From NCBI RefSeq assembly GCF_015163075.1, contig NZ_JADDXU010000021.1, positions 1 through 64,000 on the forward strand: a DNA stretch of 64,000 bases. The letters run 5' to 3'. Below are positions 1 through 64,000 of the stretch, in pieces (position 1 is the first letter of the stretch; each line of letters begins with the position of its first letter). The notes beneath the pieces are model-generated. The model was not told the DNA's origin and did not search any database. It was given only the letters and a program-made list of their open reading frames with translations. The position numbers and the translations under genes were made by a program. The stretch comes from Streptomyces justiciae (GTDB lineage: Bacteria; Actinomycetota; Actinomycetes; Streptomycetales; Streptomycetaceae).

Positions 1-3000
1 CCGTACCGTCTTCCCGGACGTCGAGGGTGTGCCGTACCAGGAGATCCGTGAGGGCGCCGAAGGCCGCCCCCAGCTCCAGGTCGTCGAGGCCGGCGAGCAG
101 TGGCGGGCGCTCATGCAGGAGGAGGCCGAGCGTGGCTTCGACGTCCGGGGTGATCTGCCGTGGCGGACCACTCTGCTGAAGGTCTCCGACACGGAGTGGG
201 TCCTGCTGCTGGTCGCGCATCACATCGCGACCGACGCCTGGTCGATGGGCGTACTCGCCCGCGACCTTCAGGGCGCCTATCGCGCCCGTCTTGTCGGGGC
301 GGCCCCGGAGTGGGAGCCGCTCCCCGTGCAGTACGCGGATTACGCGCTGTGGCAGCGGGAGGTGCTGGGCGACTTGGACGACGACGGGGCCGGTGCGGGG
401 TCGGCGCAGATCGAGTACTGGCGGGGGGTGCTGGAAGGGGCGCCGCAGGAGACGGTGCTGCCGTTCGACCGGCCGCGTCCGGCGGCGCCGTCGATCCGCA
501 GTGGGTCGGTGCCGGTCGGGGTGGATGCGGAGACGCATGCCCGGCTGACGGAGCTGGCCGCGCAGGGCGGGGCGACGATGTTCATGGTCGTGCATGCCGC
601 GCTGGTGGTGCTGCTGGCCCGGATGGGGGCCGGGGAGGACGTCTGCGTCGGTACGCCGGTCGCGGGCCGGTCCGATGTGCAGCTGGAGGATCTGGCCGGG
701 TTCTTCGTCAACACGCTCGTCCTCCGCTCCGACGCCTCTGGCGACCCCACCTTCGGGGATCTCCTGGCGCGTATCAGGGAGACCGATCTCTCGGCGTACG
801 CGCACCAAGACGTGCCGTTCGAACGGCTCGTCGACGAGCTGGGTGTGGCGCGTTCCGCGGCCCGCAACCCGCTGTTCCAGGTGATGCTGGCGCTTCAGAA
901 CGTGCCGAAGGCGCAGTGGGATCTTCAGGGGCTGGCGGTCGAGGAGATACCGCCCGCGTCCGACCCGGCCGCACGGTTCGACCTGTCGGTGGCGCTGAAC
1001 GAGTTCCACACCGCCGAGGGCGAGCCGGAGGGCATGCGCGGCGGCATCCTGTTCGCGGCCGATCTGTTCGACGAGGCGACGGTCCGTGCGCTGGCCGGGC
1101 GGCTGGAGCGGGTGCTGGAGCAGGTCGCGGCCGATCCGGAGCTGCGGCTGAGTGCCGTGGAGGTGCTGGACGAGGCCGAGCGGACCACGGTCGTGGCGGA
1201 GTGGAACGCCACGGCTCGCGACGCGGACGACGTCACCACGGTCGTGGAACGGTTCCGCGAGTGGGCCGCGCTGACGCCGACGGCGGTGGCACTGCGCACC
1301 CTCGACCGGTCGCTGACGTACGCCGAGGTGGAGGCGCGGTCGGACGCGCTGGCGCGTGGGCTGGTGGCGCGGGGTGTGGGCGCGGAGTCCCGGGTGGGGC
1401 TGTGCCTGCCGCGTGGCGCCGAGATGGTCGTGGCGATGCTGGCGGTGTGGAAGGCCGGTGGGGCGTACGTCCCGCTGGACCCGGAGTATCCCTCCGACCG
1501 GCTGGCCTACATGGTGACCGACAGCGCGGCACAGCTCGTGCTGGTCTCGGACGAGACCGCCGGCCGGCTGTCCGAGGGCATCGCCACCGTCCGCCTCGAT
1601 GAACTCGCGGGCGGTTCCGGTGACTTGCCGGATGTCGGTGCCGGCCAACTGGCCTACGTCATCTATACGTCGGGGTCGACGGGCCGTCCGAAGGGTGTGG
1701 CCGTGGCGCACGGCCCCGTGGCGAACCTGGCCACCGCCATGCGCCCGGTGCTCGGCGTCGAGCCGGGCGTGACGGCGTTGCAGTTCGCGTCGTTCAGCTT
1801 CGACGCCTCGGTCCTGGACGTCGCGGTGACGCTCGCCGCCGGCGGTACGTTGGCCATCGCGTCGGCCGAGGAGCGGCTGGACACCGCTGCGCTCGCCGCC
1901 CTGGTGGAGGCCTGCGGGGTCGAGGTCGCGAGCGTCGTCCCGTCGCTGCTCGGGGTGCTGGAGCCGGAGGCGGTCGCCGGGATCGGCAACTGGGTGCTGG
2001 GTGCCGAGCGGCTGGAGGCCGGTCTGGCCGCCAAGTGGCGGGCGCGGTCCAGGGTGTGGAACACCTACGGTCCGACCGAGGCGACCGTCATCACCACGGC
2101 GACGTTGCTGCCGAAGGGCCTCACCGCCGAGGACGCGCCGCCGCCCATCGGGCGCCCCCTGGAGAACGTCCGGACCCATGTCCTGGACGCCTATCTGCGG
2201 CCGGTGCCGGTAGGGGTGCCCGGCGAGCTGTACATCGCCGGTGACGGACTGGCCCGCGGTTACATCGGACGCCCGGACCTGACGGCGGAGCGGTTCGTGG
2301 CCTGCCCGTTCGACGCGGACGGTGGCCGGATGTACCGCACGGGTGACCTGGCCCGCTGGATGGCGGACGGGCGACTGGAGTTCGTGGGCCGTGCCGACGA
2401 GCAGGTGAAGATCCGTGGCTTCCGGGTCGAACTCGGGGAGGTGGAGGCCGCGTTGGCCGCCCACCCGGAGGTGAAGACGGCCATCGCGGTCGTACGCGAC
2501 GAACGGCTGATCGGCTACGTACTGCCGGTCGCCGGGCGGGAGCCGCGGGCGGACGCGGTACGGGAGTTCGCCGCCGGCCGGCTGCCGGACTACATGGTGC
2601 CGTCCGCCATCGTGCTGCTCGACGCCCTGCCGCTGACCGTCAACGGCAAGATCGACCGTGCCGCGCTGCCCGAGCCCGAGCGCGCGGCGGACGGTGGCCG
2701 TGCCCCGTCGACCCCGACCGAGGAGGCGCTGGCCGCCCTGTTCGCCGAGGTGCTGGACCTGGAGCAGGTCGGCGCCGAGGAGAGCTTCTTCGAACTCGGT
2801 GGTGATTCGCTGAAGGTGATGCGGCTGATCGCCCGTGTCCGCTCGGTGCTGGAGGCGTCGGTCGGGGTCCGTGAGGTGTTCGCCGAGCCGACCGTGGCCG
2901 GTGTCGCGCGGCTCGTCGACACGGCGGGGGCGTCGGCGGGCGTGGTGCTGGCGCGCCGGGAGCGCCCCGAGCGCGTCCCCCTGTCCTTCGCCCAGCAGCG

Positions 3001-5830
3001 GATGTGGTTCCTCAACCGCATCGACGAGACCGGGGCGTCCGCCTACAACCTCCCCTTCGCGCTGCGCCTGTCCGGCACCGTCGACACCGAGGCCCTCCAG
3101 GCGGCGCTCTGGGACATCGCCGACCGGCACGACAGTCTGCGGACGGTCTTCCCGGACGTGGAGGGAGTGCCGTACCAGGAGATCCGCGTGGGCGCCGAGG
3201 GGCGTCCGCGACTCCAGGTCATCGAGGCCGGCGAGCGGTGGCACGACCTCATGCAGGAGGAGATCGGGCGCGGCTTCGACGTGCGGGTCGATCTGCCGTG
3301 GCGGGCCTCCCTGTTGAGGATCTCGGAGACGGAGTGGGGCCTGCTGCTGGTGGCCCACCACATCGCCTCCGACGGCTGGTCGATGGGGGTGCTGGCGAAC
3401 GACCTCCAGAACGCCTATCGCGCCCGTCTGTCGGGTGCCGAACCGGGATGGGAGCCGCTTCCCGTCCAGTACGCCGACTACGCGCTGTGGCAGCGCGAGG
3501 TGCTCGGCGAGCTGGACGACCCGGAGAGCCCCGGCGCTGGGCAGATCGCTTACTGGCGGCGGGTGTTGGAGGGGGCGCCGCAGGAGACGGCGCTGCCGTT
3601 CGACCGGCCGCGTCCGGCGATGCCGTCGTTCCGCAGCGGTCAGGTGCCGGTGCGGGTGGACGCGGAGACGCATGCCCGGCTCACGGAGTTGGCCGCGCAG
3701 GGCGGCGCGACGATGTTCATGGTCGTGCATGCCGCGCTGGTGGTGCTGCTGGCCCGGATGGGTGCGGGGGAGGACGTCTGCGTCGGTACGCCGGTCGCCG
3801 GGCGTTCGGATGTGCAGCTGGAGGGGCTGGCCGGGTTCTTCGTCAACACGCTCGTTCTCCGCTCCGACGCCTCCGGTGACCCCACCTTCGGTGACCTGCT
3901 GGCCCGTATCAGGGAGACCGACCTCTCGGCGTATGCCTACCAGGACGTGCCGTTCGACAAGCTCGTGGACGAGCTGAACCCGACCCGGTCGGGGGCCCGC
4001 AGCCCGCTGTTCCAGGTGATGCTGGCGCTCCAGAACGTGCCCGAGGCGCAGTGGGACCTCGAAGGGCTGGCGGTCGAGCAGATCCCGCCGGCGGAGGACC
4101 CCGCGGCCCGCTTCGACCTCTCCTTCTCACTGGGGGAGCGGTGGTCCGAGCAGGGAGTCCCGGCCGGCATGGGCGGCGGCATCCTGTACGCGGCCGACCT
4201 GTTCGACGAGGCGACGGTCCGTGCGCTGGCCGGACGGCTGGAGCGGGTCCTGGAGCAGGTCGCGGCCGATCCGGAGCTGCGGCTGAGCGCCGTGGAGGTG
4301 CTGGACGCCTCCGAGCGGGCTGCGGTCGTCGACGGCTGGAACGCCTCCGACCAGCAGGTGGACACGTCAACCGTGCTGGAGCGGTTCCGTGCCCGTGCGG
4401 CCGGCGCGCCGGAGGCGGTCGCGGTGTGGTCCGAGGGTCGGGGGCTGTCGTACGCCGACCTGGACGCGCGGTCGGACGCGCTGGCGCGTGGGTTGGTGGG
4501 GCGCGGTGTGGGCCGGGAGTCCCGGGTGGGGCTGTGCCTGCCACGCGGTGCCGAGATGGTCGTGGCGATCCTGGCGGTGTGGAAGGCCGGTGGTGCGTAC
4601 GTCCCGCTGGATCCCGAATACCCGTCCGAGCGGCTGGTGTTCATGGCCGCGGACAGTGACGCCGAGCTGGTGCTGGTGACGGCCGAGACCGCCGACCGCC
4701 TGTCCGCCGAGGTCGACACCGTCCTGCTCGACGAGTTGGGCAGTGACGTCGGTGTACTGCCGGAGGTCGGCTCCGATCAACTGGCTTACGTCATCTATAC
4801 GTCGGGGTCGACCGGGCGTCCGAAGGGCGTGGCCGTGGCACACGCCTCCGTGGCCAACCTGGCGTCGGTGATGCGGCCGGTTCTCGGGGTCGAACCGGGC
4901 GTCACAGCCTTGCAGTTCGCGTCGTTCAGCTTCGACGCGGCGGTGCTGGACGTGGCGGTCACTCTCGCTGCGGGCGGCACGTTGGCGATCGCCTCGTCCG
5001 ACGAACGACTGGACGCGGCGGCGCTTGCGCGCATGATCGAGGCGGCCGGCGTCGGGGTGGCGAGTGTGGTGCCCTCCCTCCTCGGCGCGCTGGAGCCGGA
5101 GATGGTCTCCGGGATCGGGAACTGGGTGCTGGGCGCGGAGCGCCTGGAGGCCGGTCTGGCGGCCAAGTGGCGTGAGGGCGCCCGGGTTTGGAACACCTAT
5201 GGCCCCACCGAGGCGACCGTCATCACCACCGCCGTCCTCCTGGACGAGGGCATCACGGGCGAGGACGCCCCGCCCGCCATCGGCCGACCGCTCGGAAACG
5301 TCCGTACTTACGTCCTCGACGCCTCTCTCCGCCCCGTCCCCGTAGGGGTGACGGGTGAGCTGTACATCGCCGGTGACGGTCTGGCCCGCGGCTACGTCAA
5401 CCGCCCCGACCTGACCGCCGAGCGCTTCGTGGCCTGCCCCTTCGGTGACGGTGGCCGGATGTACCGCTCCGGTGACCTGGCCCGCTGGACAAGTGAAGGA
5501 CAGCTGGCCTTCGTCGGCCGTGCCGACGAGCAGGTCAAGATCCGTGGCTTCCGGGTCGAACTCGGGGAGGTGGAGGCCGCGTTGGCGGCCCACCCGGACG
5601 TGAAGACGGCCATAGCGGTCGTACGGGAGGACCGCCCGGGCCAGCCGCGCATCGTCGCGTACGTCCTTCCGGGCGACTCCGGGGCCGCGGACCTTGAGGC
5701 CGGGAGTCTGCGGGAGTTCGCGGCGACGCGGCTCCCGGACTACATGGTCCCCTCGGCCGTGGTCGTCCTCGACGCGCTGCCGCTGACGGTCAACGGCAAG
5801 GTCGACCGGGCCGCGCTGCCCGTCCCCGAT
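1..5830 (+). repeat. Tandemly duplicated C-A module within the NRPS gene
   Basis: The C-A part of module 1 and of module 2 are near copies. The sequence around base 29 recurs at 3167 (offset 3138 bp), and the A3 motif region near 1649 recurs at 4781 (offset 3132 bp). The protein is almost identical through both C and A domains. The carrier domains (LGGDSLKVM versus LGGNSALAM) are clearly different, so the homogenised block stops before the T domains. Assembly of this region from short reads could be error-prone. Confidence 0.85.
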
Positions 5831-8800
5831 CCGGAGAGCGACGGCTCGGGTCTCCTGCCCCGGAACGGGACCGAGGCGCTGCTGTGCACCCTGTTCGCCG
5901 GGGTGCTGGGCGTCGACCGGGTGGCCGCCGACGGCAACTTCTTCGATCTGGGCGGCAATTCGGCGCTGGCGATGCACCTCGCGGGCCGGGTCCGGTCGGA
6001 GATCGGGGCGGAGCTGAACCTGAAGCAGTTCTTCGGTGATCCGACGCCGATCGGCGCGGCACGCATCCTGGGCACCAAGTCGCGTCCCTCGCTGCTGCCG
6101 GTCGACCATGAGGGGGGCGAGGCGCCGGCGACGGCCGGGCAGCGGTTCGTCTGGCGGCGGGCCGCGGCCGATCCGGGTACGCGGGCCCTCCAGTCGTCGG
6201 TCGCCCTGCGGCTGCGCGGGGAACTCGACCGGGACGCGCTGCGGGCGGCGCTGGCGGATGTGGCCGCACGGCACGCCATCCTGCGGACGGTCTTCGCCGA
6301 GACCCCGGACGAGGGACTGGTCCAGCGGATTCTGGACGCCGGCGATCCCGCGGCCCGACCGGAGCTCCCGGTCGTCACGGCGGCCGAGCGGGAACTTCCC
6401 GCCGTACTGGCCGCCGGGGCCGCCCGCCGGTTCGACCTCGCGAGCGAAACCCCCTGGGCCGCCACGCTGTTCGAGCTCTCCGACACCGACCATGTCCTGC
6501 TCCTCGTACTGCACCGGATCGGTGGCGACGACGCGTCCCGCGACGCTCTCGTGCGCGATGTCTCCGTGGCGTACGGCGCGCGCTGGGAGGGCCGGGCCCC
6601 GGAGCGGGCGCCCCTGCCGCTCCAGTTCGCCGACTACGCGGTCTGGGAGAGCCGGCTGCTCGCGGACGCGGACGCGGAGACGGCGGAGAGCGTGGCCGGT
6701 GATCAGCTCGCGTACTGGAAGGAGGTGCTGGCGGACGCGCCGTCCGCGATCACGCTTCCCGTGGACCGGCCGCGGTCCGCGCGGCTCAGCCGGCGGACCG
6801 GCGCGGTGCCGCTGCGGGTACCCGCCCCGGTGCACGTCCAGCTGACGGAGACGGCCCAGTCGCTCGGCGTGACCTCGGTCGCCGTGGTGCACGCCGGGCT
6901 GGCGATGCTGCTCGCCCGGATGGGCGCCGGCACCGATCTGGTGCTCGGCGCGGTGGCGCCGCGGCCGACCGGCGAGGGTGAACTCGAGGCGGTCATGGGC
7001 CCGTTCGCCGGGTTGCTGCCGCTGCGCACCGATGTCTCGGGCGACCCGACGTTCCGGGAGATGCTCGGCCGGGTCCGGGAGACCACCGAGGAGGCGGAGC
7101 GGTCCCGGGACGTGCCGTTCGCGCGGATCGCCGAGGCCCTGGGCGTCGCGGACACGGCACCGGGTGACCCGCATCCGCTCGTCCAGGTCGTCCTGGACGT
7201 CCGGGACGACACCGCGGCGAAGTGGGACGTCCCGGCGGTCCCGGGGCTGGACGCCTCGCTCGTCGGCCTCGGCACCCCGGCGTCCGCGTTCGATCTGACG
7301 GTACGGCTGACCGACCGGCACCGGGACGACGGCGGGCCCGACGGCCTCGACGGCAGCCTGGACTACGCCGAGGAACTGTTCGACCGGGCCACCGCCGCCG
7401 CTCTCGTACGGCGTCTGCTGCGGCTCCTCGGACAGGTGGCGACCGAGCCCGAACTGCGGCTGAGCCAGCTCGACATCCTGCTCGGCGAGTCGGAGCGGCG
7501 GCAGCTGACCGAGGACTGGAACCGCGGCGCGGCCAGGGTCCCGGACGGCACCGTGCTCCCGGCGCTCGCCGAAGCCGCGGTACGCGAGCCGGGCGCGCCG
7601 GCCGTCCAGGACCGGCACGGCTCCCTCAGCCGCCGCGCCCTGGACCGGGCCGCCGCGTGGCTCGCCGCGGGGCTGGACCGGCGCGGGGTGGGCGCGGGCG
7701 ACACCGTGGTGGTGGCGGTACGGCCCGGCACCGACTGGGCGGTCGCCGTGCTCGGCGTGCTCCGGTCGGGCGCCATGTGCCTGATCGCCGACCCCGACGC
7801 CCCCGAGGGTCCGTTGTCGGCGGCGGCCGGACTGGGCTGCGTACGGCCGGCCGCGCTCGTCGTGGCGTCGGGGACGGGGGAGAAGGACTCCGTGGCGACG
7901 GTGCCCGTGCTGCGGGTGGCGGACGCGATCCGGGCCGCGGGCAGGCGGCTGCGCCGTCCCGCCGTACTCCCGGACCCGCTGCCGTCCCAGCCGGCCGTAC
8001 TGCTCCCCGCGGAGGCGCCGGACGGCACGCTCGTGGGCGAGCTGGTGGACCACCGGTCCCTGCTCGGCCGGGTGATCGACCGTCAGGCGGCCTCCCCGTC
8101 GTCCGAGTCGGCCGCCGCCACGCTCCACCTGGACGCGGCCGCGCCGGTCACCGACCTGCTCGTCGGACTGCTGGCCGCGCTGAGCGGGGGGCGTACCGCT
8201 GCTGTGGAGACCGGCGCGCAGGGTGAGGGTCGTACCGCCGCTGTGGAGACCGCCGCATCGAGCGACGGCCCTACCGCCCCTGCCGGGGCCACCGCCTCGG
8301 GTACGGGCTCCAGCCCGATCGCCGCCCTCTCCCTCCCCCGCACCGCCCGCGCCTACGTCCTCGACGAGTGGCTCCGGCCGGTACCGGTCGGGGTGGCCGG
8401 TGACCTGTACGTCGCGGGGCCGTCGCTGGCCCGTGCCTACGCCGGGGCCCCCGCCCGCACCGCGGGCAGCCTCGTCGCCGATCCCTTCGGGCGCGGCGGT
8501 GATCTGATGCTGCGTACCGGGCGGCGTGCCGCGTGGACCTCGGACGGGCTGGTGCAGCCGCGTGCCGCGCTGGACGGCGCGGCCGGGCTGACGGCGCCGC
8601 GGCGGGCCGGGCGGCGGCGTGACGACCTCGACGCGCTGCTGGCGTTGCAGAGCGGCGGGTCCCGGACGCCGCTGTTCTGCCTGCACCACAGCACCGGGCT
8701 GGCCTGGTCCTACGCCGCGCTGCTGCGCCACCTGCCGCAGGATCTGCCGGTCTACGGCCTCCAGACGCCCGGGTTCACCGACCGCAGGGCGATGCCGGGC

Positions 8801-9445
8801 AGCGTGCCGGAGCTGGTGGCCGACTACGTCGAGCGGATCCGCTCGGTGCAGCCCGAAGGGCCGTACCAGCTGCTCGGCTGGTCCTTCGGCGCGGTGCTGG
8901 CCCAGGCCATCGCCGCGGAGCTGGAGGAGCGGGGCGAGGAGGTCACGCTGCTGGCGCTGCTGGACGGCTTCCCCGGCGGACACCACCGCAGGGACGAGGA
9001 CGGGCCGCGCCAGGAAGGCGACGACGGCGACGCCGCCGGTGTGGACGGGACGCGCGTCCGGATCGACGGCGCCGCGGACCAGGAGGGGCGGGCCCTGCTC
9101 GACGGGCCCGGGGCGATGAGCCCGCCGGCCGACTCGTTCACGGTGAACGTGGAGGAGACGAAGGAGCACATGATCCGGCTGGCGCAGGGCCACACACCCC
9201 GGCGCTTCGGCGGTGGCGCGCTGCTGTTCCTGGCCACCGAGGGCGATCTGGCCCAGCTGTCGCTCGCGGCGGCGCGCTCCACCTGGGAGCAGTACATCGC
9301 CGAGCCCATCGAGGGGTTCGAGATCGCCGCCGACCACGTCGGGATGCTCCGCGGCACGCACGCCGAGACCATCGGCCGGGAGGTCGCCCGACGCCTGGTG
9401 GCACCGGAATCCACGTCAGACCACAAGCCCGTGTCAGAAAGGTAG
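1..9445 (+). CDS. Non-ribosomal peptide synthetase, C-terminal part (C-A-T-C-A-T-X-relic A-TE), 5' end outside window
   Basis: The reading frame is open from base 2, so the gene starts upstream. Domains by base position: partial C (to about 1200, HHxxxDA at 218-238); A1 (about 1230-2690, motifs [31 protein letters not shown]); T1 (LGGDS at 2795-2809); C2 (HHIASDG near 3355-3376); A2 (about 4370-5830); T2 (LGGNS at 5948-5962); a third condensation-like domain (about 6115-7510) with HRIGGDD at 6512-6532; a decayed A-like stretch (about 7540-8610); and a thioesterase (about 8620-9400, GWSFG at 8876-8890). HRxxxDD is the change I know from glycopeptide X domains, which recruit P450s and do not condense. 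No carrier protein follows it, so the peptide should reach the thioesterase from T2. The P450 gene starts 7 bp after the stop. Family certain; X-domain assignment likely; amino acids loaded unknown. Confidence 0.95.
8192..8300 (+). repeat. Three imperfect 39-bp tandem repeats inside the relic adenylation region
   Basis: Units begin near 8192, 8231 and 8270 and encode 13-residue repeats of the type GRTAAVET followed by five variable residues; the third unit is more diverged. They sit where the A4-A5 substrate-binding core of a normal adenylation domain has been lost. Confidence 0.75.
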
Positions 9446-9452
9446 GACTCGC

Positions 9453-10622
9453 ATGACGCAGTCGTTCGAGCTTCCGGTCGACAAGCGCCGGAACGTCCTG
9501 GACCCGGTGCCGGAGCTCCTGGAACTCAACGCGCGGGCGCCGCTGTTCCGGCCCCCCGGCGGGATGCCCCACTGGATCGTGACCGATCGTGAGGTGGTGC
9601 GGCAGATCCTCGCCGACGCCGAGCGGTTCTCCAGCATGCCGCCGCCCGAGCCGGACGGCCGCAAGCCCGATCCGCACCCGGGGAGCCTGCTCCAGACCGA
9701 CGGGGCCGAGCACAGCCGGCTGCGGCGGCTGGTGGCGCCGATGTTCACGGTGCGGCAGATGAAGGCGCTGGAGCCGATGATGGCGCGGATCGTGGACCAG
9801 CGGCTGGAGGTGCTGGAGCGGGCCGGCCGCCCCGCTGACCTGATGCGGTACTTCGCCCGGCCGGTGTCGGGCCTGATCCTCGCCGAGCTGATCGGCCTGC
9901 CCCGCGACGACCTGTCGGAGCTGTCCCGGCTCGGTGACCACCGGGCGTCCGGGCACAGCCCCCGGCGCCATCCGGCGACGTCGGAGTACGTGGGGCACTT
10001 CCGGAAACTGGCCGCCGCCCAGCGCCGCGATCCGGGCGAGGGCCTGGCCGGGATGCTGATCCGCGAGCACGGCGACGCGGTGTCGGACGAGGAGGTGGCC
10101 GGCATCTGCGAGAGCGTCGCCAACGGCTCGATCGAGAACACCGCGGAGACCATCGGCCTGGGGGTGCTGGCGCTGCTGTGTCATCCCGACCAGCTGGCCC
10201 TGCTGCGCGAGCGGCCGGAGCTGATGGACCGGGCGGTGGAGGAGCTGCTGCGCTATGTGTCGGTGGTGGCGTCCGTGTCGCCGCGGACCGCGCTGGTGGA
10301 CGTGGAGATCGGCGGGGAGCTGATCAAGGCCGGCGAGGTCGTGTCGTGCTCGGTGTTCGCCGCGAACCGCTGCCCGTACGGCGGCGACGACGGCACCGCG
10401 GACCGTCTGGACGTCGCCCGGGAGCCCGGCAACCACCTGGCGCTGGGCTTCGGCGTGCACTTCTGCCTCGGTGCGGCGCTGGCGCGGCTCCAGCTGCGGA
10501 TCGCGCTGACGGGGCTGCTGGAGCGTTTCCCCGGCCTGCGGCTGGGCACCGGGGTGGAGGAGCTGCGGTTCCGGTCGCTGGCGCCGCAGTTCGGCGTCGA
10601 GACGCTGCCGGTCCTGTGGTGA
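9453..10622 (+). CDS. Cytochrome P450 (candidate peptide-tailoring or cross-linking oxygenase)
   Basis: A 389-residue soluble bacterial P450 of usual length. ExxR is at E264-R267. The haem-binding loop is LGFGVHFCLG with Cys338 as iron ligand; the usual first Phe is Leu. In the I helix the normal A-G-x-E-T motif reads G-S-I-E-N, so the acid is E228 and the conserved Thr is replaced by N229. The start is the ATG 10 bp after a GGTAGGA ribosome site. The gene lies 7 bp after the NRPS stop and 5 bp before a ferredoxin gene, so all three are probably one transcript. Next to an X-domain NRPS the likely substrate is the carrier-bound peptide, and aromatic cross-linking in the manner of Oxy enzymes is the leading guess. 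Beta-hydroxylation of an aminoacyl thioester is an alternative. Confidence 0.93.
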   Translation: MTQSFELPVDKRRNVLDPVPELLELNARAPLFRPPGGMPHWIVTDREVVRQILADAERFSSMPPPEPDGRKPDPHPGSLLQTDGAEHSRLRRLVAPMFTVRQMKALEPMMARIVDQRLEVLERAGRPADLMRYFARPVSGLILAELIGLPRDDLSELSRLGDHRASGHSPRRHPATSEYVGHFRKLAAAQRRDPGEGLAGMLIREHGDAVSDEEVAGICESVANGSIENTAETIGLGVLALLCHPDQLALLRERPELMDRAVEELLRYVSVVASVSPRTALVDVEIGGELIKAGEVVSCSVFAANRCPYGGDDGTADRLDVAREPGNHLALGFGVHFCLGAALARLQLRIALTGLLERFPGLRLGTGVEELRFRSLAPQFGVETLPVLW

Positions 10623-10627
10623 GGCCG

Positions 10628-10960
10628 GTGGCGGACACGGCACACCCGGCACACACGGCGGATACGGCGGATACCGCGGATACGGCAGATACGGCGGGCA
10701 CCGCGGGTACCGCGGACACGGCCCGGGTGGGCATCCGGGTCGACCGGGACAGCTGTGTGGGCTCGGGCGCCTGCGCGCTGTTCGAGCCGGAGTTCTTCGA
10801 CCAGTCGGAGGAGGACGGCCTGGTCGTGCTCCGGGCGCGGGAGGCGGGCGCTGAGGCGCTGCCCGCGTTGCGCCGGGCCGCGTCCCGCTGTCCCGCTCGC
10901 GCCATCACGCTGGTGCCGTCCGACGGACAGGGAAGTGCCGGGTGGGACCGGTCTGACTGA
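10628..10960 (+). CDS. 3Fe-4S type ferredoxin, likely electron donor of the adjacent P450
   Basis: A 110-residue protein. Its last ~75 residues form a small single-cluster ferredoxin with C43-x5-C49 (CVGSGAC) and a third cysteine C88 in RCPARAI, the spacing of P450-partner 3Fe-4S ferredoxins. The first ~35 residues are an unusual Thr-Ala-Asp repeat from a 9-bp DNA repeat and are probably disordered. The GTG start lies 5 bp after the P450 stop, so translation is probably coupled. A ferredoxin reductase is not seen in the window and would come from elsewhere in the genome. A downstream start just before the ferredoxin fold is possible but lacks a good ribosome site. Confidence 0.9.
   Translation: MADTAHPAHTADTADTADTADTAGTAGTADTARVGIRVDRDSCVGSGACALFEPEFFDQSEEDGLVVLRAREAGAEALPALRRAASRCPARAITLVPSDGQGSAGWDRSD
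10634..10722 (+). repeat. 9-bp minisatellite encoding Thr-Ala-Asp repeats
   Basis: About eight imperfect copies of a nonamer close to ACGGCGGAT occur in a row at the start of the ferredoxin gene. They keep frame and encode TAD units with TAG variants. Such arrays vary in copy number by slippage, so length differences between strains are expected. Confidence 0.85.
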
Positions 10961-10969
10961 ACGGCCCCG

Positions 10970-11009
10970 CGGGGCGCCCGTTGCAACCCTGGTGTGACCG
11001 GGCGCCCCG
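10970..11009. promoter_or_regulatory. Perfect 11-bp inverted repeat between the ferredoxin and lipoprotein genes
   Basis: Arms at 10970-10980 and 10999-11009 are exact reverse complements (CGGGGCGCCCG) around an 18-base loop that starts with the small palindrome GTTGCAAC. There is no T-run after it, and it lies only 13 bp before the lipoprotein ATG. It could be an operator for the export operon, a leader hairpin, or a weak terminator of the NRPS-P450-ferredoxin transcript. Confidence 0.6.
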
Positions 11010-11022
11010 TAGAACTTCTGGT

Positions 11023-11610
11023 ATGCCGAATAACCATCAGAAGCGCGTGACCGGGCCCCTCCTGGCGGTGCTGTCCGTGATGACAGCAGGAGCACTTCTC
11101 GCCGGCTGTTCGTCGGGCGAGGAGGACGCCACCGTGACCAGCGAAGGCGGCGCGAACTCCTCTTCCTCGAGTGCGGGCGGCACGGAGAGCGCGGGCGTGG
11201 CTTACGCGCAGTGCATGCGCGAGCACGGTGTCTCGGAGTTCCCCGACCCGGAGAAGGACAGCGGGGGCGGCGTGAAGCTCGTCATCCCGCAGGGCGTCGA
11301 CCAGAACTCGCCGACCTTCAAGTCGGCCCAGTCCGCCTGTCAGGGCCTGCTCTACCAGGGCGACACCGGTGACGCCGCCGGCAGCCGGGCCTTCGACGCG
11401 ACGAAGGTCGCCGCCTGGGCCAAGTGCATCCGCGAGAACGGCGTCCCCAACTTCCCCGACCCGCAGGTGAACGGGAACACGATCGTCATCGACGCCAACG
11501 CCTCCGGCCTGACCGGGCGGGACGATCCCAAGTTCTCCAAGGCGGCCGAGGCCTGCTACAGCATCCGGCCCGGCGGCACGCTCGCCTTCATGGGAGGGCC
11601 GCAGGGATGA
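11023..11610 (+). CDS. Secreted lipoprotein with two CxR-FPDP repeats, linked to an ABC efflux operon
   Basis: A 195-residue protein with a signal peptide and lipobox LLAGC at residues 25-29, so it should be lipid-anchored outside the membrane. After a Ser/Gly linker it has two homologous segments of the form (Q/K)C-x-RE-x-GV-x-x-FPDP, each followed by a distal Cys, suggesting two small disulfide-bonded units. I know this type only as an uncharacterised actinomycete family that travels with MacA/MacB-like genes. It overlaps the next gene by ATGA. Function unknown; a substrate-capture or accessory role for the exporter is inference. Confidence 0.8.
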   Translation: MPNNHQKRVTGPLLAVLSVMTAGALLAGCSSGEEDATVTSEGGANSSSSSAGGTESAGVAYAQCMREHGVSEFPDPEKDSGGGVKLVIPQGVDQNSPTFKSAQSACQGLLYQGDTGDAAGSRAFDATKVAAWAKCIRENGVPNFPDPQVNGNTIVIDANASGLTGRDDPKFSKAAEACYSIRPGGTLAFMGGPQG

Positions 11611-12911
11611 CCAGTCAGGAGGAGGGGACCGTCGCCCGGACGGCTCCCGAGGAAGCGCCGGGCATCGACGGCAGGGAGCTGGAGTTGCGGCCCGAGGCCA
11701 TCCCCTCCCCTTCCTACGAGGGGAGCGGCGGCGCCGTGGACGAGGCGCCGGTGGACCGCCGCCGTCGCCGCCGAGGGGTGCGTATCGCCCTGGTCGTGGC
11801 GTGTGCGGCGGTGGTCGCCGCGGCCGCGGCCGGTGCCGCCCTCGGGGTGTTCGGCGGCGGGGACGACGGTACGGAGGCGACGGCGCCGTCCGGGCCGCCC
11901 GCCACGACGCAGGTCAAGCGGACGACGCTGACCAGCTCGCAGGCCCTGGACGGGCAGCTCGGGTACGGCGACACGGTGGCCGTGCAGGCCCCGGCCGCGT
12001 CCGGCTCGGCGCAGTCCGGGCAGGCGCAGGGCGGGGGCGGGGCGGCCGCCGGGGTCGTGACCTGGATGCCCTCCGACGGCGACACCATCACCCGCGGAAA
12101 GCCGGTCTACAAGGTCAACCAGCAGTCGGTGCCGCTGCTTTACGGCTCGGTGCCGCTGTACCGGACGCTGAAGCCGGGCGTCAGCGGCAGCGACGTCAAG
12201 ATGCTGGAGAAGAACCTGAAGGCGCTCGGCTACGACGGCTTCACGGTGGACTCCGACTACACCTCCGACACGGCCGCCGCCGTCGAGGAGTGGCAGGACG
12301 ACCTCGGCCGTACGGAGACCGGGGAGGTTTCGGCCGGCGACGCGGTGGTGGCGTCCGGCGCGCGGCGGGTCGCCAAGGCGGGGCTCGCCGTCGGCGACAG
12401 CCTCACCGGTGACGTGCTCACCTGGACGGGCACCGACCGGGTCATCTCCGTCGACCTTCCCGTGCAGTACGCGGACCTGGCGAAGAAGGGCGGGAAGTCG
12501 ACCGTCACGCTGCCGGACAACACGACGGTGACCGCCGTGGTGACGGACATCGGCACGCCGACCTCGTCGGGCGACTCCGGGGGCGAGGGCGGGGACCAGC
12601 AGAAGTCCTCGGGCTCGGGTTCCTCGAACGCCACCGTGCCGGTGGAGCTGAAGGTGGAGGACGCCAAGAAGCTCGGCGCCTACCAGGCCGCCTCCGTCAG
12701 TGTCGAGTTCGCGGCGGAAGCGCGGTCGAACGTGCTCGCGGTGCCGATCAGCGCCCTGTTCGCGCTGCCGGGCGGCGGTTACGCGGTCGAGGTGGTGACC
12801 GGGTCGAAGACGGAGTACCGGAACGTGAAGCTCGGCATGTTCGGCAACGGCATGGTCGAGGTCTCCGGCACCGGCATCACCGAGGGCACCGTCGTGGGGG
12901 TCCCGAAGTGA
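11607..12911 (+). CDS. Membrane-anchored efflux adaptor with peptidoglycan-binding domain (MacA/HlyD-like)
   Basis: A 434-residue protein. An acidic N-terminal tail and an Arg-rich stop (RRRRRR) precede one membrane helix at about residues 58-80. The outer part holds beta-rich adaptor segments around a PG_binding_1-like domain (about 170-235, LKPGVSGSDVKMLEKNL) and a C-terminal adaptor domain (NVLAVPISALFALPGGGYAV). A Ser/Gly linker interrupts the adaptor region near residue 320. It should link the ABC permease to the cell wall. The ATG overlaps the lipoprotein stop and the stop overlaps the ATPase GTG, so all four genes are co-translated. The substrate is unknown; the cluster peptide is a candidate by location. 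Confidence 0.87.
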   Translation: MTSQEEGTVARTAPEEAPGIDGRELELRPEAIPSPSYEGSGGAVDEAPVDRRRRRRGVRIALVVACAAVVAAAAAGAALGVFGGGDDGTEATAPSGPPATTQVKRTTLTSSQALDGQLGYGDTVAVQAPAASGSAQSGQAQGGGGAAAGVVTWMPSDGDTITRGKPVYKVNQQSVPLLYGSVPLYRTLKPGVSGSDVKMLEKNLKALGYDGFTVDSDYTSDTAAAVEEWQDDLGRTETGEVSAGDAVVASGARRVAKAGLAVGDSLTGDVLTWTGTDRVISVDLPVQYADLAKKGGKSTVTLPDNTTVTAVVTDIGTPTSSGDSGGEGGDQQKSSGSGSSNATVPVELKVEDAKKLGAYQAASVSVEFAAEARSNVLAVPISALFALPGGGYAVEVVTGSKTEYRNVKLGMFGNGMVEVSGTGITEGTVVGVPK

Positions 12912-13630
12912 CCGTCACCGCCCACCCGGTGATCGAGCTGGCCGGGGTCGGCAAGTCGTACGGGGACGTGGCCGCGCTGGTCGAGGCGGACCTGGTGGTC
13001 CACCGCGGCGAGATGCTCGCGGTCGTCGGCCCCTCGGGCTCGGGCAAGTCCACCATGCTCAACATCATGGGCACCCTGGACCGGCCCACCTCCGGGACGG
13101 TGGCGATCGCCGGGCACGCCGTGGACTCCCTCAACGACCGGGAACTGTCGGCGCTGCGGGCCGGGACCATCGGCTTCGTCTTCCAGCAGTTCCATCTGGC
13201 CTCCGGGGTGTCCGCGCTGGACAGCGTGGCGGACGGGCTGCTGTACAGCGGGCGGCCGCGCCGGGAGCGGCGCCGGGTCGCCGAGGTGGCGCTGCGCAGG
13301 GTGGGTCTGGGGCACCGGCTCTTCCACGAGCCGCAGCAGCTGTCGGGCGGTGAGAAGCAGCGGGTGGCGATCGCCCGGGCGGTGGTCGGCGATCCGCCGC
13401 TGCTGCTGGCCGACGAGCCGACCGGCGCCCTCGACTCCCGCTCGGGGACGGTGGTGATGGAGCTGCTCCACGAACTGCACGAGGCCGGCACGACGGTCGT
13501 TGTCATCACCCACGACCGGGACATCGCGGCGTCCCTGCCGCGCGAGGTCCGGGTGCGGGACGGCCGTATCGAGCACGACTCGGGATCACCGGGGCCCCGG
13601 GCCCTGACGCACACGGGGGTGGGGCGATGA
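12908..13630 (+). CDS. ABC transporter ATP-binding protein (MacB/LolD-type)
   Basis: A 240-residue ATPase with Walker A GPSGSGKST, Q-loop FVFQQFHL, signature LSGGEKQR, Walker B LLLADEPTGALD and switch His in VVITHDRD. This is the standard length for ATPases that pair with FtsX/MacB permeases. The GTG start overlaps the upstream stop, and its own stop overlaps the permease ATG. It powers mechanotransmission-type export together with the adaptor upstream and the permease downstream. Confidence 0.95.
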   Translation: MTVTAHPVIELAGVGKSYGDVAALVEADLVVHRGEMLAVVGPSGSGKSTMLNIMGTLDRPTSGTVAIAGHAVDSLNDRELSALRAGTIGFVFQQFHLASGVSALDSVADGLLYSGRPRRERRRVAEVALRRVGLGHRLFHEPQQLSGGEKQRVAIARAVVGDPPLLLADEPTGALDSRSGTVVMELLHELHEAGTTVVVITHDRDIAASLPREVRVRDGRIEHDSGSPGPRALTHTGVGR

Positions 13631-14886
13631 GTACGGCGTATCCGGCGCTGCCGGCCGAACGGCAGCGGCCCTGGGACGACCTGCCCCCGCCGCCGCGGCC
13701 CAAGGCGGCCCGGCTGAGCCTGTCGGACGTGGCCCGGGTGGGCGGCTGGGGCCTGCGCTCGCGCCCCATGCGGGTCTTCCTGTCGGCCCTCGGCATCGCG
13801 ATCGGCATCGCCGCGATGATCGGCGTGGTGGGCATCTCCACCTCGTCGACCAACGACCTGAACAAGCAGCTGGCCGCGCTCGGCACCAATCTGCTCACCG
13901 TCGCCCCGGGCACCACGATGACCGGCGACAACGCCCATCTGTCCGAGGACGCCGTCGCGATGATCGCGAACCGGCCCGAGGTGATCTCGGCCTCCGCGAC
14001 GGGCACCACGGACGCCAAGCTCTACCGCAACGACCGGGTGCCGGCGGTGGAGTCGGGCGGTCTGACGGTCAGCGCGGCCCGCACGGACCTGCTGCGCTCC
14101 ATCGGCGGGAAGATCGTGGACGGCCGCTGGCTCAACAACGCCAACAGCCGCTACCCGGCCGTGGTCCTCGGGTCGGAGACGGCACGCAGCCTGGGCATCC
14201 ACCGGGCCGGGACGGACGTACAGGTGTGGCTCGGCAACCGCTGGTTCACCGTGGTGGGGCTGCTGGCCCCCAACGAACTGCTGCCCGCCCTTGACACCCA
14301 GGCCTTCGTGGGCTGGTCGGTGGCGGAGAAGGAGCTGTCCTTCGACGGCTACCCGACGACCGTCTACACCCGCGCCAAGGACGCGGACGTCGAGACGGTG
14401 CACAGCGTGCTCGGCCCGACGGTCTCCCCGGAGGACCCCAACGAGGTCAACGTCTCCCGCCCCTCCGACGCACTGGCCGCCAAGCACGCCGCCGACAAGT
14501 CGCTGAGCGGGCTGCTCCTCGGCCTCGGCGGGGTCGCGCTGCTGGTCGGCGGGGTCGGGGTGGCCAACACCATGGTCATCTCGGTGCTGGAACGCCGCTC
14601 GGAGATCGGACTGCGCCGCTCGCTCGGCGCCACCCGGGGCCAGATCAGGATCCAGTTCCTCGCCGAGGCGCTGCTGCTGTCCGGGCTCGGAGGCCTCGGC
14701 GGTGTCCTGCTGGGCATCGGGGTGACCGACGGCTACGCCGCCTATCAGGGGTGGGCGGCCCTGGTGCCGCTGTGGGCGATGGCCGGCGGCCTGGCCGCCA
14801 CCCTCGCCATCGGCGGACTGGCCGGCTTCTACCCCGCGGTCCGCGCGGCCCGGCTCCCCCCGACGGAGGCCCTCGCGACCAACTAG
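13627..14886 (+). CDS. ABC transporter permease (MacB/FtsX family)
   Basis: A 419-residue permease. It has one N-terminal helix at about residues 50-70 (MRVFLSALGIAIGIAAMIG), a large outer MacB core domain (about 75-290), and three C-terminal helices with the FtsX signature ISVLERRSEIGLRRSLGAT. It is the last gene of the four-gene efflux unit. The family exports peptides, macrolides or lipoproteins, or relays a signal to wall hydrolases. Placement inside the cluster suggests product export or self-protection, but similar four-gene sets also occur outside clusters. Confidence 0.94.
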   Translation: MSTAYPALPAERQRPWDDLPPPPRPKAARLSLSDVARVGGWGLRSRPMRVFLSALGIAIGIAAMIGVVGISTSSTNDLNKQLAALGTNLLTVAPGTTMTGDNAHLSEDAVAMIANRPEVISASATGTTDAKLYRNDRVPAVESGGLTVSAARTDLLRSIGGKIVDGRWLNNANSRYPAVVLGSETARSLGIHRAGTDVQVWLGNRWFTVVGLLAPNELLPALDTQAFVGWSVAEKELSFDGYPTTVYTRAKDADVETVHSVLGPTVSPEDPNEVNVSRPSDALAAKHAADKSLSGLLLGLGGVALLVGGVGVANTMVISVLERRSEIGLRRSLGATRGQIRIQFLAEALLLSGLGGLGGVLLGIGVTDGYAAYQGWAALVPLWAMAGGLAATLAIGGLAGFYPAVRAARLPPTEALATN

Positions 14887-14937
14887 CCGCCCTGGACGGT
14901 GGCTTGACATTCCGGACCGCGGCGCCTCCGTCGCCAT

Positions 14938-14953
14938 CCCCCGCCGGCGGGGG
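14938..14953. other. Perfect 16-bp GC palindrome after the efflux operon
   Basis: The sequence CCCCCGCCGGCGGGGG is its own reverse complement and lies 51 bp after the permease stop and 22 bp before the StrR-type box. It may form the stem of a weak terminator or be a separate binding site. There is no T-run. Confidence 0.5.
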
Positions 14954-14975
14954 CGCCGCACCCCGGTCGTCCGGT

Positions 14976-15004
14976 GTCCAACTGCCCGGGTCGGCCGGTT
15001 GGAC
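14976..15004. promoter_or_regulatory. StrR-family operator GTCCAA-N17-TTGGAC upstream of mbtH
   Basis: Both half-sites are exact reverse complements with a 17-base spacer. This is the consensus I know for the glycopeptide-cluster StrR regulators Bbr (balhimycin) and Dbv4 (A40926). It lies 180 bp before the mbtH ATG. A candidate -10 element (TATCTA) lies further down at about 15075-15080. The cluster's own StrR gene at 17892 is the obvious binding protein. Confidence 0.85.
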
Positions 15005-15183
15005 GACCCTGTCGCGCCGGACGCCCGCAGGTCAGACTGTGATCCGGCTCCGCCCGGCCCACCCCAAAAACAAATATCTAATGCCGCGGAATGTCCTCGA
15101 ATTGGTGAACCTTGTTCGCCCCAATGGCTCGGGCTAAGGTTTTCTTATCCATCGAGGAATTAATCCGATCCGCGGGAGTGATT

Positions 15184-15408
15184 ATGGCGAACCCGTTCGA
15201 TGATGAAGACGGGACCTTTCTGGTGCTCGTGAACAGGGAGAATCAGCACTCGTTGTGGCCTGCATTCGCTGAAATTCCGAATGACTGGAGGCTCGTTTTC
15301 GGAGAGGCCTCGCGCAAGGAATGCCTCGCCTATGTGGAGGAGAGCTGGACGGACCTGCGTCCGCAGAGCCTCATCGACGCCATGAAGGAGACCGAGGCGG
15401 CCCGCTAG
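15184..15408 (+). CDS. mbtH: MbtH-like protein
   Basis: A 74-residue protein with the family hallmarks: NPFDDEDG at the N-terminus, then the invariant tryptophans and SLWP, with FGEA and WTDLRPQSL. MbtH proteins bind adenylation domains and are needed for folding or activity of many NRPSs. The start is the ATG 7 bp after GGGAG; the same frame is open further upstream, but family length supports this start. It is the first gene behind the 14976 StrR-type box and lies 40 bp before the ABC exporter. Its partners here would be the two A domains of the NRPS and others upstream of the window. Confidence 0.96.
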
Positions 15409-15448
15409 TGGCCCGCCCGACCGCAGCGACGCTACCCAGGGAGTACCC

Positions 15449-17584
15449 GTGGCCATGATGGGCGGACCCGTCATGATCCGGTCCGACGGGCCGGATTCCT
15501 CGAACAACACCCAGCGGGCGAAGCCCGGAACGACGAAGAGAATCATCCCGTACACCCGCGGACACCGCCGCGCCATCGGCTATCTCGTGGTCTGCACCAC
15601 GCTGAACGCCCTGTGCGCGGTGGCCCCGCCCCTGCTCCTGAAGTACCTGATCGACGACGGCATCATGGCCGGCGACAACGGGACCGTGGCCTGGCTCGCG
15701 GGCGCGGTCGCCGCGGTCTCCGTCCTGGCGGCCGTGGTCGGCTTCGGGGAGAGCTGGTTCTCCGCCAAGGTCAGCGAGGGACTCGTCTACGACCTGCGGG
15801 TGCAGGTCTTCGACCACGTGCAGCGCCAGTCGCTCGCCTTCTTCACCCGCGCGCAGACCGGCGCGCTGGTGAGCCGCCTGAACACCGATGTGATCGGCGC
15901 CCAGCAGGCGGTCACCCAGATGCTCTCCACGGTGGTCTCCGCCGGACTGACCGTCCTGTTCGTGCTCGGCACGATGTTCTACCTGTCCTGGACGATCACC
16001 CTGATCTCCCTGGTCCTGGTCCCGTTCTTCATCCTCCCCGGCCGGCTCGTCGGCCGCCGGCTCCAGGGCCTGGCCCGACGGCACATGCAGGTCAACGCCG
16101 AGATGGGCTCGCTCATGCACGAGCGGTTCAACGTCGCCGGCGCGCTCCTCGCCAAGCTCTACAGCCGCCCGGACCGGGAGACCGCCGGCTATGCGCGGCT
16201 CGCCGCCCGCGGCCGGGACATCGGCGTGCGCAACTCGGTGTCGATGAAGCTGCTCTTCCTGTCGAGCATGTTCATCGGCTCGATCGCCACCGCCGTCGTC
16301 TACGGCGTCGGCGGGACCCTCTCCGTGAACGGCGTCTTCGAGGTCGGCACCCTGGTCGCCCTCGCCACGCTGCTCACCCGGCTGATGGCCCCGGTCGGCC
16401 AGCTCTCCAACGCCCAGGCCGACGCGATGACGGCGCTCGTCAGCTTCGACCGGCTCTTCGAGATCCTCGACCTGAAGCCGCTGGTCACCGAGAAGCCCGA
16501 CGCGGTGGCGCTGCCGGCCGCCGGCAGCCGCGAGACGGCCCCCGGCGTCGAGTTCCGCGGGGTGTCGTTCCGCCACCCGCGGCCCGCCGACGTCTCGCTG
16601 GCCTCGCTGGAGGACTTCGCCACACCGACGCCCGAGCGCGAGGGCGACAGCTGGGCGCTGCGCGACCTCAGCTTCACCGTGCCGGCCGGCAAGCTCACCG
16701 CGCTCGTCGGCCCGTCCGGCGCGGGCAAGACCACCGTCACGCACCTGGTGCCGCGGTTGTACGACCCGGAGGAGGGCACCGTCCTCATCGACGGCCGCGA
16801 CGTGCGCGACCTGACGCTGCAATCGCTGAGCGACACCGTCGGCATGGTCACCCAGGACGGGCACCTGCTGCACACCACCATCCGGGAGAACCTGCTCTAC
16901 GCCCGCCCGGACGCCACCGAGGAGGAACTGGTCGCGGCCTGCCGGGCCGCCCAGATCTGGCGGCTCGTCGCCTCCCTGCCCGACGGCCTCGACACCATGG
17001 TCGGTGACCGCGGCTACCGGCTCTCCGGCGGCGAGAAGCAGCGCATCGCCATGGCCCGGCTGCTCCTCAAGGCCCCGCCGGTGGTGGTGCTCGACGAGGC
17101 GACCGCGCACCTGGACTCCGAGTCCGAGGCCGCCCTGCAACTGGCCCTGAAGACCGCGCTCGCGGGCCGCACCTCCCTGGTCATCGCGCACCGGCTGTCC
17201 ACCATCCGGGACGCGGACCAGATCATCGTCCTGGACCAGGGGCGGATCGCCGAGCGCGGCACCCATGACGAACTGCTCGCGCTCGGCGGGCTCTACGCCG
17301 AGCTGTACCGCACCCAGTTCGCCACGCCGGCCCTCGCCGACGAGGAGCCGGCCGAGGCCGAGGAGGTGCCGCAGCAGCGGGTCCCGGAACCGGTCGGCCA
17401 CGGCCACGGGGGGCCGGTCTTCTTCGGCCCCGGCGGCCCCGAGGGCCCGGGCGGCCCCGGCGGACCGGGGATGCAGGGCGGTCCGGGGATGCCCGGCCCC
17501 GGCCCCGGGCCCGGACCGCGGCCGGTCGTCTTCGGCCCCGGCCCCCAGGGGCCCGGCGGACCGGGCGGCCCCCGGCCCCACTGA
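15449..17584 (+). CDS. ABC exporter, fused membrane and ATPase domains (glycopeptide-cluster type)
   Basis: A 711-residue half-transporter. The membrane domain covers about residues 40-340 with six helices. The ATPase domain has Walker A GPSGAGKTT near 421, signature LSGGEKQR near 525 and Walker B VVVLDEATAHLD near 550. Residues from about 655 to the end are a Gly/Pro-rich, collagen-like tail that normal ABC exporters lack. The GTG start follows AGGGAG by 6 bp; an in-frame ATG two codons later is an alternative. ABC exporters of this design stand next to mbtH in glycopeptide clusters and export the peptide. It is probably controlled by the StrR box ahead of mbtH and is closed by a strong terminator. 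Confidence 0.94.
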   Translation: MAMMGGPVMIRSDGPDSSNNTQRAKPGTTKRIIPYTRGHRRAIGYLVVCTTLNALCAVAPPLLLKYLIDDGIMAGDNGTVAWLAGAVAAVSVLAAVVGFGESWFSAKVSEGLVYDLRVQVFDHVQRQSLAFFTRAQTGALVSRLNTDVIGAQQAVTQMLSTVVSAGLTVLFVLGTMFYLSWTITLISLVLVPFFILPGRLVGRRLQGLARRHMQVNAEMGSLMHERFNVAGALLAKLYSRPDRETAGYARLAARGRDIGVRNSVSMKLLFLSSMFIGSIATAVVYGVGGTLSVNGVFEVGTLVALATLLTRLMAPVGQLSNAQADAMTALVSFDRLFEILDLKPLVTEKPDAVALPAAGSRETAPGVEFRGVSFRHPRPADVSLASLEDFATPTPEREGDSWALRDLSFTVPAGKLTALVGPSGAGKTTVTHLVPRLYDPEEGTVLIDGRDVRDLTLQSLSDTVGMVTQDGHLLHTTIRENLLYARPDATEEELVAACRAAQIWRLVASLPDGLDTMVGDRGYRLSGGEKQRIAMARLLLKAPPVVVLDEATAHLDSESEAALQLALKTALAGRTSLVIAHRLSTIRDADQIIVLDQGRIAERGTHDELLALGGLYAELYRTQFATPALADEEPAEAEEVPQQRVPEPVGHGHGGPVFFGPGGPEGPGGPGGPGMQGGPGMPGPGPGPGPRPVVFGPGPQGPGGPGGPRPH

Positions 17585-17601
17585 GTACGGCCCGAATGAC
17601 C

Positions 17602-17640
17602 GGTGCCCGCGACGCTCCCACGGCGTCGCGGGCACCTCTT
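17602..17640 (+). terminator. Strong hairpin terminator after the ABC exporter
   Basis: A perfect 14-bp stem (17602-17615 with 17623-17636) with a 7-base loop is followed by TCTTTG. It separates the mbtH-exporter transcript from the strR gene. Confidence 0.85.
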
Positions 17641-17891
17641 TGTCCAGCTCACACCCACACCCCCTAGAGGTAGGGGGGAGGCCCGCTCGAACCGCAGGGG
17701 TTTCGCCCAGGATGTCAGGCTGTTAATTTCGGTCACATCTGAAGCAGGCAAATGTCGACCTTGTGAAATCGCTCCCCCCACATTCCGACAACCGGCGATG
17801 GATTTTCGGCAGAAAGCGTGCTCGGACGAGAAATTCTTCTTCGTGGACGGCAACCGCCTTTCGCAGCAGCGTGGGGATGTAAGGAGCTGGG
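17641..17891 (+). promoter_or_regulatory. AT-richer leader region upstream of the StrR gene
   Basis: About 250 bp without coding potential lie between the terminator and the strR start. Base composition drops well below the surroundings (for example CTGTTAATTTCGG near 17720), as expected for a promoter and 5' leader. I found no StrR-type palindrome here, so autoregulation through that box is not apparent. A clear AAGGAG ribosome site lies just before the GTG. Confidence 0.45.
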
Positions 17892-18899
17892 GTGGAGTCC
17901 GAGGGAGCAATAAGTCAGCAGCCCGTCGTGGAGGTCGAGATCGGCTCGTTGAGCCTGTCCGGATCGCCACGGTTGGCCGGAGAGAGAACGGAGCACATCC
18001 AGGTACTCGCGGCGGCGCAGAATCCGCTGCCGCCGATCACGGTGCACCGGCAGACGATGCGGGTCATCGACGGCTACCACCGGCTGAAGGCCGCCCGGTT
18101 GCGCGGCGAGAGCAGGATCGCCGCCCGGTTCTTCGACGGCGACGAAGCCGCGGCCTTCGTCCTCGCGGTCCAACTCAACGTCCACCACGGCCTTCCGCTG
18201 GCGCTCGCCGACCGCAAGCGCGCCGCCGAGCGCATCGTCGTCTCCCATCCGCAGTGGTCCGACCGCAGGGTCGCCTCGGTCACCGGGATCGCCCCCGGGA
18301 CCGTCGGCGAGATCCGCAAGCGGGTCGTCCAGCTGCCGGGACCGGAGGGACGGCGGCTCGGTCAGGACGGCAGACTGCGGCCGGTCGACGGCAGTACCGG
18401 CCGCATCCTGGCAGGTGAACTGCTCACGGAGAACCCGGAGCTGTCACTGCGTCAGGTCGCGCGGGCGGCCGGGATCTCCCCGGAGACCGCCCGGGACGTA
18501 CGCAACCGGCTGCGCAACGGCGAGGACCCGCTGCCCCGGCAGCGCCGGCGCAAGCAGGAGCGGACCGAACCCGGGGAGCCGCCCGGGCGCGGGGAGTTCG
18601 GGGCGCTGCGACTCGCCCGGCCGGCTCCCCGGACCCGCCCGGACATGACGCAGGCGCCGGACCGCGCCGTGCTCATCAAGCGACTGAAGGCCGACCCGGC
18701 ACTGCGCTTCACGGAGACCGGCCGCAACCTGCTGCGCCTGCTCGTCCTGCACTCGCTGCGCAAGGAGGAGTGGGAGGCGATCGTCAGCAACGTCCCGCCG
18801 CACTGCAGCGACATCGTGGCGGATCTCGCCCGGCAGTTCGCCGACCTCTGGTCGGATTTCGCCGAGCGGGTCAGGGACGACGTCGCACAGATCGGCTGA
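17892..18899 (+). CDS. StrR-family pathway-specific transcriptional activator
   Basis: A 335-residue protein with a ParB-like N-terminal domain (about residues 20-100, including ITVHRQTMRVIDGYHRLKAA). A helix-turn-helix follows (VASVTGIAPGTVGEIRKRV), and a second HTH-like segment occurs near residue 200 (LRQVARAAGISPETARDVR). Length and layout match StrR, Bbr, Dbv4 and Tei15*, which activate streptomycin and glycopeptide clusters. The GTG start follows AAGGAG. Its probable targets are the two boxes at 14976 and 21988. A strong terminator follows 22 bp after the stop, so it is monocistronic. Function well supported; the effector, if any, is unknown. Confidence 0.94.
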   Translation: MESEGAISQQPVVEVEIGSLSLSGSPRLAGERTEHIQVLAAAQNPLPPITVHRQTMRVIDGYHRLKAARLRGESRIAARFFDGDEAAAFVLAVQLNVHHGLPLALADRKRAAERIVVSHPQWSDRRVASVTGIAPGTVGEIRKRVVQLPGPEGRRLGQDGRLRPVDGSTGRILAGELLTENPELSLRQVARAAGISPETARDVRNRLRNGEDPLPRQRRRKQERTEPGEPPGRGEFGALRLARPAPRTRPDMTQAPDRAVLIKRLKADPALRFTETGRNLLRLLVLHSLRKEEWEAIVSNVPPHCSDIVADLARQFADLWSDFAERVRDDVAQIG

Positions 18900-18920
18900 G
18901 ACCGCCTTTCGGAATGTCGA

Positions 18921-18954
18921 CCGTCGCGAAAGTTGCCGCTTTCGCGACGGTTTT
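18921..18954 (+). terminator. Rho-independent terminator after strR
   Basis: A perfect 12-bp stem, CCGTCGCGAAAG with CTTTCGCGACGG, and a 6-base loop are followed directly by TTTT. Confidence 0.92.
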
Positions 18955-19211
18955 CCTGTCCACTCCGCCGGTGAGATGGCGCGAATCCTTCGCCCGTTAT
19001 TCACCGAAGGGTTCTGTGTCTTGCCTTTGAGTTTCCCGTGGATTATCGGCCGATCGCTGTCCGAAAATCGCCCCCATTCCTCTAGCCGAGTGGCCGAAAT
19101 CTTGCCGTGCTGGCGCTAATGAGCCGCTATCCTGGCGATGTAGTTGCAGGTCAGAGACGTTTTGTTCGGACCTCAAATACTCACGGGTCAGCGTAGGTAC
19201 GGGGGGTACCT
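18955..19211 (+). promoter_or_regulatory. Intergenic region upstream of the LuxR regulator
   Basis: This AT-richer stretch should hold the luxR promoter. A possible -10 (TATCCT) is at 19128-19133, but I see no well-spaced -35. No StrR-type box is present. Confidence 0.4.
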
Positions 19212-21977
19212 GTGAAGCTCCATGAAAGGGACGGAGAACTCGGTCTGCTGCGAGAACTCTACGAGGGGTGCGTGGCCGGAAAGGGAGCCCTGGTCATCGT
19301 CAACGGCCCCGTGGGCTGCGGCAAGACCACCCTCGTCCGGGCATTCGCCGAGCAGGTCACGGACCGGGGAGGAACCTTCCTGTCGGTGACCGGCGCCGCG
19401 AGCGAGAGCCTCGACAGACTGGGACTGATCGACCAACTGGTCACCGCGATGCGGGCGGCGGGCCCGGCCGACGGGCCACCGGCCGCCACCGAACTCGCCG
19501 GGGCCGCGGAGGCGAGCGGACGCGTGCCGCGCGCCCTCATGCAGCGCATCCACCGGTCCGTCGCCGAACTCGCCGGCCGCGGACCGCTCGTCCTGCACGC
19601 CGACGACGTGCACTTCGCCGACGAGGCGTCACTGCAGTGCCTGCGCTATCTCGTACGACGCATCGACGCGCTGCCCGTCCTGGTCGTCCTGACCGAGACC
19701 GCCGGCCACGACCGGGCCCTCGCCACGCTGCACGCCGAGACCCTGCACCTGCCGCACTGCCGACGGCTGCGGATCGGACCGCTCGGCGTCGACGGGGTCG
19801 CCGCCCACCTGGCCGGACATCCTCCGGCGCGCGCCGCGGCGCCGGAGACCGTCGAGCTGTGGGCCAGGACCAGCGGCGGGAACCCCCTGCTGCTGGAGGC
19901 GCTGATCGAGGACACCGCGCGGTGCGGCACGCCGGAGGCCGTGAGACGGGGCGCCCCGATGCCCCACGAGGCGTTCCGCAACGCCTTCCTGCGCTGCCTC
20001 CACCGCGGTGAGCCGACCCTGCTCGCCGTCGCCCGGGCCGCCGCGGTCCTGGGCGAATCGGTCACCCCGGCGCTGATCGGCACCCTCCTGGGGGCGGACG
20101 CGACCTCCGTGCGCTGGAGCATCACCGAGCTGCGCGCGGCCGGCCTGTTCTCAGGCGCCTGGTTCGGCCACGAACGCGCCCGGCTGACCGTCCTCGCGGA
20201 CATCCCCGGACCGGACCTCGCCGCCCTGCGCACCCGGGCCGCCGAAGTGCTCCGCGAGAGCGGTGCCCCGGCCGCGGTGGTGGCCCGGCAACTCCTCGCG
20301 GCCCACGACCCGGCCAGGGCCGCCTGGCAGCTGGACATCCTGCGGGAGGCCGCGCGCGAGGCCCTGGCCGCGGGCGACCTCGCCGCCGGCGTCGACCATC
20401 TGCGGCACGCCTCCCGTCTGTGCACGGACGCCGACCAGGAAGCGGAGGTGATCGCCGCCCTCGCGGACGCCCAGTGGTCCATGGACCCGGTGAAGGCGTC
20501 CCGGTACCTCCCGCAGCTCGGCCGGATGGTGGGCGCCGGGCAGCTGACCGGCTCCGACGCCCTGGTCGTCGTCAAGCAGAAGGTGTGGCGGGGCGAGTTC
20601 GCGCAGGCCGACGACCTGCTGCGGATCATCGAGGCGCGCGAGGGCGGCGGCCCGGAGCAGGCCTGGGACACCGCGGGCTACCCGCCCGCCCTCAACCGCT
20701 CGGACCCCGCCCTGGTCCGGCTCTGGCTCTCCTTCTGCTGCCCCGGCCTGCGGCGCGGCAGCAGAACGGCGACCCGTACGGCGGCCCATGCGCGCACGGC
20801 GGGGGACGCGGCGGGCCGGCAGGCCACGATGTCGCCGCGTACGTTCCTCACCCTCGCGGCCGACCTCGTCGAGTTCGAGAAGGGCCGACCGGCCGGCCGG
20901 CTGCTGCCCGGGCCCGGCAGCGTGACCCCGTTCGCGGACCCGCTGGTGGCACTGATCTTCCTGGTCGGGGCCCAGCGGCTGGACAAGGCGGTGCTCCGGG
21001 CCGAGCGGCTGCTGGACGAGCCCCGCACCCGGCGCATCCCCATGGGGCACGCGCTGCTGGAGACGATCAGGGCGGCCGCCGCCCTGGGCCGCGGTGACGT
21101 CGAGGGCGCGGGCGAGGCCACCAGGATCGCGCTCGACCTCGTCAGCCCCGAGGCCTGGGGCATCGCGATCGGACTGCCGCTGGCCCTGGCGATCCGCGCG
21201 GCGACCGAGGCCGGTGACATCGAGACCGCGCGGACCTGTCTCAACGTGCCCGTTCCCATGGTCATGTTCGGCACGCCCTTCGCCCTGCCCTACCTCCACG
21301 CCCTGGGCCGTTTCCGGCTCGCCCTGCACCGGCCGCGCTCGGCCCTGCGGGACTTCGAGTCGTGCGGCGAGCTGATGGCGAAGTGGGAGCTGGACTCCCC
21401 GGAACTCATTGACTGGCGCAACGACGCGGCCGCCGCGCTCATCGCCCTGGGCGAGGGCCCGCGCGCCCGGGAGCGGATCGAGGAGCACCTCGCCCGGCTC
21501 GGCGCCCGGCCCAGCCGGGCCCGCGGCACCGCCCTGCGTCATCTCGCGGCGGTGAGCGCGCCCCGGCACCGGCTGCGGCTGCTGGAGGAGGCCGAGCGCG
21601 TCCTCGACGCCTGCGGTGACGGTCTGGAACTGCGGCGGGCCCGGGCCGACGCGCAGGCCGCCCGGCACGCGGCCCGGGCCGACGCACCGGAGGCCGTGGA
21701 TCCGCTGGCCGCGCTGTGGGACACGCCGTCCCCGCCCGACCGGGAGGCGCTGCCCGCGCCGCTGGCCGAACTCACCGACGCCGAACTCCGGGTCGGGGCG
21801 CTCGCCGCGGCCGGCCGCACCAACCGGGACATCGCCGACCGGCTCTCCATCACGGTCAGCACCGTGGAACAGCACCTGACAAAAATATACCGGAAATTGA
21901 AGGTGCGCGGCAGGGCCGATCTCCCGGCGGCAATCACCGGCCTTTCCGAGGCCTCCTGCTCGCCGAATGCAAGCTGA
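19212..21977 (+). CDS. Large LuxR-family (LAL) ATP-binding transcriptional regulator
   Basis: A 921-residue protein. An AAA/NTPase domain lies at the N-terminus with Walker A GPVGCGKTT (about residues 32-40) and a Walker-B-like LVLHADDVHFAD near 125. A long helical-repeat middle follows, and a LuxR helix-turn-helix ends the protein (about 853-905, LTDAELRVGALAAAGRTNRD to VSTVEQHLTKIYRKL). This is the LAL family of cluster activators. A StrR plus large LuxR pair also governs the teicoplanin and A40926 clusters (Tei15*/Tei16*, Dbv4/Dbv3). The GTG start follows GGGGGGTACCT. The gene ends 11 bp before the second StrR box. Confidence 0.93.
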   Translation: MKLHERDGELGLLRELYEGCVAGKGALVIVNGPVGCGKTTLVRAFAEQVTDRGGTFLSVTGAASESLDRLGLIDQLVTAMRAAGPADGPPAATELAGAAEASGRVPRALMQRIHRSVAELAGRGPLVLHADDVHFADEASLQCLRYLVRRIDALPVLVVLTETAGHDRALATLHAETLHLPHCRRLRIGPLGVDGVAAHLAGHPPARAAAPETVELWARTSGGNPLLLEALIEDTARCGTPEAVRRGAPMPHEAFRNAFLRCLHRGEPTLLAVARAAAVLGESVTPALIGTLLGADATSVRWSITELRAAGLFSGAWFGHERARLTVLADIPGPDLAALRTRAAEVLRESGAPAAVVARQLLAAHDPARAAWQLDILREAAREALAAGDLAAGVDHLRHASRLCTDADQEAEVIAALADAQWSMDPVKASRYLPQLGRMVGAGQLTGSDALVVVKQKVWRGEFAQADDLLRIIEAREGGGPEQAWDTAGYPPALNRSDPALVRLWLSFCCPGLRRGSRTATRTAAHARTAGDAAGRQATMSPRTFLTLAADLVEFEKGRPAGRLLPGPGSVTPFADPLVALIFLVGAQRLDKAVLRAERLLDEPRTRRIPMGHALLETIRAAAALGRGDVEGAGEATRIALDLVSPEAWGIAIGLPLALAIRAATEAGDIETARTCLNVPVPMVMFGTPFALPYLHALGRFRLALHRPRSALRDFESCGELMAKWELDSPELIDWRNDAAAALIALGEGPRARERIEEHLARLGARPSRARGTALRHLAAVSAPRHRLRLLEEAERVLDACGDGLELRRARADAQAARHAARADAPEAVDPLAALWDTPSPPDREALPAPLAELTDAELRVGALAAAGRTNRDIADRLSITVSTVEQHLTKIYRKLKVRGRADLPAAITGLSEASCSPNAS

Positions 21978-21987
21978 ATAACTCCCC

Positions 21988-22016
21988 GTCCAAGTGACGG
22001 TTTCGGGCTGTTGGAC
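21988..22016. promoter_or_regulatory. StrR-family operator GTCCAA-N17-TTGGAC upstream of hpgT-dpgABCD
   Basis: This is a second exact copy of the Bbr/Dbv4-type palindrome, again with a 17-base spacer, 82 bp before the hpgT ATG. In the A40926 cluster, as I recall, Dbv4 likewise acts on the operon with the dpg genes. A weak promoter candidate, TTGTGA-N17-TGATTC, begins at 22021 just after the box. Confidence 0.87.
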
Positions 22017-22097
22017 AGAGTTGTGACCAGGATTGCGATCGTGTGATTCTGGTCGCCGAAATCAACCTGCCAAATCCGAATCCGCCGGGGGGAATTC

Positions 22098-23438
22098 ATG
22101 GGCCTGGATCTCGTGCTGGAAGAATCCCCGGAAACCGCGGTCCACCCGCTGCGCAAGGACGACCTGCACCCGAGCCTCTCCGACCCCGTCCTGGACACGA
22201 TGACCTTCCTCAACGAGGTCACCCACCGCTTCCCGGACGCGATCTCCTTCGCGCCCGGCAGGCCCTACGACGGGTTCTTCGACACCGAGCAGATCTTCAC
22301 GTACCTGCGCCGCTACCTGGACCACCTGGCCGCGCAGGGCGCCACGGAGCAGGACGTACGGACCGCGATGTACCAGTACGGGCCCACCGCGGGCCAGATC
22401 CGGGAGATCGTCGCCGACTCGCTGCGCAAGGACGAGGACATCGACGTCCCCGCCGAGTCGATCGTGATCACCGTCGGCGCCCAGGAGGCCATGCTGCTGG
22501 TGGTGCGGGCGCTGACCGCCGGCCCCGAGGACACGCTCCTCGTCGCGAGCCCCTGCTACGTCGGCATCACCGGCGTGGCCCGGCTGCTGGGCGTGCCGGT
22601 GACCGCCGTCGAGGAGCGGGAGGACGGGTTCTCCCGCGCCGACCTGGAGGCCGCGATCCTGCGGGAGCGCGCCCGGGGACGGCGGCCCCGCGCCCTCTAT
22701 GTGATCCCCGACCACTCCAACCCGTCCGGGACCACGATGGACCTGCCGACGCGCCACGCGCTGCTGGAGGTGGCCGAGCGGTACGGCATCCTCCTCATCG
22801 AGGACAGCCCGTACCGCCGGGTGAGTCCCGGCACGCCGCTGCCGACGCTCAAGTCCCTGGACCGGTCCCGTCGCGTCGTCCACCTCGGCTCGTTCGCCAA
22901 GACGGTCTTCCCGGGCGCCCGGGTCGGCTTCGCCGTCGCCGACCAGCAGGTGGTCGACGACGAGGGCCGGACCGGGCTGCTGGCCGCCGAACTCGCCAAG
23001 ATCAAGAGCATGGTGACGGTCAACACCTCGTCGCTGAGCCAGGCCGCGGTGGCGGGCGCCCTGCTGGCCGGCGACGGCCGGCTCTCCGTCCTCAACGCGG
23101 AACCGGCCGCCTACTACGGCGACGCCCTGCGGACCACGCTGCGCGCCCTGGACGCCCGGCTGCCCGAGGCCCGGCGCACCGCCCTGGGCGTGCGCTGGAA
23201 CGAGCCCACCGGCGGCTTCTTCCTCACCGTCCACGTTCCCTTCCGGGCGGACAACGCGGCCCTGACCCGGTCGGCACAGGAATTCGGCGTCATCTGGACG
23301 CCGATGACCTACTTCTATCCGCAAGGCGGCGGCCATCAGGCCCTCCGTCTCTCCACCAGCTATCTGACGACCGCCGATATCGAAGAAGGCACCGAGCGGC
23401 TCGCGCGGTTCATCGAGGCACAGGCTTCGGCGTCGTGA
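22098..23438 (+). CDS. hpgT: Aminotransferase for (di)hydroxyphenylglycine, PLP-dependent
   Basis: A 446-residue fold-type I aminotransferase of the MocR/KAT-like group. The PLP lysine is in LGSFAKTVFPGARVGF; PDHSNPSG and EDSPYRR are the substrate and cofactor loops. In Dpg clusters HpgT transfers an amino group to 3,5-dihydroxyphenylglyoxylate, and in others to the 4-hydroxyphenyl analogue, usually from tyrosine. The ATG follows GGGGGGAA. It is the first gene after the 21988 box and precedes dpgA. No hmaS or hmo gene is in the window, so whether 4-hydroxyphenylglycine is also made cannot be judged. Confidence 0.93.
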   Translation: MGLDLVLEESPETAVHPLRKDDLHPSLSDPVLDTMTFLNEVTHRFPDAISFAPGRPYDGFFDTEQIFTYLRRYLDHLAAQGATEQDVRTAMYQYGPTAGQIREIVADSLRKDEDIDVPAESIVITVGAQEAMLLVVRALTAGPEDTLLVASPCYVGITGVARLLGVPVTAVEEREDGFSRADLEAAILRERARGRRPRALYVIPDHSNPSGTTMDLPTRHALLEVAERYGILLIEDSPYRRVSPGTPLPTLKSLDRSRRVVHLGSFAKTVFPGARVGFAVADQQVVDDEGRTGLLAAELAKIKSMVTVNTSSLSQAAVAGALLAGDGRLSVLNAEPAAYYGDALRTTLRALDARLPEARRTALGVRWNEPTGGFFLTVHVPFRADNAALTRSAQEFGVIWTPMTYFYPQGGGHQALRLSTSYLTTADIEEGTERLARFIEAQASAS

Positions 23439-23525
23439 ACTCTCCGGAAAGGCGAGGCAAGTGAGCGGGAACAGCCATGCACAGCGATCGCGGTCCAAGC
23501 CGCGAATGTGGGGGTGGACTTTTCG

Positions 23526-27476
<3,951 letters not shown>

Positions 27477-27495
27477 GCCGGACGCGGTGACCCCC

Positions 27496-27540
27496 GGCCC
27501 GCCGACAGGAACCCGAACACGTCGGCGGGCCCGCCCCTTT
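27496..27540 (+). terminator. Hairpin after dpgD
   Basis: An 11-bp perfect stem, GGCCCGCCGAC with GTCGGCGGGCC, and a 14-base loop are followed by CCGCCCCTTT. The short T-run makes it a moderate terminator or attenuator between dpgD and the hydrolase. Confidence 0.65.
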
Positions 27541-27606
27541 CGGCTCCCCCACCTCCGGTCCTCTCCGGACCTCTCTTCTGGTTTCCGACCGCGGAAGGAC
27601 ATGCCG

Positions 27607-28416
27607 ATGCCGATCGCGTACGTCAACGGGATCGATCTCAGTTACGACGACCATGGCCCGGCCGGCCGGGCGGAGCCCGTCGTGATGCTCGCCGGCACCG
27701 GCGGCCCGGGACGGATCTGGCGCAGCCATCAGGTCCCCGCGCTCAAGGCGGCCGGCCACCGGGTGATCACGCTCGACAACCGGGGCATCCCGCCGACCGG
27801 ACCGTCCGTCGTCGGGTTCACCCTCGCCGACATGGCCGCGGACGTCGCCGCGCTGATCGAGCGCCTGGGGGCGGGGCCCTGCCGGATCGTGGGCCACTCG
27901 CTGGGCGGTCTCATCGCGCAGGAACTCGTCCTCGCCCGCCCCGAACTCGTCAGCCGTGCCGTGCTGATGGCCAGCTGCGGCCGGGCGGACGCGCTGATCG
28001 AGGCCATGTCGGCCGCCGACATCGAACTCGCCGACAGCGGCGTCAAGATCCCGCCCTCCGTGACGGCGTACCAGCACGCCCTGCAGAACCTCTCGCCCCG
28101 CACCCTCAACTACGAGGACGGGCTGCGGGACTGGCTCGGCATCTTCGAGCTCTCCGCGCCCGACCCGTCGACGATCCGCGCCCAACTCGGCCTCGAGGTC
28201 ATCCCGAACCGCCTTCCGCACTACCGCCGGATCAGCCGCCCCTGCCTCGTCATCGGCTTCCAGGACGACCTGGTCGTCCGCCCGCACCTGTCGCGCGAAC
28301 TCGCCCTGGCCATCCCGGGCGCCCGGTACACGGAGATCCCCGGCTGCGGCCACTACGGCTATCTGGAGCGGCCCGACGCCGTGAACGAGGCGCTCATCGC
28401 CTTCCTCGCCGACTGA
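27607..28416 (+). CDS. Alpha/beta hydrolase
   Basis: A 269-residue alpha/beta hydrolase with nucleophile elbow GHSLGG (Ser near residue 97), an acid in GFQDDLVV and catalytic His in GCGHYGYLERP. I chose the second of two nearby ATGs because AAGGA lies 7 bp upstream of it but only 1 bp from the first (27601). It is the last plus-strand gene before genes of general metabolism, so it may be the cluster edge. It could be a type II editing thioesterase-like or ester/lactone hydrolase, but sequence alone does not tell. Its 3' end overlaps the convergent kinase gene by 23 bp. Confidence 0.85.
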   Translation: MPIAYVNGIDLSYDDHGPAGRAEPVVMLAGTGGPGRIWRSHQVPALKAAGHRVITLDNRGIPPTGPSVVGFTLADMAADVAALIERLGAGPCRIVGHSLGGLIAQELVLARPELVSRAVLMASCGRADALIEAMSAADIELADSGVKIPPSVTAYQHALQNLSPRTLNYEDGLRDWLGIFELSAPDPSTIRAQLGLEVIPNRLPHYRRISRPCLVIGFQDDLVVRPHLSRELALAIPGARYTEIPGCGHYGYLERPDAVNEALIAFLAD

Positions 28417-29293
28417 GCGGAACCAACCGCCGTGCGATCTCGAGTTGTTGCGCGTCCATGGGACGGCCGTCCTCGATCTCCCACAGGGAGGTCTGCAGGA
28501 CGCGCCCCAGCGTCCACGCACGCGCGCGTGCCCGGTCCAGCCCCAGTACGTCGGTCATGGCGTCGAAGCGCCAGATGACGTCGTCGGCGTCGAAACGGTT
28601 CCACAGGGCGGGCAGGAGGTCGAAGCCGGGGTCGCCGGCGAGGGGCTTGGGGTCGATGGCGAGCCAGTCCGCGCGGTCGGCGCCGAGGACGTTGTCGTAG
28701 TGCAGGTCCCAGTGCAGGAGGCGGTCGCCGGGTTCGTCGACGACTTCCCTGACGACGGCCGCGCAGTCGGCGACGAGCGCCCGGTCCTGCGGGTCCGGGA
28801 TGCGCTCCAGCGCCCGGGGCGTCCGCGCCAGCATCGCCCGGGCGATGTCGCCGAGCCGACGCATGCCGTCCGGTGCCGGAACGGCCGTCAGCTGGGCCAG
28901 GAGGCGGGCGATGACGAGGACGGCCTCGCGGGTGTCGGGGACGTACGACAGCATGCGGGCCGGGTCGAGGCGCTCCAGGAGCAGGGTGCCCGTGGGTTCG
29001 TCGTGTTCGAGGAGGCGTACCGCGCCGTCGCCGTCCCAGACGCGCAGGGCGACGGGCTCGCCCTCGCTCTCGTCGTCGAGGAGTTGCAGCTTCAGGACGG
29101 CTCCGGAGCCGTCGGCCCGGAGGACGGGCAGGACGAGGGCCGCGACGCCGTGCATGGCGTCGCCGTCCAGCCGTAGGTCCCACTCCGCCAGGAAGCGCTC
29201 CGCCCGCTCCGGCAGTCCGGCGATGAACGCCCTTCCCGCCGCTCCGTTGAACTTCTCCTGCGCCGCCGCGAGTCCATCCGGAATGTCGATCAC
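28394..29293 (-). CDS. Aminoglycoside/hydroxyurea phosphotransferase-like kinase (APH(6) family)
   Basis: A 299-residue protein with the phosphotransferase motifs LHWDLHYDNVL (catalytic loop) and IDPKPLAGDPGFDLLPALWNR (metal-binding loop). The IDPKP form is typical of the streptomycin 6-phosphotransferase/hydroxyurea kinase family. The start is the GTG giving VIDIPDG; longer open frames upstream are antisense to the next genes. It converges on the cluster hydrolase and may mark the boundary of the core genome. Streptomycetes often carry such kinases without a matching antibiotic, so a resistance role for the cluster product is unproven. Confidence 0.88.
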   Translation of the reverse strand: MIDIPDGLAAAQEKFNGAAGRAFIAGLPERAERFLAEWDLRLDGDAMHGVAALVLPVLRADGSGAVLKLQLLDDESEGEPVALRVWDGDGAVRLLEHDEPTGTLLLERLDPARMLSYVPDTREAVLVIARLLAQLTAVPAPDGMRRLGDIARAMLARTPRALERIPDPQDRALVADCAAVVREVVDEPGDRLLHWDLHYDNVLGADRADWLAIDPKPLAGDPGFDLLPALWNRFDADDVIWRFDAMTDVLGLDRARARAWTLGRVLQTSLWEIEDGRPMDAQQLEIARRLVPLSRRGRR

Positions 29294-29326
29294 GCGTCGA
29301 GCGTATCGACGTGGGTAAATCGGCTC

Positions 29327-29980
29327 ATGCGAATTACCCGGGGCCTGCACAGGGTGTGGACGTACGTCCGCGGCGCGCCCGGCACATACGTCTGGCTGGC
29401 GGTCCTGTTCGTGACGACGGTGGCGATGCACCACATGTCGCCGGACTTCGAGGCCGAGTTCCTGCGGCAGCGGTCGACGAACATCCGTGAGCTGTCCAGC
29501 AATCCGGTGCGGGTGCTGGTGTCCAGCGCGATGTGGATCGACGGCGGGCGGTGGCTGCCGTACGCCGTCCTGTACTCCGTCTTCCACGCACCGGCCGAAC
29601 GCTGGCTGGGGACGGCGCGCTGGCTGGCGGTGTGCGCGGCCGCGCACGTGCTGGCGACCCTGATCAGCGAGGGCGCGCTGCTGTGGGGCATCCGGCACGG
29701 GATGGCGCCGGAGTCGGCGGTGAACACGCTGGACATCGGGGTGAGTTACGCGCTGGCCGGGGTGGTGGCGGTGCTGGCGTACCGGATTCCGGTGCCGTGG
29801 CGGGCGCCGTACGCCGCCGCCGTGCTGATCGTCTACGGGGTGCCGCTGGTGACCGGGCGGACCTTCACCGACCTCGGGCACTTCACTTCGGTGTTGATCG
29901 GGTTCGCCTGCTATCCGCTGGTCAGAGGGCGGGCAAGACCACGAAATCCGAAGGAGACAGCGGCGGTCGTGGAGAGCTAA
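29327..29980 (+). CDS. Rhomboid-like integral membrane protein
   Basis: A 217-residue protein with about six membrane helices in a rhomboid arrangement. It keeps a possible serine site (DIGVSYALAG) and a late-helix histidine (LGHFTSVLIG), but not the strict GxSG motif of active rhomboid proteases. It may be a divergent protease or an inactive rhomboid-fold relative. It starts 33 bp from the divergent kinase gene, so the two promoters must be very close. The next gene begins 9 bp after the stop. Confidence 0.78.
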   Translation: MRITRGLHRVWTYVRGAPGTYVWLAVLFVTTVAMHHMSPDFEAEFLRQRSTNIRELSSNPVRVLVSSAMWIDGGRWLPYAVLYSVFHAPAERWLGTARWLAVCAAAHVLATLISEGALLWGIRHGMAPESAVNTLDIGVSYALAGVVAVLAYRIPVPWRAPYAAAVLIVYGVPLVTGRTFTDLGHFTSVLIGFACYPLVRGRARPRNPKETAAVVES

Positions 29981-29989
29981 CGTCCCGGC

Positions 29990-31396
29990 ATGAGCAGCTC
30001 GGCCACCGCTGTCGTGAACGGCGGCATCTCGTTCTGGTTCGCGGACGACGGTCTCCCGGCGGTGCGGGAGCCGCTGACCGGGGACGCCACGGCGGACGTG
30101 GTGATCGTCGGAGGCGGATACACCGGTCTGTGGACGGCGTACTACCTGAAGAAGGCCGCCCCCTTCCTCCGCGTCACCGTCCTGGAGCAGAAGTTCTGCG
30201 GCTACGGCGCCTCCGGCCGCAACGGCGGCTGGCTCTACAACGGCATCGCCGGCCGCGACCGCTATGCGCGACTGCACGGCCACGAGGCGGCGGTACGCCT
30301 GCAACGGGCCATGAACGACACCGTCGACGAGGTCGTCCGGGCCACGGAGGCAGAGGGCATCGAGGCCGACATCCACAAGGGTGGGGTGCTCGAAGTCGCC
30401 CGTACGCCCGCCCAGTTGGCCCGGCTGAAGGACTTCCACGCGCACGAGCTGTCGTACGGCGAGAAGGACCGCGAGCTGTACGGCGCCGGTGAGACGGCCG
30501 AGCGTATCCGGGTGGCCGACGCGGTCGGCTCTACGTGGACGCCGCACGGGGCGCGGCTGCACCCGGTGAAGCTGGTGAAGGGGCTGGCCGCGGTCGTCGA
30601 GGCGCTGGGCGTGGTCATCCACGAGCGGACGCCGGTGACGGAGATCCGGCCGAAGCACGCGGTGACGCCGTACGGCACGGTCCGCGCCCCGTACGTCCTG
30701 CGCTGCACCGAGGGGTTCACGGCGAGCCTGAAGGGACAGCGGCGGACCTGGCTGCCGATGAACTCGTCGATGGTGGTGACCGAGCCGCTGACGGACGAGC
30801 AGTGGGCGTCGGTCGGCTGGGACGGGCGGGAGGCGCTCGGGGACATGGCGCACGCGTACATGTACGCGCAGCGCACCGCCGACGGGCGGATCGCGCTGGG
30901 CGGGCGCGGGGTGCCGTACCGCTTCGGGTCGCGGACGGACAACGACGGGCGGACGCAGGCGACGACGGTCGAGGCGCTGCGGGAGATCCTGGTCGGCTTC
31001 TTCCCGTCGCTGGCCGGGGTCGCCGTCGAGCACGCGTGGTCGGGGGTGCTGGGGGTGCCGCGCGACTGGTGCGCGACGGTCACCCTGGACCGGGCGACGG
31101 GGCTGGGGTGGGCCGGGGGGTATGTCGGGTCCGGGGTGGCTACGACGAACCTTGCGGCTCGGACGCTTCGGGATCTGGTGCAGTTGGACTCCGGGCAGGG
31201 TGGGAAGACCGAGCTGACGGATCTGCCGTGGGTCGGGCACGAGGTGCGGAAGTGGGAGCCGGAGCCGTTTCGGTGGCTTGGGGTGCAGGGGATGTACGCG
31301 ACTTATCGGGCGGCTGATCGGCGGGAGTCCCGGTTGCATACGGCGGAGTCTTCGAGGTTGGCGCGGGTTGCGGATCGGGTTTCGGGGCGGCACTGA
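29990..31396 (+). CDS. FAD-dependent amine/amino acid oxidoreductase (DAO family)
   Basis: A 468-residue flavoenzyme. The N-terminal Rossmann motif is VVIVGGGYTGLWTAYYL, followed by the ASGRNGGW signature seen in gamma-glutamylputrescine-oxidase-like DAO proteins, and a C-terminal FAD contact in YVGSGVATTNLAARTL. It probably oxidises a small amine or imino acid to the aldehyde or imine with H2O2 formation; the substrate is not evident. It lies 9 bp behind the rhomboid-like gene. Confidence 0.9.
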   Translation: MSSSATAVVNGGISFWFADDGLPAVREPLTGDATADVVIVGGGYTGLWTAYYLKKAAPFLRVTVLEQKFCGYGASGRNGGWLYNGIAGRDRYARLHGHEAAVRLQRAMNDTVDEVVRATEAEGIEADIHKGGVLEVARTPAQLARLKDFHAHELSYGEKDRELYGAGETAERIRVADAVGSTWTPHGARLHPVKLVKGLAAVVEALGVVIHERTPVTEIRPKHAVTPYGTVRAPYVLRCTEGFTASLKGQRRTWLPMNSSMVVTEPLTDEQWASVGWDGREALGDMAHAYMYAQRTADGRIALGGRGVPYRFGSRTDNDGRTQATTVEALREILVGFFPSLAGVAVEHAWSGVLGVPRDWCATVTLDRATGLGWAGGYVGSGVATTNLAARTLRDLVQLDSGQGGKTELTDLPWVGHEVRKWEPEPFRWLGVQGMYATYRAADRRESRLHTAESSRLARVADRVSGRH

Positions 31397-31403
31397 GGGT
31401 TGT

Positions 31404-31479
31404 CGGCTGCGGGTGTGTGGGGGCTGGTCGCGCCCACGCGGCGGCAGCCGCATATCGATGCAGCCCCGCGCCCCTTAGG
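31404..31479. repeat. Dispersed Streptomyces intergenic repeat, divergent copy
   Basis: It begins GGCTGCGGG and ends CCCCGCGCCCCTTAGG, with GGCTGGTCGCG in between, resembling the copies at 44697 and 52259 but with a different centre. It sits between two convergent genes just after their stops, the usual place for this element. Confidence 0.65.
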
Positions 31480-31483
31480 TGGG

Positions 31484-33040
31484 TCATGCTGCCGTTTCCG
31501 ATAGGGGAGCCGGCGTTTGGGCTCCCTGCGCCGTCGGTTTCGTCGTCACCATCAGCGCTGCCACCACCCCCGCCAGCAGCATGATCCCCGCCGCCCACCA
31601 GATCGCGACCGTGTACCCGTGCACGACCGCCTCCTTCGCGACGAGGTCCCGGTTGGCACCGCCGGTCAGATGGGCCGTGAGATAGGCCGTGCTGCTGGTC
31701 GTGGCGATCGTGTTGAGCAGGGCCGTGCCGATCGAGCCGCCCACCTGCTGGGAGGTGTTGACGGTGGCCGAGGTGACGCCGGAGTCCTGCGGGGCGACGC
31801 CCGCCGTCGCGGTGGCGAAGACCGGCATGAAGGTCAGGCCCATGCCGAGGCCCATGAGGATGAGGGCGGGCAGGATCTCGGTGGCGTAGTCGCTGTGGAT
31901 CGTCATCCGGGTCAGGATCAGCATGCCGCCCGCGGCGAGGACCATGCCGGGAGCCATCAGCAGCCGGGGCGGCACCCGGTCCATCAGGCGGGCCGAGATC
32001 TGGGTGGAGCCGATGATGATCGCGGCCGTGAGGGGCAGGAAGGCCAGGCCGGTCTTGACGGGTGAGTAGGCGAGGATCACCTGGAGGTAGTAGGTCATGA
32101 ACAGGAACAGACCGAACATGCCGATGACGGCCAGGCCCATCGTCAGGAAGCAGCCGGCGCGGTTGCGGTCCTTCACGATGTGTAGCGGGAGCAGCGGCAT
32201 GGGGGCCCTGTTCTGCCACCACACGAAGGCCGCCAGGAGGACCACGCCGCCCGCGAGGAGTCCCAGGACCAGCGGGTCGCTCCAGCCGCGCGGCTCCGCC
32301 TCGCTGAAGCCGTAGACGATCGCGACGAGCCCGCCGCAGCCCAGCAGCACGCCGGGTACGTCGAGGCGGGCGCCCGCGTGGCCGGGGCGGTCGTGCAGGA
32401 GGGTGAGGGCGCCGAAGACGGCGACGACGGCGATGGGGACGTTGACGTACAGGCACCAGCGCCAGTCGAGATACTCGGTGAGCAGTCCGCCGACGATGAA
32501 GCCGATGGCGGAGCCGGACCCGGCGAGAGCGCCGTAGATACCGAACGCCTTGCCGCGTTCCTTCGGGTCCGTGAACGTCGTCGTCAGCAGGCTCAGCGCG
32601 GACGGGGCGAGGACCGCGGCGAAGACGCCCTGGAGGGCGCGGGCGCCGAAGAGCATGCCGGAGCTCTGCGCGGCGCCGCCGAGCGCGGAGGCGGCGGCGA
32701 AGCCGACGAGGCCGATGACGAAGGTGCGTTTGCGGCCGACGAGGTCGGCGATCCGGCCGCCGAGCAGGAGGAGGCCGCCGAAGGCGAGGGTGTAGGCGGT
32801 GATCACCCATTGCCGGTTGCCGTCGGACATGCCCAGGTCCTCCTGCGCGGAGGGGAGGGCGATGTTCACGATGGTGGCGTCGAGGACGACCATCAGCTGG
32901 GCGAGAGCGATGATCACCAGGCCCCACCAGCGGCGGGGGTCGGCCTGATCCGGTTCACCTGTTCGGGTGACACTCACCCCGCCAGAAGACCATGAATCGG
33001 GACGTATCGCATCTGCGGCGGGTGTCTTGCGGTTGCTCAT
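31484..33040 (-). CDS. MFS drug efflux transporter, DHA2 (14-helix, EmrB/QacA) type
   Basis: A 518-residue transporter with about 14 helices. It has the DHA2 antiporter motif region LDATIVNIALPSAQEDLG and motif A GGRIADLVGRKRTF. It should export lipophilic or cationic drugs using the proton gradient. Its ATG overlaps the quinone oxidoreductase stop by ATGA, so the two are translated together. Substrate unknown. Confidence 0.93.
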   Translation of the reverse strand: MSNRKTPAADAIRPDSWSSGGVSVTRTGEPDQADPRRWWGLVIIALAQLMVVLDATIVNIALPSAQEDLGMSDGNRQWVITAYTLAFGGLLLLGGRIADLVGRKRTFVIGLVGFAAASALGGAAQSSGMLFGARALQGVFAAVLAPSALSLLTTTFTDPKERGKAFGIYGALAGSGSAIGFIVGGLLTEYLDWRWCLYVNVPIAVVAVFGALTLLHDRPGHAGARLDVPGVLLGCGGLVAIVYGFSEAEPRGWSDPLVLGLLAGGVVLLAAFVWWQNRAPMPLLPLHIVKDRNRAGCFLTMGLAVIGMFGLFLFMTYYLQVILAYSPVKTGLAFLPLTAAIIIGSTQISARLMDRVPPRLLMAPGMVLAAGGMLILTRMTIHSDYATEILPALILMGLGMGLTFMPVFATATAGVAPQDSGVTSATVNTSQQVGGSIGTALLNTIATTSSTAYLTAHLTGGANRDLVAKEAVVHGYTVAIWWAAGIMLLAGVVAALMVTTKPTAQGAQTPAPLSETAA

Positions 33041-34017
33041 GGTTCGAGTACGACCTTTCCGGTGGTGCCGCGTGTCTCCAGCGCCCGGTGCGCGGCGGCG
33101 GCCTCGGCCAGCGGGAAGCGCTGTACGGCCGGGGTGAGGCGGCCCGCGGCGGCTTCGGCGAGGGCGCGGAGTTCGAGGGTCTGTACGGGGTGGGGGCCGC
33201 CGGCCTTCCGCATCATCACGGGGCCGAGGACCTGCTCGGAGATACCGTCGACGAGGTGGGGCTCGCCGCCCTGGATGCCTTCGGCGGACCAGCCGAACAC
33301 GAGGTGCTTGCCGCCGGGCGCGAGGAGGGCGACGGCCTCCCGGGCGACGTCGCCGCCGACGCCGTCGAAGACGACGGTGACCTTGTCGCCGCCCAGATGG
33401 GCGCGGACCTTGTCGGGCCAGGCCGGGTCCTTGTAGTCGACGGCGAGGTCGGCGCCGTTGGCCTCGACGCGGGCGGTCTTCTCGGGGCCGCCGGCGAGGC
33501 CGACGACGGTGGCGCCGGCGTTCTTGGCGTACTGCACGAGCAGCGTGCCGATGCCACCGGCGGCGGCCGGGACGAGGACCACGGAGTCGGGCCCGAGCGC
33601 GGCGAACTGGAGAATCCCCATCGTCGTACGGCCCGTCCCGATCATGGCGACGGCCTCGGCGAAGTCCAGGTTGCCGGGGATCTCGTGGACGCGGTCGACG
33701 TCGGTGACCGCGAGCTCGGCGTAGCCGCCGGGCGCGAACCCGAGGTGGGCGACGACGCGCTTGCCGAGCCAGAGGTCGGCGACACCCTCACCGAGCGACT
33801 CGACCACACCGGCGACCTCGCGGCCGGGGATCGTGGGCAGCTGGGGGAGTTCCGGCAGCGGCCCCTGGGCACCCTCGCGCAGGGCGGTGTCCAGGAGGTG
33901 GACACCGGCGGCTCGTACAGCGACACGGACCTGGCCCGGGCCGGGCCGGGGGTCCTCGGTCGGCTCGTAGGTGAGGTTCTCGGCCGGACCGAAGGCGTGC
34001 AGACGGATGGCGTGCAT
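33037..34017 (-). CDS. NADPH:quinone oxidoreductase-like zinc-free alcohol dehydrogenase
   Basis: A 326-residue MDR-superfamily protein. It starts MHAIRLHAFGPAENL, which matches the family N-terminus, and the ATG follows AGGGAG by 6 bp, so the longer upstream frame is discarded. The cofactor motif is VLVPAAAGGIGTLLVQYAK. It reduces quinones or enones with NADPH. It lies 47 bp after the FAD oxidoreductase and overlaps the transporter, forming a minus-strand operon. Confidence 0.92.
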   Translation of the reverse strand: MHAIRLHAFGPAENLTYEPTEDPRPGPGQVRVAVRAAGVHLLDTALREGAQGPLPELPQLPTIPGREVAGVVESLGEGVADLWLGKRVVAHLGFAPGGYAELAVTDVDRVHEIPGNLDFAEAVAMIGTGRTTMGILQFAALGPDSVVLVPAAAGGIGTLLVQYAKNAGATVVGLAGGPEKTARVEANGADLAVDYKDPAWPDKVRAHLGGDKVTVVFDGVGGDVAREAVALLAPGGKHLVFGWSAEGIQGGEPHLVDGISEQVLGPVMMRKAGGPHPVQTLELRALAEAAAGRLTPAVQRFPLAEAAAAHRALETRGTTGKVVLEP

Positions 34018-34064
34018 GAAGGGGCTCCCTGGGCGGTTGCTGTCGAGGGCTCCAGCCTTCAACC

Positions 34065-35225
34065 TCAAGCATGCTTCAGGTCAAGGGCGTTGCGGCCGAG
34101 AGCCAGGGACACGGCGGTGAGAGCGCTGTTGAAGGAGACCTCGGACAGCACGCCGGGGGCGGCCACCTGGTCGCCGGCGAGGTAGACGCCGTCGCCGCGG
34201 TCGATGGCGGGACGGTCCCGCCAGCTGGTGCCGGGCAGGTCGACGGCGCCGGTACGGCCGTTCGCGAGGGCCTCGCTGCGCCAGGTGACGCGGTCCCGCC
34301 AGCCGTCGAAGGCCAGGTCGAGGAGGGTCTCGGCGCGGGCGACACCGTCTGCCTTGGACTCGTGCGGGGCGACGGGGATCTGCCCCTGGATCAGCTGCTC
34401 GCCGGCCGGGGCAAGCGTCCGGTCCTGGGCCGTGAAGCGCTCGATCCAGCCGGGGGAGTCCAGGTCGGAGACGGCGAAGGCGTCACCGCGCCGGGTACGC
34501 ACGGCGAGGTCGATGAGCGCCGTACGGCCGCTGGTCCACGTCAGCGTGGGGTCGGCGAGGAGACGGCGGGCGGCGTCGAGGGAGGTGGCGACGACGACGG
34601 GGGTGTCGGTGGGGAGGGTGTCGACGCGGGACAGGGTCTCCATCCGCACCCCCAGATTCCACGCGCGGGCGGCCATGCGGTCGACGACCGTGGCCCAGCC
34701 GCCGACCGGGTAGTGGGCCTCGGGCGGCAGCTTGGTGGCGCGGCGCAGCCGCTCCTGCACGAAGGCCGCGGACAGGGCGCCCGGGTCGTGGTGGAAGAGG
34801 GCGACGGCGGAGTAGTGGGCGGCGGCGCGGGCGCCCTCCTCACCGGCGATGCCGGTGGCCCAGGTCAGGAAGTCGCTGTCGACGGGCGCCTGGGCGAGCC
34901 CGGGGCGCAGCAGCTTCAGCATCGCGAAGGGCGGGGTGCGGCGCAGGACGCCCTTGTGGCGCAGCCGCAGCCGGGCCGCCTCCAGGGGTGGTATCGGGGC
35001 GAGCGGCCCGATGAGGTCGCGCTGCTTGAGCCAGGCCCAGTGCGGGCCGCCGTTGTAGAGGGCGTGCGGGCCCTCGTTGGTCCGGTAGGGCCCCTCGGCG
35101 GTCCGCGCTCGCCCGCCGAGGGTGTGATGGGCCTCGTGGACGGTTACCTTGGCGCCCGCTTCGGCGGCGGTGATGGCGGCGGTGAGTCCGGCCAGGCCGC
35201 CGCCGATGACGGTGATGCGGTGCAT
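34065..35225 (-). CDS. FAD-dependent oxidoreductase, protoporphyrinogen oxidase/phytoene desaturase-like
   Basis: A 386-residue flavoprotein that opens with the dinucleotide-binding motif ITVIGGGLAGLTAAITAAEAG and the GGRA element (HHTLGGRARTAEG) typical of the amine oxidase/phytoene desaturase group. It closes with YLAGDQVAAPGVLSEVSFNS, the FAD-binding end. It is the first gene of the three-gene minus-strand operon. The substrate cannot be read from the sequence. Confidence 0.88.
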   Translation of the reverse strand: MHRITVIGGGLAGLTAAITAAEAGAKVTVHEAHHTLGGRARTAEGPYRTNEGPHALYNGGPHWAWLKQRDLIGPLAPIPPLEAARLRLRHKGVLRRTPPFAMLKLLRPGLAQAPVDSDFLTWATGIAGEEGARAAAHYSAVALFHHDPGALSAAFVQERLRRATKLPPEAHYPVGGWATVVDRMAARAWNLGVRMETLSRVDTLPTDTPVVVATSLDAARRLLADPTLTWTSGRTALIDLAVRTRRGDAFAVSDLDSPGWIERFTAQDRTLAPAGEQLIQGQIPVAPHESKADGVARAETLLDLAFDGWRDRVTWRSEALANGRTGAVDLPGTSWRDRPAIDRGDGVYLAGDQVAAPGVLSEVSFNSALTAVSLALGRNALDLKHA

Positions 35226-35365
35226 GGAGTGTCCTCACGGTGGAGTGCGCTGTCGCTGTCTCGGATATGACGTCCGCAGGGGCCGAAATGTGACGTGAGG
35301 GGTGTTTCCGCAGGTCAGGGCCTTGGTGCTCGGGCGTTGTCAGTGGTGGGGTGCAGCATGGGGGG

Positions 35366-36043
35366 ATGGTGAGCAGAGCGGCGGGCGGGACCGGTGTGAA
35401 GAGCGCGCGGCGGCCGGAGGTGCGGTTGCCGGCGTTGGAGGCGTTCGACGGGGGTGCGCTGGAGCCGGACGGGGACTACGACGGCCTGGAGTTCCGGGAC
35501 CTGGACCTCGCCGGGCAGGACGGCGGGGGCGCCCGCTTCATGGACTGCGCGCTGACGGGCTGCGCGCTGGACGAGACCCGGCTGCGCAACGCACGCTTCC
35601 TGGACTCGCTGCTCACCGGCGTACGGGGCGTCGGCACCGACCTCTCCGACGCGACCCTGCGAGACGTCGAGCTGGTGGACGCCCGGCTGGGCGGCGTGCA
35701 GTTGCACGGGGCGGTGCTGGAACGGGTGGTGATCCGCGGCGGCAAGATCGACTACCTGAACCTCCGCACGGCCCGCCTCAGAGACGTCGTCTTCGAGAGC
35801 TGCGTCCTGGTGGAACCGGACTTCGGAGGCGCCCGCCTGGACCGCGTCGAGTTCATCGACTGCGCCTTGAAACGCGCGGACCTGACAGCGGCCACACTGA
35901 CGGACGTCGACCTGCGGGGCGCGGCCGAGCTGGACATCGCAAGGGGGGTGGAGCGGCTGGCGGGGTCGGTGATCAGCGCGGCCCAACTGATGGACCTGGC
36001 ACCGGTGTTGGCGGCGCAGATGGGGATTCGGGTGGAGGGCTGA
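35366..36043 (+). CDS. Pentapeptide-repeat protein
   Basis: A 225-residue protein. From about residue 40 to 190 it shows the A(D/N)LxX five-residue periodicity (for example LRDVELVDARLGGVQLHG and LKRADLTAATLTDVDL) that folds into a right-handed quadrilateral helix. Some relatives mimic DNA and protect gyrase, but most are of unknown role. I chose the ATG after a GGGGGG run; an in-frame ATG five codons upstream is possible. It is divergent from the minus-strand operon. Confidence 0.85.
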   Translation: MVSRAAGGTGVKSARRPEVRLPALEAFDGGALEPDGDYDGLEFRDLDLAGQDGGGARFMDCALTGCALDETRLRNARFLDSLLTGVRGVGTDLSDATLRDVELVDARLGGVQLHGAVLERVVIRGGKIDYLNLRTARLRDVVFESCVLVEPDFGGARLDRVEFIDCALKRADLTAATLTDVDLRGAAELDIARGVERLAGSVISAAQLMDLAPVLAAQMGIRVEG

Positions 36044-36070
36044 GGGGCCGGGTCGGACAGCCCGGGGTCG

Positions 36071-36285
36071 TCACCCGATCAGGGCCTGGAAGCCCTCGAC
36101 GGTACCGCGGCGTGCGGTCATGAAGGCGAGCCATGAGCCGTCGGCGTAGTGCAGCCGGAAGCGGGCCGGCAGCTGAAGGCGGGGACGCCGCTCGACCCGG
36201 ACCACCCAGGCCCGCGGCACCTCCCACCCGGGGATGCCGTCCCGCTGGTGGCCGGGACGGCTGTGCCGTACGGCTGGCGGTCCAT
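36071..36285 (-). pseudogene. Small conserved gene with an apparent frameshift
   Basis: From the ATG at 36285 the minus strand reads MDRQPYGTAVPATSG. Coding then appears to continue in another frame as DGIPGWEVPRAWVVRV and ends LAFMTARRGTVEGFQALIG with TGA at 36071-36073. Joining the frames needs a single-base correction near 36240. The second frame is convincingly protein-like. It is either a decayed gene or a sequencing error; alternatively only the downstream ~50 residues are translated from an internal GTG. Confidence 0.5.
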
Positions 36286-36302
36286 GCGCGGCCTGGGCGG
36301 GG

Positions 36303-36803
36303 TCAGCTCACCCGCGGGAACTTCGCCTGCAAGCTCCAGATCGCCGGGTTCTCGCCCAGGTCGTCGTGGAGGTCGATCAGGTCGGCGAGGAGGTCGTGGA
36401 GGAAGTCGCGGGCCTCGCGGCGGAGTTCGGCGTGGGAGAAGGTCAGCGGGGGTTCCTCGGCCGGCATCCAGTCCGACTCGATGTCCACCCAGCCGAAGCG
36501 GCGCTCGAAGAGCATGCGGTCGGTGGACTCGGTGAAGTCCAGCTCGGCGTGCTGGGGGCGGGCCGCGCGGGAGCCGGCCGGGTCGCGGTCGAGGCGTTCC
36601 ACGATGTCGCACAGCGCCCACGCGAAGTCGAGCACCGGCACCCATCCCCAGGCTGTGGACAGCTCCCGGTCCGCCTTGGTGTCGGCGAGGTAGACGTCCC
36701 CGCAGAACAGGTCGTGCCGCAGCGTGTGGACGTCCACACGGCGGTAGTCCGTCTGGGGCGGGTCCGGGAAGCGGTTGGAGAGGGCGTAGCCGATGTCGAG
36801 CAC
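36303..36803 (-). CDS. Conserved hypothetical protein
   Basis: I do not recognise this family. The acidic, aromatic-rich protein contains YALSNRFPDPPQTDYRRVD, WGWVPVLDFAWALCDIVERL and FTESTDRMLFERRFGWVDIE, and has no signal peptide or membrane helix. I used the GTG giving VLDIGYALSN (166 residues). An ATG at 36878 would add 25 unusual residues and overlap the start of the divergent peptidase gene. No clear ribosome site decides. Confidence 0.65.
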   Translation of the reverse strand: MLDIGYALSNRFPDPPQTDYRRVDVHTLRHDLFCGDVYLADTKADRELSTAWGWVPVLDFAWALCDIVERLDRDPAGSRAARPQHAELDFTESTDRMLFERRFGWVDIESDWMPAEEPPLTFSHAELRREARDFLHDLLADLIDLHDDLGENPAIWSLQAKFPRVS

Positions 36804-36862
36804 GTACGTGATGGTGTCACGCCGCCGGGGCCGGGACCTCGGCGCGCCATAGGATCTCTGAC

Positions 36863-38263
36863 ATGTCCAGATCCGCACGCCTTGTCCCGGCCTGTGTGGC
36901 CGCTCTCACCGCCCTCGCCCTCACGGCCACGGCGTGCAGCGGCGGCGGTGGCGGCGTGCAGGGCACCCCGGGCGGGGCAGGGGTCCGGGACCCGTACTTC
37001 CCCAAGGCGGGCAACGGCGGCTACGACGTCGGCCACTACGACCTGCGGCTCTCCTACGACCCCGACACGGCACAGCTCTCCGGCACCGCCGCGATCACCG
37101 CCGAGGCCACCCAGGACCTGTCCGCCTTCGACCTGGACCTGAAGGGCCTGGACGTCGACAAGGTCACCGTCGAGGGCAAGGCCGCCCGCTGGAACCGCAC
37201 CGGGCAGGAACTGACCGTCCGCCCCCACGACGACCTCGACGACGGCGAGACCTTCGAGGTCGAGGTCCGCTACTCCGGCACCCCGCGCACCCTCACCGAC
37301 GCCGATGGCTCCCACGAGGGCTGGCTGCGCACCGCCGACGGAGCGGTGGCCCTGGGCGAGCCGATCGGTTCGATGACCTGGTTCCCCGGCAACCACCACC
37401 CCTCGGACAAGGCGTCGTACGACATCGACGTCACCGTCCCCGAGGGCCTGGAGGCCGTCTCCAACGGGGAGTTGCGCGGCAAGGAGACCGCCGACGGCCT
37501 CACCACCTTCTCCTGGCACACCGCCGAGCCCATGGCGAGCTACGTCGCCACCCTCGCCATCGGTGACTACGACATCCGCCGGTCCACCGCGGGCGGCGTA
37601 CCGGCCTACACCGCCGTCCAGCCGGGCGGGAGCGCGAAGGTCCTGGCCCGGCTGCCCGAGGTCATGGAGTGGGCGCAGACCAACTTCGGGCCGTACCCCT
37701 TCTCCTCCACCGGCGCGATCATCGGCGGCGAGGACGACGCCGAGTACGCGCTGGAGACCCAGAACCGGCCCTTCTTCCCGGGCGCCCCCGACACCGGACT
37801 CCTCGTCCACGAGCTCGCTCACCAGTGGTTCGGCGACTCCGTCACGCCGAGGAGCTGGCGGGACATGTGGCTCAACGAGGGGTTCGCCACCTACGCGGAG
37901 TGGCTGTGGGAGGAGGACGAGGGCGGCGACAGCGCCCAGGACACCTTCGACGCGCTGTACCAGGAGGGCGAGGACGAGTACCCGGACCTGTGGGCCTTCC
38001 CGCCGGCCGAGCCGACGAGCGGCGCGCACATCTCCGACGACCCCGTCTACCAGCGCGGCGCGATGGTCATCCACAAGATCCGGCAGACCGTCGGGGACGA
38101 CACCTTCTACGACATCGTCCAGGGCTGGACGGCCGAGCACCGGCACGGCAACGCCGGCACCGACGACTTCACGGCCTACGTCGAACAGCAGGCGCCCGAC
38201 GAGGACTTCGACGCGATCTGGGACGCGTGGCTGTACGGAGACGGCAAGCCCGCACGGCCATAA
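36863..38263 (+). CDS. Secreted lipoprotein metallopeptidase, M1 (aminopeptidase N) family
   Basis: A 466-residue protein with a signal peptide and lipobox-like TATACS (Cys near residue 25). The M1 N-terminal beta domain precedes the catalytic domain with zinc motif HELAHQWFG (His316, Glu317, His320), the third ligand in NEGFATYAEW, and the GxMxN-like exopeptidase region GGEDDAEYALETQNRPF. It lacks the long C-terminal domain of full aminopeptidase N, as usual in this secreted actinomycete subgroup. It trims peptides at the cell surface. Confidence 0.92.
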   Translation: MSRSARLVPACVAALTALALTATACSGGGGGVQGTPGGAGVRDPYFPKAGNGGYDVGHYDLRLSYDPDTAQLSGTAAITAEATQDLSAFDLDLKGLDVDKVTVEGKAARWNRTGQELTVRPHDDLDDGETFEVEVRYSGTPRTLTDADGSHEGWLRTADGAVALGEPIGSMTWFPGNHHPSDKASYDIDVTVPEGLEAVSNGELRGKETADGLTTFSWHTAEPMASYVATLAIGDYDIRRSTAGGVPAYTAVQPGGSAKVLARLPEVMEWAQTNFGPYPFSSTGAIIGGEDDAEYALETQNRPFFPGAPDTGLLVHELAHQWFGDSVTPRSWRDMWLNEGFATYAEWLWEEDEGGDSAQDTFDALYQEGEDEYPDLWAFPPAEPTSGAHISDDPVYQRGAMVIHKIRQTVGDDTFYDIVQGWTAEHRHGNAGTDDFTAYVEQQAPDEDFDAIWDAWLYGDGKPARP

Positions 38264-38399
38264 CGGTCACCGCGTGAACACAGAACGGTCCCGGACGGTC
38301 GGAAACAGGCACCTTATGGGCGGCCGCCCCGCGCGCGCATCGGTATACCTAGGGTGAGCGCCCCGGGTAGGTATCCGGTCCCGCTGCCGAGGGGGCGCC

Positions 38400-40778
38400 A
38401 TGGACAGCTTCGTACAGCCCGCGCTGCCGGCCCATGACACGGACGACGTCGGACTGCCCGCCGAACTCACCCGGTTCATCGGCCGCGAGGCCGAACTCGC
38501 CGAGATCCAGGACGCGTTGCACCGGGAGCGGCTGGTGACGCTGATGGGCGCGGGCGGGGTCGGCAAGACCCGGCTGGCGCTGCGCACGGCCCGGCGGATG
38601 CGGGAACGCTGCCCGGACGGCGTGTACTTCGTGGAGCTGTCCGAGCTGCGCGACCCGGAGCTGCTGGCCAACGCGGTCGCGGCGGTCGTGGAGCTGCCCG
38701 AGCAGTCCGAGCGGGCGGCCCGCACCCCGCTGGAGGCGCTCATCGCCTACTTCGGGACCCGCAGGCTGTTGCTCGTCCTCGACACCTGCGAGCATCTCGT
38801 CGACGCCTGCGCGGTGTTCGCCCAGTCCGTACTGCGCTACTGCCCCCAGGTGCGCATCCTCGCCACCAGCAGACAGCCGCTGGACGCCCCCGGCGAGCGG
38901 GTGCTCCAGGTGATGCCGCTGCCCGTGATCGACCCGGACGACGACGCCCGGCCCGGTGCCGAACCCAGCGACGCCATGCTGCTGTTCGCCGAACGCGCGG
39001 CGGCCGTGGTGCGCGGCTTCGGGCTCACCGACGCCAACCGCGGCCTGGTCGCCCGCCTCTGCCACCGCCTCGACGGCATCCCCCTGGCCATCGAACTGGC
39101 CGCGGTACGCCTCCGCGCACTCTCCCTCGAACAGCTGCTCTCCCGGCTCGACCACCGCTTCCGCCTCCTGTCCGGCGGCAGCCGCGGAGTACTGCCCCGC
39201 CACCAGACCCTGCGCACGGCCATCGACTGGAGCCACGGACTGTGCACCGAGCAGGAGCAGTTGCTGTGGGTGCGGCTGTCGGTGTTCGCGGGGGAGTTCG
39301 AGCTGACGGCCGCCGAGGAGGTGTGCTCGGGACCGAAACTGCCGCCGGAGGAGATCCTGGAGTGCCTGATCGGCCTGGTCGACAAGGCGATCGTGCTGCG
39401 GCTCGACGACGAGGGCGACGGCAGCGACGCCCGCTACCGCATGCTCGACACCATCCGCGAGTACGGCCGCGAGCGCCTCGCCGAGAGCGGCGCCGAGCTG
39501 GAGTACCGCACCCGCCACCGCGACCACTGCCTCGCCCTGGCCGAGGAGTTCGACGCCCGCTGGCTCACCCGCGACCAGGTGGTGTGGCTGCGCAGGGCCT
39601 GGCGGGAGCGGGCCAGTCTGCGCTCGGCACTGGAGTTCTGCTGCACCGAACCCCGCGAGGCCACCGCCGGCCTCCGCCTCGCCGCCGCCCTGTGGGGCCT
39701 GTGGCTCGGCACCGGACGCACCGTCGAGGGCCTGTACTGGCTGGAGCGGCTGCTGCCCCTGTGCCCCGAACCGCACCCCGCCCGGGCCACCGCCCTGCGC
39801 GTCGCCGGCCACCTCAGCCTCATGTCCGGCGCCCACGGCCGCGGCCTGGAGCTGACCGAACGCGCCGAGGACGCCGCGCACGAGGGCGGCGGCCGCGTCG
39901 ACGCCGCCTACGTCGTCTTCAACCGCGGCCTCGCCCACACCCTGGCCGGCGAGGTCGACTGGGCGCTGGAACGCCTCAAGGACGCCCGCGAACGCTTCGC
40001 CGGCCTCGGCGAACAGGGCGGCGAGGCCTGGATGCTGGGCACGATGTGCGGGGCGCACGTCTGCGCCGGCGAGTACGACAAGACACTCGCCACCTGCGAG
40101 GAGACCCGCCCGGTCCTGGAGCCGCTGGGGGAGCGCTGGGTGCAGGGCTGGGTCGGCTGGATCCAGGGCTGCGCGCTGTGGGGGCTCGGCCGGCACGAGG
40201 AGTCGGCGACCGTGCTGCGCTCCGCGCTCACCATGTGCCTGGAGATCAACCACACCCAGGGCATCGCCTTCTCCCTGGACACCCTCGGCTGGATCGCCGC
40301 CGCCGAGGGCCGCCACGAACGGGCGGCCGCGCTGCTCGGGGCCGCCGACCGGCTGTGGGAGAGGTTCCACGACCCGCGGCTCGGCATCCCCGCCATGCAC
40401 CGGGCCCACGCCGAGGCGACGGCCACCACCCGCGGCGCCCTCGGCGACCGCCGCCACGAGGAGCTGTACGCCGCCGGAGCCGCGCTGTCCCTCCAGGAGG
40501 CCGTCGACCGAGCCGTCGGCGACAGCCACCCGCCCGGCACGAAGGCGAGCGCCAAACGGGCGCCGGGACACGGCGGTTGGGGCGCCCTCACGGTACGGGA
40601 GCGAGAGATCGCGGCCCTAGTAGCGGAAGGCCTGTCGAACCGCCGTATCGCCGAACAGCTCAGCATCTCCAAGCGCACCGTGGACTCGCACGTGGAGCAC
40701 ATCATGGGCAAGCTCGGCTACGCGTCCCGCACCCAGATCGCCACCCTCGCGGTGGCCCAGTCGACCGCCGACCGCTGA
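38400..40778 (+). CDS. AfsR-like NB-ARC ATPase regulator with C-terminal LuxR helix-turn-helix
   Basis: A 792-residue regulator. Near the N-terminus, LTRFIGREAEL introduces an NB-ARC-type ATPase with Walker A GAGGVGKTRLA (about residues 50-60) and RLLLVLDTCEHL. TPR-like helices follow, then a LuxR HTH at about 731-785 (LTVREREIAALVAEGLSNRR to SKRTVDSHVEHIMGKLGYA). The ligand and targets are unknown. It stands alone between a peptidase and a convergent protease gene, with no sign of a link to the peptide cluster. Confidence 0.9.
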   Translation: MDSFVQPALPAHDTDDVGLPAELTRFIGREAELAEIQDALHRERLVTLMGAGGVGKTRLALRTARRMRERCPDGVYFVELSELRDPELLANAVAAVVELPEQSERAARTPLEALIAYFGTRRLLLVLDTCEHLVDACAVFAQSVLRYCPQVRILATSRQPLDAPGERVLQVMPLPVIDPDDDARPGAEPSDAMLLFAERAAAVVRGFGLTDANRGLVARLCHRLDGIPLAIELAAVRLRALSLEQLLSRLDHRFRLLSGGSRGVLPRHQTLRTAIDWSHGLCTEQEQLLWVRLSVFAGEFELTAAEEVCSGPKLPPEEILECLIGLVDKAIVLRLDDEGDGSDARYRMLDTIREYGRERLAESGAELEYRTRHRDHCLALAEEFDARWLTRDQVVWLRRAWRERASLRSALEFCCTEPREATAGLRLAAALWGLWLGTGRTVEGLYWLERLLPLCPEPHPARATALRVAGHLSLMSGAHGRGLELTERAEDAAHEGGGRVDAAYVVFNRGLAHTLAGEVDWALERLKDARERFAGLGEQGGEAWMLGTMCGAHVCAGEYDKTLATCEETRPVLEPLGERWVQGWVGWIQGCALWGLGRHEESATVLRSALTMCLEINHTQGIAFSLDTLGWIAAAEGRHERAAALLGAADRLWERFHDPRLGIPAMHRAHAEATATTRGALGDRRHEELYAAGAALSLQEAVDRAVGDSHPPGTKASAKRAPGHGGWGALTVREREIAALVAEGLSNRRIAEQLSISKRTVDSHVEHIMGKLGYASRTQIATLAVAQSTADR

Positions 40779-41044
40779 GCTTCCGCAGCCCTGGGGGCCG
40801 CCCGGCGCGTGCTGATGATCCGCCGACAGACCACCGTACGCACCGGACGGCCTCGGGACCCTTCGGCGGCGCCGCCGGACAGGGCGATGCCGTCGTCGCC
40901 GATCACCATGACGAGCGGGCTCTGTGGTCGCACCCCGCACAGTCTGGCGCCGGCCCGCGACCGCCCGCATCGGCAACAACACCCAACAGGGATACGTAAG
41001 GTGCCGAGGCGGACGGCCTAGGTATGCCCGCAGGGGCCGTACGG
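40779..41044. other. Gap between convergent regulator and protease genes
   Basis: About 266 bp lie between two convergent stops. I see no gene with good codon pattern, no strong hairpin and no clear promoter. Confidence 0.4.
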
Positions 41045-42679
41045 CTACTGGACGTTGACGGCCTTCCAGGCCGCCGCCACCGCGTTGTACTCGGCGCTGC
41101 CCGCGCCGTACAGGTCGCTCGCCGCCTGGAGGGTGCCGGTGCGGGCGCCCGCGTAGTCGGTCGAGGAGGTGAAGTACGTCGTCAGCGCCTTGTACCAGAT
41201 CTGGTAGGCCTTGGCGCGGCCGATGCCGGCGACGGTGGAGCCGTCGTACGTGGGCGAGTTGTAGCTCACCCCGTTGATGGTCTTCGCCCCGCTGCCCTCG
41301 CTCAGCAGATAGAAGAAGTGGTTGGCGACACCCGACGAGTAGTGCACGTCGAGCCGGCCCACATTGCGCGACCAGTAGTCGGCCGAGCCGCCGTCCTTGC
41401 TGGGCTTGTCCATGTAGCGCAGCGGGGTGCCGTCCCCGTTGATGTCGATCTTCTCGCCGATGAGGTAGTCGCCGACATCGGCGGAGTTGTTGGCGAAGAA
41501 CTCCACGGAGGTGCCGAAGATGTCGGAGGTCGCCTCGTTGAGCCCGCCCGACTCCCGGCTGTACTTCAGGCCCGCGGTGGCCGCCGTCAACCCGTGGCTC
41601 ATCTCGTGCCCCGCGACATCGAGCGAGGTCAGCGGGTGGAAGTTGCCCGATCCGTCGCCGTACGTCATGCAGAAGCAGCTGTCGTTCCAGAAGGCGTTGA
41701 CGTACGCGTTGCCGTAGTGCACCCGCGAGTAGGCGGCCTTGCCGTCACCGGCGATGCCGTTGCGGTTGAAGGCGGACTTGTAGAAGTCCCAGGTGACGGC
41801 GGCACCGTAGGCCGCGTCGACGGCGGCGGTCTGCCGGTTGGCCGGGGTGCCGTCGCCCCAGGCGTCGTCGGCGTCGTGGAAGAGGGTGCCGGTCCCGGAC
41901 GTACCCCCGTTGAGGTCGTACGTCTTGTGCCCCCCGCGCCCGGAGTCGACGAGGTCGAACCCGCCGGAGGCGGCGGCGGTGGTGCCCAGGGGCACGGTCC
42001 CGCTGTACTCACTGGCACCCGTGCCGGTGTCGATGCCCTGGTACTCGTAGATCTTCTTGCCGGTGGTGGCGTCGGTGATGACGTGCAGCTCGCTCGGGGT
42101 GCCGTCGTGCTGGAGCCCCTTGACGACGGACTCGTAGGCGAGGACGGGCTTGGCCCCGGCGGCCCAGACCACCTTGCGGGCGGAGGCGCTCCCGGAACCG
42201 GCGTCGGCGAGCGCGGCCTTCTTGGCAGCGGCGGCGGATATCTGCGCATCCGTCGACGCCACGGCTATCCGGGCACCGGTCGCCTTGCTGACCCCCTTCA
42301 GCGCCCCGCTCTTCGCCACGTGGGTGACCAGGTCGCCGCCGAGGACGGGCAGACCGGCGTAGGTGCGCTCGTAGCGGGTGTGCACGGTGCCGTCGGCGTC
42401 CTTGACGACGTCCCGGACGACGAGCGCCTCCCGGGCGCCGAGCCCGAGCTCGGCGGCGGTCGAACCGGCCGCGTCCTGCGCCGACTTGAGCGCGGCGGCA
42501 CGGGCCGAGGTGCTGAGCGGAAGGGCACTTGCGCCACTGACGGACTCGGGCGCCGCGGTGGCGGCACCGTTCTGCAGCGCGAGCACGACCATCGCCGCCG
42601 AGCCGATCAGGGCGGCGGCACGCAGGGTGGTCGTACGGGGAGTGCGGGAGGCGCTGGGGGTGCGGGACTGCAGTCTCAC
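41045..42679 (-). CDS. Secreted thermolysin-like neutral metalloprotease (M4 family)
   Basis: A 544-residue preproprotease. A signal peptide (about residues 1-43, ending ATAA) is followed by an FTP/PepSY propeptide (to about 210) and the mature M4 catalytic domain. Zinc motif HEMSH is near residue 350, with the third ligand in GGLNEATSD and a late catalytic His in GVANHFFYLLSEG. The GTG start is 5 bp from AAGGAGA. It is exported, self-processed and degrades external protein. Length and layout are normal for Streptomyces M4 enzymes. Confidence 0.94.
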   Translation of the reverse strand: MRLQSRTPSASRTPRTTTLRAAALIGSAAMVVLALQNGAATAAPESVSGASALPLSTSARAAALKSAQDAAGSTAAELGLGAREALVVRDVVKDADGTVHTRYERTYAGLPVLGGDLVTHVAKSGALKGVSKATGARIAVASTDAQISAAAAKKAALADAGSGSASARKVVWAAGAKPVLAYESVVKGLQHDGTPSELHVITDATTGKKIYEYQGIDTGTGASEYSGTVPLGTTAAASGGFDLVDSGRGGHKTYDLNGGTSGTGTLFHDADDAWGDGTPANRQTAAVDAAYGAAVTWDFYKSAFNRNGIAGDGKAAYSRVHYGNAYVNAFWNDSCFCMTYGDGSGNFHPLTSLDVAGHEMSHGLTAATAGLKYSRESGGLNEATSDIFGTSVEFFANNSADVGDYLIGEKIDINGDGTPLRYMDKPSKDGGSADYWSRNVGRLDVHYSSGVANHFFYLLSEGSGAKTINGVSYNSPTYDGSTVAGIGRAKAYQIWYKALTTYFTSSTDYAGARTGTLQAASDLYGAGSAEYNAVAAAWKAVNVQ

Positions 42680-42878
42680 TCGGTCTCCTTCGGGCCGGCC
42701 TCAAGGGTGTCGAGGCACAGGCGAGGCACATGACTGGCACAGGTGGGGCACAGAGTTGCGGCGAGCGAGGAGAGGGTGCCATCCGAACCGGCCTGTTTGA
42801 CAGGCCGCCGTCAAGACTTTACGTGTTCTTGTCCGAAAGTCAGTTTTCACAATCCGCTATGCGGACGCGTGATGCATG

Positions 42879-42909
42879 GTCAACTCTCCGCTTGTTAAGC
42901 GAAGTTGAC
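42879..42909. promoter_or_regulatory. Compound inverted repeat between protease promoter region and GNAT gene
   Basis: Outer arms GTCAACT and AGTTGAC flank an inner CGCTT-GTT-AAGCG hairpin in AT-richer DNA. It lies 14 bp beyond the stop of the upstream acetyltransferase gene and 200 bp before the protease start. It could be an operator for the protease or a terminator for the acetyltransferase. No T-run on the minus strand favours the first. Confidence 0.45.
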
Positions 42910-42923
42910 GGAGAAACTGTCAC

Positions 42924-43445
42924 TCACACAGGGCGCAGCGACTTCCGCAGAACGGCACAGGGCCGACCGAGCTGGAGGTCGGCACGATGCCCGATGACCT
43001 CATAACCGAGGGCGGTCCAGAAGGAGAGCCCGCGGGGATTGTTGTCGAGAACGGCGAGCCGCACGGCGGTACGCCCGCCCGCGAGAAACCGCTCCTCGAC
43101 AAGCCCGGCGACCCGCCTGCCGAACCCCTTCCGATGCGCCCCCGCGTCCACCATCAGTAGCCCGATCCAAGGATCGGGATCGTCGGGATCGGGATGGCGG
43201 TCAAGAGTGATCACCAGCCCCACCACCCTGCCCTCACTACGGGCGAGGAGCACCTCCACACCAGGACCGGCCAACTCCTCGGCCAGCGCGGCGGCCACCT
43301 GCTCGGGACGGATGTCGTCCGGGTCGGGAAAGTCGCCACTGAGGGCGTGGAACTCGTGGTTGGAGGCGTAGAGCGCGGTGAGTTCGGTGAGGACGGGGGC
43401 AGGGATGTCGTGATCGACCGTCAGAGGCAGGGATTCGAGGCGCAC
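42924..43445 (-). CDS. GNAT-family N-acetyltransferase
   Basis: A 173-residue acetyltransferase. The acetyl-CoA loop is in AHRKGFGRRVAGLVEE (R/QxxGxG/A type), preceded by the beta strand WIGLLMVDAG and followed by VLDNNPRGLSFWTALGYEVIG, the usual GNAT end. The substrate is unknown. GTG start; its upstream region holds a strong hairpin that also ends terD. Confidence 0.87.
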   Translation of the reverse strand: MRLESLPLTVDHDIPAPVLTELTALYASNHEFHALSGDFPDPDDIRPEQVAAALAEELAGPGVEVLLARSEGRVVGLVITLDRHPDPDDPDPWIGLLMVDAGAHRKGFGRRVAGLVEERFLAGGRTAVRLAVLDNNPRGLSFWTALGYEVIGHRADLQLGRPCAVLRKSLRPV

Positions 43446-43470
43446 GCGGGGACGCTACCCCGCACAAGCC

Positions 43471-43498
43471 GGAACCCCCGGCCGAAGCCGGGGGTTCC
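43471..43498 (-). terminator. Hairpin with UUCG loop after terD
   Basis: A perfect 12-bp stem, GGAACCCCCGGC with GCCGGGGGTTCC, has a four-base loop. On the minus strand the loop reads TTCG closed by C-G, a very stable tetraloop. It lies 18 bp after the terD stop and just upstream of the acetyltransferase gene. Confidence 0.85.
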
Positions 43499-43516
43499 GA
43501 TACAACCGGACGACCG

Positions 43517-44092
43517 TCAGACGTTGACGCCGAAGTCCTGCGCGATACCGACGAGGCCGGAGGCGTAGCCCTGGCCGACGGCGCGGAACTTCCACTCCGC
43601 GCCGTTGCGGTACAGCTCGCCGAAGACCATGGCGGTCTCGGTGGCCGCGTCCTCGGACAGGTCGTAGCGCGCGATCTCGGCGCCGCCGGCCTGGTTGACG
43701 ATGCGGATGTAGGCGTTGCGGACCTGGCCGAAGTTCTGCGAGCGGTTCTCCGCGTCGTAGATCGAGACCGGGAAGACGATCTTGTCGATGTCGGCGGGCA
43801 GACCCGCGAGGTTGACGTTGATCGCCTCGTCGTCGCCCGCGCCCTCGCCGGTGCGGTTGTCACCGGTGTGGACGATGGTGTTGTCCGGCGTCTGCTTGTT
43901 GTTGAAGAACACGAAGTGGGCGTCGGAGTAGACCTTGCCCTGCGTGTTGACCGCGATCGCGGAGGCGTCGAGGTCGAAGTCCGTACCGGTGGTCGTGCGG
44001 ACGTCCCAGCCGAGGCCCACGGTGACGGCGGTCAGGCCCGGAGCCTCCTTGGTGAGCGAGACGTTGCCACCCTTGGACAGGCTTACAGCCAT
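43517..44092 (-). CDS. terD: TerD-family calcium-binding stress protein
   Basis: A 191-residue protein with the full TerD signature: [20 protein letters not shown] at the start, [20 protein letters not shown], and the [18 protein letters not shown] calcium-binding loop. TerD proteins are linked to tellurite, phage and calcium-dependent stress and, in Streptomyces, to development. A strong ribosome site and a short leader precede the ATG. It is monocistronic, closed by the UUCG hairpin. Confidence 0.96.
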
Positions 44093-44249
44093 GGTTGGGA
44101 GTCCTTTCCCTCGTTTATGTACTGCCTGAAGCTACATCTACCCGTATGAACGCCGAGAGGGGTAGCGAAGGTTCCAGGTGTCTTTACTTTCTTTACCGAA
44201 CAGCCGGTGAACGATATTCGCGTGACGTGTGCCGGTCAGCCGAGGGACG

Positions 44250-44687
44250 ATGGACGGCATGTCCGGTCCTTACGTCATCCGCGGCTCCGTCTCCCTCCCC
44301 GAGGCCGAGCTCCAGTGGCGTTTCTCACGCTCCTCCGGACCCGGCGGCCAGCACGTCAACACCAGCGACTCCCAGGTGGAACTCCGCTTCGACCTGGCCA
44401 ACACCGAGTCACTCCCCGAGGTCTGGAAGACCCGGGCCCTGGAACGGCTGGCGTCCCGCCTGGTGGACGGCACCATCACCGTCCGCTCCTCAGAACACCG
44501 CTCCCAGTGGCGCAACCGCGAAACCGCGGCGGTACGCCTGGCGGCCCTGCTGGCCGAGGCGACGGCTCCGCCCCCGAAGCCGCGCAAACCGACGCGCATT
44601 CCGAGGGGCATCAACGAACGCCGGCTGAGGGAGAAGAAGCAGCGCGCGGAGACGAAGCGGGGCAGAACGGGCCGAGACTGGGGGTGA
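44250..44687 (+). CDS. arfB: Peptidyl-tRNA hydrolase ArfB (ribosome rescue factor)
   Basis: A 145-residue release-factor-like protein. The catalytic GGQ is in SSGPGGQHVNTSDSQVEL. The basic C-terminal tail (RRLREKKQRAETKRGRTG) enters the mRNA channel of stalled ribosomes. It frees peptides from non-stop ribosomes. I chose the ATG at 44250 because GAGGGA lies just before it; an ATG three codons later and a GTG seven codons earlier are in frame. Confidence 0.94.
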   Translation: MDGMSGPYVIRGSVSLPEAELQWRFSRSSGPGGQHVNTSDSQVELRFDLANTESLPEVWKTRALERLASRLVDGTITVRSSEHRSQWRNRETAAVRLAALLAEATAPPPKPRKPTRIPRGINERRLREKKQRAETKRGRTGRDWG

Positions 44688-44696
44688 CGGCAGTCG

Positions 44697-44745
44697 GCCG
44701 GCTGCGGGCACGTCGTGGCTGGTCGCGCAGTTCCCCGCGCCCCTG
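44697..44745. repeat. Dispersed Streptomyces intergenic repeat
   Basis: This copy contains the core GTCGTGGCTGGTCGCGCAGT followed by TCCCCGCGCCCCT and is almost identical to the copy at 52259-52301. It begins 9 bp after the arfB stop. I know this element as very common at Streptomyces gene ends; its function is not established. Confidence 0.85.
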
Positions 44746-44970
44746 GCGGCACGACCCGCACCCGCGTTCGAACGTGAGGGGACGTGTCGGGGGGTGTCCG
44801 CCCGCAGCGGTTGGCGCGTCAACACGGGCGCCTTATCTGAACGCCCGATTCCGCGCCGTTCCGAGGACGGACACCCCCCGGCGCGGCCCCGACCCACGAC
44901 GAACCGCACCGCGCCCGTGTCACAACCCGCACCCGAGATCCGTCAACACCACGACGGAAAGGTGTGACAG

Positions 44971-45834
44971 ATGACCGACAACGGCAACGGCAACGGCAAC
45001 GACTTCCTGGCCCGCCGCTTCGAGACCCACCGCCCCCACCTCAGGGCCGTGGCCCACCGCATGCTCGGCTCGGCCGCGGAGGCGGAGGACGCGGTGCAGG
45101 AGGCCTGGTTCCGCCTCAACCGCACCGGCGACGAGGACATAGACAACCTGGGCGGCTGGCTGACCACCGTCGTGGGCCGAGTCTGCCTGGACATGCTCCG
45201 CACCCGAACCTCCCGAGCCGAACAGCCCTTGGAGCTCACCACCCCCGTCCCCGACACGACCGCCGACCCCGAACAGGACGCCCTGCTCGCCGATTCCGTA
45301 GGCGTCGCCCTGCTCGTCGTACTGGACACCCTCACCCCCGCAGAACGCCTCGCGTTCGTGCTGCACGACCTGTTCGCCGTCCCCTTCGAGGAGGTCGGCG
45401 AGATAGTGGGCCGCACCCCGGCCGCCGCCCGCCAACTCGCCAGCCGCGCCCGCCGCCGCGTACAGGGCGCCCCCGCCCCCGACGCCGACGAGGCACGGCG
45501 GCGTCAGCGGGAGGTCGCCGACGCCTTCCTCGCCGCCACGCGCGACGGCGACTTCGAGGCCCTCGTAGGCGTCCTGGACCCGGACGTAGTGGCACGCAGC
45601 GAGGCCGGCGTGACGACCGGCGCACTCGCGGTCGCGAAGGGCGCGACGAGCTTCGCCGCGCTGGCCAGGTTCGCGCACCCCGCCCTGGTCGACGGCAGGA
45701 TCGGTATCGCGGCGGTGGTCGACGGCCGCGTGGAGCGGACGCTGGCGTTCACGTTCGTACGCGACCGGATCGCGGTGATCGACATAGTGACGGACGCCGG
45801 ACACGTGGCCGAGAGCAAGGTAGAGCTCCTCTAG
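44971..45834 (+). CDS. ECF sigma factor, SigJ-like (sigma domains plus SnoaL-like C-terminus)
   Basis: A 287-residue protein. Sigma region 2 (MLGSAAEAEDAVQEAWFRLN) is at about residues 30-100 and region 4 (LTPAERLAFVLHDLFAVPFE) at about 125-180. An extra C-terminal SnoaL/NTF2-like domain (about 190-287) normally controls activity in ECF41-type factors. The DGGGK and NPDKL motifs typical of that group are not visible, and no carboxymuconolactone decarboxylase gene is adjacent. ATG follows GAAAGGTG. Confidence 0.9.
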   Translation: MTDNGNGNGNDFLARRFETHRPHLRAVAHRMLGSAAEAEDAVQEAWFRLNRTGDEDIDNLGGWLTTVVGRVCLDMLRTRTSRAEQPLELTTPVPDTTADPEQDALLADSVGVALLVVLDTLTPAERLAFVLHDLFAVPFEEVGEIVGRTPAAARQLASRARRRVQGAPAPDADEARRRQREVADAFLAATRDGDFEALVGVLDPDVVARSEAGVTTGALAVAKGATSFAALARFAHPALVDGRIGIAAVVDGRVERTLAFTFVRDRIAVIDIVTDAGHVAESKVELL

Positions 45835-45850
45835 CGCCCTCTAGCGCCTT

Positions 45851-46342
45851 CTAGCGCCCGCCCAACCCCAGCACCCCCACAACCTCCCCCTCCACCATCT
45901 CCCCGTTGGGCCGGAACCCGAGCCCGAGATAGAAGTTCTCGGGCCCGTGCTCCCCGGGATGCCAGGTCACGTACAACTCATCGCCACCCCGCCGCCGGAT
46001 CTCCGCCGCCACCGACTCCACGGCGAACCGCCCATACCCCCGCCCCTGCGAGCCCGCGTCGATGTTCAGCCGCCACAGCCCGGACCGGATGACGCTGCCG
46101 TCCTCACCCCAGTCGATGTCGAAGAAGGCCATGAGGAACCCGACCGGCCGGGCGACGGCGTCGGTGTCGTCACCGTCGACGATCAGACGCGGCCAGGCGG
46201 TGCCGGGATGGACGTACGCCTCGGCGAGGGACTTCACCACCGGGGAGACCGCGAATTCCTGCTCGGGCCGGACGCGAATGCCGAGGGCGGCGTCGATATT
46301 GCGCGGGGTTATTTCTTCGAGACGGGGACCGTGGGTGATCAT
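45851..46342 (-). CDS. GNAT-family N-acetyltransferase
   Basis: A 163-residue acetyltransferase with the acetyl-CoA motif DAGSQGRGYGRFAVESVAAE and the closing ENFYLGLGFRPNGEM. The start used is the ATG giving MITHGPRLEEITPRN, which agrees with the family; the frame is open 13 codons further upstream. It converges with the sigma factor gene, their stops 16 bp apart. Substrate unknown. Confidence 0.87.
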   Translation of the reverse strand: MITHGPRLEEITPRNIDAALGIRVRPEQEFAVSPVVKSLAEAYVHPGTAWPRLIVDGDDTDAVARPVGFLMAFFDIDWGEDGSVIRSGLWRLNIDAGSQGRGYGRFAVESVAAEIRRRGGDELYVTWHPGEHGPENFYLGLGFRPNGEMVEGEVVGVLGLGGR

Positions 46343-46400
46343 GCGCGGCACCTTAGACGGGAGCGCCCGCCGGCCCCACACGAATTAGGTCCCCCCTGTT

Positions 46401-46964
46401 TCACCCCAACTGCCGGTACCGCCCCCGGAAGTACGCCAGCGGCCCCCCGTCCGCGCTGGGCACATGCGCCGTCAGCACCCGCCCGATCACCAGCGTGTGG
46501 TCACCGGCCGTGACGCGCTGCTCGGTGCGGCACTCCAGCGTCGCCAGCGCGCCCCCGACGAGCGCGGCACCGGTCGCCGAGCCACGGACGTACGGGATGT
46601 CCTCGAAGAGCAGACGGTCGCTGAGCCGGCCCTTCATCGCGAAGCGCCCGGCGATGTGCCGCTGGCTCTCGGCGAGGACGGAGACCGCCCACAGGGGCTG
46701 TTCGTCGAGGAGGTCGTCCATGCGGGAGCCCGTACGCAGGCTGACCAGCACCAGCGGCGGGTCCAGGGACACCGACATGAACGAGGTCGCCGTCATGCCG
46801 ACGTCCTCGCCCTTGGGCCCCTCCGCGTCCAGCGGTGGCTCGAAGGCGGTCACGAGGACCACACCCGCGGCCAGCCGGGACATGGCGGCGCGGAACTCGT
46901 CGTTGCTCACCCCCTCAGGATGCCCGGAGGGAAGGACGGTGGCGGTGGGGGCTGTGTTCGGCAC
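46401..46964 (-). CDS. Flavin reductase domain protein (FMN-dependent, HpaC/ActVB type)
   Basis: A 187-residue protein of the flavin reductase-like split-barrel fold, with GMTATSFMSVSLDPPLVLVS (flavin-binding), AVSVLAESQ and a late GDHTLVIGRVLTAHV segment. Such proteins supply reduced flavin to monooxygenases or are single-component enzymes. The start is uncertain: GTG at 46964 (VPNTAPTATV) is used. GTG at 46994 and a shorter start at 46910 (VSNDEFRAAM) are possible. No monooxygenase partner is next to it. Confidence 0.88.
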   Translation of the reverse strand: MPNTAPTATVLPSGHPEGVSNDEFRAAMSRLAAGVVLVTAFEPPLDAEGPKGEDVGMTATSFMSVSLDPPLVLVSLRTGSRMDDLLDEQPLWAVSVLAESQRHIAGRFAMKGRLSDRLLFEDIPYVRGSATGAALVGGALATLECRTEQRVTAGDHTLVIGRVLTAHVPSADGGPLAYFRGRYRQLG

Positions 46965-47301
46965 GTCGGGAACGCTAGTGTCCGCCCAGCGCACCCCGCA
47001 TCGGACCTCAGCCCGAACCCGGACCTAGGACCCGCGACCGACCCGCCTCGACCGCCTCGACCGCACTCATAGGCACAGCGCACATGCCCACAAAGTTTGC
47101 GTTCAGTAAACGCACAGCGAAAACGCAGAAACTCCACTCAATTGTTCATCTTTAGCTGTGACTTGAGTCACAAGGGGCATTAATTGTTGACCCTGTGTAC
47201 CGAGTGGGCAGCGCGCTGTGATTCAGTGGCGGGGAAGCTGCCAGAACGATACGCCGATGAGAACCCTTGATTCGCTGCGAGGTCTCGGGGGGAGGGCGAG
47301 C
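46965..47301. promoter_or_regulatory. Divergent intergenic region between flavin reductase and cdgB
   Basis: This 337-bp AT-richer region should hold both promoters. It contains an inverted repeat GCGTT-N5-AACGC at 47099-47113 and the palindrome GTGACT-TG-AGTCAC at 47158-47171, described separately. The cdgB ribosome site GGGGGGAGG is at its right end. Confidence 0.5.
47158..47171. promoter_or_regulatory. BldD-like palindrome upstream of cdgB
   Basis: GTGACT-TG-AGTCAC is a perfect inverted repeat built from GTGAC/GTCAC half-sites, the kind recognised by the developmental repressor BldD. It is 131 bp before the cdgB ATG. In S. coelicolor cdgB is, as I recall, a BldD target. Match judged by eye only. 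Confidence 0.5.
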
Positions 47302-48954
47302 ATGGAGACCGAGTCGGAGCCCTACGTCCGTCTTGCCACTCTGCGGCAACTGCATCAGGTCATGGCGGACATGAACACCGCCCGGTCTCTTGCGGACACC
47401 CTGCAGACGGTCGCCGACGGCGTCGTCACCGGCCTCGGCTACGAACTGGCGTGCGTCAACCTCGTCCGCCCCGACGGCGACCTCGTCGTCGCCGCCTTCG
47501 CCGGCAACCCCGCCGCCGAGGCGCTGATCACCGGCCGGGTCGGCTCCCGCGAGTCCTGGGAGCGCCGGCTGAGCATGGGCGAGAACTGGGGCGACCTGGT
47601 CTTCATCCCGCACACCGAGGGCTGGGTCCTCGACGACGACGACGTACCGCAGTGGTACACCGACGGCCCCGCCCCCCGCTTCGAGGACGAGTGGCACCCC
47701 TCCGACCGGCTCTTCGCACCGATGTTCACGCCGGGCGTGCAGGGCGGCTCGTGCGGCGAGCTGATCGGCGTGCTGTCGGTGGACCGGCCGCGCAACGGAC
47801 GACGGCCGGGCGCGTGGGGGCGCGAAGCGCTCCAGATGTACGCGTTCCAGGCCGCGATCGCGATCAGCAACGCGCGCCTGAGGGCCAACATGCAGCGCGC
47901 ACTGGTCAGGCTCGAAAGGGAGCAGCAGGCGCTCAGGGCGAGTGAAGAGAGCTTTCGGCAGGCCTTCGAGTACGCCCCCTCCGGCATGGCGATCGCCGAG
48001 ATGGGCGGCGACCAGCACGGTCGGATCCTGCGGACGAACGACGCGCTGTGCCGTCTCCTCGGCCGCCCCGCGTCCGCGATGCGCCGCTACTCCTTCTCCG
48101 ACCTCGTGCACCCCGAGGACATAGGCACCCTGCTGCGCACCTCGGCGGAGGGCGGCCGCGCGGAGCTGCGCCTGGGCCGCCGCGACGGCACGTATGTCTG
48201 GGTCTCGCTGCGCAACTCGGTCGTCGCCGACGCCGCGGACGGCCCGCGCTTCCTCCTCACCCACGTCGAGGACATAGAGGACCGCAAGCGCCGCGAGCTC
48301 CAGCTCGCCCACCGCGCCTCCCACGACTCCCTCACCGGCCTGCCGAACTCCGCCGAACTGCGCGCCCGCCTCTCCTCCCGCCTGTGCCAGCGCCCCGCGC
48401 ACCCCGGCGCCCTGGAGTCCCTGGACGCGGCCTACGGCCACCCCGCCTTCGACGCCCACGGCCACGGCTTCGACTTCCGGCCCGGCGCCGAGTCCTTCGA
48501 CGCCTACGACCACCATGTGCACACCGTCGCCCCCGAGAGCGACCACGACGACGGCACCAAGGGGCTCGCGGTCCTCTTCTGCGACCTCGACGGCTTCAAG
48601 TCGATCAACGACCGGTTCGGGCACAACGCCGGTGACGCGGTCCTCATCGAGGTCGCCCGCCGGCTGACCCGGCAGGTCCGCGACGGCGACACCGTCGCCC
48701 GGCTCGGCGGTGACGAGTTCGTCATCCTCGCCGACGGCCTCGGCCGCGCCGACGCCGCCGACCTCGCCGTACGCCTGCGCAACGAGATCATCCAGCCCAT
48801 CCGCGCCGAGGGCCGGGCCGTCCGGGTGGGCGCCAGCTTCGGCATCGGCTGGGCGCACTGCGGCATGACGGCCGACGAGGTGCTCAAGTCCGCGGACGAA
48901 CGGATGTACGTAGAGAAACGATCTCGTCCCAAACAGCACAGGCGCGCGGGCTGA
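47302..48954 (+). CDS. cdgB: Diguanylate cyclase with GAF-PAS-GGDEF layout (CdgB-like)
   Basis: A 550-residue cytoplasmic signalling enzyme. A GAF domain covers about residues 10-200, a PAS domain about 215-335 (SFRQAFEYAPSGMAIAEM), and a GGDEF domain the rest, with active site RLGGDEFVILADG near 469, so it should make cyclic di-GMP. An acidic, His/Asp-rich insert lies inside the early GGDEF domain. No EAL domain follows. The ATG at 47302 has GGGGGGAGG about 6 bp upstream; the longer frame lacks this. CdgB in S. coelicolor affects development, and the syntenic neighbours here support the assignment. Confidence 0.92.
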   Translation: METESEPYVRLATLRQLHQVMADMNTARSLADTLQTVADGVVTGLGYELACVNLVRPDGDLVVAAFAGNPAAEALITGRVGSRESWERRLSMGENWGDLVFIPHTEGWVLDDDDVPQWYTDGPAPRFEDEWHPSDRLFAPMFTPGVQGGSCGELIGVLSVDRPRNGRRPGAWGREALQMYAFQAAIAISNARLRANMQRALVRLEREQQALRASEESFRQAFEYAPSGMAIAEMGGDQHGRILRTNDALCRLLGRPASAMRRYSFSDLVHPEDIGTLLRTSAEGGRAELRLGRRDGTYVWVSLRNSVVADAADGPRFLLTHVEDIEDRKRRELQLAHRASHDSLTGLPNSAELRARLSSRLCQRPAHPGALESLDAAYGHPAFDAHGHGFDFRPGAESFDAYDHHVHTVAPESDHDDGTKGLAVLFCDLDGFKSINDRFGHNAGDAVLIEVARRLTRQVRDGDTVARLGGDEFVILADGLGRADAADLAVRLRNEIIQPIRAEGRAVRVGASFGIGWAHCGMTADEVLKSADERMYVEKRSRPKQHRRAG

Positions 48955-49086
48955 ATCCCAGGTCAGGGCGTGAAGCGGTCGGGTGATGAGGTCCGAGTCA
49001 CCCGTTTGGGGCAGCTGGAGCGGGTAGGCTCGCCCCAGTCATCGCACGTAACGCATCCACCCGCACCTGGTGAGGAGACCTGAGGG

Positions 49087-50052
49087 ATGACGTCCGGCAA
49101 CAACGGCGCCAGCACGCCCGAGGACGACGACCCGTTCGGCTACCTCTACGCCGACGGGCAGGCCAACGGAGCCCAGCCGCCCTCCGGTGGCTACGGCTAC
49201 CCGAACACCGTCAACCGGGTGCGCCCCGTCGGACAGCGCCAGTACGGCCAGCAGCAGCCGACCGCGCCGTACGGACAGGTCCCGCAGCAGCAGGCACCGC
49301 AGCAGGGCGCGTACGGCCAGCCGACCAACGCGCACTACGCCGCCCCGGAGACGTTCCCGGGCGGCGCCCCCACCACGCAGCAGCAGCCGTACGGCGGCCA
49401 TGGCGGCAACGGCGGCGGGCGCGGCCGTGGCCCCAACACCAAGGGTCTGCTGATCGGCGCCATCGCGGTGGTCGCCGCGGTCGTCATCGGCATCGGCGTG
49501 GCCATGCTCGGCGGTGACGACGACAAGGACGCGGGCGGCAGCGACGCGTCCAGCACGCCGTCCGCCCAGCAGAGCAGCGAGCCGAGCCCCTCGGAGAGCA
49601 GCAGCGCGGCGAGCGAGGAGGACCTGCCGAAGATCGACGCGAAGGCCCTCTCGCTGAGCCCCGGCATCACCACCGCGTCCGACATCCAGGGCGCCAAGGC
49701 CGACGGCGGGATCTACCTCAACGGCTTCAACCAGGTCGGCGCCTCGGTCACGTGGAACGTGAGCGGCATCCCGAAGAGCGGCAAGTACACGCTGTACACG
49801 GGTTACAGCGTCCCCGGCAAGGACGCCACCGCCACCCTCTCGATCAACGGCACGGCCTCCAAGACCCCGGTCGGCATGGACAACTACGCCAAGGCCGCCG
49901 AGGGCGACTACGCCAAGGGCTGGACGCAGACGTACAACTACGTCCAGCTCAACAAGGGCAGCAACACCATCAAGATCTCCTGCGAGCAGGGCAACCAGTG
50001 CGACGCCCTCCTGGACCAGCTGTGGCTGGTGAACGGCTGGGTCGACTCCTAG
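49087..50052 (+). CDS. Membrane-anchored protein with C-terminal carbohydrate-binding-module-like domain
   Basis: A 321-residue protein. The cytoplasmic N-terminus is rich in Gln, Gly, Pro and Tyr (about residues 1-115). One membrane helix follows (about 118-140, LLIGAIAVVAAVVIGIGVAM), then an acidic Ser-rich linker and an outer beta-sandwich of the CBM6/CBM35 type (about 175-321, with GIYLNGFNQVGASVTWNV and YTLYTGYSVPGKDATATLSI). It may bind cell-wall glycans. Conserved next to cdgB in Streptomyces as far as I recall; function unknown. Confidence 0.82.
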   Translation: MTSGNNGASTPEDDDPFGYLYADGQANGAQPPSGGYGYPNTVNRVRPVGQRQYGQQQPTAPYGQVPQQQAPQQGAYGQPTNAHYAAPETFPGGAPTTQQQPYGGHGGNGGGRGRGPNTKGLLIGAIAVVAAVVIGIGVAMLGGDDDKDAGGSDASSTPSAQQSSEPSPSESSSAASEEDLPKIDAKALSLSPGITTASDIQGAKADGGIYLNGFNQVGASVTWNVSGIPKSGKYTLYTGYSVPGKDATATLSINGTASKTPVGMDNYAKAAEGDYAKGWTQTYNYVQLNKGSNTIKISCEQGNQCDALLDQLWLVNGWVDS

Positions 50053-50056
50053 TCGT

Positions 50057-50986
50057 CTAGGCCGCGTTGACCCCGCCCGTCACCGCGACCCGCCCCAGCA
50101 GCTCCTCGTAGGCCTTCCGGTCGAACTCGCCCGCCACCGGTGCCGCGACCGTCGCCGCGGACAGCGCGACCGCGCGGGCCAGCCGGTCCGGCCACGGCAG
50201 GTGTTCCACCAGCCCCGACAGCAGGCCCGCGACCGCCGAGTCGCCGGCGCCGGTCGGGTTGCCGTGGAGGCGGGCCGGTGGGGTGGCGCGCCAGCGGCCC
50301 TCGGGGGCGGCGGCGAGCAGGCCGTCGGTGCCGAGGGAGGCGACGACCGCGCGGGCGCCCCGGCGCAGCGCGTCCTGCGTGGCCCGCAACGGCTCGTGGG
50401 AGCCGGTCAGTTCGGCCAGTTCGTCGGCGTTCGGCTTGATGAGGTCGGGGCGGGCGGCCACGCCCCGGCGCAGCGGCTCCCCGCTGGTGTCGAGGAGCAC
50501 CGGCACTCCGGCCGCGCGCGCGGTGCGGACCAGCCCGGCGTACGCGCCCACCGGAACGCCCGGCGGCAGGCTGCCGCACAGGGCCACCGCGTCCGCCGAC
50601 GCGAGGAGATCCTCGTACGCCTCCTGGAAGGCCGACCACTCCGGTGGGGTGACCGCGGGGCCCGGTTCGTTGAGCTGGGTGGTGTCGCCGGTCTGTTCGT
50701 CGACGACGGCGATGGTGCGGCGGGTGGCGCCGGAGACCGGGAGCAGCGCGTCGGTCACGCCGGGGGTCGTGGTGAGCCGGTCCTGGATGACGCGGCCGGT
50801 GGCGCCGCCCGTGAAGCCGGTGACCGTCACCTCGTGCCCGAGGGCCGCCAGCACGCGGGCCACGTTCAGGCCCTTGCCGCCGGGGCGTTCCGTGACCTCG
50901 GAGACCCGGTGGGAGGCATGCGGCTTCAGGGTTTGTACGCGATAGGTGATGTCGAGAGCGGTGTTCAGCGTGACCGTGAGGATCAC
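50057..50986 (-). CDS. 1-phosphofructokinase / PfkB-family sugar kinase
   Basis: A 309-residue PfkB-type kinase. It has the N-terminal signature ERPGGKGLNVARVLAALGHEV and the C-terminal ATP/catalytic motif NPTGAGDSAVAGLLSG with the catalytic Asp. VTLNTALDITYRV at the start is typical of 1-phosphofructokinase and tagatose-6-phosphate kinases. The GTG start at 50986 has GGGGGAGG 9 bp upstream. It lies 116 bp downstream of nagA on the same strand, so it may end the nag transcript, though no fru PTS gene is adjacent. Confidence 0.9.
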   Translation of the reverse strand: MILTVTLNTALDITYRVQTLKPHASHRVSEVTERPGGKGLNVARVLAALGHEVTVTGFTGGATGRVIQDRLTTTPGVTDALLPVSGATRRTIAVVDEQTGDTTQLNEPGPAVTPPEWSAFQEAYEDLLASADAVALCGSLPPGVPVGAYAGLVRTARAAGVPVLLDTSGEPLRRGVAARPDLIKPNADELAELTGSHEPLRATQDALRRGARAVVASLGTDGLLAAAPEGRWRATPPARLHGNPTGAGDSAVAGLLSGLVEHLPWPDRLARAVALSAATVAAPVAGEFDRKAYEELLGRVAVTGGVNAA

Positions 50987-51102
50987 CTGGGCCGACCTCC
51001 CCCGAAAGACGTTGCTGAGCCGTTTGGTGGGGTGATCATGCCAAACGGACGGCGGTCGGCCCAGTCTCCCAGGACAACCGCCGCCCTCAACAGATGGACA
51101 GA

Positions 51103-52314
51103 TCACCCCAGTTGGGGAGCGACCACCCATTCACCGCGACGCATCACGCCCTTGAGCTCGAAGTCGGCGTCGAGAAGCACGAGGTCGGCGTACCTGCCGG
51201 GCTCCAGGGAGCCGATGCGGTCGGCCATGCCCAGCAGCCGGGCCGGGTTGGCGGACAGCGCCGCGACCGCGTCCTCCACCGGCAGCCTGTCGACCGTCAC
51301 CGCACGCTTGAAGGCGCGGTCCAGGGTCAGCGTCGACCCCGCGATCGAACCGCCCTCCACCAGCCGGGCGACGCCCTCGCTGACCTCGACCTCCAGCGGG
51401 CCGAGCATGTAACGGCCGTCACCGAAGCCGGCCGCGTCCATCGCGTCCGTGATGAACGCGACCCGGTCCGCGCCCTTGTGATGGAACGCCAGCTGGAGGG
51501 CGGCCGGGTGCAGATGCGTGCCGTCGTTGATCAGCTCGACCGTGATCCGCTCGTCCTCCAGCAGCGCGGCGATCGGGCCCGGGGTGCGGTGGCCGAGGGC
51601 GGGCATCGCGTTGAAGAGGTGGGTGGCGACCGTGGCGCCCGCGTCGATGGCCTCCACCGTCTGCTCGTACGTCGCGTCGGTGTGGCCGATCGCCGCGATG
51701 ACGCCGTGCTCGGCGAGCAGCCGTACGGAGTCGATGCCGCCGGGGAGTTCGGTGGCGAGCGTGACCATCTTGGCCTTGCCGCGGGCGGCGTCGATCAGCT
51801 TGCGGACCTCGGCGGGGTCGGGGTCGCGCAGGAGTTCCTCCGAGTGCGCGCCCTTGCGGCACGGGGAGATGAACGGGCCCTCGAAGTGGATGCCGGCGAT
51901 GTCGCCCTGCTCGGCGAGTTCGCTGAGCAGGCCGGCGCGCTGGGCGAGGAAGTCCATGTCGCCGGTGACGGTGGAGGCGACGAGGGTGGTGGTGCCGTGC
52001 ACGCGGTGAGTGTGGATGCCGGTGAGTACGTCGTCGGCGGTGCCGGAGGTGAAGCTGGCTCCGCCGCCGCCGTGGTTGTGGATGTCGACGAACCCTGGGA
52101 CGAGGGTGTGGCCGGTTACGTCGATGACCTGGGCGTTCTCCGGTGCGGCGCCGATGATTTTGTCGCCGTCGATGATCACTCGGCCGTTTTGGACGGTTCC
52201 TGTGGGGAGGACGACCGTGGCGCCGGACAGGATGAGGGGGGCGCTGTCCGTTGCGGGGTGCGGGCTCGTCGTGGCTGGTCGCGCAGTTCCCCGCGCCCCT
52301 TGCGGCGTTGCCAT
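51103..52314 (-). CDS. nagA: N-acetylglucosamine-6-phosphate deacetylase
   Basis: A 403-residue amidohydrolase with metal motif FVDIHNHGGGG, IHFEGPFIS, AIGHTDATYEQ and the catalytic Asp in FITDAMDAAG. It converts GlcNAc-6-P to GlcN-6-P in aminosugar use. The ATG overlaps the nagK stop (TGATG), so the start is well fixed. The first ~28 residues (including PQGARGTARPATTS) are then encoded by a dispersed intergenic repeat and are extra compared with normal NagA, which begins near LILSGATVVLPTG. Probably harmless, but unusual. Confidence 0.95.
   Translation of the reverse strand: MATPQGARGTARPATTSPHPATDSAPLILSGATVVLPTGTVQNGRVIIDGDKIIGAAPENAQVIDVTGHTLVPGFVDIHNHGGGGASFTSGTADDVLTGIHTHRVHGTTTLVASTVTGDMDFLAQRAGLLSELAEQGDIAGIHFEGPFISPCRKGAHSEELLRDPDPAEVRKLIDAARGKAKMVTLATELPGGIDSVRLLAEHGVIAAIGHTDATYEQTVEAIDAGATVATHLFNAMPALGHRTPGPIAALLEDERITVELINDGTHLHPAALQLAFHHKGADRVAFITDAMDAAGFGDGRYMLGPLEVEVSEGVARLVEGGSIAGSTLTLDRAFKRAVTVDRLPVEDAVAALSANPARLLGMADRIGSLEPGRYADLVLLDADFELKGVMRRGEWVVAPQLG
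52259..52301. repeat. Dispersed Streptomyces intergenic repeat, captured inside the nagA reading frame
   Basis: It shares the core GTCGTGGCTGGTCGCGCAGT and TCCCCGCGCCCCT with the copy at 44697. It lies directly at the nagK/nagA junction and, read on the minus strand, encodes residues of the nagA N-terminus. Confidence 0.88.
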
Positions 52315-53258
52315 CAGGGCGTTACCTCCATGCCGTCAGTTGTTGTGAGGAGATCCCAGGCCAGTAGCCCGGCACCCAGGCAACCCGCTGTGTCGCCCAG
52401 TGCCGCCGGGACCACCGACGGCAGCTTCTGGAAAGTGATCCGTTGCCGGATCGCGTCCCGCAGTGGTGTGAACAAGGTTTCCCCCGCCTCCGCCAGGCCG
52501 CCACCGATGATCAGGGTGCTGGGGTCCAGGAGGGTGAGGGCGGTGACCAGGCCGTCGGCGAGGGCGTCGACGGCGTTCTGCCAGACGGTCTGGGCCCGCG
52601 GGTCGCCGGACTCGACCGCTTTCGCGCAGTCGGCCGCGTCGGCCTCCGGGTCCCCGGTCGCCGCCGCCCAGGCCTCGCTGACCGCGGACGCGGAGGCGTA
52701 CCGCTCCAGGCAGCCGACCTGTCCGCAGGGACACGGGGTCCCTCCCGGTCGTACGACGATGTGGCCGATCTCGCCCGCGAAGCCGTGGGCGCCCGCCTCC
52801 ACCCGGCCGCCGATGCCGACGGCGCCCGCGATGCCGGTGCCGAGGGGGACGAAGAAGAAACGGTCGGCTCCCTGGCCGGCGCCGATCCGGCCCTCGGCGA
52901 GGCCGCCGGTGCGGACGTCGTGGCCGAGGGCGACGGGGATGCCGCCGAGCCTCTCGGTGAGCAGATCGCGCAGGGGGACGTCGCGCCAGCCGAGGTTCGC
53001 GGCGTAGACGGCGACGCCCTGCTCCGCGTCGACGATGCCGGGGACGGCGACGCCGGCGGCGGACGCGGGCTCGCCGAGGTGTTCGGCGCCGTACGCGTGC
53101 AGCTCGGCGGCGAAGTCGAGGATGCCCTCGACGACCGCGTCCGGGCCGCGCTCACGGCCGGTGGCCCGGCGGGCCTGGTGGAGCAGCTCGCCGGAGGCGC
53201 CGACGAGGGCGGCCTTCATTCCGGTGCCGCCCACATCGAGGGCGATGACATGTCTCAC
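52314..53258 (-). CDS. nagK: ROK-family N-acetylglucosamine kinase
   Basis: A 314-residue ROK kinase. ATP motif DVGGTGMKAALVG opens the protein. The zinc/ROK signature GEIGHIVVRPGGTPCPCGQV continues with GCLERYAS, and the catalytic Asp is in ALGHDVRTGG. It phosphorylates GlcNAc in the cytoplasm for NagA. Gene position and pairing match S. coelicolor nagK-nagA. Two DasR-like sites lie just upstream between it and the divergent sugar-binding protein. Confidence 0.93.
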   Translation of the reverse strand: MRHVIALDVGGTGMKAALVGASGELLHQARRATGRERGPDAVVEGILDFAAELHAYGAEHLGEPASAAGVAVPGIVDAEQGVAVYAANLGWRDVPLRDLLTERLGGIPVALGHDVRTGGLAEGRIGAGQGADRFFFVPLGTGIAGAVGIGGRVEAGAHGFAGEIGHIVVRPGGTPCPCGQVGCLERYASASAVSEAWAAATGDPEADAADCAKAVESGDPRAQTVWQNAVDALADGLVTALTLLDPSTLIIGGGLAEAGETLFTPLRDAIRQRITFQKLPSVVPAALGDTAGCLGAGLLAWDLLTTTDGMEVTP

Positions 53259-53285
53259 GGGGGTAGTGTGGCCCGCCGACCCGTG

Positions 53286-53301
53286 AGAGGTCTAGTCCAC
53301 T
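53286..53301. promoter_or_regulatory. DasR-responsive element (dre) upstream of nagK
   Basis: AGAGGTCTAGTCCACT matches 13 of 16 bases of the dre consensus ACTGGTCTAGACCACT, including the GGTCTAG core. It lies 27 bp upstream of the nagK start. DasR represses aminosugar genes and is released by GlcN-6-P. Confidence 0.8.
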
Positions 53302-53303
53302 CA

Positions 53304-53319
53304 CGTGGTGTAGACCTTA
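53304..53319. promoter_or_regulatory. Second, weaker dre-like site upstream of nagK
   Basis: CGTGGTGTAGACCTTA keeps TGGT-TAGACC of the dre consensus (about 10 of 16). It is two bases beyond the first site, so DasR could bind both or control the divergent binding-protein gene too. Confidence 0.5.
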
Positions 53320-53348
53320 TGTCTGACCTTTCGAAAGTTTCGGAGACC

Positions 53349-54629
53349 ATGAGGGGCTTGGCAGTGCAGCGGCGTAGGACAGGAACGATCGCGGTGGTGT
53401 CCGCACTGGGCATGACGGCGGTTCTCGGCGGCTGCGGCCTCGGCGGGGAGTCGGGGGACGTGACCTTGAGGCTGGTCGCCGCCGACTACGGGGACAGCAA
53501 GGCGAACAGCTCCCAGAAGTACTGGGACAAGCTCGTGGCCGACTACGAGTCCGCGCACCCGGGTGTGAAGGTCGACGTCAGCGTCTACTCCTGGAACGAC
53601 GTCGACCGCAAGGCCAAGGAGATGGTCGCGGACGGCGACGCGCCGGACATGGCGCAGATCGGCGCGTACGCCGACTACGCCCACGACGACCTCCTCTACT
53701 CGGCGGACGAACTGCTCTCCATCCCCACGCAGGCCGACTTCGTCTCGCAACTCGCCACGGCGGGCGAGGTGGACTCGACGCAGTACGGGATGCCGTTCGC
53801 CTCCTCCACCCGGCTGCTCTTCTACAACAAGACCCTCTTCAGCAAGGCCGGGCTGACCCCGCCGAAGACCTGGGACGAGCTCGCCGAGGACGCCGCCGCG
53901 CTGAAGGCGGCCGGCGTGAAGTACCCGTACGCCCTGCCGCTCGGCTCCGAGGAGGCGCAGGCCGAGACCATGCAGTGGCTGCTCAGCGGCGGGGGCGGCT
54001 ACACCGAGGACACCGGCACCTACGGCATCAACTCCCCGGCCAACATCGAGACCCTCACCTGGCTCAAGGACGACCTGGTCGGCAAGGGGCTGACCGGGCC
54101 GGTCGCGCCGGGGAAGCTGAACCGGGCGGACGCGTTCGCCGCGTTCGCGAACGGCCAGGTCGGCATGCTCAACGGGCATCCCACGCTGATGAAGACGGCC
54201 GCGGCGAAGGGCGTGAAGTTCGGCATGGTCCCGATGCCCGGTGTCGACGGCCCGACCAAGTACTCCATGGGCGTCGCCGACTGGATGACGGCGTTCAAGC
54301 AGAACGGGCACGCCGAGCAGATCGGGGACTTCCTCGACTTCGTCTACGACGAGAAGAACGTGCTCGCGTTCTCCCGCGAGTACGACCTGCTGCCGGTGAC
54401 CATGTCGGCGTCCGACACCATGAGCACGGCGAAGCAGGACCAGGACCTCAAGCCCTTCCTGACGGAACTCACCGGCTCCGAGCTCTACCCCGTCGGCAAG
54501 GTCTCCTGGGCGGAGGTCAGCGCGGCGGTCAAGCAGCGGATCGGCAAGGCGGTGACGGCCGGCGGCAGCCCCTCGGCGATCCTCAACGGCCTCCAGTCGA
54601 CGGCGCTGATGGCGGAGAGCGCGGAGTAG
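53349..54629 (+). CDS. ABC sugar-transporter substrate-binding lipoprotein (orphan)
   Basis: A 426-residue family 1 solute-binding protein. A signal peptide with twin-basic start (QRRRTG) and lipobox VLGGC are followed by a periplasmic-binding fold with YGMPFASSTRLLFYNKTLF, typical of oligosaccharide binders. No permease or ATPase gene is adjacent, so it must borrow a transporter. Divergent from nagK across dre sites, which suggests a chitin-derived or related sugar. The start is uncertain among the ATGs at 53319 and 53349 and a GTG at 53364; the GGAG near 53342 favours 53349. Confidence 0.9.
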   Translation: MRGLAVQRRRTGTIAVVSALGMTAVLGGCGLGGESGDVTLRLVAADYGDSKANSSQKYWDKLVADYESAHPGVKVDVSVYSWNDVDRKAKEMVADGDAPDMAQIGAYADYAHDDLLYSADELLSIPTQADFVSQLATAGEVDSTQYGMPFASSTRLLFYNKTLFSKAGLTPPKTWDELAEDAAALKAAGVKYPYALPLGSEEAQAETMQWLLSGGGGYTEDTGTYGINSPANIETLTWLKDDLVGKGLTGPVAPGKLNRADAFAAFANGQVGMLNGHPTLMKTAAAKGVKFGMVPMPGVDGPTKYSMGVADWMTAFKQNGHAEQIGDFLDFVYDEKNVLAFSREYDLLPVTMSASDTMSTAKQDQDLKPFLTELTGSELYPVGKVSWAEVSAAVKQRIGKAVTAGGSPSAILNGLQSTALMAESAE

Positions 54630-54662
54630 GGCTTGTCAGTGGCGGGGGCTACGGTCGGTGAC

Positions 54663-54890
54663 ATGAACGACCTGGCCCCCCGAGAACAGGCCATCCTCGC
54701 GCTGGAACGCCGCGGCTTCACCGGCCCCGGCGCGAAGGAGCGTGCGATACGCGAGGAACTGGGCCTGGCCCCGGTCCGCTACTACCAACTCCTGAACGCC
54801 CTGCTGGACGACCCACGAGCCCTGGCCCACGACCCGGTGACGGTGAACCGACTGCGCCGGGTCCGGGAGACGCGCAGATCGGAGAGGTGA
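54663..54890 (+). CDS. DUF3263 small helix-turn-helix-like protein
   Basis: A 75-residue protein with LAPREQAILALERRGFTGPG and LGLAPVRYYQLLNALLDDPR, the pattern of the actinobacterial DUF3263 family. It resembles a short DNA-binding HTH. Function unknown. It lies between the binding protein and otsB on the same strand. Confidence 0.88.
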   Translation: MNDLAPREQAILALERRGFTGPGAKERAIREELGLAPVRYYQLLNALLDDPRALAHDPVTVNRLRRVRETRRSER

Positions 54891-54943
54891 CGGCGGGGGC
54901 GAGAAAAAGGCGTGTCATGCGCCCGCGTGGATAGGGTCCCCCT

Positions 54944-55839
<896 letters not shown>

Positions 55840-55864
<25 letters not shown>

Positions 55865-57237
55865 TCCAGGAACCACTGCGCCGGCGGCAACGCCGTGGCC
55901 GCCGCCGCGAGCCGCTTCGTGCGTTCCGCCCGCTCGCCCGGCGCCATCGTCAGCGCCTCGTGCAGCGCGTCGGCCGTGCCGATCACGTCGTACGGGTTGA
56001 CCACGATCGCGTCGTCGCCCAGCTCCTCGTACGCCCCCGCCTCCCGCGACAGCACCAGCACGCACCCCTCGTCGGAGACGACCGGTACCTCCTTCGCGAC
56101 GAGGTTCATGCCGTCCCGGATCGGGTTGACGAGCGCCACGTCGGCGAGCCGGTACGCGGCGAGGGAGCGGGCGAAGTCGTCCTTGACGTGCAGCACCACC
56201 GGCGTCCAACCCGGCGTCCCGTACGCCGAGTTGATCTCCTCGGCCAGCCGCTGCACCTCGGCCGTGTAGTCCCGGTAGACGGCGAGGTCCTGCCGGGACG
56301 GGTAGGCGAACGCCACGTGCACGACCCGCTCCCGCCACTCGGGGCGGCTCGCCAGCAGGTGTTCGTACGCGTGCAGGCCGCGCACGATGTTCTTCGACAG
56401 CTCGGTGCGGTCGACCCGGACGATCGTCCTGCGGCCCGCGCCGATCTCCGCCCGCAGGGCCGTGATCCGTTCGTTCACGTCCGCCTCGTGCGACCGCTCG
56501 CGCAGGAAGTCCGCGTCCGCGCCCAGCCCGTGCACGCCGATCCGCGTGTCCCCGAGCCCGCCGACGATCTCCGCAGCGCACGCCTCGAACGCCGACGCCC
56601 AGCGCCGGGTCAGGAACCCCAGCCGGTCGGCGCCCAGCATGCCCCGCAGCACCTGCTCCGCCACGTCGTCCGGCAGCATCCGGAAGTACTCCGGCGGCGC
56701 CCACGGCGTGTGCGAGAAGTGTCCGATCCGCAGGTCGGGGCGGAGCTCGCGGAGCATGCCCGGTACCAGGGTGAGGTGGTAGTCCTGGACGACGACCGCC
56801 GCACCCTGCGCCGCCTCGTCCGCGAGCGCCTCGGCGAAGGCCCGGTTGTACGTCTCGTACGACGCCCACTGCCGCCGGAACTCCGCGTCGAAGACCGGCT
56901 CCAGCGGGGTCTGGTACAGCATGTGGTGGACGAACCAGAGGACCGAGTTGGCGATGCCGTTGTACGCGTCCGCGTGCACGTCGGCCGGGATGTCGAGCAT
57001 CCGTACCCCGGCCTCGCCCACCCCGCGCCGCACCGCCTCACGGTCGCCGTCGCTCAGCGCCGAGCACACCCACAGCGCGTCCGCGTCCGTCCCGATCGCC
57101 GACAGCCCCGAGACCAGCCCCCCGCCACCGCGCCGCGCGGACAGCGTGCCGTCCGCCTGGACGTCGTACGAGACCGGTCCCCGGTTGGAGGCCACCAGTA
57201 CCCGCGCAGCACCGAACGTTGAAGCCATACGAGCCAT
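55840..57237 (-). CDS. otsA: Trehalose-6-phosphate synthase
   Basis: A 465-residue GT20 glycosyltransferase with N-terminal RVLVASNRGPVSYDV, VQDYHLTLVPGMLRELRPDL, HTPWAPPEYFRMLP and the donor-site GMNLVAKEVPVV. It joins UDP- or GDP-glucose to glucose-6-P. I used the ATG giving MARMASTFG; the frame extends three codons upstream to a TTG, and another ATG lies three codons downstream. It is convergent with otsB, not co-transcribed. Confidence 0.94.
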
Positions 57238-57309
57238 ACGGATCAACCTAGCCCGGCCGCGGATTGCTCAAACGTTCGTCCGGTTCACCGAGGCCCCGGC
57301 CTGGCGGAC

Positions 57310-58254
57310 TCACGCCACCTTGCGTTCCGCGTACTCGGCGATGTCCACCATCGGCGGGCGTTCCTCCGTGTCCACGGAGTAGGTGCGCGGTTCGAAGCCG
57401 GTCTCGCCGCGTTCGAACTGGGTGAGCGCGGGGCGGATCAGATGGCCGCGGGCCAGGCGGAGCTGGGCCGTGCGGTAGATCGCGGCGGACATCCGGCCGA
57501 GGGCCTGGCCGTCCTGGTGGCGGTGCTTGCGGACGCCCACGTCGACCTGGGCGAGCGCGTCGAGGCCGACCAGGTGCAGGGCGTCGACCAGCATGCCGAG
57601 CTCGACGCCGTAGCCGACGGGGAACGGCAGCTGTTCGAGCAGGGAGCGGCGGGCCGCGTACTCGCCGCCCAGCGGCTGGACGAAGCCGGCCAGCTGCGGC
57701 CAGTGCATGTTCAGGAGCGGGCGGGCCATCAGCTCGGTCACCCGGCCGCCCTGGCCCGCCGCGCCGCCCAGCGGGCGGTCGTACATGGCCTTGACCAGGT
57801 CGACCCCGGGCTCGGTCAGCAGCGGGCCGACGATCCCGGCGACGAAGTCGGAGGAGAACTCCTTCAGGTCCGCGTCGATGAAGCAGACGATGTCACCGCC
57901 GGTCACGAGCAGCGACCGCCACAGCACCTCGCCCTTGCCGGGGACGGCAGGGAGGCGGGGGAGGATCGCGTCGCGGTGCACGACCGTGGCCCCGGCCGCG
58001 GCCGCCACCTGTGCCGTACGGTCGCTGGAGCCCGAGTCGACGACGACTATCTCGTCGACCAGCGGAACCTGCTGCATGAGGTCGTGACGGATGATCGCGA
58101 CGATGTCGCCGACCGTCTCCTCCTCGTTCAGCGCGGGCAGCACGACGCTCACCGACTGGTTCGTGCGTTGCTTGGCGGCCAGGATCTGGTGCAGCGGCCG
58201 GTCGGTCACGGACCAGGAGCGCGTGGTCAGCCAGCGCTCGACTTCTTCCAGCAC
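57310..58254 (-). CDS. gpgS: Glucosyl-3-phosphoglycerate synthase-like GT-A glycosyltransferase
   Basis: A 314-residue family GT81-like enzyme with SVVLPALNEEETVGDIV (donor site), VVDSGSSDRTAQVA, the metal-binding DXD-like region VCFIDADLKEF, and late PLGGEYAARRSLLEQLPF. GpgS makes glucosyl-3-phosphoglycerate, precursor of methylglucose lipopolysaccharide-like storage molecules in actinobacteria. It lies 55 bp from otsA on the same strand. GTG start with AAGGGG 9 bp upstream. The exact acceptor is inferred. Confidence 0.88.
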   Translation of the reverse strand: MLEEVERWLTTRSWSVTDRPLHQILAAKQRTNQSVSVVLPALNEEETVGDIVAIIRHDLMQQVPLVDEIVVVDSGSSDRTAQVAAAAGATVVHRDAILPRLPAVPGKGEVLWRSLLVTGGDIVCFIDADLKEFSSDFVAGIVGPLLTEPGVDLVKAMYDRPLGGAAGQGGRVTELMARPLLNMHWPQLAGFVQPLGGEYAARRSLLEQLPFPVGYGVELGMLVDALHLVGLDALAQVDVGVRKHRHQDGQALGRMSAAIYRTAQLRLARGHLIRPALTQFERGETGFEPRTYSVDTEERPPMVDIAEYAERKVA

Positions 58255-58392
58255 GTAGGCGGCCCCTTCTCATGTGATCCATCTCGCGGTTCGGACGACT
58301 ATCTCAACTGTCCTGGTCGTCGGTTACAGTCTTGAACAACGCGGATGACCATCGCATGTCCTGGATCGTCCGACGTTCACAACTTCATACCG

Positions 58393-58545
58393 CTCATCCA
58401 GAGGGGCAGAGGGATACGGCCCGATGAAGCCCCGGCAACCCTCCAGCCGGTCTCGTAGCGATCAGAGACGATCGCACCGCGAGGCTCCCGGCTAGGGAAG
58501 GTGCCAAATCCGTCTCACGGCGAGATGCGTCGTGAGGAAGATGAG
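58393..58545 (+). promoter_or_regulatory. SAM (S-box, SAM-I type) riboswitch upstream of thrC
   Basis: The aptamer core is clear: GATGAAGCCCCGGCAACC at 58423-58440, preceded by the kink-turn segment GAGGGATACGGCCC and followed by GGTGCCAAATCC at 58500-58511. Basal helix P1 pairs CTCATC (58393-58398) with GATGAG (58540-58545). The thrC ribosome site AGGAGAAAGG begins at the 3' end of P1, so SAM binding could hide it or end transcription. Confidence 0.9.
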
Positions 58546-58565
58546 GAGAAAGGGCCTCGCCTCTC

Positions 58566-59852
58566 ATGGCTGCGCAGACTGTTGCAAGCACCACCGAAAC
58601 CACCGTGGACCTCGGCCCCGCCGCGGCGCTCAGCTGCCGCGAATGCGGCCACCGCGTGCCTCTCGGCCCGGTCTTCGCGTGCGAGGAGTGTTTCGGCCCG
58701 CTCGAGATCGCGTACGACTTCTCCGCCTACGACGCCGAGGAGCTCCGCAAGCAGATCGAGGCGGGACCCGCGAACATCTGGCGCTACGCACCGCTGCTGC
58801 CCGTCCCCGCGGACGTGGCCGACAAGCCCAACATCAACCCCGGCTGGACCAAGCTCGTCAAGGCCGACAACCTCGCCCGTGAGCTGGGTGTCGAGGCCGG
58901 CAAGCTGTTCGTGAAGGACGACTCCGGCAACCCGACGCACTCCTTCAAGGACCGGGTCGTCGCCCAGGCCATCGAGGCCGCCCGCGTCTTCGGCTTCACC
59001 ACTCTGTCCTGCTCCTCCACCGGCAACCTCGCGGGTGCCGTCGGTGCCGCCGCCGCCCGCGCCGGCTTCCGCTCCTGCGTGTTCATCCCGCACGACCTGG
59101 AGCAGGGCAAGGTCGTCATGGCCGCCGTATACGGCGGTGAGCTCGTCGGTATCGAGGGCAACTACGACGACGTGAACCGCTTCTGCTCCGAGCTGATCGG
59201 CGACCCGGCCGGCGAGGGCTGGGGCTTCGTCAACGTCAACCTGCGGCCGTACTACGCGGAGGGCTCCAAGACCCTGGCGTACGAGATCTGCGAGCAGCTC
59301 GGCTGGCAGCTCCCGGACCAGCTGGTCGTCCCGATCGCCTCCGGCTCCCAGCTCACGAAGATCGACAAGGGTCTCCAGGAGCTGATCAAGCTCGGCCTCG
59401 TCGAGGACAAGCCGTACAAGATCTTCGGCGCCCAGGCGGAGGGGTGCTCGCCGGTGTCGGTCGCCTACAAGGCGGGCCACGACGTCGTACGTCCCCAGAA
59501 GCCGAACACCATCGCCAAGTCCCTCGCCATCGGCAACCCGGCCGACGGTCCGTACGTCCTCGACATCGCCCGCCGTACCGGCGGTGCCGTGGAGGACGTC
59601 GACGACGAGCAGATCGTCGACGCGATCAAGCTGCTGGCCCGCACCGAGGGCATCTTCGCGGAGACCGCCGGTGGCGTGACGGTCGGTGTGACCCGCAAGC
59701 TGATCGAGAACGGTCTCCTGGACCCGACGAAGACCACCGTCGTGCTGAACACTGGCGACGGCCTCAAGACCCTCGACGCGGTGGCCGGCACCGGCCTCAC
59801 CGCGACCATCCGCCCCAACCTGGACTCCTTCCGAGAGGCTGGCCTCGCATGA
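58566..59852 (+). CDS. thrC: Threonine synthase
   Basis: A 428-residue PLP enzyme of the longer type with an N-terminal zinc-ribbon-like segment (CRECGHRVPLGPVFACEECF). PLP lysine is in NPTHSFKDRVVAQA, the phosphate loop in SCSSTGNLAGAVGAA, and the regulatory/active end in LVVPIASGSQLTKI. It converts O-phosphohomoserine to threonine. The ATG follows the riboswitch. Control by SAM fits the shared homoserine branch point with methionine. The stop overlaps the cysO ATG. Confidence 0.95.
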   Translation: MAAQTVASTTETTVDLGPAAALSCRECGHRVPLGPVFACEECFGPLEIAYDFSAYDAEELRKQIEAGPANIWRYAPLLPVPADVADKPNINPGWTKLVKADNLARELGVEAGKLFVKDDSGNPTHSFKDRVVAQAIEAARVFGFTTLSCSSTGNLAGAVGAAAARAGFRSCVFIPHDLEQGKVVMAAVYGGELVGIEGNYDDVNRFCSELIGDPAGEGWGFVNVNLRPYYAEGSKTLAYEICEQLGWQLPDQLVVPIASGSQLTKIDKGLQELIKLGLVEDKPYKIFGAQAEGCSPVSVAYKAGHDVVRPQKPNTIAKSLAIGNPADGPYVLDIARRTGGAVEDVDDEQIVDAIKLLARTEGIFAETAGGVTVGVTRKLIENGLLDPTKTTVVLNTGDGLKTLDAVAGTGLTATIRPNLDSFREAGLA

Positions 59853-60124
59853 GCGTGACCGTCCGCATCCCCACCATCCTGCGCACCTACACCGGCGGGC
59901 AGGCCGAGGTCGCCGCCGAGGGTGCCACCCTCGCCGATGTCATCGCCGACCTGGAGAAGAACCACACGGGCATCGCCGCCCGCGTCCTCGACGACCAGGG
60001 CAAGCTGCGGCGGTTCGTCAACGTGTACGTCAACGACGACGACGTCCGCTTCGAGCAGGGCCTGGAGACCGCCACCCCGGACGGCGCGGGCGTCTCGATC
60101 ATCCCGGCCGTCGCCGGCGGCTGA
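59849..60124 (+). CDS. cysO: Ubiquitin-like sulfur carrier protein, MoaD/ThiS family (CysO-like)
   Basis: A 91-residue beta-grasp protein ending in the Gly-Gly tail AVAGG needed for thiocarboxylate formation. VRIPTILRTYTGGQAEV and LRRFVNVYVNDDDVRF match CysO, the sulfur donor of cysteine synthesis in mycobacteria. ATGA overlap with thrC shows coupling. No cysM or mec gene follows here, so the partner genes lie elsewhere. MoaD-like roles are an alternative. Confidence 0.9.
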   Translation: MSVTVRIPTILRTYTGGQAEVAAEGATLADVIADLEKNHTGIAARVLDDQGKLRRFVNVYVNDDDVRFEQGLETATPDGAGVSIIPAVAGG

Positions 60125-60566
60125 CCGAATGACCGAACATTACCGTCGGTAAGGCGAATTACTGAGAGTTCAACGAATTGCCCCCTCCGTGAGAGAAGCG
60201 GAGGGGGCAATTCTCTATGGTTGAGCGCGGTACAGTTGGGGAAGCTGCTGCGCCTTCCATGCCACACGCATATGAGTACCTGCTCCACTTGCGACGAGAA
60301 GCAGCCAAAGTGTGCGGTTCTTTTGCGAGTTTTGCGCCTTTTATGGGGCCCGACTTGCCCTGAATTCGGGCGAATTCTCACTACATTCCGGACCCCGCAC
60401 GTCCAGAATTCTCGTCCGATTGACCTGTTGCAGACGGCAGTTGGACAGATACATTCAGCCGCGGTCGACGCGTTCCGGCGCACGCCCCCAATCCGTGGGG
60501 GGTGAGGTCTGACCCGGATCCGCGAAGTGTGGATCTGTGCAAGGGCCAGTAATAGGGGAGTTAGGC
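60125..60566 (+). promoter_or_regulatory. Intergenic region with cysO terminator and cold shock gene leader
   Basis: This 442-bp region begins with a small palindrome TTACC-GTC-GGTAA (60140-60152) and the terminator at 60176-60215. The remaining ~350 bp is AT-rich for this genome and likely holds the cold shock promoter and a long 5' leader, which is common for such genes. Short open frames here have no family resemblance I recognise. Confidence 0.5.
60176..60215 (+). terminator. Strong terminator after cysO
   Basis: A perfect 14-bp stem, AATTGCCCCCTCCG with CGGAGGGGGCAATT, and a 9-base loop lead into TTCTCT. The A and T flanks make it potentially bidirectional. Confidence 0.93.
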
Positions 60567-60770
60567 ATGGCTCAGGGCACCGTCAAGTGGTTCAACGCGG
60601 AGAAGGGGTACGGCTTCATCGCGGTCGACGGTGGTGCGGATGTTTTCGTCCACTACAGCGCGATCCAGATGGACGGGTACCGCACCCTGGAAGAAGGCCA
60701 GCGGGTGGAGTTCGAGATCTCGCAGGGCCAGAAGGGCCCGCAGGCCGACATGGTTCGCGTCACCGCCTGA
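60567..60770 (+). CDS. Cold shock protein (CspA/ScoF family)
   Basis: A 67-residue OB-fold nucleic acid chaperone with RNP1 KGYGFIAV and RNP2 VFVHYSAI motifs, full family length. AGGGGAG precedes the ATG by 7-8 bp. It lies between thrC-cysO and groEL, as in S. coelicolor. It melts RNA structure and acts as a transcription antiterminator; many copies exist in streptomycetes and not all are cold-induced. Confidence 0.97.
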
Positions 60771-60808
60771 TCGCGCGACCGACCAAACCGCAAGCGACGT
60801 CTTCTGTT

Positions 60809-60844
60809 GAAGGGCTCGTACCTCGCGAGGGGTACGGGCCCTTC
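60809..60844 (+). terminator. Hairpin terminator after the cold shock gene
   Basis: A 14-bp stem with one G-T pair (60809-60822 with 60831-60844, GAAGGGCTCGTACC and GGTACGGGCCCTTC) and an 8-base loop. Confidence 0.8.
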
Positions 60845-60913
60845 GGCCTGTCCAGGCCCGGTCCAGGTCCGGCGGCGGGATGCCTGGTGGGGCTGCCCGA
60901 TCCCCGGGAGGCG

Positions 60914-62725
<1,812 letters not shown>

Positions 62726-62767
62726 TCACCCCGGGCCGCGAGGCCTGACGGTTGATCAACGTCCGTA

Positions 62768-62811
62768 CCGAGGGCGGCACTTCTCGCGAGAGCGGGGGGT
62801 GCCGCCCTCGG
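62768..62811. terminator. Bidirectional terminator between groEL and methyltransferase genes
   Basis: A perfect 13-bp stem, CCGAGGGCGGCAC with GTGCCGCCCTCGG, encloses an 18-base loop between two convergent genes. Confidence 0.85.
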
Positions 62812-62816
62812 GCGTT

Positions 62817-63479
62817 TCAGGCGTAGTGCGAGCCGACGGCGGGCTGCCCCGTGTAGTTGGGCCCGGCGTCGGGATCGGCACCGACGTACCGGAAGGGAAG
62901 GACGACGGACCGTCCGCCACGCAGGCTGAGCCGATGGCTGCGGGCGTCGTAGCGGAACCCGGCCGCGCGCAGCGCCGTCACCGCGGCCCGCCCGGCCGGT
63001 GATCCGTCCGGTCGCCGGACGGAGTCGGGGTCGAAGTGCGCCACCAGCAGGCCCTCGGGGGTGAGCCAGGAGGCGGCGCGGGCGAGGAGCCCGAGCTGGT
63101 CGCCCACGTAGTGCAGTCCGTGGACGCAGGTGATGAGGTCGTACGTCCGGATCGGCGTCCAGGTCGTCACGGAGGCGACGATCTCCTCCAGCGCGGGCGG
63201 GGCCGGTGTCGGCGCGAGCGGTCCCACCAGGTCCACGGCGGTGAGGACGGCGTCCTCGGGCAGCCGCGCCGCCGCCTCCCGCAGGGCCCGGCCTTCGCCG
63301 CTGCACAGGTCCAGCCAGGAGGGAGAAGGGCTGCCCGACAGCTCGTCCAGGGGGTCCAGGCCCAGTTCGCGGGCGTAACTGTTGACCCCGGTCAGGCCGC
63401 GCTCGCGGTTCATCGTGTTGTTGGCGACCACGGAGGACAGCTCCAGGTCCTGCGCGGTGAGCAGCGGGGGTTCGGGCAT
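62817..63479 (-). CDS. Class I SAM-dependent methyltransferase-like protein
   Basis: A 220-residue protein with SAM-binding motif I LDLCSGEGRALREAA, an acidic motif II end (VLTAVDLVGPL) and ITCVHGLHYVGD as motif IV. The N-terminus NNTMNRERGLTGVNSYARE is shared with uncharacterised streptomycete methyltransferases. Substrate unknown. The stop lies 5 bp from the shared terminator. Confidence 0.87.
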   Translation of the reverse strand: MPEPPLLTAQDLELSSVVANNTMNRERGLTGVNSYARELGLDPLDELSGSPSPSWLDLCSGEGRALREAAARLPEDAVLTAVDLVGPLAPTPAPPALEEIVASVTTWTPIRTYDLITCVHGLHYVGDQLGLLARAASWLTPEGLLVAHFDPDSVRRPDGSPAGRAAVTALRAAGFRYDARSHRLSLRGGRSVVLPFRYVGADPDAGPNYTGQPAVGSHYA

Positions 63480-63630
63480 GCGGTCATTGTCCTGTGCGGG
63501 CGGTGGCGGTGACCGTGGGCGGGATCACAGGGGCGGGAGGAAATGGAGGGGTGTACTGAGCGGTTGCTTACTGCGTAGTGTCCATGCGTATGCACATACC
63601 CGCTGGTACCCCACCGCTAGGAGCCCCCGC

Positions 63631-64000
63631 GTGACCGCCACCCCCACCCGTGCCGCCGAGATCCTCGCCCGGCCGATCGCGATCAACGGTCTGACCGTCC
63701 CGAACCGCATCGTGATGGCGCCGATGACCCGGATGTTCTCCCCGGGCGGCATCCCCGGCGCGGACGTGGCCTCGTACTACGCGCGCCGCGCGGCCGCGGG
63801 CGTCGGCCTGGTCGTCACCGAGGGGACGTTCGTCGGGCACGACTCGGCCGGGTACAGCGGCCGCGTCCCGCGTTTCCACGGCGAGGAGCAGCTCGCGGGC
63901 TGGCAGCGGGTCGCCGAGGAGGTGCACGCGGCGGGCGGCACGATCGTCCCGCAGCTGTGGCACATCGGCATGGTCCGCAAGGAGGGGCAGAACCCCGTCC
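63631..64000 (+). CDS. Old Yellow Enzyme family FMN-dependent ene-reductase (partial, 3' end outside window)
   Basis: The first 123 residues show the FMN barrel start: PIAINGLTVPNRIVMAPMTR, YYARRAAAGVGLVVTEGTFV and GTIVPQLWHIG, with QLWH as substrate/FMN contact. The GTG follows TAGGAG by 6-7 bp. These enzymes reduce activated C=C bonds with NAD(P)H. The gene runs off the right edge. Confidence 0.92.
   Translation, partial: MTATPTRAAEILARPIAINGLTVPNRIVMAPMTRMFSPGGIPGADVASYYARRAAAGVGLVVTEGTFVGHDSAGYSGRVPRFHGEEQLAGWQRVAEEVHAAGGTIVPQLWHIGMVRKEGQNPV

Follow-up and report, generated by a model that had tools for sequence, protein, structure and literature searches.

The window analysed here is a stretch of 64,000 nucleotides of Streptomyces justiciae DNA whose base 1 is the first base of contig C14, in a genome of 10.45 Mb, and it opens inside a terminal nonribosomal peptide synthetase (NRPS) gene. 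The question raised by this locus is what lies between the X domain and the thioesterase (TE) of that synthetase, how it came to be there, and why a part of it has been conserved. The NRPS reading frame is uninterrupted from the contig start to position 9445, and the domain order given by Pfam is C-A-T-C-A-T, followed by a third C-like domain, a third, partial adenylation (A) domain and the TE; two PP-binding domains are found upstream of X and the TE downstream, with the partial A domain (dA) in between. The parts of the gene relevant to this question are the following.

29..9445, + strand: terminal NRPS gene, (C)-A-T-C-A-T-X-dA-TE, from Pfam and the open frame; the 5′ end is lost at the contig start
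6107..7495, + strand: X domain (P450-recruitment type), with HRIGGDD in place of HHxxxDG
7496..7600, + strand: C-A type linker, collinear with the intact-module linker in the alignment to window module 2
7568..7825, + strand: A remnant, A1-A2 region, weakly constrained (Pfam AMP-binding, segment residues 10-95)
7826..8209, + strand: degenerate A3-A4 zone, ATP loop lost (HMM 2-199 match, alignment to module 2)
8176..8253, + strand: low-complexity filler at the former A4-A5, with a 39-nt tandem duplication; locus L021 lacks 48 nt here
8342..8554, + strand: A6-A7 remnant, the conserved piece, with A7 Asp replaced by Arg (AA-adenyl-dom 301-372; dN/dS 0.078-0.082)
8555..8668, + strand: A7-to-TE junction, with A8-A10 and the carrier deleted (HMM end points of uncut linkers)
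8669..9442, + strand: thioesterase domain (PF00975, protein residues 2881-2992)

By its sequence, the third C-like domain is an X domain of the P450-recruitment type. Its best PDB match is 4tx2 (module 7 NRPS, E = 3.9e-111), which we take to be the teicoplanin X domain, followed by 6m7l (E = 3e-107). For the kistamicin X domain, a passage of PMC6565677 describes the change of HHxxxDG into HRxxxDE. The 24 X rows analysed, the window's included, form a single clade with 100/100 support against 20 other rows, some of which, although labelled C, are probably epimerisation domains picked up by the same motif. Inside this clade, eight X domains with short linkers group with the long-form L137 (99/97), and the window clade, which includes L018 and L019, groups with L134/L135 (99/95). 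The initial annotation had seen in this locus a possible snapshot of X-domain evolution; this part of it is not upheld, the window X lying inside an old X clade shared with Amycolatopsis-type X, and the window having only retained more of an old relic. No intact A3 motif was found within 700 aa after X for any of 38 X hits among 292 X-profile hits; this search covered the fetched loci only, with a profile made from the same X domains, and the 38 hits are redundant and in some cases cut by locus ends. At L023/L135 and L024/L134, the X active site reads HPIAADE, not HRxxxDD, and two PRDD P450 genes adjoin. Regarding the rest of the window's NRPS, Pfam gives only three C-like stretches and no separate epimerisation domain. 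Several modules on contigs C35, C36 and C14 (L005 1-9209, L006 1-4055, window 29-5800) have one A-domain type in common (...VLGAERL...), perhaps specifying a run of one aromatic residue, possibly dihydroxyphenylglycine (Dpg).

Directly after the NRPS gene come a P450 and a ferredoxin gene, and then ABC/FtsX genes, an MbtH motif, a regulator and a putative Dpg-supply set.

9453..10622, + strand: cytochrome P450 carrying PRDD, the motif of Oxy enzymes recruited by X (PF00067, LPRDDLSEL)
10658..10960, + strand: ferredoxin (PF13370/PF13459)
15214..15390, + strand: MbtH-like protein gene, limits approximate, from the SLWP...WTDLRP motif only
17892..18899, + strand: regulator with HTH (Pfam), presumably StrR-like
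22098..28416, + strand: aminotransferase, type III PKS, enoyl-CoA hydratase-like proteins and alpha/beta hydrolase (Pfam), probably a Dpg supply set of the HpgT/Dpg kind

One P450 gene follows the NRPS in the window clade, and two or three in relatives with enough flank, while none is visible on the short contig of L133; for the window this count covers the 3′ side of the synthetase gene, since the contig does not include the cluster's 5′ part. Of the features expected in a type V glycopeptide cluster (Dpg supply genes with a StrR-type regulator, at least two Oxy P450 genes, a Trp-Hpg cross-linked product), the window offers the putative supply set and regulator and one P450 gene beside the NRPS. 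In the P450 of the window clade (4/4: window, L018, L019 and L021), Leu replaces the heme-loop Phe (ALGFGVHFCLG in the window) and the I helix reads ANGSIENT, both traits being unlike the five other Oxy-type proteins aligned.

The segment between X and TE is homologous to A domains. Taken alone, its 357 aa match Pfam AMP-binding (E = 2e-20) and NCBIfam AA-adenyl-dom (2.9e-24), each in two stretches, and, among PDB entries, NRPS chains with E values as low as 4.3e-30, a whole-chain value summed over four stretches in two A domains, with the best single stretch at 1e-7. An HMM of 27 intact A domains with their carrier was run on 24 linkers, one of them contig-cut, and on 2400 shuffled linkers (100 for each of the 24); the window linker scores 99 bits over HMM 2-199 and 301-370, compared with 13.3 bits for the best shuffle. 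These profile matches bear out the initial reading of the segment as an A-domain remnant, and the motifs on which that reading had relied sit where it placed them in the alignment to the module-2 A domain. Compared with that domain, the segment retains A1, A6, an A2 that can still be recognised and an A7 that is damaged, as well as the C-A linker; gone are A5, the A3 loop and the Asp of A4, and the whole stretch from A8 to the carrier, both included. The absence of A4-A5, A8-A10 and the carrier, also claimed at the outset, is confirmed by this alignment, by the HMM end points and by the Ala/Thr-rich filler that replaces A4-A5 and includes the 39-nt tandem duplication (82% identical). A7 reads LRTGRRAA, with Arg instead of Asp. 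All the signs of a functional A domain that were considered (A3 P-loop, A5 GPTE, A7 Asp, A10 Lys) are missing from the segment. On sequence grounds, 7541-8611 is a catalytically dead A-domain remnant, in frame between X and TE, which with these motifs lost would be unable to activate an amino acid.

The remnant is found well beyond this genome. An in-frame segment is present in S. shenzhenensis, Streptomyces sp. NRRL F-525, S. monomycini, S. pseudovenezuelae and S. griseoviridis; the loci with this in-frame architecture in other assemblies are L018, L019 and L022-L024. The best seven relatives in the GTDB-based collection match across the query, one only to residue 819, where its contig ends; one MAG contig ends within the segment. 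With a 125-aa query, counting matches that run from residue 1 or 2 to the end, the remnant-TE junction was found in at least 12 of the 149 other sampled genomes of the genus, or at least 13 of 150 with the window's own; the next-ranked matches start from residue 26 onwards, at the TE or close to it, and among the matches listed a few weaker ones (E 5.9e-26 or worse) start at query residues 8-25. The S. pseudovenezuelae and S. griseoviridis loci appear to be two of these 12, and thus counted in both searches. X is visible in 11 of the 12, the contig of the twelfth beginning downstream of X. In a phylum-wide sample, the long junction was recovered at E ≤ 1e-35 from at least one of 198 genomes, the window's own. 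In a class-wide sample, the short junction gave at least 3 of 345, namely a long-form locus of G154 and two TE-only matches, in a search that misses long forms, the window's own locus being absent from its matches. A record titled Virgibacillus salexigens (L028) has an NRPS that matched the actinobacterial query, and its title may be wrong. L021 (Streptomyces sp. GKU 895; 95% identical, positions 10300-11160) carries indels that shift and then restore the frame inside the remnant; these breaks are either sequencing error or a real loss, which would mean loss of function and would count against the explanation preferred below. A unique recent decay in the window is ruled out, since relatives carry the junction and the X domains form one old clade.

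Across these proteins, the remnant forms a graded series. The window linker is about 390 aa long, and those of five measured relatives 367-446 aa; Amycolatopsis coloradensis has an X-TE protein in which the linker is down to ~110 aa and still reads LLDGDLRPVAPGAVGDLYVTG...PCPFGEPGHRMLPTG. A short version of this kind, with A6-A7 only, was found by a match to the full short junction in the X-TE proteins of at least 8 of 120 genomes of the Amycolatopsis family, A. coloradensis included. Judging from X, from the three PRDD P450 genes beside the A. coloradensis X-TE gene and from the genus, the short-form proteins of this family would be classical glycopeptide synthetases. Against the A-domain HMM, scores of 123-197 bits are reached by the 12 Streptomyces linkers that do not belong to the window clade; ten of these span HMM ~1 to 377, and that of L133 matches in three pieces. 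The three uncut linkers of the window clade reach 90-99 bits with the middle missing or weak, and the L020 linker, cut by its contig, 28.6 bits. Eight short linkers score 30-49 bits over HMM 290-385, and L120, a short form within the window's own genus, 41.6 bits. All 24 linkers and L120 thus lie above every shuffle, so that A-domain homology is present in the other X-TE proteins surveyed and the idea that X-TE linkers are unrelated to A domains, which had been named as a possible refutation, is contradicted. The piece present in all nine short linkers scored is A6-A7. Two results of this series weigh against the explanation preferred below: the short A. coloradensis linker (L126) has no Pfam match and weak NCBIfam matches (E = 4.1e-6 and 1.3e-4), and the match of L137, which among long forms lies nearest to the short ones, is limited to HMM 2-63 and 273-373.

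The series has a common end point. In the uncut X-TE linkers the match stops at HMM 370-385, whereas in ordinary T-TE controls the 125 aa before the TE match HMM 443-561 (A10 and carrier) in 14/14 cases, with a carrier signature in 13/14; A8-A10 and the carrier are therefore missing from the same place on. A carrier-like motif, sought with a regular expression, occurs in one of the 24 linkers, that of L130, where it is located in the A2-A3 zone. Linker scoring, dN/dS and trees leave out L132, whose contig shows no X, and L021, because of its frame breaks. Set against the 27 intact A domains, the 15 long remnants group together with 100/100 support; their branches are long, so that this monophyly could partly be attraction, which tempers the preferred explanation, and the alignment rows of two of them, including the window's, have residues in no more than a fifth of the columns. 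Taking into account that the X domains with short linkers nest with the long-form L137, the long form is likely ancestral, and the loss of A1-A5 on the short-linker branch would be independent of that of A4-A5 in the window clade. The common 3′ end point of the remnants, the monophyly of X domains and of remnants and the nesting of the short form among the long ones support one ancestral extra C-A-T-TE module.

The explanation that we consider probable is that an additional C-A-T-TE module, once the last of the synthetase, left its A domain behind as this relic while its C domain became X, with A6-A7 most likely kept for structural reasons. In an ancestor of the X-TE synthetases compared, the last C domain would have lost HHxxxDG and become X, a platform that brings in P450 (Oxy) enzymes to act on the peptide attached to the carrier before it. 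A8-A10 and the carrier would have disappeared in a deletion running from immediately behind A7 up to the TE, leaving a residual A core with neither ATP binding nor amino-acid loading. Erosion would then have been uneven: the core remained nearly whole in many Streptomyces, lost A4-A5 in the window clade and was reduced to A6-A7 in the Amycolatopsis-type proteins. A6-A7 would most likely be kept in a structural role, folding onto or spacing X and TE and thereby allowing the peptide on the upstream carrier to be cross-linked at X and then released by the TE.

Selection on the remnant was assessed by pairwise dN/dS (Nei-Gojobori, with 95% bootstrap), the window clade providing three pairs. In these, A6-A7 is under purifying selection, with dN/dS of 0.078-0.082 and 95% bootstrap upper limits of 0.17-0.28, compared with 0.48-0.70 for A1-A5, 0.27-0.48 for X and 0.35-0.74 for TE. 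By point estimate, no other part of the X-to-TE region has a dN/dS as low as A6-A7 in this clade, although in one pair of the three, window-L018, there is overlap with the interval of X. The A1-A2 region gives 0.65 for window-L018, 0.48 for window-L019 and 0.59 with the cut L020. Gene conversion is not the explanation of the low ratio, since A6-A7 has an ordinary dS. A6-A7 is also low in L128-L130 and L134-L135 (0.19-0.21). Other pairs count against the preferred explanation: A6-A7 gives 0.38-0.56, not below X, in L136-L138, L136-L022 and L128-L129; two short-linker pairs give 0.35 for A6-A7, a value close to that of X (0.35-0.42) and without special constraint; and L128-L129 and L128-L130 show no clear relaxation of A1-A5 (0.35-0.49). 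In the window clade, then, A1-A5 is weakly and A6-A7 strongly constrained, and elsewhere the contrast is smaller or absent. The initial description of a decayed fossil consequently fits a dead domain with weakly constrained A1-A5; it does not fit A6-A7 of the window clade. Furthermore, catalysis is not the reason for the retention of A6-A7, because the A7 Asp is mostly lost, being kept in 3 of the 15 long remnants and in none of the seven short linkers counted.

Two predicted structures have mean pLDDT values of 64 and 63; the A6-A7 piece is of low confidence (pLDDT blocks 36-69), so that no packing of it on the TE can be read from the model, which counts against the preferred explanation. The first model fits A cores over residues ~1-365 (Z 24-27); two intact A domains of the window are in its alignment, and this fit is therefore not independent evidence. 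A Foldseek search with the first model ranks whole terminal modules first.

Among the alternatives, the one that survives best, though we regard it as unlikely, is that the relic was retained as a docking site for an MbtH-like protein, a dead A domain keeping only its partner-binding face. Passages of the published work place the MbtH contacts of A domains on two Ala and one Arg (A405, A410 and R422 in TxtB; A841 and R853 in ObiF1). By our own mapping, based on spacing, these residues fall in the A6-A7 piece, and an MbtH motif is present in the cluster. Among the long remnants, 13 of 15 keep the pocket Ala and 13 of 15 the Arg, against the three with the A7 Asp, but the first contact Ala is kept in only 4, and conservation of the fold alone would yield a similar pattern. 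Of the three uncut, unbroken members of the window clade, two (L018 and L019) have Pro at the pocket Ala, and in the short linkers, 7 of 9 being counted, the pocket Ala is found in one and the Arg in three; the count is without L020 (contig-cut) and without L140 and L144, where the anchor motif was not found. Given the Pro in the two window-clade members and the loss of most of the pocket in short linkers, a structural role next to the TE is preferred.

That the whole segment is neutral filler, which need only stay in frame, is less probable still. The N-terminal and middle parts of A1-A5 would agree with it, having dN/dS of 0.39-0.94 in window-clade and L136 pairs together with indels and the tandem duplication, and the frame breaks of L021 fall there; the lack of special constraint on A6-A7 in some other pairs points in the same direction. 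Neutrality is, however, difficult to reconcile with a dN/dS of about 0.08 at ordinary dS for A6-A7 in the window clade, or with the occurrence of this piece in all nine short linkers scored. We hold it very unlikely that an A-domain fragment was recombined into a pre-existing X-TE linker instead of being left in place. NRPS genes often recombine, and homology alone would be compatible with such an insertion, but C, linker and A follow one another collinearly with an intact module, the homology extends to the C-A linker, the uncut remnants all end at one 3′ point and the remnants group in a single clade. A misassembly or frameshift concealing an intact A-T has a negligible probability: the window does start at a contig edge within repetitive NRPS DNA, but the frame is open, the segment in the NRPS frame contains neither A8-A10 nor a carrier, and in-frame relatives in other assemblies carry the same structure, which rules this candidate out.

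An extra-module origin as such is already in print. For glycopeptide synthetases, a passage of PMC8949500 regards X and a 120-aa extension close to the TE as a former additional module, and another, citing Peschke 2018, notes a degree of homology between 'the Te domain' and an A domain; in our reading, this 'Te domain' is the 120-aa extension. The in-place origin from a C-A-T-TE module put forward in the initial annotation is favoured by collinearity, by the monophyly of X and remnant and by the shared end, but it is no new idea. The glycopeptide synthetases (teicoplanin Tcp12, kistamicin) resemble the window in that an X whose HHxxxDG is altered follows the last carrier and precedes the TE, in having PRDD P450 genes, and in the extension ascribed in that passage of PMC8949500 to a former module. 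They differ from it in the 120 aa given there for the extension, against about 390 aa with A1-A7 recognisable in the window, and in two or three P450 genes after the NRPS, where the window clade shows one. For Tcp12, a section of PMC6333238 calls the part next to the TE a linker or extended TE, and reports that removal of linker and TE left upstream A-domain activity intact, cross-linking and release being outside that measurement. The Streptomyces X-TE synthetases with 2-3 Oxy genes, which probably belong to type V glycopeptide clusters (of the complestatin, corbomycin or GP6738 kind), share with the window the long dA remnant, X, TE and P450s, mostly a ferredoxin and often the same ABC/FtsX genes; most of them keep a degenerate A4-A5 zone, which the window clade has lost. 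An ordinary C-A-T-TE module has the same domain order and C-A linker, and in contrast keeps A8-A10 and the carrier, both absent from the X-dA-TE part of the window, where the C and A sites are dead. No description of the long near-complete relic, the common end point, the polarity given by the X tree or the selection pattern was found in the literature searched, outside which most subscription papers lie; the new part is the long, graded remnants.

The earlier extra-module proposal rested on a short extension, and the long relics, as a polarised series with a common deletion point, make it directly testable. For annotators, a truncated A domain before the TE is to be read as a heritable feature of X-TE proteins and not as an error. 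The series also singles out one small retained piece, whose role in glycopeptide cross-linking or release can be tested by deletion. More tentatively, all X-TE synthetases might possess a third working part, an exapted A6-A7 mini-domain that holds X and TE, or an MbtH-like partner, in geometry; we rate this as possible yet doubtful. If true, the Streptomyces series would keep the intermediates of an exaptation, from a near-complete dead A core to a 75-residue minimum.
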